A DNA stretch of 52,294 nucleotides, taken from Actinomycetes bacterium (lineage in GTDB: Bacteria > Actinomycetota > Acidimicrobiia > Acidimicrobiales > SZUA-35). Location of the stretch: contig JAJRQY010000170.1 of assembly GCA_024280015.1 (NCBI GenBank), positions 1-52,294 of the forward strand, in the 5' to 3' direction. This document shows, piece after piece, positions 1-52,294 of this stretch. The translations under genes and the position numbers were made by a program. The notes under the pieces were generated by a model. It saw nothing but the letters and a program-made list of their open reading frames with translations, ran no database searches and was not told the DNA's origin. The number at the start of each line of letters is the position of its first letter. The stretch's first letter is position 1.

Positions 1-141
1 GAGATGTGTATGCCTGGGGATAATACGGAGATGTCGGTTGAGTTGATTAATCCGATTGCGATGGATGAGGGTTTGCGGTTTGCTATTCGTGAGGGTGGGC
101 GTACTGTTGGTGCTGGTCGTGTGACCAAGATCATCAAGTAG
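1..141 (+). CDS. tuf: Elongation factor Tu, C-terminal end (partial)
   Basis: The first 46 codons read in frame 1 to a TAG at 139-141 and give the highly conserved end of EF-Tu: MPGDN, the [18 protein letters not shown] block and the terminal [10 protein letters not shown]. This is the end of beta-barrel domain 3 of the GTPase that delivers aminoacyl-tRNA to the ribosome. The start lies outside the window. It sits 11 bases upstream of rpsJ, the usual actinobacterial fusA-tuf-rpsJ order. Codon use is odd: the first 41 codons all end in G or T, and C-ending codons appear only in the last five. Genes downstream use C-ending codons freely. Confidence 0.97.
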
Positions 142-152
142 GAACTGAACTC

Positions 153-473
153 ATGGCAGCCAAGCAGAAAATTCGCATCCGTCTCAAGGCATATGATCAC
201 GAGATCATCGATCAGTCCACGAAGAAGATCGTTGAGACCGTTGCTCGTACTAACGCCGAGTTCCGCGGCCCAATCCCTCTTCCAACTGACAAGCACCGTT
301 TCTGTGTGATCCGGTCGCCTCACAAGGACAAGGACAGCCGTGAACATTTCGAGATGCGGGTGCACAAGCGCCTGATCGACATTCTTGAGCCAAATCCCAA
401 GACCGTCGATTCTCTCCAGCGACTAGAACTTCCCGCTGGCGTCGACATCGAGATCAAGATCCAGCAGCTCTAG
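153..473 (+). CDS. rpsJ: 30S ribosomal protein S10
   Basis: 106 residues, normal for S10, matching the family from the first strand ([12 protein letters not shown]) through the conserved PLPT and the HKR/ID region to the C-terminus. S10 is part of the 30S head and, in other bacteria, also joins the NusB transcription antitermination complex. The ATG follows the tuf stop by 11 bases and has AGGAA about 8 bases upstream. It opens the S10 ribosomal block but is separated from the next gene, rplC, by an unusually long spacer of 343 bp, so it may be co-transcribed mainly with tuf. Confidence 0.98.
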
Positions 474-816
474 CTCCTGTTTCTCACCAATTTCATTGGA
501 TGTCCAGGCACTGCTCTTGCGAGCTAGCGCCTGGGCATTCGGCGTTTTGGGTGGACGGCTTTGACCGAGGCCACTGCGGGTAGGGAAGTTCACCCGCCAT
601 GCTCGAACAATCGCCGGTGTGAACACGTGCAAGTCCCGCTAGCATCGTCATTTCGGATCAGCCCCCGGCTGGTCGCAATCGAAGTCCATGCAGGCCCCGT
701 GATGGGGTACCAGGTGGCACAACCAGATTCTCGCTCCGTATGCAGACACAACCGTGTTTCGCAGGCGGAGCGTTCACGTGAACGGCCCTCGGGCCCGCTG
801 ACGGGAAGTAGCAGTT
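474..816 (+). other. 343-bp spacer between rpsJ and rplC with inverted repeats
   Basis: No convincing gene is present. The spacer holds an inverted repeat with arms GTTCACCCG (588-596) and CGGTGTGAAC (615-624), pairing with one bulged base, and a perfect 12-bp palindrome GTTCACGTGAAC at 772-783, about 34 bases before the rplC start. A TAGCAT hexamer at 640-645 resembles the -10 boxes of infA and rplM, but no good -35 box lies 16-18 bases upstream. A role as promoter or leader region for the rplC-rplQ block is inference. Confidence 0.5.
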
Positions 817-1464
817 ATGACAGAAAAAGCCATTGTCGGCGAGAAGGTCGGCATGACACAGGTTTGGGACGAGGACAACAACATCGTCCCCGTAACCGTG
901 GTCAAGGTCACCCCTTGCCGTGTCGTTCAAATCAAGACGGTCGGTAACGACGGCTACAGCGCCCTTCAGGTCACCATTGGTGACAAGGAAGCCAAGAAGC
1001 TGAACCGGCCAGAGGCTGGCCACTTTGCTAAGCATGGTGTCGCACCAGGAACCGAACTGGTCGAGCTCCGCATGTCTGACGTGAGCAACTATGAAGTTGG
1101 CCAAGAGCTGACAGCCGAAACCTTCGAAGCCGGAAACATCGTCGATGTGGTCGGTACCAGCAAGGGCAAGGGCTTCACCGGTGTCATGAAGCGCCATAAT
1201 TTCGCTGGACAGCGCGCCACTCACGGTGCCCACCTCGTTCACCGCATGCCTGGCTCCATTGGCCAGTGCGCAACGCCAGCTCGTGTGTTCAAGGGCACCA
1301 AGATGGCTGGTCGTCACGGTGGCGAGCGAGTCACCACCCAGAACCTCATGATTGTTCGGGCCGACGCCGAGCAGAACCTCGTTCTGGTCAAGGGCGCCAT
1401 TCCTGGCCCCAAGGGCGGAACCGTCATCATCAGTGATGCAGTGAAGTCCAGGAAGGTCAGCTGA
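817..1464 (+). CDS. rplC: 50S ribosomal protein L3
   Basis: 215 residues, the usual bacterial length. It begins with the conserved [12 protein letters not shown] block and carries the central [17 protein letters not shown] loop (about residues 112-128) and the GxMAGRxG motif that reaches towards the peptidyl-transferase centre. L3 is an early 23S rRNA-binding protein. GGGAAG lies upstream of the ATG. The stop TGA overlaps the rplD ATG by one base, so L3 and L4 are translationally coupled. It is the first gene after the 343-bp spacer and probably the first gene of a long transcript. Confidence 0.98.
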
Positions 1465-2063
1465 TGGCAGTCAAGAAGGTCATAGCCGAACTCGATCCCC
1501 ACACATTTGGGATCGAGCCAAACATGGCAGTCATGCACCAGGTGGTCACCGCCCAGCTGGCAGCCAAGCGCCAGGGCACCCACTCCACCAAGACACGGGC
1601 CGAGGTCCGCGGTGGTGGAGCAAAGCCTTGGAAGCAGAAGGGCACCGGTCGCGCCCGCGCCGGTTCCAGCCGTTCTCCAATCTGGATTGGCGGTGGTATT
1701 GCTCACGGGCCAAAGCCTCGTGACTACGCCCAGCGCACCAACAAGAAGATGATCAACCTTGCCCTTCGTTCGGCCCTTTCGGATCGTGCGTCAGACTCCA
1801 AGGTCATGGTCGTTGAAGACTGGGGCTTCGAAACTCCAAGCACCAAGGCGGCAATCGCTGCCCTCAGCGACCTCAATGTCGAAGGTAAGGCCCTCATCGT
1901 TCTTGATCGGGACGAAGACGCCGCCTGGAAGAGCTTCCGTAACCTCACGGACGTTCATCTCATCCATTCTGATCAACTCAATACCTACGACGTTCTCGTG
2001 AGCGACTATGTCGTATTCAGCGCCTCCTGCCTGCCCGGCTCGAGCGAGGGAGACGAGTCATGA
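1464..2063 (+). CDS. rplD: 50S ribosomal protein L4
   Basis: 199 residues, typical of bacterial L4. The internal loop that lines the exit tunnel is clear: [20 protein letters not shown] at about residues 45-65, followed by [12 protein letters not shown]. In E. coli L4 represses its own S10 operon by acting on the leader RNA; whether it does so here cannot be read from the sequence. The ATG overlaps the rplC stop by one base and the 3' end overlaps rplW by four bases (ATGA). Confidence 0.98.
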
Positions 2064-2353
2064 AAGATCCGCACGACGTCATCATCAAGCCGGTGATTTC
2101 CGAGAAGACCTATCTCCAGGTAGAGCAGTCCAACACCTACACCTTCGTGGTGCAGAAGTCGGCCTCCAAGCCAGAGATCAAGGAAGCCATTGAGGCCATC
2201 TTTGATGGCGTCAAAGTTTCCCGAGTGAACACCTTGAACCGCAAGGGCAAGCGTGTCCGAAACCGGCGTAACAACACATTTAGCAAGCGATCCGATTCGA
2301 AGCGAGCGATTGTCACCCTTTCCGAGGGTGAAATCGAGCTCTTCACGAGCTGA
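2060..2353 (+). CDS. rplW: 50S ribosomal protein L23
   Basis: 97 residues, normal for L23. The N-terminus ([12 protein letters not shown]) and the [20 protein letters not shown] segment are the family signature, followed by the basic loop [10 protein letters not shown]23 borders the exit tunnel mouth and docks trigger factor, SRP and SecY. The start overlaps the rplD end by four bases, which supports this ATG. Ten bases separate its stop from rplB. Confidence 0.98.
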
Positions 2354-2363
2354 GGTCTGACTG

Positions 2364-3200
2364 ATGGGAATTCGCAAACGCAAACCAACAAGTCCTGGCC
2401 GCAGGTTCCAGACTTCCTCTGACTTTGCCGAGATCACTCGGACAAGCCCAGAGAAGTCTCTCTTGGTCAAGAAGTCCTCCACTGGTGGACGAAACAACTA
2501 CGGGCGCAAGACGTCTCGTCACCGTGGTGGCGGGCACAAGCAGCGTTATCGCGTCATCGATTTCCGACGCAACAAGGACGGCATTCCCGCCACTGTTGCT
2601 TCAATTGAGTATGACCCGAACCGCAACTGCCGCATTGCCTTGCTGCACTACCATGACGGTGAGAAGCGCTACATCCTGGCGCCGAAAGACCTCAACGTTG
2701 GTGACCAGGTTCGGTCCGGCGCAGGCTCTGACATCAAGCCGGGCAACGCACTGCCGATGCGCTTCATCCCCGTCGGTACCGTGATTCACGCTGTTGAACT
2801 CAAGGTCGGTGGCGGTGCACAGATGGCCCGATCCGCCGGCACAAGTGTTCAGCTGGTAGCCAAGGAGGGCGTTCATGCCACCCTTCGCTTGCCAAGCACC
2901 GAGATGCGTCGTGTTTCCATCGACTGCATGGCCACGATCGGCGAAGTCGGCAATGCCGAGCATGAACTGATCAAGATCGGCAAAGCTGGCCGTTCGCGCT
3001 GGAAGGGCAAGCGCCCCCAGACTCGTGGTGTAGCCATGAACCCCGTTGACCATCCACATGGTGGTGGCGAGGGCAAGACATCGGGTGGACGACACCCAGT
3101 ATCCCCATGGGGCCAGGCCGAAGGCCGGACCCGCAAGAAGGGCAAGAAATCTGATGACCAGATCATCCGCCGTAGGCGGACACGCGGCGGACGGAGGTAA
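2364..3200 (+). CDS. rplB: 50S ribosomal protein L2
   Basis: 278 residues, the standard length. The OB-fold/SH3 core is recognisable ([15 protein letters not shown], then [15 protein letters not shown]), as is the functionally critical C-terminal [17 protein letters not shown] loop near the peptidyl-transferase centre, whose conserved histidine lies in HPHGGG. The tail is strongly basic ([10 protein letters not shown]). L2 is needed for subunit association. It is followed 3 bases later by rpsS. Confidence 0.98.
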
Positions 3201-3203
3201 GGC

Positions 3204-3482
3204 ATGCCACGCAGCCTAAAGAAGGGTCCCTTCGTCGATGAGCATCTGCTCAAGAAGGTCGATGCCCTCAACGCAAATGGTGAGAAGCGAGTCATCAAGA
3301 CTTGGTCTCGCCGCTCAACCATCATTCCTGACATGGTCGGCCACACCATCGCCGTACATGACGGACGCAAGCATGTTCCGGTGTACATCACCGAATCCAT
3401 GGTTGGTCACAAGCTCGGCGAATTCTCGCCGACTCGTACCTTCCGGCACCATGCTGGCCAAGAGAAGACGGTCCGACGATGA
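3204..3482 (+). CDS. rpsS: 30S ribosomal protein S19
   Basis: 92 residues, normal length. It starts [18 protein letters not shown] and contains the [24 protein letters not shown] block typical of S19, which binds 16S rRNA in the 30S head next to S13. An AGGTAAGGC stretch lies before the ATG. The last four bases overlap the rplV start (ATGA), indicating coupled translation. Confidence 0.98.
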
Positions 3483-4363
3483 CGGGTCTGAAGACGAACG
3501 AGCGGCCCGGTACCCGAGCCCAAGTTCGCTACCTACGCATGTCTGCGTCCAAGGCTCGCGTTGTGCTCAACCTTGTTCGCGACAAGCAGGTTGGCGACGC
3601 TCACCAGATTCTGGCTTTGAGCGAGCGGCTCGCCGCCAAGGAGATCGCCAAGGTTCTGACCTCGGCCATCGCCAATGCTGAGCACAATGATGATGTGCCG
3701 GCTGAGGAGCTCTACATCTCGGCTTGCTACGCCGATGAGGGTCCGACGCTCAAGCGTTTCCGCCCCCGTGCCCGAGGGCGTGCTGGAGCGATCCACAAGC
3801 AGACCTGCCACATCACCGTCATCGTGAGTCGTCTCTCTGATGATGCCCTTGATCGTCTTCGTGAGAAGGCGGCCAAGAGTGGCGCAGGCGATGCCTCTGC
3901 CAATCGTCAAGCCCGAGTGGCCAAGTCCAAGGGCGAAGAGGTCGACGAAGTCGTCGAAGAAACGCCAACCGACGAGGTAGTCGATGCTGAGGCTGTTGAG
4001 GCCGAGGTCGTTGAGACCGAAGCCGTCGAGGCCGAGGTAGTCGAGGAGACACCGGCTGAGGCCGAGGTTGACAGCAATACACAGGATTCCGACGATGATG
4101 GCGTCGCCAATGCTTCGGATGAGAGCCCGTATGGGCCTGGCAGCCATGCCCTCATCAACGAAGACCCCGATGTCATGCCCGAGGGTTTCCCTATCAAGGG
4201 AAATGACCAATCCAAGCTGTATCACAACGAGAACAGCCGCTTCTATAGCCGAACCAAGGCCGAGATCTGGTTTGCAACCGACGAGGCAGCTGAAGCCGCA
4301 GGTTTCAGCAAGCCTCCTTCCCAAATCAAGAGCGAGTCCGACAACTCAGGAGATGATGCCTGA
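3479..4363 (+). CDS. rplV: 50S ribosomal protein L22 with long acidic, sunset-like C-terminal extension
   Basis: 294 residues against about 110-130 for ordinary L22. Residues 1-120 are a normal L22: [18 protein letters not shown], then the tunnel beta-hairpin around [20 protein letters not shown]. Residues about 145-210 form a Glu/Val/Ala-rich acidic linker encoded partly by a 30-bp imperfect duplication (3989-4048). Residues about 218-276 form a compact domain with [11 protein letters not shown] (from I239), then [24 protein letters not shown]. This pattern matches what I recall as the 'sunset domain' found on actinobacterial ribosomal and other proteins. The frame is open and codon use continuous, so this is a real fusion. 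The function of the extension is unknown. The end overlaps rpsC by one base. Confidence 0.95.
3989..4048 (+). repeat. 30-bp imperfect tandem duplication in the L22 acidic linker
   Basis: Two adjacent 30-bp units, 3989-4018 and 4019-4048, differ mainly at third codon positions and at their ends. They encode two copies of a decapeptide of the form EAVEAEVVE(T/E). The synonymous differences show an older duplication under protein-level constraint. Confidence 0.75.
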
Positions 4364-5253
4364 TGGGCCAGAAAATTCACCCCTACGGTTTCCGGCTTGG
4401 AATCACCACCGACTGGAAGTCTCGCTGGATCGCCGATCGCCAGGAATATCGCGATTACCTCCACGAGGACTCGGCCGTTCGCATCTATCTCATGGAGCAA
4501 TTGCCCAATGCGGCAATCAGCCGCATCGAGATCGAGCGCACCCGTGACAAGCTCCAGATCGATGTTCACACCGCTCGTCCGGGAATTGTCATTGGCCGCA
4601 AGGGCTCCGAAGCTGACCGCCTGCGTCAAGGCCTGACCAAGATCACCGGCAATCCTCGGGTCAAGCTCAATATTGTTGAGATCAAGCAGCCCGAACTGGA
4701 TGCCGCTCTTATTGCCCAAGGTGTCGCCGATCAGCTTGCTGGTCGTATGGCATTCCGTCGTGCGATGAAGCGTGCGGTACAGAATGCGATGAAGGCCGGA
4801 GCCAAGGGCATCAAGATCCAAAGCTCAGGTCGCCTTGGTGGCGCCGAGATGGGACGCATCGAGTGGTACCGCGAGGGTCGAGTTCCGCTCCACACCCTTC
4901 GGGCAGACATTGACTATGGTCTTCGTGAAGCCCACACCACTGCCGGGCGCATCGGCGTGAAGGTCTGGCTCTACAAGGGAGACATTCTTCCCTACAAGGC
5001 TTCGGCCGACAAGGCAACCAAAGAAGCAGCCATGGCTGTTGGTGATGCCGCTGGTCAGGCTCCAATGCCTGTTGTTTCTTCCGCCCGACGCCCCAAGCCT
5101 GCGGCTGCCGCGGTTGAAGGCCAAGAGCCAGCTCCGCTGGTCAAAGAAGGCGACCCCGAGTTTGAGCGCCTGCTCGCTGAAGAGGAAGCCATCGAAGCCA
5201 GCCTCAAAGAAAAGGGCGGCACCGACAAGTTCCGTGAAGGAGATGACGGCTGA
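4363..5253 (+). CDS. rpsC: 30S ribosomal protein S3
   Basis: 296 residues, longer than the usual 210-280. It begins [14 protein letters not shown], has the type II KH domain with the [13 protein letters not shown] loop (about residues 75-88) and the S3 C-terminal domain ([14 protein letters not shown], then the [10 protein letters not shown] strand near 208-217). After about residue 220 comes an Ala/Pro- and Glu-rich tail without recognisable fold; tails of this kind are common in actinobacterial S3. S3 lines the mRNA entry channel and has helicase activity with S4 and S5. It overlaps both neighbours by one base. Confidence 0.97.
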
Positions 5254-5675
5254 TGCTGATGCCAAAGAAAGTCAAGCACCGCAAGCAGCATCGAGCAAAG
5301 CGCAATGGCAAGGCCAAGGGCGCAACCTCGGTAGCTTTTGGTGAGTACGGCATCCAGGTTCTGGAGCCAGCATGGATTTCGGCCCGCCAGATTGAGGCAG
5401 CCCGTATCGCCATGACCCGTCACATCAAGCGTGGCGGCAAGGTCTGGATCAATGTCTTTCCTGACCGTCCCGTCACCGAGAAGCCAGCCGAAACCCGCAT
5501 GGGTTCGGGCAAGGGCAATGTCGAGCGTTGGATCGCTGTGGTCAAGCCTGGCCGCATCATCTTTGAAATGTCCTACCCCGACCCAGTCGTGGCCCATGAG
5601 GCGCTGAACCGGGCCATCCAGAAGCTGCCCGTTAAGGCACGCATCGTCACTCGGGAGGTCGGCTTCGATGACTGA
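5253..5675 (+). CDS. rplP: 50S ribosomal protein L16
   Basis: 140 residues, usual length. It starts [23 protein letters not shown] and has the conserved [25 protein letters not shown]-type segment (here [10 protein letters not shown]) and the [18 protein letters not shown] block that contacts the A- and P-site tRNAs. A second in-frame ATG two codons on is possible, but actinobacterial L16 usually starts at MLMP. The 3' end overlaps rpmC by eight bases. Confidence 0.97.
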
Positions 5676-5871
5676 TTCCACCGTCACTGACCAATCAGAC
5701 GCAGAATTGGTCGAGGCTCGCGCCGAATCCAAGCGTGAACTGTTCAACCTTCGTTTCCAACTGGCGACCGGGCAACTGGAAAACAGTGCCCGAATTCCAC
5801 AGGTCAAGCGCCAGGTTGCACGCATAAACACCGAAATACGGGCCCGTGAGCTCGCTAAGCAGGAGTCTTAA
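5668..5871 (+). CDS. rpmC: 50S ribosomal protein L29
   Basis: 67 residues, a normal small L29: two long helices with the family signature [28 protein letters not shown](V)ARINTE split over the turn. L29 lies beside L23 at the tunnel exit. The start lies inside the end of rplP (8-bp overlap) and the stop TAA overlaps the rpsQ ATG by one base. Confidence 0.96.
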
Positions 5872-6152
5872 TGGCTACCGAAACAGAACAAACTGACACC
5901 GCCCGGCCACGCCGCAAGGTGCGCGAGGGTGTTGTACTCTCAGCCAAGATGGACAAGACAGTCGTTGTCGAAGTCACTCGTCGAAGCACGCACCCTCAGT
6001 ACTCCAAGACGGTCCAGTCCCATACCCGTTACTACGCCCACGACGAGGAGAACACCCTCAAAGAAGGCGACAAGGTGCGGATTGTTGAGACGAAGCCACT
6101 TTCCAAGCTCAAGCGTTGGCGCGTGCTGGAGATTCTGGAGCGGGCAAGATGA
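5871..6152 (+). CDS. rpsQ: 30S ribosomal protein S17
   Basis: 93 residues, typical of S17. The OB-fold strands are clear: [18 protein letters not shown], then [21 protein letters not shown], and the closing [20 protein letters not shown] signature. S17 is a primary 16S rRNA binder. The short N-terminal stretch before the fold is common in actinobacteria. It overlaps rplN by four bases (ATGA). Confidence 0.97.
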
Positions 6153-6517
6153 TTCAACAGGAATCTCGGCTCAAGATCGCCGACAACAGCGGCGCACGTG
6201 AAGTGCTCTGTATCAAGGTTCTTGGTGGCTCGAAGCGCCGCTACGCATCCATCGGTGACGTCTTTGTCGCCACCATCAAGGATGCCGTACCCGGAGCCGC
6301 AGTCAAAAAGGGCGAGGTCGTCAGGTGCGTCGTCGTCCGAACAAAGAAGGAAAAGCGTCGTGCAGACGGCAGCTACATCCGCTTTGACGAGAACGCCGCT
6401 GTCCTCATCAATGAGAACCGACAGCCTCGTGGCACTCGAATCTTTGGCCCGGTTGGGCGAGAGCTTCGTGACAAGAAATTCATGCGAATTGTTTCACTCG
6501 CCCCGGAGGTGATCTGA
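6149..6517 (+). CDS. rplN: 50S ribosomal protein L14
   Basis: 122 residues from the ATG at 6149, which overlaps the rpsQ stop by four bases. The open frame extends upstream to 6116, but the family starts [19 protein letters not shown], so the later ATG is right. The conserved [33 protein letters not shown]-type core (here IGDVFV) and [11 protein letters not shown] are present. L14 forms intersubunit bridges with 16S rRNA and binds the silencing factor RsfS. The stop overlaps rplX by one base. Confidence 0.97.
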
Positions 6518-6840
6518 TGAAGGTAAGAAAAGGTGACCGAGTCGAGATCCTGGCCGGGAAAGATCGTGGCAAGCAAAGCACGATCAGCGCTGCCTTCCCG
6601 GTGACGGGCAAGGTAACGGTCGAGGGTTACAACATCTCGAAGCGCCATACCCGGGCCACCTCTGCTGAGGATCCCGGCGGCATTGTTGACAAGGAGATGC
6701 CAATGGATGCATCCAATGTCGCGGTGTTGAGCCCAAGCGATGACAAGCCAACCCGTGTTGGCTACAAGATCAATGATGATGGAACCAAGGTCCGTGTTTG
6801 TAAGCGGACTGGTGCGGAGATTCCGGAGGCCGAGGTATGA
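6517..6840 (+). CDS. rplX: 50S ribosomal protein L24
   Basis: 107 residues. A KOW motif opens the protein ([19 protein letters not shown]), followed by [13 protein letters not shown] and the C-terminal [20 protein letters not shown] signature of L24. L24 is an assembly initiator of the large subunit and lies near the tunnel exit. It overlaps rplN by one base and rplE by four. Confidence 0.97.
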
Positions 6841-7400
6841 GCACGGTTCCACGCCTAAAAGGCAAATACAACGACGAGGTTCGGAGTGCTCTCAAGGAAG
6901 AGCTTGAGCTTCCGAACATCATGATGGTGCCCGGCTTGACCAAGATTGTGGTCAACATGGGTGTCGGTGAGGCCTTGCAGAACTCCAAGTTGCTGCAAGG
7001 GGCAACCGCAGACCTTGCCATGATTACTGGCCAGAAGGCCATCGTGACCAAAGCCAAGAAATCCATCGCCTCCTTCAAGCTGCGTGACGGCAACGCCATT
7101 GGCGCCAAGGTCACCCTTCGCGGCGACAGGATGTGGGAGTTCTTCGATCGCCTTGTGACGATCGCCATTCCTCGCATCCGTGACTTCCGGGGACTCAACC
7201 CCCGCTCCTTTGATGGCAACGGTAACTACACCTTTGGCCTCAATGAACAACTCATGTTTCCTGAGATCGACTACGACAATGTCGATGTCACCCGCGGTAT
7301 GGACATAACCATTGTGACCTCCGCTAAGACCAACGCCGAAGGCTACGCATTGCTCGATGCCTTCGGTTTCCCGTTCCGACGCGATGGGCAGGCCCAGTAA
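6837..7400 (+). CDS. rplE: 50S ribosomal protein L5
   Basis: 187 residues, standard for L5. It shows [20 protein letters not shown], the [21 protein letters not shown] block and the conserved [24 protein letters not shown] segment. L5 binds 5S rRNA and contacts the P-site tRNA. The ATG overlaps rplX by four bases; its stop TAA overlaps the ATG of the S14 gene by one base. Confidence 0.97.
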
Positions 7401-7585
7401 TGGCAAAAAAGGCACTGATCGAAAAGCAAAAGAAGACACCGAAGTTCAAGGTGCGGGGCTACACCCGCTGCCAGAAGTGCGGTCGCCCGAAAGCGGTCTA
7501 TCGCCGCTTCGGCCTTTGTCGAATTTGTTTCCGTGATATGGCTCACGCTGGGGAAATCCCTGGTGTGACCAAGGCGAGCTGGTAG
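7400..7585 (+). CDS. rpsZ: 30S ribosomal protein S14, zinc-binding type Z
   Basis: 61 residues, the short zinc form of S14. The zinc ribbon is intact, with Cys at 24, 27, 40 and 43 (CQKC and CRIC). The segment [21 protein letters not shown] and the end GVTKASW are diagnostic. Actinobacteria often carry a second, zinc-free S14 copy under Zur control elsewhere; none is seen in this window. AGGAGG spans its stop codon and serves rpsH. Confidence 0.97.
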
Positions 7586-7597
7586 GAGGATTTTCAC

Positions 7598-8002
7598 ATG
7601 ACAATGACAGATCCAATTGCCGACATGCTCACCCGAGTCCGCAACGCCAATATTGCTATGCATGATGAGGTCACAATGCCCTCATCCAAACTCAAAGAGG
7701 CTCTCGCCGAAGTCCTTCATAGTGAGGGCTACATCAGCTCGTTCACTTCTGAAGACTCCGAAACTTCCCCCGGTCGCAAGCTGACCATCACGATGAAGTA
7801 CTCACCTGAGCGTGAGCGTGTCATCAGTGGAATTCAACGCATTTCCAAGCCGGGACTGCGTATCTATAAGAAGTCCGACGAAATCCCTCGAGTGCTTGGT
7901 GGACTCGGCATTGCCGTTCTCTCCACCAGCAAGGGCCTTGTCACCGACCGAGAGGCCCGCAAGGGCAAGGTTGGCGGCGAAGTGCTCTGCTACGTCTGGT
8001 AG
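7598..8002 (+). CDS. rpsH: 30S ribosomal protein S8
   Basis: 134 residues, normal length. It has [16 protein letters not shown] at the N-terminus, [15 protein letters not shown], and the C-terminal [21 protein letters not shown] signature. A strong AGGAGG lies seven bases before the ATG at 7598, favouring it over the internal ATG two codons on. In E. coli S8 represses the spc operon by binding mRNA near rplE; whether this happens here is not visible. Confidence 0.97.
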
Positions 8003-8008
8003 GTCGAT

Positions 8009-8548
8009 ATGTCACGTATTGGTAACGCAACTATTACGGTGCCCAAGGGTGTCGAAGTAAGTGTCTCTGGCAGCGCGGTTTCCGTTAAGGGACCCAAGGG
8101 AAATCTCGCCATCGACCTTCCTGATTTGATCACCGCCTCAGTCGAGGAGAACATCGTCACCGTGAGTCGTGAGAACGACGAGCGTCAGGCGAAGGCTCTT
8201 CACGGTCTTAACCGCTCCCTGATCAACAATATGATTATCGGAGTCGATCAAGGTTTCCGTAAGGACCTGGAAATCGTTGGGGTCGGCTACCGAGCCGCCG
8301 CCAAGGGGCCATCCAAGATCGAGCTAGCGCTCGGTTTCAGCCACTCGATCACGGTCGAAGCTCCAGATGGCATCACCTTTGATGTTCCGGAGCCAACCAA
8401 GATCGGCGTCATCGGCATCGACAAGCAGGCAGTCGGCCAGGTGGCCGCGACGATTCGTGCCTATCGCAAGCCCGAGCCTTACAAGGGCAAGGGTGTGCGC
8501 TACGCCGGCGAGCACGTTGTTCGCAAGGCCGGAAAGGCTGGCAAGTAG
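8009..8548 (+). CDS. rplF: 50S ribosomal protein L6
   Basis: 179 residues, typical. Two tandem L6 folds are seen: the first with [17 protein letters not shown], the second with [24 protein letters not shown], ending in the [26 protein letters not shown] family signature. L6 sits near the sarcin-ricin loop and the factor-binding site. GGTCGATATG gives a modest ribosome binding site. rplR follows after two bases. Confidence 0.97.
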
Positions 8549-8550
8549 TC

Positions 8551-8913
8551 ATGACCAAAAAGACCAACCCCCAGCACGCGGCCCGGGCTCGACGCCAGTT
8601 CCGTGTTCGCAAGAAGGTCAACGGAACCGCCGAGCGTCCTCGCCTGGCTGTCTTCCGTTCCAACAAGCACATCAGCTGCCAGGTCATCGACGATGTCACT
8701 GGCCGCACACTTGCTGCTGCCTCAACCTATGAGAAGGATCTTCGGACCGACTCTGGTTCGATGGTTGGAGCCAAAGCAGTCGGCACCCTTATTGGTGAGC
8801 GTGCCCAAGCAGCCGGTGTCACACTGGCCGTCTTTGATCGTGGTGGAAACAAGTACCACGGCCGAATCGCCGCACTCGCCGACGCCGCCCGCGAAGCCGG
8901 CCTGAAGTTCTAG
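8551..8913 (+). CDS. rplR: 50S ribosomal protein L18
   Basis: 120 residues, usual size. The basic N-terminal arm ([13 protein letters not shown]) is followed by [20 protein letters not shown], the [17 protein letters not shown] helix and the closing [24 protein letters not shown] signature. L18 binds 5S rRNA together with L5. It lies between rplF and rpsE with spacings of 2 and 9 bases. Confidence 0.97.
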
Positions 8914-8922
8914 GAGCAAAGA

Positions 8923-9501
8923 ATGGCCAACGAACGAAATGACAGAAACGATCGTGGTGACGGACGCGAGTCCCGAGTCATCACCATCAACCGTGTAGCC
9001 AAGGTCGTCAAGGGCGGCCGTCGCTTCTCCTTTACCGCTCTGGTGGTACTTGGTGATGGCAACGGTCGTGTTGGACTGGGTTACGGCAAAGCGAAAGAAG
9101 TACCGCTGGCCATCCAGAAGGGGTCTGAGGAAGCACGCAAGCTGATGTTTGATGTGCCAATGGCTGGCGGAACCATCACCCACCAGATCATCGGTATCTG
9201 TGGTGCTGGCCGAGTCCTGCTCAAGCCCGCCGCCCGTGGTACCGGAGTCATCGCCGGTGGTGCTGCTCGTGCCATCCTCGAAGAAGCTGGCGTACATGAC
9301 GTGATTTGTAAGTCGCTGGGTTCAGCGAACCAGATCAATGTCGCCCGCGCCACCATTGATGCCCTTTCTAGCTTGAAGCGCCCAGATGAGATTGCTCGTC
9401 TGCGTGGCCTCGATGCATCCGACTTCACCCCTAAGGGATTGTTGGACGCATACAACGAGACCAAGCGTGGACCAGCTCCTGATCCAGTCGAGGTCAAGTA
9501 A
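8923..9501 (+). CDS. rpsE: 30S ribosomal protein S5
   Basis: 192 residues. The N-terminal double-stranded RNA-binding fold shows [43 protein letters not shown]-type sequence, followed by the [21 protein letters not shown] segment and [20 protein letters not shown]5 acts in decoding accuracy and is a known spectinomycin-resistance site. GGAGCAAAG precedes the ATG. The stop overlaps the rpmD start by one base. Confidence 0.97.
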
Positions 9502-9680
9502 TGGCTGAACTCAAAGTAACCCAGATCCGCTCAACGATCGGGACCAAGCCAAAGCAGCGGGGAACCCTGCGAGCACTTGGACTTCGCGGAATCGGCAAGT
9601 CCAATGTTTTGACCGATGGGCCAGAACTCCAAGGCATGATTGCCCGAGTTCCTCACCTCATCAAAGTCGAGGAAGTCTGA
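9501..9680 (+). CDS. rpmD: 50S ribosomal protein L30
   Basis: 59 residues, usual for bacterial L30. The translation begins [20 protein letters not shown] and continues with TLRALGLRGIGKSN, then ends PHLIKVEEV, a near-perfect family pattern. The ATG at 9501 overlaps the rpsE stop TAA by one base, and its TGA overlaps the rplO ATG by one base, as expected in the rpsE-rpmD-rplO order. Confidence 0.96.
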   Translation: MAELKVTQIRSTIGTKPKQRGTLRALGLRGIGKSNVLTDGPELQGMIARVPHLIKVEEV

Positions 9681-10165
9681 TGAAGATCCATGATCTCCAG
9701 CCACCGGCTGGATCCAATCGGCGTGGCAAGCGCAAGGGCCGTGGTATTGCGGGCAAGGGCGGCAAGACCGCTGGCCGTGGTACCAAGGGACAGAAGGCGC
9801 GTAACACCGTCCGTCTCGGCTTTGAAGGTGGCCAGTCTCCACTTCAGCAGCGTCTTCCGAAGCTGCGTGGTTTCAAGAACCCCTTTCGAGTCGAGTATCA
9901 GGCCATAAACCTGGACACCATCTCTGAGAGCGGCCTTTCCGAGGTTACTCCTGAAGCCCTTTTCGAGCTCAGCCTTGTTGGCAAGGGGAACCTGGTCAAG
10001 GTCCTCGGACGTGGCTCGCTCACGGGTGCTGTCACCGTTAAGGCCCACGCCTTCTCCAAGTCCGCCGAAGAGGCCATCACGGCTGCTGGCGGAACGATCG
10101 AGAAGATTCCACTTCCATTCTCCGTGCGTCCGCCTTCATCAGGCAACCAGCACATGAACCGCTGA
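9680..10165 (+). CDS. rplO: 50S ribosomal protein L15
   Basis: 161 residues. The basic glycine-rich N-terminus (GSNRRGKRKGRGIAGKGGKT, then GRGTKGQKAR) and the FEGGQSPLQQRLPKLRGF motif are diagnostic. The C-terminal half (LVKVLGRGSLTGAVTVKAHAFSKSAEEAI) matches the L15/L18e fold. L15 is a late assembly protein of the 50S. After it comes the first structured gap of the spc block, ahead of secY. Confidence 0.97.
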   Translation: MKIHDLQPPAGSNRRGKRKGRGIAGKGGKTAGRGTKGQKARNTVRLGFEGGQSPLQQRLPKLRGFKNPFRVEYQAINLDTISESGLSEVTPEALFELSLVGKGNLVKVLGRGSLTGAVTVKAHAFSKSAEEAITAAGGTIEKIPLPFSVRPPSSGNQHMNR

Positions 10166-10184
10166 TCCACTTGTTGGATTGCTG

Positions 10185-10271
10185 CTGAGCTAACGCTCAG
10201 ATACAGCTGGGTTACACTCCAGCACATCTTGCTATGAGGTCTGCGGCCCAGGGCATTGCCCTGGGCCGCAG
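10185..10271 (+). promoter_or_regulatory. Structured leader between rplO and secY
   Basis: Two hairpins follow the rplO stop. The first is CTGAGC-TAAC-GCTCAG (10185-10200). The second is a perfect 14-bp stem, CTGCGGCCCAGGGC (10241-10254), loop ATT, GCCCTGGGCCGCAG (10258-10271). No run of T follows, so it is not a standard intrinsic terminator. The secY GTG lies 28 bases further on. A weak promoter-like pair, TTACAC (10212) with TATGAG (10233), lies between the hairpins. Partial termination, RNA processing or translational control are possible roles. Confidence 0.6.
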
Positions 10272-10299
10272 CCGAATACAAACCCCAAGAGGTCAATTC

Positions 10300-11613
10300 G
10301 TGTCAACCCTTCGAAACGTTCTCCGAACCCCAGAGCTGCGGAACAAGATCTTGTTCACGCTGGCCATGCTGGCCCTGTACCGCCTTGGTGCCCAGATTCC
10401 CGCACCGGGAGTCAACTTGGATGCGGTCAAGTCTCTACGTGAAAGCACCGATCAGGCTGGTGGCATCTTCAGCTACCTCAGCGTGTTTGGAGGAGGCCTA
10501 GGCTCCCTAAGCTTCTTTGCTCTCGGCATCTTGCCCTACATCACCAGCTCGATCATCATCCAGATCCTGACGGTGGCCATCCCCAAGCTGGAGGAATGGC
10601 AGGCACAAGGCTCGGTTGGTCAGCGCAAGATCACCCAGTGGACGCGCTACATCGCCATGATTCTTGCCGTGGTGCAAAGCACCGGCACGGTCTTCTTGAT
10701 CAACCGGAATCCCACCCAGTTCTACGGTCGTCCAATCCAGATGTTCCCCGATGGTGGCGCCTTCCGGATCCTGTTGGCGGTCATGTGCATGGTGACTGGA
10801 ACCGCAGTACTCATGTGGATGGGAGAGATGATCTCCCAAAAGGGTATTGGTAACGGCATGTCGGTACTGATTTTTGCTTCGGTGGTTTCTTCCCTTCCTG
10901 GTTTGGCCATCACGATCAAGCAACTCAAGGGTTGGGCTGGTGTGACCGTTGCCCTTCTGTTCTTCTTGTTGCTGTGTGCCGGGATTGTCTTCGTTGAGCA
11001 GGGTCAACGTCGAATCCCCGTCAAGTTCGCCAAGCGGGTGGTCGGTCGCAAGCAATACGGTGGCAACAACACCTACATCCCCCTCAAGGTCAACCAGGCT
11101 GGTGTCATCCCCGTCATTTTCGCTTCGTCGCTACTTCAGCTGCCAACCTTGCTGGTCAATGTGCTACCAACCAATGCAACCGGCACCAGTTGGGGAGATA
11201 GCGTTCGCGTCTTTATCAACAACAATCTGTTTGCCGCTGACCGGCTTGGCTACATCCTCGTCTTTGGCTTCCTGATTGTTGGTTTTGCCTACTTCTACAA
11301 CACCATTGCCTTCGACCCGGTCAAGCGCGCTGATGAGCTACGAAAATCGGGTGGCTTTGTACCCGGTATCCGTCCGGGTCCACAGACTGAACTCCACCTT
11401 GGCAAGATCCTGAACCGGATCACCTTGCCCGGTGCGTTGTTCCTGGCTGTTGTTGCCCTTATCCCGTCCGCCGCTCTGGCTCGCGCCCTGGGGAGTAGCA
11501 ATATCGGCTTCTCTGGTGTCTCGATCTTGATTGCCGTTGGCGTGGCTTTGGAAATGATGAAGCAGATCGATAGCCAGCTCATGAGTCGAAACTACGAGGG
11601 ATTCCTGAAGTAG
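10300..11613 (+). CDS. secY: Preprotein translocase subunit SecY
   Basis: 437 residues from GTG 10300, which has AGAGG 7 bases upstream and yields the family start STLRNVLRTPELRNKILFTLAMLALYRLG. The frame is open up to an ATG at 10234, but those 22 codons would translate the 14-bp hairpin and have no homology to SecY. Ten membrane helices are expected and visible as hydrophobic blocks. The plug and lateral-gate segments (SYLSVFGGGLGSLSFFALGI; TQWTRY) and the C-terminal cytoplasmic loop (RKSGGFVPGIRPG) are conserved. SecY forms the protein-conducting channel with SecE and SecG, powered by SecA. It closes the spc block and precedes adk. Confidence 0.96.
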   Translation: MSTLRNVLRTPELRNKILFTLAMLALYRLGAQIPAPGVNLDAVKSLRESTDQAGGIFSYLSVFGGGLGSLSFFALGILPYITSSIIIQILTVAIPKLEEWQAQGSVGQRKITQWTRYIAMILAVVQSTGTVFLINRNPTQFYGRPIQMFPDGGAFRILLAVMCMVTGTAVLMWMGEMISQKGIGNGMSVLIFASVVSSLPGLAITIKQLKGWAGVTVALLFFLLLCAGIVFVEQGQRRIPVKFAKRVVGRKQYGGNNTYIPLKVNQAGVIPVIFASSLLQLPTLLVNVLPTNATGTSWGDSVRVFINNNLFAADRLGYILVFGFLIVGFAYFYNTIAFDPVKRADELRKSGGFVPGIRPGPQTELHLGKILNRITLPGALFLAVVALIPSAALARALGSSNIGFSGVSILIAVGVALEMMKQIDSQLMSRNYEGFLK

Positions 11614-11643
11614 CTAGCTTCAAGGGGTCATACCACGAGGGGC

Positions 11644-11669
11644 AGGCCTGGTCATGGGACCACCGGCCT
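11644..11669 (+). terminator. Hairpin after secY
   Basis: An inner stem TGGTC (11649-11653)/GACCA (11658-11662) with loop ATGG is continued by an outer stem AGGCC (11644-11648)/GGCCT (11665-11669) across a two-base bulge. There is no T-run downstream. It may end or attenuate the spc transcript before adk, or act as an RNA processing signal. Confidence 0.45.
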
Positions 11670-11809
11670 AAACCGCGGGCCACTCAAATTGGGTTATCTT
11701 CCACAAGAATCTCCCTGGGGTGGACTTCTTGGCCTTGATCTGTCAACGTAACCTACTCATCTCGGGCGCTAGGTGAGTGTCAGAGTGTTCTTGTTCAAGG
11801 AGTCGTTCA

Positions 11810-12400
11810 ATGTCGAACCCCATCCGTTTGGTCATCTTTGGTCGTCAGGGAGCCGGTAAGGGCACCCAGTGTGCTCACCTGGTAGCTCGCTATGGTGTCG
11901 CTCATATCTCCACTGGCGACATGCTGCGCGGTGCAGTAGAAGCAGGCACGGAAATGGGCTTGATGGCCAAGGCCGTGATGGATGCTGGTGACCTCGTAAG
12001 CGATGACATCATCAACGGCATCGTTCGTGAACGCCTGGCTGAGGATGACGCCAGTACGACCGGGTTTGTGTTGGATGGCTATCCTCGGACCATTGGTCAG
12101 GCTGAAGTGCTGATGGATATTCTGGGAAATCGTCCGCTTCATGCGGTGGTCAACCTGGATGTTCCGTTGGAAGAAGTTACGTCTCGTATGAAGGCCCGTG
12201 GCCGGGCTGATGACACCGAAGAGGGCATCGCCCGCCGTCTTGCGTTGTACGAGCAGGAGACTTGCCCGGTCCTTAACTGGTTTGCCGAGCGTGACCTCTT
12301 GGTGACAGTCGACGGCTTTGAGTCAGAAGAGGTCGTCGCCAATCGTCTGGATGAAGCCGTGAACTCGGCCATCCTCGAGGCGTCCTCAACTCAGGCATAG
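11810..12400 (+). CDS. adk: Adenylate kinase, short form
   Basis: 196 residues from ATG 11810, which has AAGGAG seven bases upstream; the open frame to 11777 lacks support. The Walker A loop is GRQGAGKGTQ (residues 11-20), then ISTGDMLR and the GFVLDGYPRT segment that binds AMP. The LID is short (RMKARGRADDTEEGIARRL) without the zinc cysteines, as in other actinobacteria. The enzyme converts ATP and AMP to two ADP. It follows secY as usual but is not followed by map, the methionine aminopeptidase gene normally found here. Confidence 0.96.
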   Translation: MSNPIRLVIFGRQGAGKGTQCAHLVARYGVAHISTGDMLRGAVEAGTEMGLMAKAVMDAGDLVSDDIINGIVRERLAEDDASTTGFVLDGYPRTIGQAEVLMDILGNRPLHAVVNLDVPLEEVTSRMKARGRADDTEEGIARRLALYEQETCPVLNWFAERDLLVTVDGFESEEVVANRLDEAVNSAILEASSTQA

Positions 12401-12430
12401 CGGTGTCTGGCAGGTAAGCCTGCTCCTCCG

Positions 12431-12937
12431 ATGATGGATACTTCCAGGGAGTCTGCTGGGCAGCGAGTCGTCTTTCGATTCGGTCAACACAGCTTGCGGG
12501 CGCTGAAATCGGCTTTGATTGTCGGGCCATCGGGCCTTCTCGCTCTGATGCTCTCCGGCCCGAATCCGCTCTCCCTGTTTCTGGTCGCAGTATCAGGGTT
12601 GTCTACCTTCATCTACCTTCGATCCCGGGTTGTCCTTACCGCCGACGCCATTGAGGTGAGGAACTGGATTCGTACCGAGCGGTTCCCTCTCACCAATTCC
12701 AAGACGGAGTTCTGGTTCCCGGGCGAGCCAGCTTGGTGGCACAGTGGGAAGGCCTGTGCCATGCATGTTCGCTGGGATCGTGGGTACTGGACATATGCCG
12801 TTGCCGCCAGTGGTCCAAGGCAGGCTGGGGCGAACGCCAAGCTTCACTCCTTGCGAGGAATGATCGAACGACGATCTGATGGCCAGGCCAAGATCACTAT
12901 CGGTGGGACGCCGCCATGGAAGGGCAGTCGGGAATAG
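12431..12937 (+). CDS. Membrane protein with PH-like domain, unknown function
   Basis: 168 residues. After a short N-terminus two hydrophobic segments lie at about residues 28-43 and 46-62 (ALIVGPSGLLALML; LSLFLVAVSGLSTFIYL), followed by a soluble part beginning SRVVLTADAIEVRNWIRTERFPLTN. That strand pattern resembles bacterial pleckstrin-homology domains of small membrane proteins, which have two helices and then a beta-sandwich. The family assignment is tentative. It starts 31 bases after adk in the same direction and occupies the place where map is usually found. ATG 12434 is an alternative start. Confidence 0.7.
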   Translation: MMDTSRESAGQRVVFRFGQHSLRALKSALIVGPSGLLALMLSGPNPLSLFLVAVSGLSTFIYLRSRVVLTADAIEVRNWIRTERFPLTNSKTEFWFPGEPAWWHSGKACAMHVRWDRGYWTYAVAASGPRQAGANAKLHSLRGMIERRSDGQAKITIGGTPPWKGSRE

Positions 12938-12984
12938 CCCTCCATGTCAACCCTGTCGATCTTGGACAGAGCCGGTGCGGTTAG

Positions 12985-13443
12985 CTAACGCCTCTTCGGC
13001 AAGAGCATGATGGTGGAGGAGTCCTCAATGAGCAGGGCGATCCGTACCTGGCCGTCGGCTTCGCTGGCGATGAGCACAAATGGAGTGATCCCATCCAGAG
13101 TTGACCTGCCGTAGTTGGGGTCCGCCGTGCTTTGAGCCGCCAGGCCCTGAGGTAGTGAGTTGGCCAACTTGGTTGACAGGTACTGACGGACAAGATCTTC
13201 GTCGGCCTCGACCCGCAGCCCAAGGGGTGTCTTGACCTGGATCAGCACATTGCGCTCGTGACTCCAAAACGCCGCTACGGCGTGCAGCATGTCACCAGCG
13301 TCGAAGGACTGATGGTCAGAATATTCCGGTCTTGTCCCCACTTGAAAGGTTGTCACGACTACAAAGGTAGGAAACACCTGCGGAGGTGGGGTTTGGGACT
13401 TGTGAAGATCTTGTGCAGGTGAGATAGCCAACGTCTGCAACAT
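12985..13443 (-). CDS. Hypothetical protein
   Basis: About 152 residues from ATG 13443, which has AGGAG just upstream; a TTG at 13467 would add eight residues. I do not recognise a family. The sequence has alternating beta-strand-like segments (FPTFVVVTTFQVG, NVLIQVKTPLGLRVEAD) and ends PFVLIASEADGQVRIALLIEDSSTIMLLPKRR. No signal peptide or membrane helix is obvious. It is the only minus-strand gene inside the ribosomal superoperon and is divergent from infA, whose likely promoter lies 90 bases beyond its start. It converges with the PH-like gene at its 3' end (47-base gap). Confidence 0.6.
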   Translation of the reverse strand: MLQTLAISPAQDLHKSQTPPPQVFPTFVVVTTFQVGTRPEYSDHQSFDAGDMLHAVAAFWSHERNVLIQVKTPLGLRVEADEDLVRQYLSTKLANSLPQGLAAQSTADPNYGRSTLDGITPFVLIASEADGQVRIALLIEDSSTIMLLPKRR

Positions 13444-13532
13444 TGCTCCTGTTTCAAGCCAAACCAAGCGACTTGCTGGCCAAATCGACCATATTGGGCC
13501 TAAACATGTTGATCCACCTATCCCATCGGGGG

Positions 13533-13561
13533 TTGGTGCTGGTCCGCGATGCCCTTAGCAT
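13533..13561 (+). promoter_or_regulatory. Probable promoter of infA
   Basis: A -35 box TTGGTG (13533-13538) and a -10 box TAGCAT (13556-13561) are separated by exactly 17 bases. The 13-mer GGTTGGTGCTGGT (13531-13543) recurs at the rplM promoter (17882-17894), which also has a 17-bp spacer and a TATCAT -10 box. Transcription would start near 13568, giving infA a leader of about 128 nt. Predicted from sequence only. Confidence 0.65.
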
Positions 13562-13695
13562 GGTGAGTCGGCTTGTTGTGCACCCTCGTTGTGTGCGGCC
13601 GGTCGTAGGTCCTGCTCCCCGCTTTCGTCGAGGTTCTTGACAAAAGCGACACAGCACAAGGCTGCCCCGTACCAATCCTCGTTGAGGGAGATGTT

Positions 13696-13920
13696 CTGAC
13701 AAAGTCCAAGGAAGATGCGATTGTCCTTGAGGGCACCATTACCGAATCGCTCCCGAACGCAATGTTCCGGGTCGAACTCGAGAATGGACATAAGGTGCTC
13801 GGGCACATCTCTGGAAAGATGCGCCGTCACTACATTCGAATTCTGCCGGGCGACCGCGTCCAGGTAGAACTCACCCCGTACGACCTCACGCGCGGCCGCA
13901 TCACTTACCGGTACAAGTAA
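13696..13920 (+). CDS. infA: Translation initiation factor IF-1, apparent CTG start
   Basis: From CTG 13696 the frame gives 74 residues, the usual IF-1 length: [20 protein letters not shown], then [21 protein letters not shown] and [20 protein letters not shown] to the end RGRITYRYK, a complete S1/OB-fold. IF-1 occupies the ribosomal A site during initiation. No ATG, GTG or TTG exists in frame between the upstream stop (TAG 13606) and the conserved sequence. CTG has GAGG 8 bases and GGAG 5 bases upstream, good ribosome-binding spacing. An out-of-frame ATG TTC TGA at 13691-13699 overlaps the CTG. A missed base at this point is the main alternative to a true CTG start. Confidence 0.9.
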
Positions 13921-13967
13921 CTATCCCACCGGACTAGTACATCTGTTCACCGCAGCCTCGGCTGCAT

Positions 13968-14024
13968 GTTCGTCACGGCTTCGGCCTGAAACGAACGAAA
14001 CGATCTCGGGGCCCCCGAGGTTTT
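13968..14024 (+). promoter_or_regulatory. Hairpins between infA and rpmJ, including a terminator-like stem
   Basis: The 139-nt gap after infA is highly structured. GTTCGT (13968-13973) pairs with ACGAAC (13991-13996), enclosing a GGC-TTCG-GCC stem-loop. Next is CTCGGGG-C-CCCCGAG (14005-14019) followed by GTTTT (14020-14024), resembling an intrinsic terminator with a short T-run. A smaller GCAGCC-TC-GGCTGC element lies upstream near 13952. Partial termination or a leader acting on rpmJ-rpsM-rpsK-rpsD-rpoA is plausible, as S4 regulates alpha operons elsewhere, but this is inference. Confidence 0.55.
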
Positions 14025-14059
14025 GATCTCACCCTTTTTAAGGCTCAAGTAGGAACGCT

Positions 14060-14173
14060 ATGAAGGTTCGACCGAGCGTCAAGAAAATCTGTGACAAATG
14101 TCGTGTGATCCGCCGTAACAAGCGCGTCATGGTCATTTGCGAGAATCCACGTCACAAACAGAGGCAAGGCTGA
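14060..14173 (+). CDS. rpmJ: 50S ribosomal protein L36
   Basis: 37 residues, exact family length: [19 protein letters not shown], then [18 protein letters not shown]. The zinc ligands of the C+ form are all present (Cys11, Cys14, Cys27, His32). AGGAA lies about five bases before the ATG. It comes between infA and rpsM, the usual bacterial order, with three bases between its stop and rpsM. Confidence 0.96.
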
Positions 14174-14176
14174 TTT

Positions 14177-14554
14177 ATGGCTCGTATCGCCGGTGTTGAT
14201 ATCCCCCGCGAAAAGCGGCTCGAGGTGTCACTCACATACATTTTTGGAGTTGGTCGCTCGACGGCCAAGAAGATCGTTGAATCGGTCCAGGTTGATGGCA
14301 CCACTCGTGTCAAGGATCTGACCGAGGCTGAGGTCATGCGCATCCGTGCATGGATCGACGACAACGTGCAGACCGAAGGCGACCTTCGCCGTGAGGTGTC
14401 TCAGGACATCAAGCGCAAGATGGAGATCGGTTGTCACCAAGGCATTCGTCACCGCAAGGGCTTGCCTGTTCGTGGTCAGCGAACCCAGACCAATGCTCGC
14501 ACCCGCAAGGGTCCAAAGCGCACCGTCGCTGGCAAGAAGAAGGTTGCGAAATAA
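14177..14554 (+). CDS. rpsM: 30S ribosomal protein S13
   Basis: 125 residues. It starts [25 protein letters not shown] and contains the helix-two-turns-helix RNA-binding motif and the [21 protein letters not shown] family signature near the C-terminus, ending in a basic tail. S13 contacts the P-site tRNA and forms a bridge to L5. Its stop overlaps the rpsK start by one base. Confidence 0.97.
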
Positions 14555-14952
14555 TGGCGAAGCCAAGCGCAGGTGGCCGTCGGCCACGCAAGAAGTCAAG
14601 CAAGAACGTCACCCATGGTGTCGCTCACATCAAGTCGAGCTTCAACAACACCATTATCAGCATCACCGACAAGGAAGGTCATGTTCTGGCCTGGTCCTCC
14701 TCCGGCAATGTTGGTTACACGGGTTCTCGCAAGTCGACCCCATTCGCCGCACAACTGGCAGCCGAAGCCGCCGCCAAACGGGCGATGGAGCACGGTGTTC
14801 GCAAGGTCGATGTCCAGGTAAAGGGGCCAGGTTCTGGTCGTGAAACCGCCATTCGTAGTCTCCAGAGCGCAGGTATTGAGGTCACTGGCATCAAGGATGT
14901 CACCCCAATTCCGCATAACGGCTGCCGCCCTCCCAAGCGGCGTCGGGTCTGA
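14554..14952 (+). CDS. rpsK: 30S ribosomal protein S11
   Basis: 132 residues from ATG 14554. The frame is open further upstream to 14431, but that part lies over rpsM and is not S11. Family features: [18 protein letters not shown], then [20 protein letters not shown] and the C-terminal [17 protein letters not shown] signature. S11 belongs to the 30S platform near the Shine-Dalgarno helix. The TAA of rpsM and its ATG share one base. Confidence 0.97.
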
Positions 14953-14969
14953 AAGGGAGAGTCTGAACG

Positions 14970-15590
14970 ATGTCTCGTTACACCGGCCCAAGGGCCCGCA
15001 TCTCACGCCGTCTCGGCACCAACATTTTCGGAACTCGTGGCGAAGCTGCCGCCCTCGAAAAGCGTCCGTATCCCCCAGGGATGCACGGCCGTACTCGTCG
15101 TCGCGGCAATAACAACACCGAGTACCTCTTCCAGCTTCAGGAGAAGCAGAAGGCTCGTTTCTCCTATGGCCTGACCGAGCGTCAGTTCCGCAAGGTCTAT
15201 GCCGAAGCATCACGTCGTCCGGGCGTGACCGGCGAGAACATGCTTCAGATTCTGGAACTCCGTCTCGACAATGTTGTCTACCGTGCTGGCCTCGGCGCAA
15301 CCCGCCCCCAGGCACGTCAGTTCGTGAACCATGGCCACATCAAGGTCAACGGCAAGCGAGTCAACATCCCGTCTTACCGGGTTCGCAAGGGTGACGTCAT
15401 CGAGTTCAAGGAAAAGACTCGTGACAACTCTCTGGTTCAGTGGAACAAGGATGTGCTTGATCGCACTCCTCCCGCATGGCTTGATCTAGACGCGAGCGGC
15501 TATTCCGTCACCGTCTATAGCGAGCCTCTCCGTGAGCAAATTGACGTACCGCTGCGTGAGCAGCTTATTGTCGAGCTCTACAGCAAGTAA
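14970..15590 (+). CDS. rpsD: 30S ribosomal protein S4
   Basis: 206 residues. It begins SRYTGPRARISRRLGTNIFG and has the KRPYPPGMHGR segment, then the S4 RNA-binding domain around RLDNVVYRAGLGATRPQARQ, VNHGHIKVNGKRV and IPSYRVRKGD. No zinc cysteines are seen at the N-terminus, so it is the C-minus form. S4 nucleates 30S assembly and is the usual repressor of alpha-type operons. AGGGAGA precedes the ATG. It is followed by a 65-base gap with a hairpin before rpoA. Confidence 0.97.
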   Translation: MSRYTGPRARISRRLGTNIFGTRGEAAALEKRPYPPGMHGRTRRRGNNNTEYLFQLQEKQKARFSYGLTERQFRKVYAEASRRPGVTGENMLQILELRLDNVVYRAGLGATRPQARQFVNHGHIKVNGKRVNIPSYRVRKGDVIEFKEKTRDNSLVQWNKDVLDRTPPAWLDLDASGYSVTVYSEPLREQIDVPLREQLIVELYSK

Positions 15591-15622
15591 TTCGTCGGTC
15601 TGCAGTCAAACTCTTTAGGGGT

Positions 15623-15639
15623 CCCTGTTCTGAACAGGG
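15623..15639 (+). promoter_or_regulatory. Hairpin just upstream of the rpoA ribosome binding site
   Basis: CCCTGTT (15623-15629), loop CTG, AACAGGG (15633-15639) form a perfect 7-bp stem. It ends six bases before the AAGGA of rpoA (15645-15649) and is followed only by TTT. The position suggests modulation of rpoA translation or partial termination that lowers alpha-subunit output relative to ribosomal proteins; both are inference. Confidence 0.5.
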
Positions 15640-15655
15640 TTTGGAAGGAAAATCT

Positions 15656-16603
15656 ATGCTGGTTATGCAGCGTCCTACGGTGGAACAGCTTGATGATGGC
15701 GAATCCAGCCATGGTCAGTTCGCCATCGGTCCACTCGAGCCCGGCTTTGGCCATACGCTCGGTAATTCGCTCCGTCGCACATTGCTTTCGTCGATTCCTG
15801 GCGCGGCAATCACTTCGGTTCGTTTCGACGATGCTCTTCATGAGTTCGACACCCTTGCCGGTGCGATCGAAGATGTTGTTGACATCATCTTGAACCTCAA
15901 AGACATTGTGGTGACGTCGGAGTCCGATGAGCCCGTGACCCTGCGTCTCGATGTTCGTGGACCGGGCGACGTATCTGCCGGGGACATTTCTTGCCCGTCT
16001 GAGGTCGAAATCCTTAACGGTGACATCCACTTGGCAACACTTGATGCCAAGGGCCGTCTCGCTATTGACCTCACGGTCGAGCGTGGACGGGGTTGGACCT
16101 CTTCGGCCCAGCAAGCCCAAAGTGACTCGGCTCCGATCGGGATCATTCCCATCGACGCCATCTTCAGCCCGATCCGTCGGGTGTCCCTCTTAGTCGAGCC
16201 GACTCGTGTCGAGATGAGCACCGACTTTGATCGTGTCGTCATCGATATTGAGACCGATGGATCGATCACCCCTCGTGATGCACTGGCTTCGGCCGGAGCA
16301 ACCTTGCGAGGACTTATCCAGCTCGTCGAAGAGATGAGCGATGAGCCAGAAGGCCTCACCCTGGGCGAAGCCCCGGCTGCTGCATCTGGTTCCCCAGATC
16401 TTGATCTTCCCATTGAAGACCTCGATCTTTCTGAGCGTCCACGCAACTGCCTCAAGCGGGCTCAGGTCAACAGCATTGGTGAGCTTCTCACCAAGACTGA
16501 AGACGACCTGCTCGCCATCACCAACTTCGGGCAGAAGTCGCTGGACGAAGTTATTGTCAAGCTCGATGAGCGTGGCCTTTCGCTACGCGGCTCTAGGAAC
16601 TAG
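15656..16603 (+). CDS. rpoA: RNA polymerase alpha subunit
   Basis: 315 residues from ATG 15656, supported by AAGGA six bases upstream; the ATG at 15641 would overlap that site. The N-terminal assembly domain shows [31 protein letters not shown], and the C-terminal domain (about 248-310) has [21 protein letters not shown] and the [10 protein letters not shown] helix that contacts UP-element DNA and activators. A Glu/Ser-rich linker joins them. It is flanked by rpsD and rplQ as in nearly all bacteria. Confidence 0.97.
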
Positions 16604-16605
16604 TC

Positions 16606-16959
16606 ATGCCTGCAACTCCTCGCAAGGCGACCCGCTTCGGCGGCTCGGCTTCACACCAGAAACTCATGATGGCCAACCTGGTTGCTTCGCTGGTCGCAGC
16701 CGAAGGCATCACGACCACCGAGGCGAAGGCCAAGGCACTTCGCCCGGTCGCCGAGAAGATGATCACCAAGGCCCGCAAGGGTGGTTTGCACAACTTCCGC
16801 CAGGTGTTGTCTTACTTGGGTGACGTCGAGATGACCACCAAACTCTTTGATGAGGTCGGCCCTCGCTATGCCGAGCGTCCGGGTGGATACACCCGCATCT
16901 TGAAGCTGGGTCCACGGCCGGGCGACAACGCCCCGATGGCCCGGATCGAACTGGTCTAG
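16606..16959 (+). CDS. rplQ: 50S ribosomal protein L17
   Basis: 117 residues, the plain form without extension. It has the conserved [19 protein letters not shown] start region (family pattern R-x-x-A-H-R-x-A-L-x-x-N-L), [18 protein letters not shown], and ends [26 protein letters not shown]17 lies near the tunnel exit. In some actinobacteria L17 carries the extra sunset domain that L22 carries here; this one does not. It ends the superoperon, with truA 20 bases later. Confidence 0.97.
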
Positions 16960-16978
16960 TCGGATCGGATGATGGAGG

Positions 16979-17827
16979 GTGCAAACCCCGTCCTTGTTTG
17001 ATCAAGAACCTGAGGAGCCTTCCGGCTCCGAACAGACAAGCGGGCCTTCGGGTCCGCTTGTCCGCGTCAGGCTGAGCATTGCCTATGACGGCACCGACTT
17101 TCGTGGCCTTGCACCAAATCCTGGTGTACGCACTGTTGTTGGTGAGCTGGTCAAGGTGCTAACTCCGTACCTGCGCCATGAGCCCGACATTGTGATGTCG
17201 GGGCGGACCGACGCAGGAGTTCATGCCAGTGGGCAAATCCTGTCCTTCGATGCCCCAGTCGCCTGGCTTGGTTCGGGGCGGGAGGGGACGGATCGGCTGC
17301 AGAAGATGATCAACTCGCGGCTAGCGCCCGAGATTGTGGCTCTGGACGTACAAGTTGTAGATCCGGAGTTCAGCGCCCGCTTTGATGCTGTTGGCCGCCG
17401 CTATCGGTACCTGGTTCTGAATCAACCCGTGGCAGATCCTCTGTTAGCCCGCTCGACCTGGCATGTTTCTGAGCCGCTGGACTTGGCTTCAATGCGGTTG
17501 GCTTGTGATCCGATCATTGGTGAACACGACTTTTCGTCCTTTTGTCGCCGGCCGAAGGTGAAGGTGGGAGAGGAACCCGTGTCTTTGGAGCGCCGTATTG
17601 ATGTGGCAACATGGCACGATGTTGGAGATGGCTTGCTGGAGTTCCGGATCGAGGGTTCGGCTTTCTGCCACCAAATGGTTCGCAGCCTGGTCGGATTCCA
17701 CGTTGCCGTCGGTAAAGGCAAGCGCTCGGCTGGCGAACTGAGGTCAGTCCTGGCCGCACGAGACCGCCAAGCCGCCGAACAACCAGCCCCACCCCACGGC
17801 CTCAACCTCATTGAAGTCCTCTACTAG
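16979..17827 (+). CDS. truA: tRNA pseudouridine(38-40) synthase
   Basis: 282 residues if started at GTG 16979; that codon abuts GGAGG, so TTG 16994 is an alternative start. The fold begins VRVRLSIAYDGTDFRGLAPNPGVRTV, and the catalytic aspartate is in SGRTDAGVHASGQ. Further landmarks are FSARFDAVGRRYRYLV and the FCHQMVRSLVG segment near the C-terminus. The enzyme isomerises uridines 38-40 of the anticodon stem. Position after rplQ is the usual actinobacterial order. Confidence 0.95.
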   Translation: MQTPSLFDQEPEEPSGSEQTSGPSGPLVRVRLSIAYDGTDFRGLAPNPGVRTVVGELVKVLTPYLRHEPDIVMSGRTDAGVHASGQILSFDAPVAWLGSGREGTDRLQKMINSRLAPEIVALDVQVVDPEFSARFDAVGRRYRYLVLNQPVADPLLARSTWHVSEPLDLASMRLACDPIIGEHDFSSFCRRPKVKVGEEPVSLERRIDVATWHDVGDGLLEFRIEGSAFCHQMVRSLVGFHVAVGKGKRSAGELRSVLAARDRQAAEQPAPPHGLNLIEVLY

Positions 17828-17883
17828 TCCAGTAAGTACGCGTTGAGACGGCCTGGTAATGAGATCACCTAGGGGATAGTTGG

Positions 17884-17912
17884 TTGGTGCTGGTAGATCC
17901 GCGCCGTATCAT
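17884..17912 (+). promoter_or_regulatory. Probable promoter of rplM-rpsI
   Basis: TTGGTG (17884-17889), a spacer of exactly 17 bases and TATCAT (17907-17912). The 13-mer GGTTGGTGCTGGT at 17882-17894 is identical to that at the infA promoter, and both spacers contain CCGCG. The predicted start near 17919 leaves a leader of about 120 nt containing a small stem CTGTC/GACAG (17964-17979). In E. coli the rplM-rpsI operon has a regulated leader. Confidence 0.65.
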
Positions 17913-18041
17913 TGCTGGTCGGCTATGGAGCTTTGCTTTCGTATTCGCCGATCGCCCGAAACGCTGTCGACTGAGACAGTGCGCCTGGCCCCTCTTGCAG
18001 GTCTCTGTAAGAACTCGAACACTGATGTGAGCAGGATTGTT

Positions 18042-18497
18042 GTGAAGACGTACACCCCCAAGAAATCCGAGATTGAGCGCGATTGGTTCGTGGTTGATGC
18101 GGAGGGCCTCACCCTTGGCCGTATGTCGACCGAGATCGCCCGCATCCTGCGAGGCAAGCACAAGCCAACCTTCGCTACCCACATGGACATGGGCGATCAC
18201 GTCATTGTCATCAATGCAGCCAAGGTTGTTCTTACCGCCGACAAGGGCGAGAAGAAGATGGTGCATCATCACTCCGGTTACCCGGGTGGTCTCACCAGCC
18301 GCACTTACGAAGAGTCAATGAACCGCAAGCCAGCCGACACGGTCCGCAAGACCATCACCGGCATGCTGCCAAAAACCCGTCTGGGTAACCAGATGGCAAC
18401 CAAGTTAAAGGTCTATGCCGGTGACAGTCACCCGCACGAGGCCCAATTGCCCAAGACCCTCGACATTCCCGGCGCTCGCCGTGAGGTGAAATCATGA
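18042..18497 (+). CDS. rplM: 50S ribosomal protein L13
   Basis: 151 residues from GTG 18042. An open frame extends upstream to 17880, but the family start is [21 protein letters not shown], and the upstream part contains the promoter. Conserved features: [27 protein letters not shown] and the [21 protein letters not shown] block. L13 is an early 23S rRNA assembly protein. It overlaps rpsI by four bases and is translationally coupled to it. Confidence 0.96.
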
Positions 18498-18880
18498 CCA
18501 CGATTCAGACCACTGGCCGCCGCAAGCAAGCAATTGCTCGGGTTCGCATGAGTAACGGTGAAGGAAAGATCACGGCCAATGGCCGTGAGTTCGCCGACTA
18601 TTTCCCGTCTGCGGTTCATCGCAAGCTCATCACTGAGCCCCTCCGAATTGTCGAAGGTGAAGAGATCTACGACATTGACGTCACCTTGAACGGCGGCGGC
18701 CTCTCTGGCCAAGCCGGTGCTTTCCGTCTCGGAATCGCTCGTGCCCTCATCGAGATTGATCTTGAGCGCCGCCCTGCCCTCAAGACCGAAGGCCTCCTTA
18801 CCCGAGATCCTCGTAAGAAGGAATCCAAGAAGTACGGCCTGAAGAAGGCTCGTAAGGCTCCTCAGTACTCAAAGCGCTAA
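18494..18880 (+). CDS. rpsI: 30S ribosomal protein S9
   Basis: 128 residues. It shows [24 protein letters not shown] at the N-terminus, [23 protein letters not shown] and the C-terminal [23 protein letters not shown], whose terminal lysine-arginine touches the P-site tRNA anticodon. Its ATG lies within the rplM end. glmM follows after 35 bases. Confidence 0.97.
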
Positions 18881-18915
18881 TCCTGTCCAGCCAAACCAAG
18901 GGCTCGGAGTCCAAC

Positions 18916-20250
18916 ATGTTCCCAAGTTTCGGGACCGACGGCGTCCGAGGATTGGCCAACAAAGACATTACTCCCGACGTCGCTCAGGCCCTTGGCCGGG
19001 CGGCGGCGGAGTTTTTGGGTGGCAGTCGAGTCGTCATTGGTCGAGACACCCGCCGGTCTGGCCAGATGCTCGAAGCAGGCTTGGTGGCCGGATACACCGC
19101 GGCCGGTGTCGACGTTGAACTGCTAGGTGTCGTACCAACGCCGACCGTTTCTTGGGTCGCCAGCAAGGCCGGCATTCCCGGTGCCATGATCTCGGCCTCC
19201 CACAATCCCTTCGCCGACAACGGGATCAAGCTATTCGCTGCTGGCGGGCTCAAGCTCAGCGATGAGGTCGAGGCTGCGATCCAGGCCAGGTTCCATGAGA
19301 TTCTGGCCAACCCCCACCAAGAGGGGCCGACCGGCGACAACGTTGGTGTGCTTACCCCATCGTTGGGAAATCAGGGTTGGATTGATTCGGTCGTTGGAAC
19401 CGTTGCCCCGGACGCCTTTCGAGGACTTGACATTGTCCTTGACTGTGCCAACGGTTCCGCCTTCGAACTTGGTCCGCAGATTTTTCGTGCTCTTGGCGCA
19501 GAAGTGTCGACTATCGGGGTTGAGCCCGACGGAATCAATATCAATGCTGAATGTGGGTCAACCAGTCCTGCCCGTCTGCAGGCTGCCGTAGTGGCCAAGA
19601 ACGCTGACCTTGGCTTGGCTTTTGATGGCGATGGTGATCGCCTGGTTGCCGTCGGGCCTCGGGGAGAGACCATTAGTGGTGACCACATCCTTGCCATCCT
19701 GGCTCAGGATTGGAGCAACACCGGTCAACTGGCCAACAACACCGTTGTCGTCACCGTTATGAGCAATCTCGGATTCCACCTGGCAATGGCCAAGTCCAAT
19801 ATCACTGTGGTGCAGACCGGAGTCGGTGATCGCTACGTACTTGAGGCCCTGAACGAGGGCGGCCATTCGCTTGGAGGTGAGCAGTCCGGCCATGTCATCT
19901 GCCGAGACCTCGCTTCAACCGGGGACGGCATCCTGGCTGGGGTCCAGCTGGTTGATGCCATCGTTCGCTCCAAGTCGACCCTGTCGGGTCTCGCAGCCAA
20001 CGCCATGACCACGGTTCCTCAGATCCTGCACAACATCCGCTTGCCCCAGCAAGACCCGACGCTGGTTGAACGCATGGCTGGCGCGGTAGCCAAGGCGGAA
20101 GCGGACATGGGCAGCAATGGACGGGTACTGGTCCGAGCTAGCGGAACTGAACCACTCCTGCGAGTTATGGTGGAACACTTGGACGACGACGCGGCGCAGG
20201 CAATTTGTGCTCAACTCGTAGCCGAAGCGGAACTACTCATCAGTACCTAA
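18916..20250 (+). CDS. glmM: Phosphoglucosamine mutase
   Basis: 444 residues, the standard size. It opens with FGTDGVRG, has the phosphoserine loop ISASHNP (catalytic Ser about residue 95), the Mg-binding DGDGDR (237-242) and the sugar-phosphate-binding RASGTEPLLRVMVE near the C-terminus. The enzyme interconverts glucosamine-6-phosphate and glucosamine-1-phosphate on the way to UDP-GlcNAc for peptidoglycan. It follows rpsI and precedes the GlmS-like gene, which makes its substrate. Confidence 0.97.
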   Translation: MFPSFGTDGVRGLANKDITPDVAQALGRAAAEFLGGSRVVIGRDTRRSGQMLEAGLVAGYTAAGVDVELLGVVPTPTVSWVASKAGIPGAMISASHNPFADNGIKLFAAGGLKLSDEVEAAIQARFHEILANPHQEGPTGDNVGVLTPSLGNQGWIDSVVGTVAPDAFRGLDIVLDCANGSAFELGPQIFRALGAEVSTIGVEPDGININAECGSTSPARLQAAVVAKNADLGLAFDGDGDRLVAVGPRGETISGDHILAILAQDWSNTGQLANNTVVVTVMSNLGFHLAMAKSNITVVQTGVGDRYVLEALNEGGHSLGGEQSGHVICRDLASTGDGILAGVQLVDAIVRSKSTLSGLAANAMTTVPQILHNIRLPQQDPTLVERMAGAVAKAEADMGSNGRVLVRASGTEPLLRVMVEHLDDDAAQAICAQLVAEAELLIST

Positions 20251-20380
20251 CCAGCCCAGCAGAATTGGGTGACGAATCATTCCTACAGCGAACTCTCGCC
20301 TGATCCGATGTTGATTCAGAACCAAAACAGACCAACGCAAACCTGACATATCAAGACCCGATCTGAGGAGCCCTCAACTC

Positions 20381-23300
20381 GTGTGCGGAATCATTGCAAT
20401 CGTTCGTCGGCGGACCGACCGTGCGACCCCATCCAGTGCCAGCATCCTGACCGGACTGGATACTGCCGTTGACCTCTTTCCGGCCCCGGATTCAGGCGAT
20501 CTAGCCAACAAACTGGGCGAAGTGGCAGACACGGTCTATCGCATCGACCTTGAGCTGCGAGGTGAAGCGGGTCTGCAAGCCATGCTTGTCGACTCCAATC
20601 TGATCCCCGAGATCACCAGCCGCCTGGCCACTGTCGGAACCGGAGTCGCCAAGATCGAAGCGCACCTCGAAGCACACGGTGAGCAAATGACTGGGCTGGA
20701 AGCCATCAACGCGGCCCTGGTTCGAACCAAGGATGCTGTTTGGGCCATCGAGCAAGACCGGATTCGCACGGCGCAGACCGTGGCTGAGCTTGCCGGGGCA
20801 ACCCCTAGCGATGCTGCCGTTGCCGCTTGTTTCTCGATCCAGCAAGCCCTGAGCGCCCTGGACCGGCTCGAAGTCCGCGGCCGAGACAGCGCCGGAGTGC
20901 ATGTGCTGGTTCGCAACCATGGCCTTGACCTGGAGTCTGCGGCGGTGAAGGCCTTGCTGGAGAGCCGTGGCCGTGGAGGCCTGTTTACTCATGGCGCTGT
21001 TCGTACTCCAGACGGCTATCTCAGCTTCATCTACAAGGCTGCGGCTGAAATTGGTGAGCTCGGTGACAATACAGCGGCCATGCGTAGCGCCATGGTCGAG
21101 GATGAACTTCTTCACCTGGCCTTGATGAACGAGAATGCTGAAGCCACCATCCTGGGTCACACCCGGTGGGCCTCGGTCGGCATCATCAGCGAACCCAATG
21201 CTCACCCCGTAAACAGCGACGAACTCGAAGCCAAGTATGACGCTGATCAGGGACGCTACGTCACTGCAACCCTCAATGGTGACGTCGATAACTATCCCGA
21301 CCTGATTGCCGCCGACGGCCTACGAATCGCTACAGAGATCACTACTGACGCCAAGGTCATCCCAACCCTGGTCTCGCGGGGCCTCAGCGAGGGACATGAC
21401 CTGGACGAATCGGTACGCCGTGCCGTCTCCCAGTTCGAAGGTTCCGTCGCCATTGGCATCAGTTCAACCGAAGCCCCAGACGACATCCATGTCTGCCTTC
21501 GAGGCAGTGGCCAAGGAGTCTTTATTGGTCAGGCCGAAGACGCCTTCATCATTGCCTCGGAGCCCTACGGTGTGGTTGAAGACGCCACTTCCTATATCCG
21601 TATGGACGGCGAGACACCGGCTGACCCGGACAACCCCATTGTCAGTCAGGGCCAGATCATCCGTTTGAGTGGCGCTCAAGCGGGCACCGAGCAGGGCGTT
21701 TCTCGCTATTCCTATGACGGAACTCTGCTGCCTGTTGCCGACGGCGAGTGGAAAGATCCTGAGGTCACCACCCGTGACATTGACCGCGGCGATGCCCCTC
21801 ATTTCCTGTTGAAAGAGATTAGCGAATCGCCGCTTTCCTTTGCCAAGACCTTGCGTGGTCGCCTGGTCAACGGTCAGAAGGGTTTAGAAGTCCGGTTGCC
21901 CGATGAGACCATCTCGGCCGACATCGCCACCTACCTCGCTTCTGGTCATGTGAAGCGAGTGTTGGTAATTGGCCAAGGAACCGCAGCGGTTGCCGGCCAG
22001 GCAGTCTCGGCCGCCTTCGAATCGGCACTGGCTGGTTCGGGCATCACGGTTGGCTACAACACCGCAACCGAGCTTTCTGGATTCCATCTGGAAGACGACA
22101 TGTCTCATGTGTTGATCGTGGCGGTGTCCCAATCGGGGACTACCACCGACACCAACCGCACCGTTGACCTCGTTCGAGGGCGCGGCGCAACTGTCCTAGG
22201 AATCGTGAATCGACGGGGCAGCGATCTGGTCGACAAGGCCGACGGTGTGCTCTACACCAGCGACGGTCGCGATGTCGAGATGAGCGTCGCCTCAACCAAA
22301 GCGTTCTACGCCCAAATCGCTGCTGGTTTCTTGCTAGCCGAAGGTGTCGCCAATCTGATTCCTGACACCGCCACAGACTCCTCGGACCGGCAAGTCCTGC
22401 TGCAAGCGCTGCGAGACCTGCCCGAAGCTATGGTCGCCACCCTGGCTAAGCGCAGCGAGATCGCAGCGGTGGCTGATCGTCACTTCTTGAGCCGCCGCTA
22501 TTGGGCCATGGTCGGTAGTGGTACCAACCTGATTGCTGCTCGGGAGCTTCGCATCAAGCTGTCCGAGCTTTGCTATAAGGCCATTGCCTGTGACGTCATC
22601 GAAGACAAGAAACACATCGACCTCTCTTCGGAGCCGCTCATCCTGATTTGCGCCGCCGGACTCGTTGGATCGAATGCTGATGACGTTGCCAAAGAAGTTG
22701 CAATCTTCCGTGCCCACAAAGCGGCACCGATTGTGATTGCCACCGAAGACGAGAATCGCTTCAACGCCGCACTGGATGTGATCTCGGTTCCTGAGGTTGA
22801 TCCCCGTTTGGCCTTCGTACTTTCAACCATTGTCGGGCACCTCTTCGGCTATGAAGCGGCGCTTGCCATCGACGCATCGGCGCACCCGCTTCGCGAAGCC
22901 CGAGCGGTCATCGAACGATTCGTTGGTGCCGAGGACAACTGGTTCGCAGACTTCTCCCAAGAAATTCGACCGCTCGCCAGCCAGTTCTTTGACGGCCTTC
23001 GCTTGGGTCGCTACAACGGGCACCTCGAGGCTGGCACGGCTGTTCGCCTTGGTTCCTTGTTCCGATTCGCCGTCCGCTCCACGCCTCTTGAGTCATTCCA
23101 GATTGAGTACGGCAAGGTTGGTACCCCCGGTGTTGTTGCCGAAGATCTGGCCAACGCTTTGACTTCTGCCATCGAAGAGCTGACCCGTCCGGTTGATGCC
23201 ATCAAGCACCAGGCCAAGACAGTTACCGTTGGCATCTCGCGGGCAGATGAGAGCCTGCTTCAGTCCGACCTGATTCGTTCGATTCTTGACTCTGGCTGCC

Positions 23301-23815
23301 CACGAGACCGGATGAGCTACCGCACGTTGCGAGGCATTGCCGCCCTTGCCCCCGCCATTGATGATGTCATCGGCTTTACCCGCTATGCCATCGACGGGTC
23401 AGTTAGCGCTGGTGCTCGTATCAGTGTTACCGATCGGGGAGGGGTGTCTACCGGCATCGCTTCTCGGACGGACAAGGACCCGACTCTGCGGGGGAACAAG
23501 CACCGGGTCGCGGTCGAGCGAGAGGTGCTTGTCACGGTTGGTTCTGACAGTCGTGTCGTCCTGATGGTTCCCGAGGTCAAGAACGGCCAGACCACCGGTG
23601 TCACCCTGTGCCACGTCACCCTGAATGATGACCTTGGAGCAACAACGGCCCGCTCGATCCTGCAGGGGTATCGCAATCGGTATCGCCAGCTGGTTGATGT
23701 CGTCACTGAGGGTCAGCCAAGCTTCCGAGAGGACATCTTGGCCGACGTGCCAACGGTTGAGTTGCTAACGGCTCCAATCTCTGAGGTTGCGGCTCGCTGG
23801 ACGAGCGGTGCCTGA
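20381..23815 (+). CDS. glmS: Enlarged GlmS-like glutamine amidotransferase/SIS protein
   Basis: 1144 residues from GTG 20381 with GAGGAG upstream; ordinary GlmS has about 610. The mature N-terminus would be Cys2 (MCGIIAIV), the class II amidotransferase nucleophile. About 140 residues rich in helices separate it from RGRDSAGVH (166-), then HTRWASVG (260-), the LNGDVDN oxyanion region and TDAKVIPTL. Two SIS domains follow: SQSGTTTDT at 583-, and a second with SGTNLIAARELRIKLSEL and KKHIDLSSEP (about 711-755). AKTVTVG (945-951) resembles the AKSVTVE end of GlmS with its catalytic lysine, but 193 further residues follow. It probably makes glucosamine-6-phosphate, as the glmM context suggests, but another transaminase or isomerase role is possible. 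Confidence 0.85.
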   Translation: MCGIIAIVRRRTDRATPSSASILTGLDTAVDLFPAPDSGDLANKLGEVADTVYRIDLELRGEAGLQAMLVDSNLIPEITSRLATVGTGVAKIEAHLEAHGEQMTGLEAINAALVRTKDAVWAIEQDRIRTAQTVAELAGATPSDAAVAACFSIQQALSALDRLEVRGRDSAGVHVLVRNHGLDLESAAVKALLESRGRGGLFTHGAVRTPDGYLSFIYKAAAEIGELGDNTAAMRSAMVEDELLHLALMNENAEATILGHTRWASVGIISEPNAHPVNSDELEAKYDADQGRYVTATLNGDVDNYPDLIAADGLRIATEITTDAKVIPTLVSRGLSEGHDLDESVRRAVSQFEGSVAIGISSTEAPDDIHVCLRGSGQGVFIGQAEDAFIIASEPYGVVEDATSYIRMDGETPADPDNPIVSQGQIIRLSGAQAGTEQGVSRYSYDGTLLPVADGEWKDPEVTTRDIDRGDAPHFLLKEISESPLSFAKTLRGRLVNGQKGLEVRLPDETISADIATYLASGHVKRVLVIGQGTAAVAGQAVSAAFESALAGSGITVGYNTATELSGFHLEDDMSHVLIVAVSQSGTTTDTNRTVDLVRGRGATVLGIVNRRGSDLVDKADGVLYTSDGRDVEMSVASTKAFYAQIAAGFLLAEGVANLIPDTATDSSDRQVLLQALRDLPEAMVATLAKRSEIAAVADRHFLSRRYWAMVGSGTNLIAARELRIKLSELCYKAIACDVIEDKKHIDLSSEPLILICAAGLVGSNADDVAKEVAIFRAHKAAPIVIATEDENRFNAALDVISVPEVDPRLAFVLSTIVGHLFGYEAALAIDASAHPLREARAVIERFVGAEDNWFADFSQEIRPLASQFFDGLRLGRYNGHLEAGTAVRLGSLFRFAVRSTPLESFQIEYGKVGTPGVVAEDLANALTSAIEELTRPVDAIKHQAKTVTVGISRADESLLQSDLIRSILDSGCPRDRMSYRTLRGIAALAPAIDDVIGFTRYAIDGSVSAGARISVTDRGGVSTGIASRTDKDPTLRGNKHRVAVEREVLVTVGSDSRVVLMVPEVKNGQTTGVTLCHVTLNDDLGATTARSILQGYRNRYRQLVDVVTEGQPSFREDILADVPTVELLTAPISEVAARWTSGA

Positions 23816-24437
23816 GGTCGATCTCGACAACGAGCTCATCACGCCGTTGGATCGCGCCATCGATCGACTCTGGACTGTCTTTTCTGATCGTGCCAGCCTG
23901 GTGGGAGACCTCCCCGCCGATGCGGTACTGGCCAGAGTGGATGCCACAGCGTCCACTAGCGAGCTTCGCTTCTGCATGCCCCGTCTGGCCGAACTGTTGA
24001 CGACGAACCGGTTGGATGCCGAGCCCGGCTACCGTATTGCTGATCGTCTTCGTGACGCTGACTGGAAGTCCTGGGAACGAGATGAGCGAGTAGCACTGGA
24101 GGAGTTCTTCGATACCTGGTGGCTGCTTACCCGATTTCTGGATGGTGGAGTTCTCCCCGCCAGCGAGGTCCTCGGCATCTTGGTTCACCTCGGGGTGCCC
24201 CTGGTGCGCTGGCTCGGTCCCTGGTTGGAAGACTTCGATGGTCCTCCAGCTCGTCATTTCGCTGACATGATTCTTGGCGGGATGCACACCCCGGCCTGGA
24301 CATCAGCTCCGGACGAACGAGGCCAGGTGCTTGGCTGGGCAGCGTCTGAAGCCTGCGTGTTTGGTATTGCCCTTGTTGGCGGCATCCATCTGCCAGATGA
24401 TCAGCTCTCCGATGTCTTGGACAAGCTCATCCAATGA
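23808..24437 (+). CDS. Hypothetical protein between glmS and alr
   Basis: 209 residues from GTG 23808, overlapping the glmS end by eight bases; TTG 23787 is possible but sits deeper in glmS. I do not recognise the family. The sequence is acidic and mostly helical, rich in Trp and Leu (WKSWERDERVALEEFFDTWWLLTRF; LGILVHLGVPLVRWLGPWLEDF), and ends DDQLSDVLDKLIQ. No signal peptide, clear membrane helix or motif is evident. The overlap implies co-translation with the GlmS-like protein. In many actinobacteria nnrD or acpS occupies this place before alr; neither resembles this protein. Confidence 0.75.
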   Translation: MPEVDLDNELITPLDRAIDRLWTVFSDRASLVGDLPADAVLARVDATASTSELRFCMPRLAELLTTNRLDAEPGYRIADRLRDADWKSWERDERVALEEFFDTWWLLTRFLDGGVLPASEVLGILVHLGVPLVRWLGPWLEDFDGPPARHFADMILGGMHTPAWTSAPDERGQVLGWAASEACVFGIALVGGIHLPDDQLSDVLDKLIQ

Positions 24438-24537
24438 GTCCAGCACTGTTCACCCGGTTTGGGCCTTCTGGCACCGCTGGAGCATGCACCAGCGTGCTCT
24501 ACCGGAGCCAGAACGGTGTTTTGGAGGGTCGAGCGCG

Positions 24538-25692
24538 GTGAGCCGGTCTTGGTTGGAGATTGACGAGTCGGCTATCACGCGTAACACCGCGACCATGCTC
24601 GCCCAAGCGGGTGGAGCCAGACTCTGCGCGGTGGTGAAGGCCAATGGCTATGGCCACGGTGCCGCCCCGTCGGCTCGTGCGGCGTTGGCTGGGGGAGCGA
24701 CCGCCCTAGCGGTGGCGCAGGTTGGTGAAGGGATTCAGCTTCGCCACGATCAAATCGACGCTCCGATCTGGATCCTGTCCCAACCGGAAACTCGAGAGAT
24801 GACCGCAGTCGTTACTTTTGGTCTCGAGCCGAGTCTGCAAGATCAGAACGGCATCGAAGCCATGGTGGACGCGCTGGCATCGGAGAATCGAATGGCCGCG
24901 AGGGCGTCTCTTGGCGTGAAACCGCCAGCAATCGTTCATGTGTGTGTGGATACTGGCATGCATCGAAGCGGTGCACAGCCCGAAGACGTCACCGATCTGG
25001 TTGGACAGATTGACGCCGCTGATGGTCTGACGTTGGGTTCGGTCTGGACGCATTGCGCTTCGGCGGACGAGCCGGAGAACCCGCTCACCAATGAACAGAT
25101 GGACCAGTTCGACCGAGTGTTGCTGGCGTTGGATCAAGCCAGCCTCACGCCTCCTTTGGTTCATGCCGCCAATTCAGGAGGCACGCTTGCCTTTCCTCGA
25201 ACCCATCGAGATATTGTGCGCTGTGGCATATCGCTCTACGGCCTAAGCCCCAGCCCTGAACTGGCTGGACGAGTCGATTTGGAGCCTGCGATGCGTTGGC
25301 TGAGCCGGGTATCTCTGGTGAAGCAGCTTCGAGCCGGTGACCGGGTGAGCTATGGCCAGAGCGGAGTCGTTGATCGAGACACCATGGTGGCAACCTTGCC
25401 GGTTGGATATGCCGATGGGTACCGCCGGTTGACGTGGACTGGTCCTGGTTCAGTTCTGATTGGCGGCAAACGTCGGCGTATCCTGGGAGTGGTGACCATG
25501 GACCAGATGGTGGTCGAGGTCGGCGATGACTCGGTAGCCGTTGGAGATGAGGTGGTTCTCCTCGGTCAACAAGTTGATGAACGCATCACCGCACAGGACC
25601 TCGCCCAATGGCAGGGAACAATCAACTACGAGATTGTTTGCAGCCCAACTCTGCGAGTTACCAAGACCTACCCCATCAGCGACGGACACTGA
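24538..25692 (+). CDS. alr: Alanine racemase
   Basis: 384 residues from GTG 24538, ten bases after GGAGGG; the frame is open from 24274, but homology begins SRSWLEIDESAITRN. The PLP lysine is K34 in VVKANGYGHG, and the second catalytic base is Y272 in RVSYGQSGVVD. VCVDTGMHRSG, HAANSGG and PVGYADGYRR are also conserved. The enzyme supplies D-alanine for peptidoglycan. It follows the amino-sugar genes by about 100 bases, consistent with a cell-wall precursor cluster. Confidence 0.96.
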   Translation: MSRSWLEIDESAITRNTATMLAQAGGARLCAVVKANGYGHGAAPSARAALAGGATALAVAQVGEGIQLRHDQIDAPIWILSQPETREMTAVVTFGLEPSLQDQNGIEAMVDALASENRMAARASLGVKPPAIVHVCVDTGMHRSGAQPEDVTDLVGQIDAADGLTLGSVWTHCASADEPENPLTNEQMDQFDRVLLALDQASLTPPLVHAANSGGTLAFPRTHRDIVRCGISLYGLSPSPELAGRVDLEPAMRWLSRVSLVKQLRAGDRVSYGQSGVVDRDTMVATLPVGYADGYRRLTWTGPGSVLIGGKRRRILGVVTMDQMVVEVGDDSVAVGDEVVLLGQQVDERITAQDLAQWQGTINYEIVCSPTLRVTKTYPISDGH

Positions 25693-25812
25693 ACAGCAGG
25701 CGGGTACGAGTTGGCAGCTAGTAGCCCGCTGGGATTGCGAGCCGTCAGGTATTGATCAGTGAAGTAGTCTCTCGATATCGACAATCAGACGTCTGATGCT
25801 TCGGTATCGCCA

Positions 25813-26928
25813 ATGCGAATCCTTCTCGTTGAACCCTGGATGAGCGGCTCCCATGCTCAGTGGGCCGAAGGGTACGCGCGGGCCAGTACCCATGTTGTTT
25901 CGATCGTCAGCCTTCCGGCCGGGCCATGGCGGTGGAGGCTGCGAGCCGGAGCGGGCCCCCTCGCTGACAAGATCAGCAAATGGGTAGTCACCAACGGAAG
26001 CCCCGACCTGATCCTGCTTTCTGGCCTGGTTGATGGTGCGCAACTATTAGGGCTTGCCCGGCGAAGCCTGCCCAACAACACCCCAGTCGTGGTCTACCAG
26101 CACGAGTCGCAGCTGGTCTATCCAGTGGCAAATGGTCAGGTTGACACCGAGGCGGCTCTACGGAACTGGAGTACCTGGCTGGCAGCGGACAAGGTGCTGT
26201 TCAATAGTGGGTTTCACCGGACGGCGGTCGAGTCCGAGCTCACCATATTTCTGGAGCACCAACCTGAGCAAGACCAGGTGGCATTGCTGGCTTCAGTATT
26301 GGACAAGTTCGATGTCTTGCCGGTAGGAATCGATCTGCCGCCTCTTGTCTCGACCGTTGCCTCGGGCGGTAGGTCTTCGGCTGCTCCTCAGGAGCCTCCG
26401 CTCATTGTCTGGCCCCACCGGTGGGAGCCGGACAAGGATCCGGATGCCTTTGTTCGAGCATTGGCCAAATTGGACCAACACCAATTGGACTTCCGCCTGG
26501 TACTGGCGGGAACCGACTCGATGGTTCCAAGCGACGCTCGACGACGCATCATCGACCGCTGGTCAGACAAGATCGTGGCCATCGGCCCATTTCCTCGGGC
26601 CACCTATGAGGAGCTGTTGATCAGGGCTGACATCGTGGTTAGCTGTGCCAAGCACGACTTCTTCGGTGTCGGTGTTGCCGAAGCGGTGGCTGCCGGGTCT
26701 GTACCGGTACTGCCTGATGCGTTGGCCTATCCCGAACTGATCGATGAGCGGTGGCACGAGGTTTGCCTCTACCAGGCTGGCAGTTTCGGTAGTCGCCTGG
26801 TCGAGGTCGTTGGTTCGGTGGACCAGTACCGCTTGGCTGTTGCTGGCCTCGCAAAATCAATGGAACGATTCGGATGGTCCCACATCGCTCGACGTCTTGA
26901 CCAGCTGCTGGCCAGCCAACTCCGCTAG
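25813..26928 (+). CDS. DUF3524 glycosyltransferase, tRNA-queuosine mannosyltransferase-like
   Basis: 371 residues. The N-terminus EPWMSGSHAQWAEGYA and LPAGPWRWRLRAGA, then VVYQHESQLVYPVANGQ (about 93-109) and VLFNSGFHR match the family of animal GTDC1/QTMAN. The C-terminal GT-B half has WPHRWEPDKDPDAF (from 200) and CAKHDFFGVGVAEAVAAGSVPVLP (K280, H281), the nucleotide-sugar site. Animal QTMAN mannosylates queuosine in tRNA-Asp. Whether this bacterial member acts on tRNA is inference; it lies between alr and the tsa genes, close to other tRNA modification genes. No signal peptide, so cytoplasmic. Confidence 0.85.
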   Translation: MRILLVEPWMSGSHAQWAEGYARASTHVVSIVSLPAGPWRWRLRAGAGPLADKISKWVVTNGSPDLILLSGLVDGAQLLGLARRSLPNNTPVVVYQHESQLVYPVANGQVDTEAALRNWSTWLAADKVLFNSGFHRTAVESELTIFLEHQPEQDQVALLASVLDKFDVLPVGIDLPPLVSTVASGGRSSAAPQEPPLIVWPHRWEPDKDPDAFVRALAKLDQHQLDFRLVLAGTDSMVPSDARRRIIDRWSDKIVAIGPFPRATYEELLIRADIVVSCAKHDFFGVGVAEAVAAGSVPVLPDALAYPELIDERWHEVCLYQAGSFGSRLVEVVGSVDQYRLAVAGLAKSMERFGWSHIARRLDQLLASQLR

Positions 26929-26937
26929 TCGGGCCGG

Positions 26938-26963
26938 CTAGTTAGGTCGGTTAGTTAGGTCGG
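26938..26963 (+). repeat. Tandem 13-bp repeat between convergent genes
   Basis: Two head-to-tail copies of (C/T)TAGTTAGGTCGG at 26938-26950 and 26951-26963 fill most of the 43-base space between the glycosyltransferase stop and the convergent SDR stop. Flanking CGGGC and GCCCG can pair around them, so the element may contribute to bidirectional termination. Confidence 0.6.
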
Positions 26964-26971
26964 CAAGCCCG

Positions 26972-27751
26972 TTAGTGGTTTCCAAGATTGATCAGCTTGC
27001 GGAGGGCACTGCGGGGAATGACGTTGAGAACTCCGTTGAATGCCTTGTTCACATGGCCGGTGACGACTCGGGCCCGGCCACTGTCGATGGCGGCCAAGGC
27101 TTCGGCGGCAACGTCCTCGGCTGATTGCCATAAGACATCGGGATAGCTATCACTGTCGGATTTGGCTCGCTCGTGGAATTCGGTCCGAGTCAGGCCAGGG
27201 CAGATGGCGGTCACGGTCACACCGGAAGGAGCCAGCTCTTCATGGATCGCTTCAGTGAAGCTGGAGACGAATGCCTTGGTTGCCGCATAGGTCGCTGCTT
27301 GTGGAGACACCATATGACCGGCGATGGAGGAGATATTGAGGATCCCTCCACGTTGGCGCGGCGCCATGGTTTTTGCTGCGGCATGGCTCAATCGGACCAG
27401 GGCATTGACATTGACGTCGACCATGCCGGTCTGTCCGTCGACGTCCAGTTCGTGGAACAGTCCGCCATTACCAAAACCGGCATTGTTGACCAGCAGGTCG
27501 ATTGGACGTTCTGAGTCCTCCAATCGGTCGGCAACGACAGTGAGCTCGGACCGGTCGGATAGGTCAGCTCGAAGGACCTCAACCTCGACGTCGTGCTCGT
27601 CGGCCAGTTCTACCGCCAGGGCTTCAAGCCGTTCTTGATCGCGGGCGACGACCACAAGGTCGCTACCGTCCGCCGCCAGCTGGCGGGCAATTTCTCGTCC
27701 GATGCCGCTGGACGCTCCGGTGATGAGTGCACGATTCCACTTGCTGGTCAT
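26972..27751 (-). CDS. Short-chain dehydrogenase/reductase
   Basis: 259 residues, classical SDR. The NAD(P)-binding motif is TGASSGIG (11-18), with LVNNAG at about 87-92 and the catalytic Ser141, Tyr155 and Lys159 (YAATK). The sequence resembles broad-specificity SDRs of the DltE/YqjQ-like type with a C-terminal helix near the membrane (VNKAFNGVLNVIPRSALRKL). The substrate cannot be told. It is convergent with the glycosyltransferase and lies ten bases downstream of the threonine dehydratase-like gene on the same strand. Confidence 0.93.
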   Translation of the reverse strand: MTSKWNRALITGASSGIGREIARQLAADGSDLVVVARDQERLEALAVELADEHDVEVEVLRADLSDRSELTVVADRLEDSERPIDLLVNNAGFGNGGLFHELDVDGQTGMVDVNVNALVRLSHAAAKTMAPRQRGGILNISSIAGHMVSPQAATYAATKAFVSSFTEAIHEELAPSGVTVTAICPGLTRTEFHERAKSDSDSYPDVLWQSAEDVAAEALAAIDSGRARVVTGHVNKAFNGVLNVIPRSALRKLINLGNH

Positions 27752-27760
27752 AACCCAAGG

Positions 27761-28747
27761 CTATCCGGCAGCCACATTCCCGCCGCAAAGGATGATGCCG
27801 ATGTGTTCATCGGATCTGGCCTGATAGCTGCCAGAAAGCAGAATGGCGAGAGGCGCGGCGGCGGCTGGTTCCACTCGGATACGGAACTGGTCCCACAGCA
27901 AGGACTGGGCCGAGGCCAACTGCTCATCGGTTGTCAACCGGCTGATTGCTTTGGAGTCGGTGAGTGCAGCCCATGTGTTTGATCCCAAACAGGAAGCACC
28001 CAACGCATCGGCCCCCAGGCCGGAGACAGCGATGTTCACTGGTTCTCCTGCCTTGAGTGCTTGAGCAAATGTTGCCGTTCCTTCGGTCTCACATACCACG
28101 ATCCTGGTATCGGATCCGATGGCGGAGGCAATGCCACCGGATAATCCACCACCACCACATGCGACCAAGACTGTGTCCAGCTTTGATTGGCCTGCTCCTG
28201 GATGACCGCTGGCCGCTACCTGCTCTTGAAACTCCAGGCCCGTGGTGCCTGCTCCCGCCATCACTACCGGGTCGTTGTACGCGTGGATTGAGGTTGCCCC
28301 TGACGCAAGCCGGAACTCTTCACTGGCCGCATACGCTTCAGCAAACACGGCCCCAATCTGATGCACGGTTGCGCCATAGGACCGAAGTCGGTCCACCTTG
28401 GCTTCGGCGGCAATAGTCGGCACAAAGATGGTCGCCTTGTGACCGTGGTGGTCAGCGGCCCACGCCACTGCTGCGCCATGGTTCCCGCCCGACGCGGCCA
28501 CCACTCCGGCTTCACCGATTGGCTGGGTCAGCATGAAGTTGGTAGCCCCTCGCGCCTTGAAGGTCCCGCTGTACTGGAACTGTTCGAGCTTGAAGGTGAT
28601 TGAAGCGGGTGAGTGTTCCCCAAGAGTGAACTCTTGGGGATCAACGGCCCAGATGGGAGTGCGGCGAACCAGGCCAACCAGTCTGGCTGAAGCTGCTTCA
28701 ACATCGGATCGGGTCAGGGGTGGGGCGAGAGGAGACTCGGTGGTCAT
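27761..28747 (-). CDS. Threonine/serine dehydratase-like PLP enzyme
   Basis: 328 residues, fold type II. The PLP lysine is K64 in SGTFKARGA, the substrate loop SGGNHG is at about 86-91, and the phosphate cup CGGGGLSGG at 197-205. It lacks the C-terminal ACT domain, as catabolic threonine ammonia-lyases and serine racemases do. Likely reactions are deamination of threonine or serine; racemisation is an alternative. It is divergent from tsaE with only 47 bases between starts, so both promoters must lie in or overlap that space. Confidence 0.92.
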   Translation of the reverse strand: MTTESPLAPPLTRSDVEAASARLVGLVRRTPIWAVDPQEFTLGEHSPASITFKLEQFQYSGTFKARGATNFMLTQPIGEAGVVAASGGNHGAAVAWAADHHGHKATIFVPTIAAEAKVDRLRSYGATVHQIGAVFAEAYAASEEFRLASGATSIHAYNDPVVMAGAGTTGLEFQEQVAASGHPGAGQSKLDTVLVACGGGGLSGGIASAIGSDTRIVVCETEGTATFAQALKAGEPVNIAVSGLGADALGASCLGSNTWAALTDSKAISRLTTDEQLASAQSLLWDQFRIRVEPAAAAPLAILLSGSYQARSDEHIGIILCGGNVAAG

Positions 28748-28794
28748 GGCTCCACGTTAGCGACGCTCGTTCCTGACAGGCCCTAGCCTTCCTG

Positions 28795-29295
28795 GTGATG
28801 TTGTGCGCAACCACCACCGGTCCTGATGAGACCCGAGCCCTGGCTCGGGCTCTTTCGGGTTGCGTGAACGATGGCGACTTGTTGGTCTTGTCTGGAGATC
28901 TTGGTGCAGGCAAGACCTGTTTCAGTCAAGGCTTTGGTGAGGGTCTCGGAATCGACGATCGGATCACCAGCCCGACCTTCACTCTCCATAACCAGTACCA
29001 GGGACGACTTTTGTTCAATCATCTTGATGTTTATCGGTTGGACGATATTGAAGAGACCCTCGATCTTGACTTGCCGGAGATGCTGGAGTCCGGGGTAACC
29101 ATCGTCGAGTGGGGAGATCAGATAGATCCGGTCTTGCCAAGTGATCACTTGGTGGTTCGAATCCTGATGGATGACGGTTTATCGGAGCCCGATGACGACC
29201 GACGCTTCTTCCAAATTGAGGCCGGCGGGCCGGGTTGGACCGATCGCCTTGGTGAGCTACAGGCAGCGATCAATCCGTGGGTTCAGCCGTGCTAA
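28795..29295 (+). CDS. tsaE: tRNA t6A biosynthesis ATPase TsaE
   Basis: 166 residues from GTG 28795; ATG 28798 is equally possible. The Walker A loop is GDLGAGKT (34-41), followed by TSPTFTLHNQYQG, the NHLDVYRL motif and VEWGDQ. TsaE hydrolyses ATP to reset the TsaBDE complex that places threonylcarbamoyl on A37 of ANN-decoding tRNAs. It opens the tsaE-tsaB-rimI-tsaD operon and overlaps tsaB. Confidence 0.95.
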   Translation: MMLCATTTGPDETRALARALSGCVNDGDLLVLSGDLGAGKTCFSQGFGEGLGIDDRITSPTFTLHNQYQGRLLFNHLDVYRLDDIEETLDLDLPEMLESGVTIVEWGDQIDPVLPSDHLVVRILMDDGLSEPDDDRRFFQIEAGGPGWTDRLGELQAAINPWVQPC

Positions 29296-29957
29296 CTCTG
29301 GCCGTCACGTCTTCTACTGCTGTAGTCGGGGTTGCTCTTGTCTCGGGTGAACGGGTCTTGTCTTTCCGACACCTGCGGACCGACCGCCGCCATGCCGAAG
29401 AGCTCACGCCCATGATCCGTGACGTCTTGTCCGAAGCAGGCCGCAGCCTGGCTGACATGGATCGCCTTGCTGTTGATGTTGGCCCTGGCCGGTTCACCGG
29501 TTTGCGGGTGGGTATTGCCACCGTACGAACACTTGCTTTTGCTGCCGACAAACCCGTCGTGGGTGTGAGTAGCTTGGAAGCCTTGGCGGCAACACAGCCT
29601 GGTGGCGCTGTGACCGCGGTGATTGATGCTCGCCGCAGTGAGGTGTTCCAGCAACGGTTCGGTCTTGATTCATCTGGCACCCTGACGCCCTTGGATGAGC
29701 CGAGTTATGGCCCGCCCGAAGAGATGGCATTGGCGATTCAAGACGGCGACACGATTGTTGGCGACGGAGCGGACCGATACGCCGAGGTCTATGGCCAGGT
29801 TGTCGGAGGCAAGCATGTGGTTGGTGTCGAACCAATGGCCGAACACATCGCTCGACTTAGCATCGCTCGGCCGGCCATTCCCGGCCCATTGGTGGTGCCG
29901 GTCTATTTACGCGATCCCGACGTCAAGGTCAATATCAAGACCAGGAACAATTCATGA
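29289..29957 (+). CDS. tsaB: tRNA t6A biosynthesis protein TsaB
   Basis: 222 residues from GTG 29289, which overlaps the tsaE stop (GTGCTAA); GTG 29277 would add four residues. TsaB features: LAVTSSTAVVGVAL, the HAEELTPMIRDVL helix and VDVGPGRFTGLRVGIAT. It is an inactive ASKHA-fold partner that dimerises with TsaD. The 3' end overlaps rimI by four bases. Confidence 0.94.
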   Translation: MLTLAVTSSTAVVGVALVSGERVLSFRHLRTDRRHAEELTPMIRDVLSEAGRSLADMDRLAVDVGPGRFTGLRVGIATVRTLAFAADKPVVGVSSLEALAATQPGGAVTAVIDARRSEVFQQRFGLDSSGTLTPLDEPSYGPPEEMALAIQDGDTIVGDGADRYAEVYGQVVGGKHVVGVEPMAEHIARLSIARPAIPGPLVVPVYLRDPDVKVNIKTRNNS

Positions 29958-30559
29958 CGGGGACAGGTTCGGTCGAAGACTCCGTGACCAACGGACGGCC
30001 CGACAAACACCTCCTGAGTGCCCTACACCTTGACAACATCAAGGAAGTTGCCGTACTAGAAGCACTGGTATCTCCGGAACCTTGGTCAGCCAAATTGTTC
30101 GCTGGCGAGCTGGAGGTTCACGCCTCAGCCAGGAACTGGATGGTGGCTCATTCGGTTTCCCATCGTTCGCAAGAAGTGCCTCCAGCTGGAGAGAGTGAAC
30201 CGAAGCTGGTTGGGTTTGGCGGCATGATGTTTGTTGACAACGAGGGCCACCTCATGAATATCGCTGTAGACCCTGGGCATCAGGGCCAGGGCCTGGCCAC
30301 CAAGATCCTGCTGACACTCACCCGTGACGCCATTGCCCGTGGGATCACTGATCTCACCTTGGAGGTTCGAGCGAACAATCAAGAGGCTGGAGCCTTGTAT
30401 CGACGCTTTGGCTATGGGCCAGTCGGGGTTCGCAAGAGCTACTACGTCGATGGGGAAGATGCCCTGATCATGTGGGCCCATGACGTCGATGGCGAAATCT
30501 ACACCGAACTGCTTTCAGATATAGATGCTCGGGTTGCTGCTAGAAGGACTAGATCGTGA
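29954..30559 (+). CDS. rimI: GNAT N-acetyltransferase, RimI-like
   Basis: 201 residues, somewhat longer than RimI (about 150-160) because of an N-terminal extension and an insertion near residues 60-80 rich in Ser, Glu and Pro. The GNAT core is clear: HLMNIAVDPGHQGQGLATKILLTL for acetyl-CoA binding and EVRANNQEAGALYRRFGY. RimI acetylates the N-terminus of S18. The gene between tsaB and tsaD is the common bacterial arrangement and overlaps both by four bases. Confidence 0.92.
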   Translation: MTGTGSVEDSVTNGRPDKHLLSALHLDNIKEVAVLEALVSPEPWSAKLFAGELEVHASARNWMVAHSVSHRSQEVPPAGESEPKLVGFGGMMFVDNEGHLMNIAVDPGHQGQGLATKILLTLTRDAIARGITDLTLEVRANNQEAGALYRRFGYGPVGVRKSYYVDGEDALIMWAHDVDGEIYTELLSDIDARVAARRTRS

Positions 30560-31572
30560 CGGTCTTGCTTGCTATTGAAACCAGCTGCGACGAAACGGCG
30601 GTCGCCATTGTTCGTGATGGCACCGAAGTGTTGGCCAATGTGGTCTCCAGCCAGGTCGAAATCCACGCTGAGTTTGGCGGGGTTGTGCCCGAGGTTGCCA
30701 GCCGTGCTCACTTGGACATGTTGGAACCGGTTCTGGCTCAAGCCTTGTCCGACGCGGGAATGACCGGAGCTGCTATTGAGGCGGTTGCCGCCACTCACGG
30801 ACCTGGACTGATCGGTGCCCTGCTCATTGGCGTGAGCGAAGCCAAAGCTCTGGCGTTGGCATGGGACGTTCCCTATGTCGGGGTCAACCATATGGAAGGC
30901 CACCTTTTTGCCACCTTCCTGGAACGGCCAGACCTTGAACTGCCTCTGATCGTGTTGCTGGTCTCGGGCGGGCACACCCTGATTGTTCACCTGGAGGCAC
31001 TCGGTCAATACACCATCCTCGGTTCCACCATTGACGATGCTGCTGGTGAGGCCTTTGACAAGGTCGCCCGCTATCTAGGGCTCGGCTATCCCGGTGGTCC
31101 GCGCATCGATGCACTGGCTAAGGAGGGTGACCGCGAAGCGATTGTCTTCCCTCGGGGAATGTTGCACGATGGCTTAGATTTCTCCTTCAGTGGGATGAAG
31201 ACGTCGGTCATCAACTATGTGCGCAAGCACCGTGATGCCGACAATGCTGATCTTGCAGCGGGCTTCCAAGAGGCCGTGGTTGATGTGTTGGTGACCAAGA
31301 CCATGCGGGCAGCTGAGCAGGTTGGGGCCAAGGGTGTGTGCCTTGGGGGAGGGGTGGCCGCCAACTCTCGTCTTCGGGAACGCTTTGCTGAAGAAGCTGG
31401 GGCCCGTGGATTGCAATGTCTGGTTCCCGATCGGGCATTTTGTACCGACAATGCGGCCATGATCGCCGCCGCCGGACACTGGCGCTTGCAAAAGGACGGC
31501 CCAACCGGCCTAGACGACGGTGCATCACCCAACCTGAAGTTGCCTTCTGGCACCGGTGCAATACGTAGATAG
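30556..31572 (+). CDS. tsaD: tRNA N6-adenosine threonylcarbamoyltransferase TsaD
   Basis: 338 residues from GTG 30556, overlapping rimI by four bases. It has AIETSCDETAVAIV, HGPGLIGALLIGVSEAKALA, the iron-binding NHMEGH (His112 and His116), VSGGHT, LGGGVAANSRLRE and TDNAAMIAAAG. TsaD transfers the threonylcarbamoyl group to A37 of tRNA. It lies downstream of tsaE and tsaB, so the three late t6A proteins are made together; tsaC is not in the window. Confidence 0.96.
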   Translation: MTVLLAIETSCDETAVAIVRDGTEVLANVVSSQVEIHAEFGGVVPEVASRAHLDMLEPVLAQALSDAGMTGAAIEAVAATHGPGLIGALLIGVSEAKALALAWDVPYVGVNHMEGHLFATFLERPDLELPLIVLLVSGGHTLIVHLEALGQYTILGSTIDDAAGEAFDKVARYLGLGYPGGPRIDALAKEGDREAIVFPRGMLHDGLDFSFSGMKTSVINYVRKHRDADNADLAAGFQEAVVDVLVTKTMRAAEQVGAKGVCLGGGVAANSRLRERFAEEAGARGLQCLVPDRAFCTDNAAMIAAAGHWRLQKDGPTGLDDGASPNLKLPSGTGAIRR

Positions 31573-31600
31573 AGGCTCTGCCGGTGCCGGAAGGATTGGC

Positions 31601-32023
31601 GTGAGGCCATCGTTCGTCATTGCGGCAGCCGATGGACTGACCTTGGTCCTGGACTCAGGGGCAATCATTGGGCTCAGCCGAGGCGATCGTCGAACCAGGA
31701 TCCAATTTGACGCGGCCAACCGGAACGGGGCCGATGTCATCATCCCTGCTGTGGTATTGGCCGAGACCACTCGAGGGAACGGACCGCGTGACGCTCCGGC
31801 CAACCTCGTTCTCGCCCAAGCTGATGTAGTCGGTATCCTGGAGGAGTCAGACGCCAGGGTGGCTGGCGAACTCCTCGGTCGAGCTGATTCAAACTCGACC
31901 ATCGATGCGCTGGTTGCGGCCGAAGCGATACGTCGCTCTCCTTCCATGGTGATGACATCGGACCCCGATGACTTGAATGAATTGCTGACGGACTACCCAG
32001 CTGTATCGGTCCAAGCGATCTAA
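31601..32023 (+). CDS. PIN-domain protein, VapC-like, without visible antitoxin
   Basis: 140 residues from GTG 31601, with AAGGA six bases upstream; GTG 31556 would overlap tsaD. PIN landmarks with acidic residues in order: LTLVLDSGAIIGLSRGD, VIIPAVVLAETTRG, STIDALVAAEAI and MVMTSDPDDLNELL. The active site looks complete, so it is probably a Mg-dependent RNase. No small antitoxin gene precedes it; tsaD does, and an MFS gene on the other strand follows. It may be a solitary VapC homologue or a housekeeping PIN nuclease. Confidence 0.8.
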   Translation: MRPSFVIAAADGLTLVLDSGAIIGLSRGDRRTRIQFDAANRNGADVIIPAVVLAETTRGNGPRDAPANLVLAQADVVGILEESDARVAGELLGRADSNSTIDALVAAEAIRRSPSMVMTSDPDDLNELLTDYPAVSVQAI

Positions 32024-32031
32024 GACCCGGA

Positions 32032-33492
32032 TCAACGACGGGGCTGGACTGATTCTGTCGCGTTCGACTCCGTAGAGCCTGATTCTGTGTTCGTCGGCGC
32101 CAGTCCTCGGGTGGCGGCGACATCGTCATCATTGATGAACCAGCTGACGACAACGGCTGGTGCGATCAGGAGGGCGCAGGTAATGAATCCCCACTGGTAG
32201 GCACCAAGGCGCTCAGACGCGGGAGCGAGATCACCCCCGACCGAGGACAGTCGAGCGGCAACCACCGTGGCCGATAGTGCCACTCCGGAGGTGAGGGCGA
32301 TCTGGCGCTGGGTGTTGAACACCGAGGTTGCCCGACCAGTGTCGGCCAACGATGTTGTGGCATAAACCGCGGTCTGGATAGAGATGAAGACCAGGCCTAC
32401 CGACGCGCCGCGGGCAAAGGACAACGAGCCAATGACCGGTAACGGTGTTTCGAGTCCGATGAACCCGAAGGCAGCGGTCGCCAGAGCAGTGCCAAAGGAG
32501 CCGGACATCATCAGGCGGCGTGGGCCAACGGCTTGGTAGAGCCGCTTGCCCAGCAGGTTGGACACCAAGAAGACGCCGACTGCTTGGGGAGCCTGCGCCA
32601 AGCCGCTTTGGGTGGCGGAGAAACCCCTGAGGGTTTGCATATAGAGGGGGAGGACGAAGATCCAGCCGAAGAACCCGGAGTACACCAACGGTGCCGCCAG
32701 ATTGATGATTCGAAAGTGGCGATCAACTAAGAGCCGCAGCTTCAGCATCGGTTGTTCCAGTCGCAACTCGACCAGGACCAGTGCAACCAGGGCCAACAGT
32801 CCCGTAGCGCCGAAGCCGATTGTGCTGGCCGAAAGCCAACCCTTGTCTGGGCCAATTGACATGGCGTAGATCAGCAGGCTTACGCCACTGGCTGAGAGCA
32901 CAAAACCGGCCAGGTCGAATCGTCCAGGCGAGGGTTGGGTCTCCTCCTTGATCCATCGCCAGAGCAGTATGACCGCCACCGCGCCGATTGGGACATTGAT
33001 AAAGAAGATCCAGCGCCAGGACACGTTGTCGACCAGCACGCCGCCAAGCACCGGCCCGATGGCGGGAGCGACGACAGCAACACTCAGAACACCGATTGCT
33101 GCCTTGGCTCGATCCGCCATTGGATAGGCCCGGAACAGCATCGCACTCCCGATTGGGGTGATCAGCCCGCCACCAACTCCTTGGAAGACACGGAACGCGA
33201 CCAGTTGATTGAGTGATTGCGCCAACCCGCAAAGGATCGACGCAAAAACAAACAGGACCAGGGCTACACCGAAGACCCGTCGGGTACCAAACCGATCACC
33301 CAACCAGCCAGCCACTGGAATGACTGCAGCCAGGCTGAGGAGATACGCGACAGCCACCCACTTGATGCTGGCGGTCGACACCGCGAACTCTCGGGACAAC
33401 GTTGGCAGCGCGACATTGATCATCGTGCCGTCCATGATTGTCATGACCAGCGCGAGGATGTACACCACAAATACTCGGGTCCGATACAGCAT
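32032..33492 (-). CDS. MFS exporter, DHA2 (14-helix) family
   Basis: 486 residues with about 14 hydrophobic helices. The N-terminus has the DHA2 motif LVMTIMDGTMINVALPTL, then WVAVAYLLSLAAVIPVAGWL, GDRFGTRRVF (motif A) and RVFQGVGGGLITPIGSAM. The C-terminal 30 residues are a soluble Ser/Thr/Glu-rich tail. These are proton-driven drug or small-molecule exporters of the EmrB/QacA type; the substrate is unknown. A 9-bp inverted repeat just upstream could be an operator or the terminator of the HAD gene. Confidence 0.93.
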   Translation of the reverse strand: MLYRTRVFVVYILALVMTIMDGTMINVALPTLSREFAVSTASIKWVAVAYLLSLAAVIPVAGWLGDRFGTRRVFGVALVLFVFASILCGLAQSLNQLVAFRVFQGVGGGLITPIGSAMLFRAYPMADRAKAAIGVLSVAVVAPAIGPVLGGVLVDNVSWRWIFFINVPIGAVAVILLWRWIKEETQPSPGRFDLAGFVLSASGVSLLIYAMSIGPDKGWLSASTIGFGATGLLALVALVLVELRLEQPMLKLRLLVDRHFRIINLAAPLVYSGFFGWIFVLPLYMQTLRGFSATQSGLAQAPQAVGVFLVSNLLGKRLYQAVGPRRLMMSGSFGTALATAAFGFIGLETPLPVIGSLSFARGASVGLVFISIQTAVYATTSLADTGRATSVFNTQRQIALTSGVALSATVVAARLSSVGGDLAPASERLGAYQWGFITCALLIAPAVVVSWFINDDDVAATRGLAPTNTESGSTESNATESVQPRR

Positions 33493-33519
33493 TCGGATCA
33501 GGCTATGGCTGGGCTGTCA

Positions 33520-33553
33520 CTCAACCCTAATCGGGGAGTCGGACAGGGTTGAG
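33520..33553 (-). promoter_or_regulatory. Inverted repeat between HAD gene and MFS gene
   Basis: CTCAACCCT (33520-33528) and AGGGTTGAG (33545-33553) form perfect 9-bp arms around a 16-base centre. Read on the minus strand it lies just after the HAD stop and 28 bases before the MFS start, so it may be a terminator of the first gene, an operator of the second, or both. Confidence 0.5.
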
Positions 33554-33560
33554 AGATCGC

Positions 33561-34256
33561 TCAGCTGAGGGCTTCGACCAGGGCATTGAGGTCGGGGAGG
33601 CGTGAATGTTCGAAGGCGGCGTGCTGATTGAACGGATCAAGCTGGACCATCTGCATACCAGCGTTGCGGGCGCCAACAACATCGGCGTGCACGGTGTCAC
33701 CAATGTAGAGGGCATTTGCTGGCTCGACATTGAGGGCGTACAGGGCTGGGGCCATGATCATTGGGTCGGGCTTGGCTACTCCGACCAGTGAGCTATCGAT
33801 GATCGCTGCGACCTGGGGGAGTGGCCCATCGGCCAGAACCTGGCAGACGCCATAGTCCCGCATCTGTTGAGGGGCGGTGCCGTTGTTGTTGGACACAATG
33901 GCCAATGGCATGCCGGTTGCGGCCAGCCGGTGAAAGGCGGCAATGTTTTCTTCATGCGCCCAGTCCCAGCTTGTGCGGATGGCAGTCTTAACTGAGTCGA
34001 TGGGAGCCCCGATCGCATCGGCGTAGCCCTGGTCATAGTGGGTCCAAAAGTCACCGTGGTGCTCTCGGGCATCGGCGTCGAGGCCGGACAAGGCTAAGCA
34101 GCCGGCGTGATGGGCTCGACGGAAACGAGCGAAGTCGTCTTCGTTCGCTTCACCTTCCTCACCCAGCGCGCGCCGTACTGACTCGTAGTGGGGATAGAGG
34201 AAGACACCACCGATGTCGAAGACAACTGCGGACACGGACCCCGGATCAAATGTCAT
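33561..34256 (-). CDS. HAD-family hydrolase
   Basis: 231 residues. Motif I is VVFDIGGVFLY with nucleophile Asp14; the second aspartate of DxD is replaced by Gly, as in haloacid dehalogenase-like IA proteins with FDxGGV. Motif II is IVSNNNG, the lysine is in GVAKPDP, and motif IV is YIGDTVHADVVGARNAG. An alpha-helical cap lies between motifs I and II. Substrate unknown; phosphatase is most likely. It is divergent from groES. Confidence 0.92.
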   Translation of the reverse strand: MTFDPGSVSAVVFDIGGVFLYPHYESVRRALGEEGEANEDDFARFRRAHHAGCLALSGLDADAREHHGDFWTHYDQGYADAIGAPIDSVKTAIRTSWDWAHEENIAAFHRLAATGMPLAIVSNNNGTAPQQMRDYGVCQVLADGPLPQVAAIIDSSLVGVAKPDPMIMAPALYALNVEPANALYIGDTVHADVVGARNAGMQMVQLDPFNQHAAFEHSRLPDLNALVEALS

Positions 34257-34308
34257 CTGCTCATCTTCCCACGACGTGTGTCAAATGACTCAACTCGGTC
34301 GGTGAGGG

Positions 34309-34337
34309 TTGGGTCCGAGAATCTGCGCCCCTAGGAT
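34309..34337 (+). promoter_or_regulatory. Promoter of groES-groEL
   Basis: TTGGGT (34309-34314), a 17-base spacer, and TAGGAT (34332-34337). The last base of the -10 box is the first base of the CIRCE operator, so HrcA bound there would block RNA polymerase. The box types agree with the infA and rplM promoters. Confidence 0.75.
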
Positions 34338-34363
34338 TAGCACTCGTCATAAGAGAGTGCTAA
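34337..34363 (+). promoter_or_regulatory. CIRCE operator (HrcA site)
   Basis: TTAGCACTC (34337-34345), nine bases, GAGTGCTAA (34355-34363): a perfect match to the CIRCE consensus. The symmetry extends two bases outward on each side (GA/TC), giving 11-bp arms. HrcA represses groESL through CIRCE and is released on heat or misfolded-protein stress. hrcA itself is not in the window. Confidence 0.97.
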
Positions 34364-34381
34364 TCCAACGGAGTTTACTGC

Positions 34382-34669
34382 ATGAACTTGCAACCACTTG
34401 AGGACCGGATCATCGTCCGGCCCGCCGCCGCTGAAGCCACTACGGCCAGCGGACTCGTCATTCCCGATACCGCCAAAGAGAAGCCCCAGCAGGGTGAAGT
34501 CCTTGCTACCGGAGCTGGCCGTCGGTCCGACAACGGGGAACTTATCCCCATGGACGTCTCCGACGGAGACACAGTCGTTTATTCAAAGTACGGCGGAACC
34601 GAAATCACCATCGAGGGCGAAGACCTCCTAATTCTCAACGCTCGCGATGTACTCGCGATCGTGAAGTGA
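34382..34669 (+). CDS. groES: Co-chaperonin GroES
   Basis: 95 residues, exact family size: [15 protein letters not shown], the mobile loop at about residues 17-32 ([15 protein letters not shown]), GEVLATGAG and [14 protein letters not shown], ending DVLAIVK. GroES caps the GroEL cavity. GGAG lies about eight bases before the ATG. groEL follows after 11 bases, and both are under CIRCE control. Confidence 0.98.
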
Positions 34670-34677
34670 GCTGATAA

Positions 34678-36315
<1,638 letters not shown>

Positions 36316-36325
36316 CAACCTTTGC

Positions 36326-36388
36326 TTCCCCAGTAGGGGAAACAGAGACTTGTAAGAAGAGGCCAGCCTTCCGGGGCTGGCCTCTTCT
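36326..36388 (+). terminator. groEL terminator hairpins
   Basis: A small stem TTCCCC-AGTA-GGGGAA (36326-36341) is followed by a perfect 14-bp stem, AGAAGAGGCCAGCC (36355-36368) with loop TTCCGG and GGCTGGCCTCTTCT (36375-36388). The T-run is poor, but the stem is very stable and lies 40 bases after the groEL stop. Confidence 0.8.
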
Positions 36389-36390
36389 GC

Positions 36391-36558
36391 GTTCTGGACG
36401 CCGTGTTGGCAGTCCCAACTGGATTGAGATCCCTAGATGCCATCCACCTGGCCAGCGCACTTGCGTTTGGCGACAGCCCCACGGAGTTGGTTTGCTACGA
36501 CATGCATCTGAACGAGGCTGCTGAAGCTGCTGGCTTGATGACGACTTCTCCGTACTAA
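36391..36558 (+). pseudogene. C-terminal remnant of a PIN-domain (VapC-type) gene
   Basis: The frame from 36391 to the TAA at 36556-36558 gives 55 residues: VLDAVLAVPTGLRSLDAIHL, then ASALAFGDSPTELVCYDMHL and NEAAEAAGLMTTSPY. This matches the end of VapC-type PIN domains, including the third and fourth catalytic acidic positions (LRSLDAIH, CYD). Upstream the frame runs into the groEL hairpin and a stop at 36334, so the first half, with two active-site aspartates, is missing. A GTG at 36403 could start a 51-residue product, but it would be inactive. No antitoxin is seen. Confidence 0.8.
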
Positions 36559-36564
36559 CTTTGC

Positions 36565-37524
36565 CTAGCTGGTTTCCACGGTTGATGCCACGGGTGCTTC
36601 GGCATGAAGGGAAGCAGCCTTTTGCCAGCCGCTAGCAATGTGCTTGAGGATGGGAGTGAAGGTGAGGTGCATGGACGGCACGAACAATCGTCCATACAGG
36701 CCCGGGTTTGGCTGGATGGCGAAACGCATGCCAATTTCGCTTTGTGACTGCTGGCCTGGATCGACCCGCCAACTGCCCTGAACGGTTTGGAGGGGATAGG
36801 GGTAGTCGCTGATGTCGACGTCAATGTCGAAGCGGCGACCGACCTCCCACAGTGTGCAGGTTTCAGACCATGTCCGCCCACGAGAGTCAGTACAAACCCG
36901 CTCAAACCCCGGTCCGTCAGGAGTGATGCTTTCGACTGCTTTGAGGTTCAGGGCAAGTTTGCCATAGAGGCCGTGGTCAGTCATGACCGGCCACAGCTCA
37001 GCCATCGAGCTGGCCGAAGGACGAGTGAACTCAAGAATCTCTACTGGCGGTGACTCCTGGATGGTTGCTCCCGAAGCGTTGAGCAACGCGACCAGACGAG
37101 ATCGGGCTCGTATCTGGGCGACGGCCAAAGCAAGCACTACAAGGCCGGTCAAACCCATGACCAGGATGCCCGCGCCCGAAATCCAGCCAAGTCCGACTAC
37201 TGCCAGTGTTCCGAGGACCCAGCCCAGGTCGTTGAGGGAGGTGATCTGGCTCCAGGTTCGCAGGGTTGAGGTCTTGGTACCAGAGACCAGGAATACGCCA
37301 GTCGCAAATCCGACCAATCCAGCTCCAAGGGCTCGAATGATCCAGATCTGGTCCACCTCAAATAGCCGGGCAATTGGCGAGGCCGCGACCAGGCCAATGG
37401 TGCCGGTGACCAGTGAGAATTCGGAGTTGATCCGCAGCAGATTCCGGAGCTTGGTTGCGGCGCGGCGAGCATCAACCTCAGCGATCGGTGCACTGAGGTA
37501 CAGCTGTGGGTCGGCGTTTGACAT
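36565..37524 (-). CDS. Membrane protein with C-terminal SRPBCC domain
   Basis: 319 residues from ATG 37524, which has AGGAG eight bases upstream; the open frame to 37563 is less likely. The first half has about four membrane helices (around LVTGTIGLVAASPIARLF, WIIRALGAGLVGFATGVFLV, LGWVLGTLAVVGLG and ILVMGLTGLVVLALAVAQI). The second half, from PPVEILEFTRPSASSMAELW, looks like a polyketide-cyclase/SRPBCC ligand-binding fold, with TWSETCTLWEVGRRFDIDV. Function unknown; a membrane-tethered lipid or hydrophobic-ligand binder is possible. It is divergent from the XRE regulator. Confidence 0.8.
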   Translation of the reverse strand: MSNADPQLYLSAPIAEVDARRAATKLRNLLRINSEFSLVTGTIGLVAASPIARLFEVDQIWIIRALGAGLVGFATGVFLVSGTKTSTLRTWSQITSLNDLGWVLGTLAVVGLGWISGAGILVMGLTGLVVLALAVAQIRARSRLVALLNASGATIQESPPVEILEFTRPSASSMAELWPVMTDHGLYGKLALNLKAVESITPDGPGFERVCTDSRGRTWSETCTLWEVGRRFDIDVDISDYPYPLQTVQGSWRVDPGQQSQSEIGMRFAIQPNPGLYGRLFVPSMHLTFTPILKHIASGWQKAASLHAEAPVASTVETS

Positions 37525-37581
37525 TTGAACGATCTCCTGGGAGGTGGATGGACTGGGTTTCATCCTGAGCGGCAGAGAGAA

Positions 37582-37608
37582 GTAATGCGATTACCTGCGA
37601 TGTAATCG
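37582..37608. promoter_or_regulatory. Palindromic operator between SRPBCC gene and XRE regulator
   Basis: Three GTAAT half-sites lie here: GTAAT (37582-37586), ATTAC (37590-37594) and GTAAT (37602-37606). The first two make GTAAT-GCG-ATTAC; the last two make CGATTAC-N7-GTAATCG. It lies 58 bases from the SRPBCC start and 87 from the regulator start. The 11-mer TGCGATTACCT (37586-37596) recurs at 40071-40081 upstream of the F420-type oxidoreductase gene. Confidence 0.6.
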
Positions 37609-37694
37609 TCTCGTCCACCAGCGCGATCTATCCTCGTCTCAGCTTCTCCGGGATCACTTGTCAGATGCCTATGCCGTGAAGCAGAGGATCGCAA

Positions 37695-38513
37695 ATGAGC
37701 ACACAAACAGAAGTAGCCCAGTTCGGTTCGGAACTGAAGCGGTGGCGAAATCACCGTCGCTATAGCCAGCTCGAGTTGGCCAGCCGGGCTGAGGTATCCC
37801 AACGACACCTCAGCTTCCTCGAAACCGGACGGTCCAAACCAAGTCCGGAAATGATCCAGCACCTCTCTGGCGTTCTCGATGTTCCGTTGAGGGCACGGAA
37901 TGCTCTCTTGAATTTGGCCGGATTCGCTCCCGTCTATAGCGAGGAACCACTGGACAGTCCGGCCCTGGCTCAGGTTCGACAGAGCCTGGAAACGCTGGTC
38001 GAAGCCCACAGTCCGTTTCCCGCCTTTGTGGTTGACCGGTCGTGGAACTTGATGCTGGCCAATACCGCTGCCCTTGTTCTGACAGGCTTGCTGTTGCCCG
38101 CAGATTCGCCGCCCGAGATTGCTGGGAACGTTCTTCGCCTGTTCCTTCACCCTCAGGGCGCCAGGAGTAGCGTGAGCAACTGGCCTCAGGCTGCAGCGGT
38201 TCTGATCGAGCGTCTGGAGATGGAATGCAATGCCAACCCGGCCGATGGTCATCTGGCGGAGTTGCTCCAGGAGGTATTGGACTATGACGGGGTACAAGAA
38301 GCCCTCAGCCTCGCTCCTGGCCACAGCCGAGACACTTTTCTAACCAGCATCCAGGTTGAGTCTGGCCCGGTCAGGCTTCGGATGTACACCGCAATCTCGT
38401 CGTTGGCGGCTCCGCTGGATGTGACACTGCAAGAGCTGCGGCTTGAGACTCTTCTACCTGCGGACGCGGCAACCGCTGATGAGCTTCGCCGGTTGTGCGC
38501 TGACTTGCTCTGA
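37695..38513 (+). CDS. XRE-family regulator with MmyB-like ligand domain
   Basis: 272 residues. The helix-turn-helix is at about residues 8-62 (FGSELKRWRNHRRYSQLELA, SRAEVSQRHLSFLETGRSKP). The rest matches the MmyB-type C-terminal domain, with FVVDRSWNLMLANTAALVL and LRLFLHPQGARSSVSNWPQ near 97-160 and the closing LRLETLLPADAATADELRRL. Such domains bind small hydrophobic ligands, fatty acids in known cases. It probably regulates itself and the divergent SRPBCC gene through the palindrome between them. Members often sit beside oxidoreductase or SDR genes. Confidence 0.93.
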   Translation: MSTQTEVAQFGSELKRWRNHRRYSQLELASRAEVSQRHLSFLETGRSKPSPEMIQHLSGVLDVPLRARNALLNLAGFAPVYSEEPLDSPALAQVRQSLETLVEAHSPFPAFVVDRSWNLMLANTAALVLTGLLLPADSPPEIAGNVLRLFLHPQGARSSVSNWPQAAAVLIERLEMECNANPADGHLAELLQEVLDYDGVQEALSLAPGHSRDTFLTSIQVESGPVRLRMYTAISSLAAPLDVTLQELRLETLLPADAATADELRRLCADLL

Positions 38514-38724
38514 GTCCGCCGGAGTTTAGTGGTCTCTGCCATCCAGATTCCGTTGTTGACCAGAGGACCGCTCGTGGTGGTTAATTCGGTCCAGGGCGCT
38601 GAGCAGGTTGAGGCGGTTCCTTCGAACTCGCGGACTCGTTCCACCACCGAACCTTCACCCCTCAATTCAGCGCTTAGCGAGTCAGCCATAGTCTTGATGT
38701 GCTCTTGAGTAGCTGTGAGTGCAG
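38514..38724. other. Intergenic stretch after the XRE gene
   Basis: No gene can be supported. A minus-strand frame from ATG 38689 is open into the XRE gene, but it lacks a ribosome binding site and most of it is antisense to the regulator. The stretch adjoins a frameshifted pseudogene, so it may be decayed coding sequence. Confidence 0.4.
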
Positions 38725-39073
38725 CTAGCTAGCCCGTTGGCTGATCCAGGGGTGCCATGTTTCTCTGACCGCGTCTGGGAGTGTGAGAGTCTCCCATTCC
38801 TCAAGGAGAAGCGCGGGATCAATGTAGGCGGTTACGTCCTCGGCTGTGCCGATACGAAGTACGACCTGTACACAAACCGGCGCTGTTTCGGATCAGTAAG
38901 GTCTCGGGTGATGCCGCCTGGGGACCAATCCAGCCGCAACGGCAATTCGACCAGTCCTGCAAATCCGGTGTGAAGGGCACCGCCAAACCCGTCAGGGATC
39001 GGGGCGCTTCGCCACCTGGCAGGCGTGCGCAGGCTCTGGCTTTGCGCCGAATGGCTTCAGGGCTGAGACTCAT
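38725..39073 (-). pseudogene. Small gene broken by two frameshifts
   Basis: Protein-like sequence passes through all three minus-strand frames. It starts at ATG 39073 (MSLSPEAIRRKARACARLP), continues in a second frame from about 39010 (APIPDGFGGALHTGFAGLVE, then LPLRLDWSPGGITRDLTDPK), and in a third from about 38873 (VQVVLRIGTAEDVTAYIDPA, then LLLEEWETLTLPDAVRETWH) to the TAG at 38725-38727. Both changes equal loss of one base, around 39000-39030 and 38868-38880. The restored product would have about 115 residues. I do not recognise the family. Sequencing error is possible but would have to occur twice. Confidence 0.55.
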
Positions 39074-39112
39074 ACCGACAATCTAGGCCACCATTGGAGC
39101 AGAGCAGTCAGG

Positions 39113-39964
39113 TCAGGGTTGGGTGAGATGTTCGTCCAGTCGAACAGTGAGAGCTTCGAGCTCGGGCATGACTATGGACTCATCTGCTGGCGAAAGTGTG
39201 CACAACACTCGGTCGATTCCGGCGTCGGCATATTGTTCCAAGATGGCCGGGTCGCCACTGGAGGAATAGACCGAGATGATGGCACTTTCCGGATCACGGT
39301 CTGCATCGGAAAAGGCATTGCGAAGGCTTTCCACATGATTGAGGATGGTTCCGTATCCCTCGATTGGGAGCCAGCCGTCTCCCCAGCGGGCGATGTCCCG
39401 AAATCCTTCTTTGGATGCCCGTGCTCCGAGATGGATTGGCGGACCTCCAGGCTGGACCGGCTTTGGCCAAGACCAGCATGGCTCAACCGAGAAGTACGGT
39501 CCGGAGTGCGATCCTTCGTCGTCGTTCCAGAGAGCTTTCATCAGCGAAAGTGAGTCGTCGAGCTGGGCGGCAGCGTCATCGAGGGTCACGCCGTGGGTCG
39601 CCAGTTCTTCCGCACTCCATCCGTAGCCGACACCCAGCTCCAATCGCCCCTCAGACTGCCAATCCAAGGTTGCGATGGTCTTGGCTGTTACCACCGGATC
39701 CCGGAGGGCAAGCAGAGCAACTCCGGTCCCGATTCGCAATATGGTCGTCGTGGCGGCAGCTGCGGCCAGGACCACGAATGGGTCACACGTCCGCAGATAC
39801 CACCAGGGCAGTTCGCCACCGGGCCAAACGGTCTTTCGGGATGTCGGAACGTGGGTCTTCTCCGGCACCCAGAGCGATTCGAAGCCTCGACGCTCGACCT
39901 CTGGCGCCAACTTGTGCATTGGCATCGTGCGATCTGTGGCGAATATCTTCACGCCGACTTTCAT
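39113..39964 (-). CDS. Luciferase-like oxidoreductase, probably F420-dependent
   Basis: 283 residues with a TIM-barrel luciferase pattern: VGVKIFATDRTMPMHKLAPE, RGFESLWVPEKTHVP, ILRIGTGVALLALRDP, then GRLELGVGYGWSAEELATHG and PPIHLGARASKEGFRDIARW. Actinobacterial proteins of this type use coenzyme F420 rather than FMN, hence the cofactor guess. Substrate unknown. Start at ATG 39964. It shares a 229-base upstream region with the divergent DUF2207 gene; an imperfect palindrome (GATTACCT-CAC-AGGTAGTC, 40074-40092) lies there. Confidence 0.92.
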   Translation of the reverse strand: MKVGVKIFATDRTMPMHKLAPEVERRGFESLWVPEKTHVPTSRKTVWPGGELPWWYLRTCDPFVVLAAAAATTTILRIGTGVALLALRDPVVTAKTIATLDWQSEGRLELGVGYGWSAEELATHGVTLDDAAAQLDDSLSLMKALWNDDEGSHSGPYFSVEPCWSWPKPVQPGGPPIHLGARASKEGFRDIARWGDGWLPIEGYGTILNHVESLRNAFSDADRDPESAIISVYSSSGDPAILEQYADAGIDRVLCTLSPADESIVMPELEALTVRLDEHLTQP

Positions 39965-40070
39965 TCGCCCACCAGTCCCTCGGTCAATACCGTTGGTTGT
40001 GCTTCCGTCAGTGGTGTGAGCTTCAGTGTTGGTTTCATTGCCTCAAGACTTACCGCGCCCGGCGACTGGC

Positions 40071-40092
40071 TGCGATTACCTCACAGGTAGTC
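40071..40092. promoter_or_regulatory. Second possible site of the XRE regulator
   Basis: TGCGATTACCT (40071-40081) is identical to 11 bases of the palindrome at 37586-37596, and with the following bases forms a near-palindrome GATTACCT-CAC-AGGTAGTC with one mismatch. It lies in the divergent region between the luciferase-like gene and the DUF2207 gene. Confidence 0.35.
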
Positions 40093-40193
40093 AAGACCTG
40101 CTCCGCAAACCCTGGATTGGGTCGCTGCGGTTGGACTGTCTGTGGTCACCGAAGAGACCCGACCTGACCTTGGGTGCGATGTAGAGTCCTGTC

Positions 40194-41894
40194 GTGAATG
40201 TGAAGAAGCGGCGAAGAATCAACGCTGTTGTCCTGGGGCTCGTTGCCGTCGTGTTCGGCGTGTTGGCTGGTAGCGCGGCGAAGATTGGTGACGGGGAACG
40301 CATCAGTCACTATTGGGTCGATGCCCAACTGAATGAAACCGGAGGGGCCCGAGTCGTTGAGATCATCGAGTATGACTTTGGCAGTAAGCGGCGCCATGGG
40401 ATCTTTCGAGAGATCCCAGACCTTGACCCTTCCGTCCCGACCCAGGTTTCGTCCGAAACTGCTCCGGACCAAGCCGAAAACTCGGAGAGTCTGCAAGCCA
40501 CAACAATCAAGATCGGAGACCCCGGTAAGCGGATCTCTGGCCGGCACGTCTACCAGATCAACTATGGACTCACCAGCCTGCAGCTCGACGACGAAGTTAT
40601 CTGGGACGCCGTTGGTACCGAATGGCGAGTCGGCATCGACAAGGTAGAGATCCATCTTCGGAGCCCTTTCGAACTGGTGCGCCCAACTTGTCGCATCGGC
40701 CGTTTCGGCAGCTCGGATTCGTGCTCGGTAGAAACCGTTGGGCCTGGCCACCTTCTAATCCAGGTCGAAGGCCTGGATTCGGGCGAAGGCGTCACCATTG
40801 CTGCTCGGCCCGGTTCTGCCGTTTTGATTGCTCAGGGCCCAACCAGGCCGAGTTTGCTCGCTGATGATCCGGGCTCCTCGTTCATGTCAGTGGCGCTGAC
40901 CGGGCTTCTTGCTGCCGGCGCTTCAATGCCTCTGGTTTCCCGCATGGCTAGGCGTCGAGGTCGTGAGAAATTTCGAGACAGCACTGGCCTCATCACCCTG
41001 GTTGATGCTGCGGACCTTCCCGAGTATGTGTCGCTCCATTCGGCTGCGTTCCCCGACCTTGAACCGTGGCAGGCTGGTGTTGTCTATGACGAACGTCCGT
41101 TGCCACGTCATCAAACAGCATGGCTGGTTCAACAAGCGGTCCAAGGACAGATCGTTCTTGAAGGCGAGAAGACCGTGACCATGCGGGTTGGTCCTTCTGG
41201 GCTCAGTGATCGCCTGTTGATGGTCATGTTTGATGGAAGAGAAACTGTCGAACTTGGCGTGTATGACCCCACCTTTCAGATGGCCTGGGGCGGTGTGAAA
41301 GACCGGATTGAAGACTTCGCCAAGGATGTCAGCCTGTGGGATCCAGAGGCAGACCGGTTCCGGCGGTCAGTCTCAATCGGCGGTGCTGTTGCTCTGATTC
41401 TTGGTCTGATTCTTGCCGTGCTCGGCGCAATGTCGGCCGGTCGCTCAGGCTGGGGCAGTCTGCCCCTCGTAGCCGTTGGCATGCTGGCTGCTGGTGCTGG
41501 TGCCACCGCGGTTGCTCGAGCTTGGGAGCTTCGGGTTCGCACTCCGCAAGGATCAGAAACCTGGCTATCGATCGAGACTTTTCGCCGCTATCTGGCCCAA
41601 GCCGATGCCGAGCAAGCGGAATGGGCAGCCAAGAATGGTGTGATAACCCAGTACGCAGCTTGGGCCATTGCGTTGGGCGAGATCGACCAATGGACTGACG
41701 CGGTGAAACGTTCGTCGGCCTTCAGTGCGAGCACCCATGACCAGTCGGGCTGGGCGGACATGCGCATGATCCCCTTGCTCTCTCGACTGGAAACATCGAC
41801 CATCTCGACTGCCACCAGTCCATCGTCAAGTTCAAGCGGGGGAGGCGGAAGTGTCGGTGGCGGCGGCGGAGGTGGCGGGGGCGGAAGCTGGTAG
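40194..41894 (+). CDS. DUF2207 membrane protein
   Basis: 566 residues from GTG 40194. A basic N-terminus and hydrophobic segment (INAVVLGLVAVVFGVLAGSA, about 9-28) act as signal or anchor. The extracytoplasmic domain then has the DUF2207 pattern ARVVEIIEYDFGSKRRHGIFREIP and HVYQINYGLTSL. Further membrane helices are at about 228-247 and, as a pair, near 400-448. It ends with a Ser-rich stretch and an almost pure glycine tail closing in W, typical of this family. Function unknown. The tail region is overlapped by a convergent acetyltransferase gene. Confidence 0.88.
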   Translation: MNVKKRRRINAVVLGLVAVVFGVLAGSAAKIGDGERISHYWVDAQLNETGGARVVEIIEYDFGSKRRHGIFREIPDLDPSVPTQVSSETAPDQAENSESLQATTIKIGDPGKRISGRHVYQINYGLTSLQLDDEVIWDAVGTEWRVGIDKVEIHLRSPFELVRPTCRIGRFGSSDSCSVETVGPGHLLIQVEGLDSGEGVTIAARPGSAVLIAQGPTRPSLLADDPGSSFMSVALTGLLAAGASMPLVSRMARRRGREKFRDSTGLITLVDAADLPEYVSLHSAAFPDLEPWQAGVVYDERPLPRHQTAWLVQQAVQGQIVLEGEKTVTMRVGPSGLSDRLLMVMFDGRETVELGVYDPTFQMAWGGVKDRIEDFAKDVSLWDPEADRFRRSVSIGGAVALILGLILAVLGAMSAGRSGWGSLPLVAVGMLAAGAGATAVARAWELRVRTPQGSETWLSIETFRRYLAQADAEQAEWAAKNGVITQYAAWAIALGEIDQWTDAVKRSSAFSASTHDQSGWADMRMIPLLSRLETSTISTATSPSSSSSGGGGSVGGGGGGGGGGSW

Positions 41895-42455
41895 TACTCG
41901 TGCGGACAAGTGGTCCGGGTAGCTGGTTGCTCTGTCCAATTGCTTGAGCAGAAGATGCTCGTCGTAGACGACACCACCATGATCGTTGTGAACGAGTTGG
42001 TCAGTGAGCATCCAGCCTGCGGACTCATAGAGCTTGATCGCGGGCCCATTGCCAACCATGGTGTGCAACTGGATCCCCTGGTGTCCGGCATCTGCCAGCA
42101 TCTGCTCGCCGAGAGCAAGCAAGGATCTCCCAAGGCCCTGGCCCCAGTAGTCAGGGTCGATGAAAAGATGAACCAGTTCGTTGCCAGCCACGGTTACGTG
42201 TCCGATCGGGTTGCCGTTGAGGTTGGCGACATGGGTCGAGAATTCTGAGTCTGGTTCCAGCCATCGGCGCCATCGGTTGAACTTGGCCCACGGATCCATC
42301 TTCTCTACCACGCCGGGCGCAACGAGGTCCTTGAACGCCAGTTGCCAGCAACGATGATGATATTTTGCGATGAGGGCAGCATCACTTGGTTCGGCTGGAC
42401 GAAAGGTGATGTCGGCTGCGTCAATCGCCTTGTCGTCAATCACTATCTTGCACAC
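41832..42455 (-). CDS. GNAT acetyltransferase
   Basis: 207 residues from GTG 42455; internal GTG 42443 is possible. The GNAT fold is clear: ITFRPAEPSDAALIAKYHHR, GHVTVAGNELVHLFIDPDYW, the acetyl-CoA loop GQGLGRSLLALGEQML and AIKLYESAGW. The last 23 residues are Ala/Ser/Thr/Pro-rich and antisense to the glycine tail of the DUF2207 gene, overlapping it by 63 bases. The start overlaps the upstream flavoenzyme gene by 20 bases, so the two are one transcript. Substrate unknown. Confidence 0.9.
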   Translation of the reverse strand: MCKIVIDDKAIDAADITFRPAEPSDAALIAKYHHRCWQLAFKDLVAPGVVEKMDPWAKFNRWRRWLEPDSEFSTHVANLNGNPIGHVTVAGNELVHLFIDPDYWGQGLGRSLLALGEQMLADAGHQGIQLHTMVGNGPAIKLYESAGWMLTDQLVHNDHGGVVYDEHLLLKQLDRATSYPDHLSARVLPASAPATSAAATDTSASPA

Positions 42456-43224
42456 CGGTGTGGGGATGGTCGACCATGACCATGACCTGATCCAATGGCT
42501 TGCGGGCCAAGGTTGGCACCTTCACTCCTGGCAGCGGATAGCCAATGGGAAACAGGACAAATGGTCGCTCGTTCTCGGGACGTCCAAGCACCCGGGTCAG
42601 GAAGTTCATCGGGCTTGGCGTATGGGTCAGGGTGGTCAAACCCATATTGTGCAGGGCTGTGATGAACATGCCAGCAGCAATGCCGGTGCTTTCCTTGACG
42701 TAGTAGTTCTTGCGCCGCTGACCATCGGGCCGAACCTCATAGCGCTCCTCGAACAAGACGACGATCCAAGGAGCGATCTCCAAGAACTCCTTGTGGTGGT
42801 CGGTGCCAAGTGGAGCCAACGCTTCTTGCCACTCCTCATTCATCCGGCTTTCTAAATAGTTGACCCGCTCCTCTTCTTCGGCTGCGGATCGGATGGCTTT
42901 CTTCACCTCGGCTGACTGGGTGGCAACGAAGCGCCATGGCTGCTTGTGTGCGCCAGAGGGAGCAGTCGAAGCGGTGGCAATAGCAAGCTCAATCAGTTCA
43001 GCCGGAACCGGATCAGAGGAGAACATGCGTGGGCTTCGACGCAACTCCATCTGGTGGTAAAACGATTCGGCGCGCTCGGCCATGGTGTCCGGATCGAGTC
43101 GGGTGTATTCCATCTCATGAAAGGGATACTCGGCTTCGAGATCCGCAGGCGGGTAAGGATGCTCGTACTGCACAGGTATTGTTGTCTCTGCCGTCGGCGG
43201 CTTGTCCTGTGTTGGATCAGTCAT
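42436..43224 (-). CDS. Nitroreductase-family flavoenzyme, iodotyrosine deiodinase-like
   Basis: 262 residues. FMN-binding landmarks are RRSPRMFSSDPVP (62-74) and TAPSGAHKQPWRFV (87-100). The middle part EEEERVNYLESRMNEEWQEA, LAPLGTDHHKEFLEIAPW, and the end TLTHTPSPMNFLTRVLGRPE follow the iodotyrosine deiodinase branch of the nitroreductase fold rather than NfnB types. The active-site lid of deiodinases (the E-x-x-x-x-Y-x-x-R region) is represented by ERVNYLESR. Reductive dehalogenation of an aromatic substrate is the likely chemistry; the substrate is not known. It is divergent from the enoyl-CoA hydratase gene. Confidence 0.9.
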   Translation of the reverse strand: MTDPTQDKPPTAETTIPVQYEHPYPPADLEAEYPFHEMEYTRLDPDTMAERAESFYHQMELRRSPRMFSSDPVPAELIELAIATASTAPSGAHKQPWRFVATQSAEVKKAIRSAAEEEERVNYLESRMNEEWQEALAPLGTDHHKEFLEIAPWIVVLFEERYEVRPDGQRRKNYYVKESTGIAAGMFITALHNMGLTTLTHTPSPMNFLTRVLGRPENERPFVLFPIGYPLPGVKVPTLARKPLDQVMVMVDHPHTGVQDSD

Positions 43225-43314
43225 GTTTGATCTCCGGTTTTACTTGTGTCTCGTGACCCTGGTATTTTCGCTGGTGCCGGGAGCCTAGACCTGTCCCGAA
43301 CCAGGAGAGAAACC

Positions 43315-44130
43315 ATGACGATCAGTAGCCGATACGACAACTTCACCCGACTCGAGTTCGAGTACAGCGATGACGGCATCATGCGGGTCATCATGAACAC
43401 CCCTGGTCGACTCAACGCAGCCGATGCTGACATGCATCGTGAGCTGGCCGACATTTGGCCAGTTCTGGACGCTGATCCCGACGTGAATTGCATCATCATC
43501 AAGGGTGCGGGCAAGGCGTTCTCGGCCGGTGGCGATCTGGACATGGTGCAGGAGATGACCGAGAGCTTCGAAGTGCGCGCTCAGGTATGGCGTGAGGCCC
43601 GAGACCTGGTCTACAACATCATCAACTGCACCACACCCGTCGTGTCGGCCATGCGCGGCCCGGCCGTTGGTGCCGGATTGGTCGCTGGCCTGCTGGCCGA
43701 CATTTCCATTGCTTCCAAGACAGCAAAGATCATTGACGGTCATACCCGTCTTGGTGTTGCCGCCGGAGACCATGCCGCCATCATCTGGCCACTGCTGATT
43801 GGTATCGCCAAGGCCAAGTACTACCTGATGTTGTGCGAACCAATCGGTGGTGAGGAGGCCGAGCGCATCGGCCTGGTATCACTCTGTGTTGAAGACGACG
43901 AGCTGGACGCCAAGGCCGAAGCTGTTGCCGCCAAGTTGTGCACCTCATCTCATACCGCGGTGCGATGGACGAAGTATTCGCTCAACAACTGGCTGCGTCA
44001 GGCGGGCCCAGCCTTTGATGCATCGCTCGCCCTGGAGTTCATGGGCTTTGCTGGCCCCGACGTGCACGAGGGCATCTCTTCGATCCGTGAGAAGCGGGCC
44101 CCGAAGTTTGCCCCAAAGTCTCCGTTCTAG
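43315..44130 (+). CDS. Enoyl-CoA hydratase/isomerase family protein
   Basis: 271 residues from ATG 43315 with AGGAGAG upstream; an open frame to GTG 43246 would add 23 residues without homology. Crotonase features: GIMRVIMNTPGRLNAADADM, the oxyanion segment GKAFSAGGDLDM and the second loop SAMRGPAVGAGLVAGLLADI. The usual catalytic Glu of hydratases (in the loop after GxxPGxG) is not obvious: that stretch reads RLGVAAGDHAAIIWP, as in several CoA-ester isomerases and hydrolases. The reaction is therefore open. Confidence 0.92.
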   Translation: MTISSRYDNFTRLEFEYSDDGIMRVIMNTPGRLNAADADMHRELADIWPVLDADPDVNCIIIKGAGKAFSAGGDLDMVQEMTESFEVRAQVWREARDLVYNIINCTTPVVSAMRGPAVGAGLVAGLLADISIASKTAKIIDGHTRLGVAAGDHAAIIWPLLIGIAKAKYYLMLCEPIGGEEAERIGLVSLCVEDDELDAKAEAVAAKLCTSSHTAVRWTKYSLNNWLRQAGPAFDASLALEFMGFAGPDVHEGISSIREKRAPKFAPKSPF

Positions 44131-44179
44131 TAGCAACGCAAAGGCTAGACTGGCAACAATCCCGGTTGGAGGTGGCGCC

Positions 44180-46153
44180 ATGGACGAAGAGACCAACAGT
44201 GTTCCGGTCCCGCCGCCGGATGTAGCAGCCCCTCCATGGGTTAAGCGGTTGGACCGACTGGAAACGCGGGTTGCTGAGCTGGAGAAGGAGGGTGATGCTC
44301 TGCGGTCTGAATTGGCCGCGGTCCGACGCACTCCTTTTCCGCCTCCCCCTAGCCGAAGTGTCCCGCCCACGGGCCTGGTGCCACCCACTGATCCGCGGGT
44401 CTGGCCGACTCCTCCTCCGCCTCCACCGGTTCAGGGTGGCTCTGGCCTTCTTGTCGGGGGCCCGATCCCGAATACCAGACCAGTCACCAAACCGGCCATA
44501 GAGTTCACCACCGAGATGGCCATGAAGTGGGCTGGTCTCGTGCTCTTGTTCTTGGCTGCGGCCTTCATGGTCAGTACGGCCATCAGCCGTGGCTGGATTG
44601 GGCCACGTCTGCAGCTTGCGGGGGCGGTCGTTGGCGGCTTTGCCTTGATTGCCGGTGGCTTGAAGCTGCGAGGCCGAGAGGGCTGGGGTGAATCCTTAGT
44701 CTTTGTTGGTCTGGCCATCCTCTTTGTCTGTGCCGGCGCGTCATGGGAGTGGCTGGCGCTTGGTTCGGCCAGCTTGGCGGCAACGATGGCGGTTCTTGTT
44801 GGAGCTTTGGCTATTGGGCTGGCCCGCTATCTGTCGGCCTGGACCCTCGGTCTGATTGCTTTTGCTGGCCTCATCCTCGACCCCATCTGGCTAGCGGTCG
44901 ACCTCAAGGTCGGGCTCGGACTTTCGCTCCTCTACTTGCTGATCGTCCTTCTGGTCATGACTCTGCTCTACATAGACCAGCAATGGGCAGCCCTGTGGAC
45001 GCTGACGGTGCTCGCTAGTGCGGTCATCGCCATGCTCATGGTTCTCAATGGAGCATGGGATCTGGATAACAGCTTGACAATGTCGAGAATGACGGAGGCG
45101 ACGACCGTCGGCTTACTTGGTGGACTACTTCTGGTTTACTGGCTCGCCCCGGTTGCTGCGGCCACTCTGATGAACAAGTCCGACAGGTCGGTCGAGTCAG
45201 AAATAGCTGGACTTGGAGGCATGGGGTACCGGGTTGTTCTGCTCGCTCCAGCCTGGTTCTGGTTCTGTGTCCGGGAGTTCACCTCAATGGAGCGCGAGGG
45301 GACCATCGTGATGGGACTGATCCTTGTCGCCCTTGCTGCGCTCAGCACCTTCCTCACCCGATCGAAGGTGTCGAAGGCCCTCTTTGCCACCCAGTGTGTT
45401 GCTGGATCAATCGTGTTGGCCATTGTTCTTAGTGTTGCCTTTGATGGGCCAGCCTTGCTGGTCGCCTTTGGCCTACAAGCAGCGCTCTTGCTTGCGCTCA
45501 CGCGCGATCTGGACGATGTCTGGTTCACGCTGCAAGCCTTGTTCGCCGGAGCGTTGACATTGCTGGTGACAACAGGTCGCATGCTTGAGGCTTTGGTCGA
45601 TGACGCTGCTTGGTCTGATGACGTGGCTCACCTGCTCATCATTGTGCTCATCGCTGTGCTCGGTGTGTTGGAGCTTCGCCACAGCAACAGGGGCGGTGTC
45701 GGTGTAGACAACAGCATTGCGGCCCACACCAGCATTGAACGGGCTCAAGCAGTTGGCCAGCTAGAGATTCTGGTCGCCTATGTCGGACTATTGGGTTGGG
45801 TGGTAACGGTATTTGGCCATATGACGCAGGGTCAGGGTCAGGTTTCGGCCATCTGGAGCGTGCTCGCTGCTGGGCTGCTTGCCATCGCGCTGATCCGCAA
45901 GTCGAACAAGATTCTCCAGGCTGGTTTAGCCACTATTGGCCTAGTGGTAGCCAAGCTGCTCACTGTTGACCTGGCTGCAGTCGACACCTTCTGGCGAGTC
46001 GGCTTGTTCTTTGTGATCGGTTCGGGCCTATTGGCCCTTAGCTATCAGCTGCCTCGCTTGATGGGAGCGGCGACTGTGTCCCCAGGTAGAAGCGCTCCAG
46101 AGACCAGCCAGACTGATGCTGAATCTGGAGTCTCAAGGGACCCGGAGCGGTAG
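44180..46153 (+). CDS. DUF2339 polytopic membrane protein
   Basis: 657 residues from ATG 44180 (GGAGG eight bases upstream); the frame is open further upstream over the previous gene. Residues about 18-50 form a short coiled coil (RLDRLETRVAELEKEGDALR), followed by a Pro-rich linker to about 100. From about 115 the protein is almost entirely membrane helices, roughly 16 or more, beginning AMKWAGLVLLFLAAAFMVS, the pattern of DUF2339 proteins. Function unknown; a large integral envelope protein. The last 21 bases overlap a convergent gene. Confidence 0.88.
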   Translation: MDEETNSVPVPPPDVAAPPWVKRLDRLETRVAELEKEGDALRSELAAVRRTPFPPPPSRSVPPTGLVPPTDPRVWPTPPPPPPVQGGSGLLVGGPIPNTRPVTKPAIEFTTEMAMKWAGLVLLFLAAAFMVSTAISRGWIGPRLQLAGAVVGGFALIAGGLKLRGREGWGESLVFVGLAILFVCAGASWEWLALGSASLAATMAVLVGALAIGLARYLSAWTLGLIAFAGLILDPIWLAVDLKVGLGLSLLYLLIVLLVMTLLYIDQQWAALWTLTVLASAVIAMLMVLNGAWDLDNSLTMSRMTEATTVGLLGGLLLVYWLAPVAAATLMNKSDRSVESEIAGLGGMGYRVVLLAPAWFWFCVREFTSMEREGTIVMGLILVALAALSTFLTRSKVSKALFATQCVAGSIVLAIVLSVAFDGPALLVAFGLQAALLLALTRDLDDVWFTLQALFAGALTLLVTTGRMLEALVDDAAWSDDVAHLLIIVLIAVLGVLELRHSNRGGVGVDNSIAAHTSIERAQAVGQLEILVAYVGLLGWVVTVFGHMTQGQGQVSAIWSVLAAGLLAIALIRKSNKILQAGLATIGLVVAKLLTVDLAAVDTFWRVGLFFVIGSGLLALSYQLPRLMGAATVSPGRSAPETSQTDAESGVSRDPER

Positions 46154-46993
46154 GACCGTTCCTTGCTTCGTTGTCCGAGTTGCGCCAGTGACTTGGGAAA
46201 CAGAACCTGGGCTGCTTCCCAGAACCGAGTTTGTCGTGAGGCACCCACCATCGGAGACGCGCTGATAGTTGACTCCCAAGCCGTCGGGTGCCAAGGTCGT
46301 GCCGGACATGGTGATGGCCTGAAAGTCACTCCATTGGACGGCGACACTTGGCTCCTCACAGTGAGCGAAGGCTTCAGTCCAGACCACAATCTGGCCCAGC
46401 CCACTTCCTGGGCACCAGAGGTCTCGAATCACCGTCTCGATTCCGGTCTCCGTATCGGTCACCGATCCACGCCAGCCCCGTTCGGGCGAGCGGTAGATCC
46501 GGTAGCGATAGTCGCGACCTGGCCGCCACGGATAGTCACCGGTATTTGGATTGTTGAGGGTCGAAGTGATTTTGAGAGCCGAGCCGGGAAGTTCCCCAGA
46601 CCCGGTGGAGGCTGAGCCGTGATAGCCGCCCCAGTTGACCGCGCCACCTCCGGGGTAGTCGGGGTGGTACTGCAAGCCCATATGGCCAGCACCAAACGGC
46701 TTCCCGTTTTCCAGGAAGCTGACCTGTAGCGCCCAGAAGAAGAGTCGTTCGACCTCAGGAACAAGTTTGACTCGAGCCAACACGCTGACCTCGATGATCG
46801 GGTCATCAGCAATGGGGTTGGCCATCTTCCAGGACAGGTGCATGGAAGACGCACCATTGGAAGACGTTGGCTGGCCTCTAGTTCCGGGAGCAGTTCTTGT
46901 TGATGGCTTGCCTGTGGTGCCAACATCAGAGGTCGTCGTTGGTGGTGCGCCAGCGAACTGACGCAAGCTGTGCAGCAGGTCTCGAAAAGCCAT
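46133..46993 (-). CDS. Uncharacterised beta-rich protein
   Basis: 286 residues from ATG 46993 (MAFRDLLHSLRQF); GTG 47053 would add 20. A Thr/Ser/Gly-rich linker (about 15-50) leads to a domain rich in Gly, Trp and Tyr: LFFWALQVSFLENGKPFGAG, MGLQYHPDYPGGGAVNWGGY, WRPGRDYRYRIYRSPERGWR and SVAVQWSDFQAI. The alternation suggests a beta-sandwich, perhaps concanavalin-like, but I cannot name the family. No signal peptide is evident. It converges on the DUF2339 gene with a 21-base overlap. Confidence 0.75.
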   Translation of the reverse strand: MAFRDLLHSLRQFAGAPPTTTSDVGTTGKPSTRTAPGTRGQPTSSNGASSMHLSWKMANPIADDPIIEVSVLARVKLVPEVERLFFWALQVSFLENGKPFGAGHMGLQYHPDYPGGGAVNWGGYHGSASTGSGELPGSALKITSTLNNPNTGDYPWRPGRDYRYRIYRSPERGWRGSVTDTETGIETVIRDLWCPGSGLGQIVVWTEAFAHCEEPSVAVQWSDFQAITMSGTTLAPDGLGVNYQRVSDGGCLTTNSVLGSSPGSVSQVTGATRTTKQGTVLPLRVP

Positions 46994-47093
46994 GAACACC
47001 CATCTTGCCAGGGAATCTGACGGCCTAAGCAATGAAGAGGACGCCACGGTCACCGGGAGCTACTCACGAGGTGCTGCCGCTAGGATTGTGCCG

Positions 47094-47243
47094 ATGGATC
47101 ACCCTGCCCCAGACCCCAAGAAACTGCTAGCCTTTTGGATGGAGTGGGAAGCTGGCGATGCCACTCCCGGACTCCTCATGAAGAACCTCAAGAATGGTGG
47201 CATGCGCGAGATCTTGGAGGAACTCGCCGCGGCTGACAGCTGA
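47094..47243 (+). CDS. Small conserved-looking protein upstream of the Nudix gene
   Basis: 49 residues from ATG 47094: MDHPAPDPKKLLAFWMEWEA, then GDATPGLLMKNLKNGGMREI and LEELAAADS. Compact, helical and acidic, with two helices around a glycine-rich turn. The longer open frame from 46992 would run antisense to the start of the minus-strand gene. The stop lies two bases before the Nudix GTG, so the two are probably co-translated. I do not know its function. Confidence 0.7.
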   Translation: MDHPAPDPKKLLAFWMEWEAGDATPGLLMKNLKNGGMREILEELAAADS

Positions 47244-47245
47244 TC

Positions 47246-48046
47246 GTGGCTTCGGCCGAGCAGCAGTTTTTACCACCTGTTGGTCGTGGTGGGCCTCAGT
47301 TCATTCCTCGACCCGACGGCACGCGTATTGGAGCGCCTGCCCCATGGGCCAAGTTTGGCGCGGTCCCGTCCATTGACCAGATAACGGCGGTCATCAAACA
47401 GTCGAACCCCTACCGGCCACTGGATGACTCCGTCGATGGCAAGCCGCCATCTGCGGTCTTGGTCCCCATCTCGATGACATCGAAAGGCCCCGAGCTCTTG
47501 CTCACTCGGCGTTCGTGGACCATGCGAAGTCATCCTGGCCAGATCAGCTTCCCCGGTGGACGACGAGACCCCGAAGACACCGATTTGCTGGATACTGCGT
47601 TGCGTGAAACCGAGGAAGAGATCGGGATACATCGCTCGCTCATCACTATCGTTGGTGAGCTCGACCATCTGACAACGGTGTCCAGCCCAGCCTATATCGC
47701 GCCCTATGTTGGGCTGCTGGATTCGCCGCCCGAACTCACCATCTCCGAACAAGAGGTCGACGGGGTGCTCCATGTGTCATTGGCTGAATTGTTGGATCCA
47801 TCCATTTATCGCCAAGAGCTTTGGCCTATTGGCAACCAGACGGCATCCATCACCTTCTTTGAACTAGAGGGCGACACCCTTTGGGGAGCGACTGCCCGCA
47901 TGGTTCGCAACCTTCTGGAAGCTATCACTGGCACCACAACCGCCGATCCATTCTCTGGGTCGAACCCTGGACCTCGCTCGGTCTCCGACATTGGCCCATC
48001 GGCCGGCTCCGGTTCGGCTTCGGCGCCCGTCACCGACCAGGACTAG
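47246..48046 (+). CDS. Nudix hydrolase, CoA pyrophosphatase-like
   Basis: 266 residues from GTG 47246. The Nudix box begins at G104 (GGRRDPEDTDLLDTALRETE, then EEIGI) and is preceded by SHPGQISFPGG, a pattern of the CoA pyrophosphatase (NudL/YeaB) branch (UPF0035). The downstream VSSPAYIAPYVGLL also fits. It would split CoA or a similar nucleotide-diphosphate compound. The C-terminal 35 residues are a low-complexity Ser/Gly/Pro tail. The next gene starts two bases after its stop. Confidence 0.9.
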   Translation: MASAEQQFLPPVGRGGPQFIPRPDGTRIGAPAPWAKFGAVPSIDQITAVIKQSNPYRPLDDSVDGKPPSAVLVPISMTSKGPELLLTRRSWTMRSHPGQISFPGGRRDPEDTDLLDTALRETEEEIGIHRSLITIVGELDHLTTVSSPAYIAPYVGLLDSPPELTISEQEVDGVLHVSLAELLDPSIYRQELWPIGNQTASITFFELEGDTLWGATARMVRNLLEAITGTTTADPFSGSNPGPRSVSDIGPSAGSGSASAPVTDQD

Positions 48047-48047
48047 G

Positions 48048-49238
48048 GTGCGCCTGGTGCGACACCTTTCAATCCAACGCGCCAGACGGATCGCTCTGGC
48101 GGCGCAAGGCTTCACCGACCCCGTACCGAAAGGGCCGGTCACCGTCCGAGCTTTTCGACGGGCCCTGGACCGTATGACCATCCTGCAACTGGACTCGGTC
48201 AATGTTGTTTGCCGTTCGCACTTCTTGCCAATGTATGCCCGCCTCGGCCCCTATGACCGAGACAAGTTGGACCAGTGGATCTGGCGCTCGGGAGAGAACC
48301 TGGAATACCTAAGTCATGAGGCGTCCATCACCAAGATGGAGCTGCAACCCTTGCTGCGCGAGCGAATGACCCAACGTCGCTGGAAGGGGGCGGACGAGCT
48401 GGCTCAGAGAGAGCCGGAGTATGTGGCCTCTGTCATTGAGCAGGTTGACCAACTGGGTCCCTTGTCCATTAGTGACCTACAGAACAAGGGGGATCGAACC
48501 GGACCTTGGTGGGGGATGTCCAAGGGCAAGGTTTGCCTGGAACTCAGCTACGTACGAGGCGCGCTAGCTATCCACGAGCGGACCAAGACCTTCTTGATTG
48601 TGTATGACCTGACCCATCGGGTGGTTCGGCCCGAGATCTATGATCTGCCCGATCCTGATCCCAGCGAAGCCAACAAGCAGATGTTGATGCTGGGAGCAAA
48701 AAGCCTTGGGGTGGGAACCGATCGAGATATTGCCGACTATTTCCGACTGAAGATGCCCGTTGCCCGGCCCCTCATTGCCGAGCTGGTAGAAGAAGGACTG
48801 TTGGAACCGGTCTCGGTTCAAGGCTGGTCGGAAACCGCATATCTCCACCCCGAAGCGAAGGCTCCTCGGTCGGTCAATGCTCGGGCCCTGCTCAGTCCAT
48901 TCGACCCTGTTGTCTGGTTCCGGCCACGGGCCGAGCGACTCTTCGACTTTCACTACCGCATCGAGATCTACGTTCCCGAACCAAAACGGATATACGGCTA
49001 CTACGTCCTGCCCTTCCTTTTGGGTGAAGAAATCGTTGGGCGGGTAGACCTCAAGGCTGACCGCAAGGCGGGCCAACTTCTTGCTCGGGGAGTGTTTGGT
49101 GAAGAGGGGATCGATCAAGCGGATGTCGCTCCGGCGTTGGCTAAAACCTTGATGGAGATGGCGGAGTGGCTGGGGCTTGATGGAGTGACCGTTGCCAAGA
49201 AGGGGAACCTGGCCAGAGCAGTGAAGGCTTGCGTGTGA
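48048..49238 (+). CDS. Winged-helix DNA glycosylase, YcaQ/AlkX family
   Basis: 396 residues from GTG 48048, two bases after the Nudix stop; an open frame to 47991 would overlap that gene. It has LSIQRARRIALAAQGF, the catalytic QLDSVNVVCRSHFLPMYARL segment (Q47, D49), and the C-terminal LLSPFDPVVWFRPRAERLFD and YGYYVLPFLLGEEIVGRVDL signatures. YcaQ removes alkylated bases and unhooks interstrand cross-links. Several copies are common in actinobacteria. It is coupled to the next gene by a four-base overlap. Confidence 0.92.
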   Translation: MRLVRHLSIQRARRIALAAQGFTDPVPKGPVTVRAFRRALDRMTILQLDSVNVVCRSHFLPMYARLGPYDRDKLDQWIWRSGENLEYLSHEASITKMELQPLLRERMTQRRWKGADELAQREPEYVASVIEQVDQLGPLSISDLQNKGDRTGPWWGMSKGKVCLELSYVRGALAIHERTKTFLIVYDLTHRVVRPEIYDLPDPDPSEANKQMLMLGAKSLGVGTDRDIADYFRLKMPVARPLIAELVEEGLLEPVSVQGWSETAYLHPEAKAPRSVNARALLSPFDPVVWFRPRAERLFDFHYRIEIYVPEPKRIYGYYVLPFLLGEEIVGRVDLKADRKAGQLLARGVFGEEGIDQADVAPALAKTLMEMAEWLGLDGVTVAKKGNLARAVKACV

Positions 49239-49669
49239 AGCCCTTGCCTGTGAACTCGACAACTGAGCGGGTGCGGACGAGGTGGTTGTTGCCTGCGACC
49301 ATGGTGGCCTGCTCGCTGGTGAGTGCGGCAGCCAGCCTGCTGGGTTGGACCGTGTCTGGATCGAAGGTTCGCAATAGCTATGAGACGTTCCGCTCGGCCC
49401 AGCGTCTCGGTCTTGATGAGCTGACTCCGTTTCGTGTGCTGTGGTTTCTCGTCCCCGTTGCCGCTCTCGCTGTGCTGGTAACGGTCATGGCCCAGATGAA
49501 TCGCCTGGCCGGAATCCTGCTCATCCTTCAGTGTGTAATCATCGCCAGTGTCGGACTTGTGGTGATTGCCGCTCCGCTGCCAACGGCCAGTGGTCCATTT
49601 ATCGCCATTTTCAGCGGTATGGCTGGCATTGTTGCCGGTTTCGTCGCCTTGTTGAAACCATCCTCGTAG
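49235..49669 (+). CDS. Small membrane protein, unknown
   Basis: 144 residues from GTG 49235, overlapping the ycaQ-like stop; TTG 49229 is an alternative. Four hydrophobic helices are visible (LLPATMVACSLVSAAASLLG, VLWFLVPVAALAVLVTVMA, LAGILLILQCVIIASVGLVVIA and PFIAIFSGMAGIVAGFVALL, approximately). A loop of about 25 polar residues follows the first helix. I recognise no family. Confidence 0.75.
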   Translation: MKPLPVNSTTERVRTRWLLPATMVACSLVSAAASLLGWTVSGSKVRNSYETFRSAQRLGLDELTPFRVLWFLVPVAALAVLVTVMAQMNRLAGILLILQCVIIASVGLVVIAAPLPTASGPFIAIFSGMAGIVAGFVALLKPSS

Positions 49670-49702
49670 ATGGCTTGATCGGGGAATTAGGAAAGCTGAC
49701 CT

Positions 49703-51763
49703 GTGTCGCTCAAGGTTGCATCGTTTCCTGTCGATCCATTTGCGGTGACTAACGAAGAGCCAACGGCGGCCCCAATTCCTCCCCAGCGACCGGGTCAGAC
49801 CCCAGTACCTCCCGTTCAGCCTCCAACGGTGGCACCACCTACCCCGGCGGCCCCGCCAAGCCAGGCCCAGCCCAACTACGTGCCAGCTCAGGCAGTACCG
49901 ACCCAGGCAGTACCGGTTCAGGCAGTACCGACCCAGGCAGTACCGGTTCAGGCAGTACCGGCCGCTGGCCAACGGCAAGCCGTTGTTGGGCAACCAGAAT
50001 TTGTTGATCAGTTCAACCAGAGCCCTGCAGCAGAAACAACCGAGATCGTTCGCAAGTCGAACACCGGCATGCGACTTGGCCTAGCCGGTGCCTTGCTAGC
50101 GGTCACCGGTCTTGGCGGCTTTGCCGTCAAGACGGCCTTGAGTGAGCCTGCCGGACCAGAAACGCCCGAAGAGGCCATGGAAGCCTTCTTTGAAGCCTTC
50201 GCCAATGAGGATTTGGTCGGCATGGCCGAGACCCTGCTGCCATCCGAACGTGAGGCCTATGTCGATCCGGTGCTCTCCCTCACTGATGAGCTGGAACGAC
50301 TGGAAATCTTCGGCAAGGACGTCGAGATCGACACCCTCGGAACCTTGGAGGTCTCCGTTGAAGGACTCGTAGTCCAGTCAACTCCTTTGGCTGAAGGATT
50401 TGCCATGGTCGAGTCGACCTCGGGCACCCTTCACGTTGTTGGTGGTATCGAAGACGTGGAAGCCGCCAGGATCCTTGGCGAGTGGCTGGGTGAAGATCCA
50501 GAACAGGCCTCCGATGAAGTCAGCGACCTTGCCGAAGAACCGTTGGAAATGGTCGCCGTTCAAGAAGAAGGCGTCTGGTACTTGAGCCTTGCCTACAGCT
50601 CGGCCGAAGCGATCAGAAAGGATGCAGACAAGCCGCTTCCATCCTTTGGTGCTGGACCAACTCCTGTTGGTGGAGCGACCCCTGAAGCCGCCATCGAAAA
50701 CTTCGTCAACGAGATGGTTGACCTGGACCTTGAAGGAATGCTGACCCAGCTTGATCCCGAGGAAATGCGTGCTTTGTATGACTATGCGCCACTCTTCATG
50801 ACCTCAACTCAAAACGACATTGATGATCTCCTCAATGAGATGCGGGCCGAAGGAGTGAGCTGGGGTGTCACTGACCTTCAGCTTCATACCGACGACTCTC
50901 GGGGACGAACCATCGTTCTGTTCGACGGAGCAACCTTTGGAGCGTCGTTTGGTGACAATGAAATCACCCTGGTGTTTGCTGGTGACTGCGTGAGTGTTAG
51001 AGCCAGTGGCGAGATGGTCGGCGAGTTGGATGAATCGTTCTGCGAAGGTGATGAACTCGCCGCAGATGAGATCGCCCCATTGGCTGACCTTGGCCTTGAT
51101 GACATCGAGTTTCCCCAGCTCGGTATCACCGTTGTCCAGCGGGGTGACAACTGGTATGTCTCCTCGGCTCCAACGATCTTGTTCAGCATTGTTGATGTAT
51201 TGGCAGTCTTGGAGCCAGCAGACGTCGACACACTCAAGGATGCGGGTAGCGACATCTTTGAGCAGTTGAACCAACTGGACCCCTTCGCCCTGGGTGGCTT
51301 TGGCCAGAGCCAACAAGAGCAGTTCATAGAAATCGAAGACGCCATCGTCGATACCGAAGGCGGCTACGCCAACGGTGACGATGATGACTATGAGACCAAC
51401 TTCGTCGAGGTGAACCCACTCTTTGTTCCGGATGGGAATAGCGCCTATGCCGACGACACAGTGTCCTGGTGGTTAAGCGTCGACAATGGTTTGGAAGAGC
51501 CAGCGAGTCTGATGACGGTCTGGACTGGTGACGACGAGCCAGATACCGGTTGGACCGAGGTCGCCGAGTATCCGACTGTTGATGCCGCGATCCGTGCGAT
51601 GGACACACTCTCCGGCACGGAGTTTGTCGGAGACCAAAATAGTGCCACAGATAACTTCTACGCTGTTCGTCGTTCTGGCCGGTTTCTCGTGCTTCACACG
51701 GAGGGAATCCCCGCCTATGTCCGAGTTGCTGACAAGATGGTTGCCCACCTAGTTGATCTGTAG
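49703..51763 (+). CDS. Large anchored protein with proline/glutamine repeats and duplicated extracellular domain
   Basis: 686 residues from GTG 49703. Residues 1-100 are Pro/Ala/Gln-rich, with five pentapeptides of the form (T/V)QAVP at 63-87. One membrane helix lies at about 123-147 (MRLGLAGALLAVTGLGGFAV), so the N-terminus is cytoplasmic and the rest outside. The outer part holds two similar units, starting PEEAMEAFFEAFANEDLVGM (about 152) and PEAAIENFVNEMVDLDLEGM (about 330), probably NTF2-like, and a final domain (about 560-686) with Trp pairs (SWWLSV) and YAVRRSGRFLVLHTEGIPAY. Very acidic. Function unknown. Confidence 0.8.
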   Translation: MSLKVASFPVDPFAVTNEEPTAAPIPPQRPGQTPVPPVQPPTVAPPTPAAPPSQAQPNYVPAQAVPTQAVPVQAVPTQAVPVQAVPAAGQRQAVVGQPEFVDQFNQSPAAETTEIVRKSNTGMRLGLAGALLAVTGLGGFAVKTALSEPAGPETPEEAMEAFFEAFANEDLVGMAETLLPSEREAYVDPVLSLTDELERLEIFGKDVEIDTLGTLEVSVEGLVVQSTPLAEGFAMVESTSGTLHVVGGIEDVEAARILGEWLGEDPEQASDEVSDLAEEPLEMVAVQEEGVWYLSLAYSSAEAIRKDADKPLPSFGAGPTPVGGATPEAAIENFVNEMVDLDLEGMLTQLDPEEMRALYDYAPLFMTSTQNDIDDLLNEMRAEGVSWGVTDLQLHTDDSRGRTIVLFDGATFGASFGDNEITLVFAGDCVSVRASGEMVGELDESFCEGDELAADEIAPLADLGLDDIEFPQLGITVVQRGDNWYVSSAPTILFSIVDVLAVLEPADVDTLKDAGSDIFEQLNQLDPFALGGFGQSQQEQFIEIEDAIVDTEGGYANGDDDDYETNFVEVNPLFVPDGNSAYADDTVSWWLSVDNGLEEPASLMTVWTGDDEPDTGWTEVAEYPTVDAAIRAMDTLSGTEFVGDQNSATDNFYAVRRSGRFLVLHTEGIPAYVRVADKMVAHLVDL
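49889..49963 (+). repeat. Five 15-bp tandem repeats inside the anchored protein gene
   Basis: Units start at 49889, 49904, 49919, 49934 and 49949. All begin CAGGCAGTACCG and end alternately ACC, GTT, ACC, GTT, GCC, so the first four form two identical 30-bp copies. They encode alternating QAVPT and QAVPV. Near-identity at the DNA level indicates recent expansion and likely length variation between strains. Confidence 0.9.
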
Positions 51764-51853
51764 GCCTGAGCCTCCTAGTACCGGTGTCGACCACCTCCAG
51801 CTCCAGACAATCGAACAGACTGAGGTGCTCGCTCCTGTGGCACTAGCTAGTGT

Positions 51854-52252
51854 TTGGCTATGCCTTCACTTGCCTTTGACGGAGAAACCCACGACGAGAT
51901 CGTTCAGAAAGTGCGGCGTTGGCTTGCTTCGGTCGATGGCGACGAGCTGGCTGATGTTGATGCTGCTGATGTCGTGACTCAATCGGCCGAGCTCGCCAAA
52001 GACACACTTCGCGTCATTGCTGAAGCCGCACCCGGTGGTGTTGGTCAAAGCGATCTGTTCAAGGCGCTGACCACCATGGGTTATAAGGCAACCGATGCCA
52101 CCAAGGACGCAGCCCTCGCCAGTCTGGACGCCATCGAAACCGCCAGTGGCGGGGGAGTGGTGAAGAATGTGGCCGAGATGGGAACCAAGGCGCTCTATGA
52201 GATGAATGCTCAGGTAGCCAAGGGTGTGTTGCGATCGTTGATCAAGGACTAA
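51854..52252 (+). CDS. Hypothetical protein
   Basis: 132 residues from TTG 51854, or 130 from ATG 51860; neither has a clear ribosome binding site. The sequence is helical and acidic in its first half (FDGETHDEIVQKVRRWLASV, DADELADVDAADVV-like), with GVGQSDLFKALTTMGYKATD in the middle and a C-terminal NAQVAKGVLRSLIKD. No membrane helix. Family not recognised. It is 90 bases after the anchored protein gene, and the last 42 bases of the window contain nothing I can identify. Confidence 0.7.
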   Translation: MAMPSLAFDGETHDEIVQKVRRWLASVDGDELADVDAADVVTQSAELAKDTLRVIAEAAPGGVGQSDLFKALTTMGYKATDATKDAALASLDAIETASGGGVVKNVAEMGTKALYEMNAQVAKGVLRSLIKD

Positions 52253-52294
52253 CGCCAGGGCTTTCGCTGTCTGGGGGCGCCGGTATCTCTCTGA

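Follow-up and report, generated by a model that had tools for sequence, protein, structure and literature searches.

A probable long-form glucosamine-6-phosphate synthase from an old, separate clade that appears to replace canonical GlmS in many bacteria

Judging from its sequence, the gene at 20381..23815 of the window (the whole 52,294-nucleotide stretch of DNA analyzed here) is very probably the organism's glucosamine-6-phosphate synthase and a member of an old, separate clade of long GlmS proteins. The long form is not peculiar to this genome, as its clade extends across several phyla, and it appears to replace canonical GlmS in many bacteria. The first-pass annotation had described a GlmS-like enzyme of almost twice the normal size and had taken the neighboring glmM to suggest that it is still the glucosamine-6-phosphate synthase. 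This reading is supported by intact catalytic residues, by a search that found no second glmS, by the position behind glmM, and by the mutual exclusion of long and canonical forms. Excerpts of PMC9272926 describe GlmS as a drug target and as a point at which cell-wall synthesis is controlled.

Gene, catalytic core, and neighborhood

The gene lies on the + strand, as do all features below, and is one open frame of 1144 aa with a GTG start; the sequence GAGGAG ends 10 nt 5' of this start. Directly after the GTG comes the codon for Cys2 (20384..20386), which corresponds to Cys1, the catalytic nucleophile in GlmS, and is invariant in 64/64 aligned long forms. All core amidotransferase and SIS motifs reported at first pass are indeed present, and the GlmS core is complete, with a class II amidotransferase and two SIS domains. 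The RLEVRGRDSAG motif of the GATase lies at 20864..20896, and HTRWA (21158..21172) aligns with E. coli R73 and W74. SIS1 spans residues 475-660 (21803..22360; Pfam PF01380 and model), and SIS2 spans residues 661-832 (22361..22876; model and alignment) and carries K726, E729, and H745, equivalent to E. coli K485, E488, and H504. Structure prediction, which had been recommended as a check, gave an AlphaFold2 model of the 1144-aa protein with a mean pLDDT of 89.5, in which an Ntn glutaminase is followed by the two SIS domains. The model core matches GFAT/GlmS structures with a best E of 9e-29 (Foldseek), and the best 50 of 162 matches at E <= 0.001 are all GFAT/GlmS.

We assessed conservation in an alignment (A2) of the window protein and 63 of 80 long-form loci; a smaller alignment (A1) holds the window protein and 41 loci. 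A2 omits 17 truncated contigs or near copies (L012, L017, L021, L023, L028, L032, L033, L037, L039, L040, L044, L057, L062, L064, L070, L077, and L086). Loss of catalytic residues on alignment had been named as counterevidence, and none was found: C1, R73, W74, N98, G99, D123, K485, E488, H504, and K603 (numbered as in E. coli) are each the same residue in 64/64 long and 31/31 canonical rows. This set includes R73, W74, N98, G99, and D123, which we take to be the glutaminase residues. Excerpts of PMC9272926 name E488, H504, and K603 as catalytic isomerase residues in GlmS. They correspond to E729, H745, and K946 in 64/64 long forms, K946 being paired with K603 by motif, beyond the hhalign range.

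The neighboring glmM proved real. This phosphoglucosamine mutase gene (18916..20250; TIGR01455, 491.4 bits, cut-off 447.55) lies immediately upstream, and alr, encoding alanine racemase (24475..25692; TIGR00492, 295.9 bits, cut-off 168), lies downstream. Upstream sequence reaches 700 bp or more in 33 Acidimicrobiia-type loci, and GlmM is encoded within 1.3 kb upstream in 27 of these and not within that distance in 6; outside this type it was seen in 7/42 fetched stretches, many of them short. Canonical glmS of relatives occupies the same slot behind glmM in 16/18 regions, which were hand-picked (17 from 112 canonical genomes plus the Aquihabitans canonical copy).

A second, normal glmS in the same genome was the other finding named as counterevidence, and a profile search of the contigs found none in this 96.6%-complete assembly of 175 contigs. 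One match, on C70, is PurF instead (505.5 bits, cut-off 350), and another, on C109, is a 361-aa SIS protein whose best model is GlmD at 114 of 580 bits. The C109 gene adjoins what, on visual inspection, resembles a DeoR-like regulator, and a 22.6-bit match on C25 covers only model positions 289-376. We found no NagB in this genome, and no glmS ribozyme or other Rfam family reached the gathering score within 16500-26000. None of 72,556 plasmid records matches as much as 80% of the query at a single site.

If the long form works as the E. coli enzyme does, Cys2 would become N-terminal once the start Met is removed and would free ammonia from glutamine. The SIS pair would bind fructose-6-phosphate, and K946, E729, and H745 would drive isomerization to glucosamine-6-phosphate.

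Inserts and the displaced C-terminus

The four length differences reported at first pass were borne out by measurement. Profile alignment to canonical GlmS pairs canonical residues 16-17 with long-form residues 155-156, leaving ~140 additional residues past the first strand, where Cys2 lies. This first insert (20411..20809) has no counterpart in canonical GlmS. The model predicts a helical bundle here, with helices within residues 19-138, flanked by the first beta strand and the first GATase helix. Its probable effect is on the form of the oligomer or on how the glutaminase meets the SIS half. Ahead of HTRWA, where ~45 residues had been estimated, canonical 16-67 against long-form 156-256 gives ~49 additional residues, the anchor of canonical 16 on long-form 156 being low-scoring in that comparison and agreeing with the profile alignment. 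This second insert region (20915..21127) includes the invariant K219, G225, G228, N230, and D241. Between the end of SIS2 at ~830 and AKTVTVG at 945-951 lie ~100 additional residues, a third insert (22877..23176) for which the model predicts a helical bundle leading from SIS2 to the catalytic-lysine loop, with invariant columns 0/100.

The catalytic-lysine loop itself, ELTRPVDAIKHQAKTVTVGISR (residues 933-954; 23177..23242), contains K946, equivalent to E. coli K603. In 31/31 canonical enzymes extracted, this loop (PRNLAK-S/T/V-VTVE) is the protein end; in the window protein it is not, and 193 residues lie C-terminal of AKTVTVG. These form an alpha/beta domain in the model (residues 955-1144; 23243..23812), tentatively PAS/GAF-like in structure comparison with weak matches. 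The earlier claim that an extension at this end must change the architecture stands as to the extension, while its "must" goes further than the alignment does: the loop is the most conserved stretch (mean top-residue frequency 0.90), so the old C-terminus probably retains its active-site role, with a domain appended behind it. The loop would then be held between the helical insert and the C-terminal domain.

Compared with E. coli GlmS and human GFAT-1, the long form has the same domain order (N-terminal-Cys GATase, SIS1, SIS2, lysine loop), the same checked catalytic residues and core fold, and, in the window's class, the same adjacency to glmM. It differs in length (1144 aa versus ~610 aa), in the three inserts and the 193-residue tail that GlmS/GFAT lack, and in sequence: the profile alignment runs from long-form 156-829 to canonical 17-591 at E 2e-67 (6e-62 with 10 canonical rows only) with ~27% identity.

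Distribution and relation to canonical GlmS

Curated GlmS models do not capture the window protein, which scores 202.5 of 418.05 bits with the TIGR01135 equivalog and 222.5 of 381 bits with NF001484. Across 197 genomes of the window's class, every genome in which the curated model passes its cut-off lacks the long form. We confirmed 162 long-form relatives in public genomes and kept 80, many of which match over their full length, with the best segment 36-80% identical. A phylogeny of the long form had been proposed, and the isomerase-region tree (built from 31 canonical rows, 9 SIS-only rows, and 28 long rows out of 64) places it in one deep, separate clade, present in several phyla, with a stem of 3.87 changes per site. 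SIS-only relatives (NagB-II, GlmD, and AgaS-type) share the SIS domains but lack a glutaminase domain and fall apart from this clade; the NagB-II model matches the window protein weakly, at 52.6 bits of 430.

The two forms rarely share a genome. In the 197 genomes of the window's class, 79 have the long form, 112 the canonical form, and none both, against ~45 expected if independent; in a second group of 118 genomes (the phylum of G241) the counts are 14, 97, and 0, against ~11.5. The counted genomes are related to one another, so these expectations make independent events look more numerous than they are. Canonical GlmS above the cut-off is likewise absent from 46 of the 48 genomes examined for the 80 fetched loci. 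The two exceptions are Aquihabitans sp. G128, a complete genome, and one "Micrococcales" MAG. A further GlmS-like frame, below the cut-off, occurs in the planctomycete MAG of L075.

If a second deep GlmS type replaces the standard one in several lineages, as it appears to, pathway calls made with the curated glmS model, which misses the long type, can report a gap where none exists. Searches of open-licence PubMed Central yielded no paper on long GlmS, and the excerpts of a paper on Acidimicrobiia marker indels (PMC5962788) do not mention "glucosamine," "fructose," or "SIS domain."

Alternative readings and the C-terminal domain

The long form might instead aminate a different keto-sugar phosphate, with glucosamine-6-phosphate supplied by another enzyme or by salvage. 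The deep separate clade with its long stem, the score below the equivalog cut-off, the one complete genome with both forms, and fixed changes around the sugar site (Q532 in place of C300 in 64/64, and V/I in place of N305) all speak for this. We nevertheless consider it unlikely, as Q348, S349, T352, V399, K485, E488, H504, and K603 are retained in 64/64 long forms, and neither another GlmS nor NagB was found in this genome. Loss of S303, considered as a sign of another substrate, is weakened by Ala at that position in 7/31 canonical enzymes. The exclusion of canonical GlmS and the glmM slot would also need a separate explanation, and in Aquihabitans the rplM-rpsI-glmM neighborhood contains the long copy rather than the canonical one. 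Takeover of a further pathway step, for example that of GlmU's acetyltransferase half, could explain the size, and indeed full-length GlmU matches occur in 0/79 sampled genomes of the window's order, with no match above 42 bits in this genome. The two traits do not co-occur, however: full-length GlmU is also absent from 26/26 canonical-GlmS genomes of that order and present in 23/27 long-form genomes of other orders. This cross-table gives no support to a long GlmS covering for GlmU, and with no acetyltransferase among the Pfam or structure matches listed for the C-terminal region, we regard such a takeover as very improbable. Still harder to credit is a false fusion, frameshift product, or decaying gene. 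The contig comes from a 175-contig assembly, but we found nothing in favor of an artifact, and full-length relatives in many lineages, the confident model, and 25 columns invariant over 64 rows, counted across the C-terminal domain, the inserts, and the lysine loop (which alone has 11), argue against it.

The glucosamine-6-phosphate synthase assignment is unaffected by what the added domains do. The C-terminal PAS/GAF-like domain may sense a metabolite, judging from its modeled fold, and if so it would most likely act allosterically, the bound metabolite shifting the lysine loop or the oligomer. In VIA-align, the top row for this part is 7jsr_A 174-360 (Z 9.3 over 156 residues, rmsd 4.3, 12% identity), followed by many GAF/PAS/CACHE domains at Z 6-7.6; all GAF/PAS rows thus fall below 8, where Z may mean merely a common arrangement, and a family missing from the VIA-align list could still be the right one. 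Comparable scores, Z 7.3-8.1, also come from helical-bundle chains that align with the helical insert. The 7JSR match falls in L-GDH180, the large glutamate dehydrogenase of Mycobacterium smegmatis and a different enzyme, whose N-terminal segment is described as regulatory in excerpts of PMC8175468. Foldseek with the C-terminal part gave a best E of 3.1e-3, to a PDE5A GAF structure, and 0/866 matches at E <= 0.001. For the window protein, neither Pfam nor a sequence comparison with the PDB gave a convincing match to the domain, Pfam giving none at all; eight Pfam families that match the region in 1-4 of the 64 members each (E 0.01-0.1) were taken as chance. A purely structural role, with oligomer contacts and no bound regulator, is a serious competitor to sensing, if somewhat short of an even bet. 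Helical inserts in proteins commonly form interfaces, only 8/190 columns of the domain are invariant, and no close sensor relative was found. The repeated if weak GAF/PAS/CACHE matches and the glutamate dehydrogenase segment count against it, and the invariant Y1002, G1021, G1038, K1040, and D1056 suggest a conserved site or contact. Were sensing real, allosteric control would be built into the enzyme that opens amino-sugar synthesis for the cell wall. GlmS elsewhere is regulated by a ribozyme or by UDP-GlcNAc feedback, and the added domains are a natural setting in which to test how GlmS can be regulated by other means.

A conserved stretch of ~40-45 aa precedes the catalytic Cys in 18/80 long-form loci, deltaproteobacterial members among them, and is absent from the window protein. 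The arrangement is reminiscent of PurF and glutamate synthase, class II amidotransferases with a propeptide, and the stretch may be cleaved off in those loci. We tentatively suggest, with rather less than even confidence, two ancient bacterial types of glucosamine-6-phosphate synthase, the long one with its own PAS/GAF-like sensor behind the lysine loop and with one branch made as an inactive precursor in which a propeptide cut exposes the Cys. In L028, a low-coverage contig outside the alignment, Ser stands at the catalytic Cys position.

Architecture and catalytic positions of the long GlmS

The gene for the long-form GlmS is an uninterrupted frame at 20381-23815 on the forward strand, with a GTG start 10 nt downstream of the end of a GAGGAG motif, and encodes 1,144 amino acids with Cys as residue 2. 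Pfam recognizes SIS and GATase_6 in the protein. NCBIfam glmS models match residues 250-830 at 202.5 and 222.5 bits, well under their respective cut-offs of 418.05 and 381 bits. Compared with canonical GlmS, the long form is lengthened by approximately 140 residues behind the first strand, 49 before HTRWA, 100 between the second SIS domain and the AKTVTVG loop, and 193 beyond AKTVTVG, bearing out the insert sizes and positions in the first-pass annotation. Canonical GlmS has its C-terminus at the lysine loop, whereas the long form does not.

When 64 long forms and 31 canonical enzymes are aligned profile to profile (E 2e-67), every row of both sets has the same residue at E. coli R73, W74, H86, N98, G99, D123, Q348, S349, V399, K403, K485, E488, and H504. 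Cys1, A602, and K603, matched by motif beyond the range of this alignment, are equally invariant. PMC9272926 gives Cys1, Glu488, His504, and Lys603 as catalytic in GlmS. The core motifs were initially described as present, and the catalytic positions compared are indeed unchanged across the 64 long and 31 canonical rows. Other positions differ: C300 is replaced by Gln in all 64 long forms, N305 by Val or Ile, S303 by Ala (also found in 7 of the 31 canonical enzymes), and S347 by Thr in 18 of 64. One long-form locus on a low-coverage metagenome-assembled contig (L028) reads VSGI where MCGI is expected at the catalytic Cys, which points to a sequencing error or a dead gene copy.

A conserved stretch of about 40 to 45 amino acids precedes the catalytic Cys in 18 of the 80 long-form loci (L054, L059, L061, L063, L065-L069, L071, L074, L076, L077, L080, and L082-L085), with a pattern around G-R-D/N-P ... 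S-I/V-I/V-L/F-F-P ... C-G-L/I-A-G. None of these loci has ATG, GTG, or TTG as the codon directly preceding Cys (L071 and L074 have CTG); an ATG lies within 10 codons before Cys only in L068 and L082, and a GTG or TTG lies 2 to 10 codons ahead in L054, L065, L069, L076, L083, and L084. PurF and glutamate synthase carry a propeptide before the catalytic Cys, and by analogy this presequence is likely a propeptide.

A 216-amino-acid frame at 23787-24437 shares 29 bases with the 3' end of the long glmS. It has no match in NCBIfam and is also kept, at 67% identity, in L007, another long-form locus.

Predicted structure

An AlphaFold2 model of the protein, built from a 64-row alignment of the window and fetched loci, has a mean pLDDT of 89.5 and a pTM of 0.80. 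Searching the full model against the PDB with Foldseek returned 162 matches with E <= 0.001 (best E 9e-29), of which the best 50 are GFAT/GlmS throughout. In the model, helices within residues 19-138 make up the insert that separates the first strand from the first GATase helix, residues 835-943 form a second helical insert, and residues 955-1144 form an alpha/beta domain. Residues 947-953, adjoining K946 (E. coli K603), fall below pLDDT 50. Conservation across the whole protein peaks at residues 933-954, where 11 of 22 columns are invariant and the top residue has a mean frequency of 0.90, and the old C-terminus, now internal, therefore probably retains its active-site role.

Modelled alone, residues 833-1144 reach a pLDDT of 91.9. 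This C-terminal part has no Pfam match, no convincing PDB sequence match, and no Foldseek match at E <= 0.001; its top Foldseek rows are a PDE5A GAF structure (3.1e-3) and 7jsr_A, the large glutamate dehydrogenase L-GDH180 of Mycobacterium smegmatis (3.5e-3). A second structural comparison ranks residues 174-360 of 7jsr_A first (Z 9.3, 156 aligned, rmsd 4.3), followed by GAF, PAS, and CACHE domains at Z 6-7.6, interspersed with helical bundles matching the insert. As a lead, these comparisons suggest a PAS/GAF-like and probably regulatory domain.

Phylogeny, gene neighborhood, and distribution

Phylogenetic analysis of the isomerase region in 68 rows, 28 of them long and 31 canonical, recovers the long form as a single clade (support 100/99) whose stem measures 3.87 changes per site, with a program warning of long branches meeting. 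Canonical GlmS groups weakly on one side of a branch (59/78), beside four SIS-only rows. The long form is a separate deep clade outside the curated GlmS models, scoring under the cut-off and extending past the lysine loop. We found no description of a long GlmS in the open-licence literature. A quick tree within the clade keeps together 28 rows assigned to Acidimicrobiia by title or neighborhood (one is titled Chloroflexota), and the window protein adjoins L007 at 80% identity. Judged by its nearest relatives in this tree, the window genome would belong to Acidimicrobiia.

The upstream sequence spans 700 bp or more in 33 Acidimicrobiia-type long-form loci; in 27 of these glmM is found upstream at a distance of up to 1.3 kb, in L011 and L049 it is 1.8 to 2.0 kb upstream, and in four it was not seen. 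Canonical glmS likewise has rpsI and glmM upstream in 16 of 18 hand-picked regions, the exceptions being L111 and L109, the second, canonical copy of Aquihabitans. Given this shared placement beside glmM, the long form often occupies the slot of the canonical form in relatives. Other long-form loci, many on short contigs, show glmM in 7 of 42 cases. The long form is predicted, with high confidence, to work as a glucosamine-6-phosphate synthase; the kept catalytic residues and the glmM neighbor agree with the original assignment of that function.

Scanning genome contigs confirmed 162 relatives, of which 80 were kept. By record titles, which can be wrong for metagenome-assembled genomes (MAGs), these include Acidimicrobiia, Eremiobacterota, Armatimonadetes, Planctomycetota, Myxococcota and other deltaproteobacteria, Syntrophales, Acidobacteriota, and Aminicenantes. 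In the window's class, 197 genomes of at least 90% completeness divide into 112 with a canonical GlmS over the cut-off, 79 with the long form, and 6 with neither; none has both, where about 45 would be expected under independence, a figure inflated by kinship among the genomes. This exclusion recurs in a second group, 118 genomes from the phylum of G241 (the genome of L082, titled Deltaproteobacteria; probably Desulfobacterota): 97 canonical, 14 long, 7 neither, and none both, against a similarly inflated expectation of about 11.5.

A canonical GlmS over the cut-off also occurs in 2 of the 48 genomes of fetched long-form loci, a "Micrococcales" MAG and Aquihabitans sp. G128. The latter, a complete genome with the long copy (L011) in the glmM region and the canonical copy elsewhere, would be useful for comparing the two forms in the laboratory. 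The planctomycete MAG of L075, a long-form carrier, has a further GlmS-like frame of about 1,011 amino acids under the glmS cut-off, seen in L131, a 2,401-base stretch of that genome; the frame holds MCGVVGLVYG plus GATase and SIS parts and may represent a third type of GlmS-like protein. The 13 genomes with neither form over threshold are G050, G113, G130, G135, G143, and G149 of the class and G251, G272, G275, G300, G318, G323, and G325 of the G241 phylum. Pieces of canonical GlmS are present in G135 and G149, and the remaining 11 may hold further variants or gaps.

Amino-sugar genes in the window genome and its class

Searching the window genome (4.80 Mb, 175 contigs, 96.6% complete) with the glmS model returned the window gene, PurF (contig C70), a SIS-only protein (C109), and a 22.6-bit match (C25). 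No further glmS copy, as had initially been suggested for a check, is recognized, and the long form is the sole GlmS of the genome as far as the assembly goes. NagB was not found in this genome, nor was even a shortened GlmU (best 42 bits, a 195-amino-acid frame); the missing GlmU may reflect an assembly gap. Among the 197 class genomes, a full-length GlmU match occurs in 0 of 79 from the window's order versus 102 of 118 from other orders. The 48 best GlmU matches listed for the window's order stop around model position 333-362, which leaves the C-terminal acetyltransferase part missing or unrecognized. The presence of full-length GlmU across the class is independent of the kind of GlmS.
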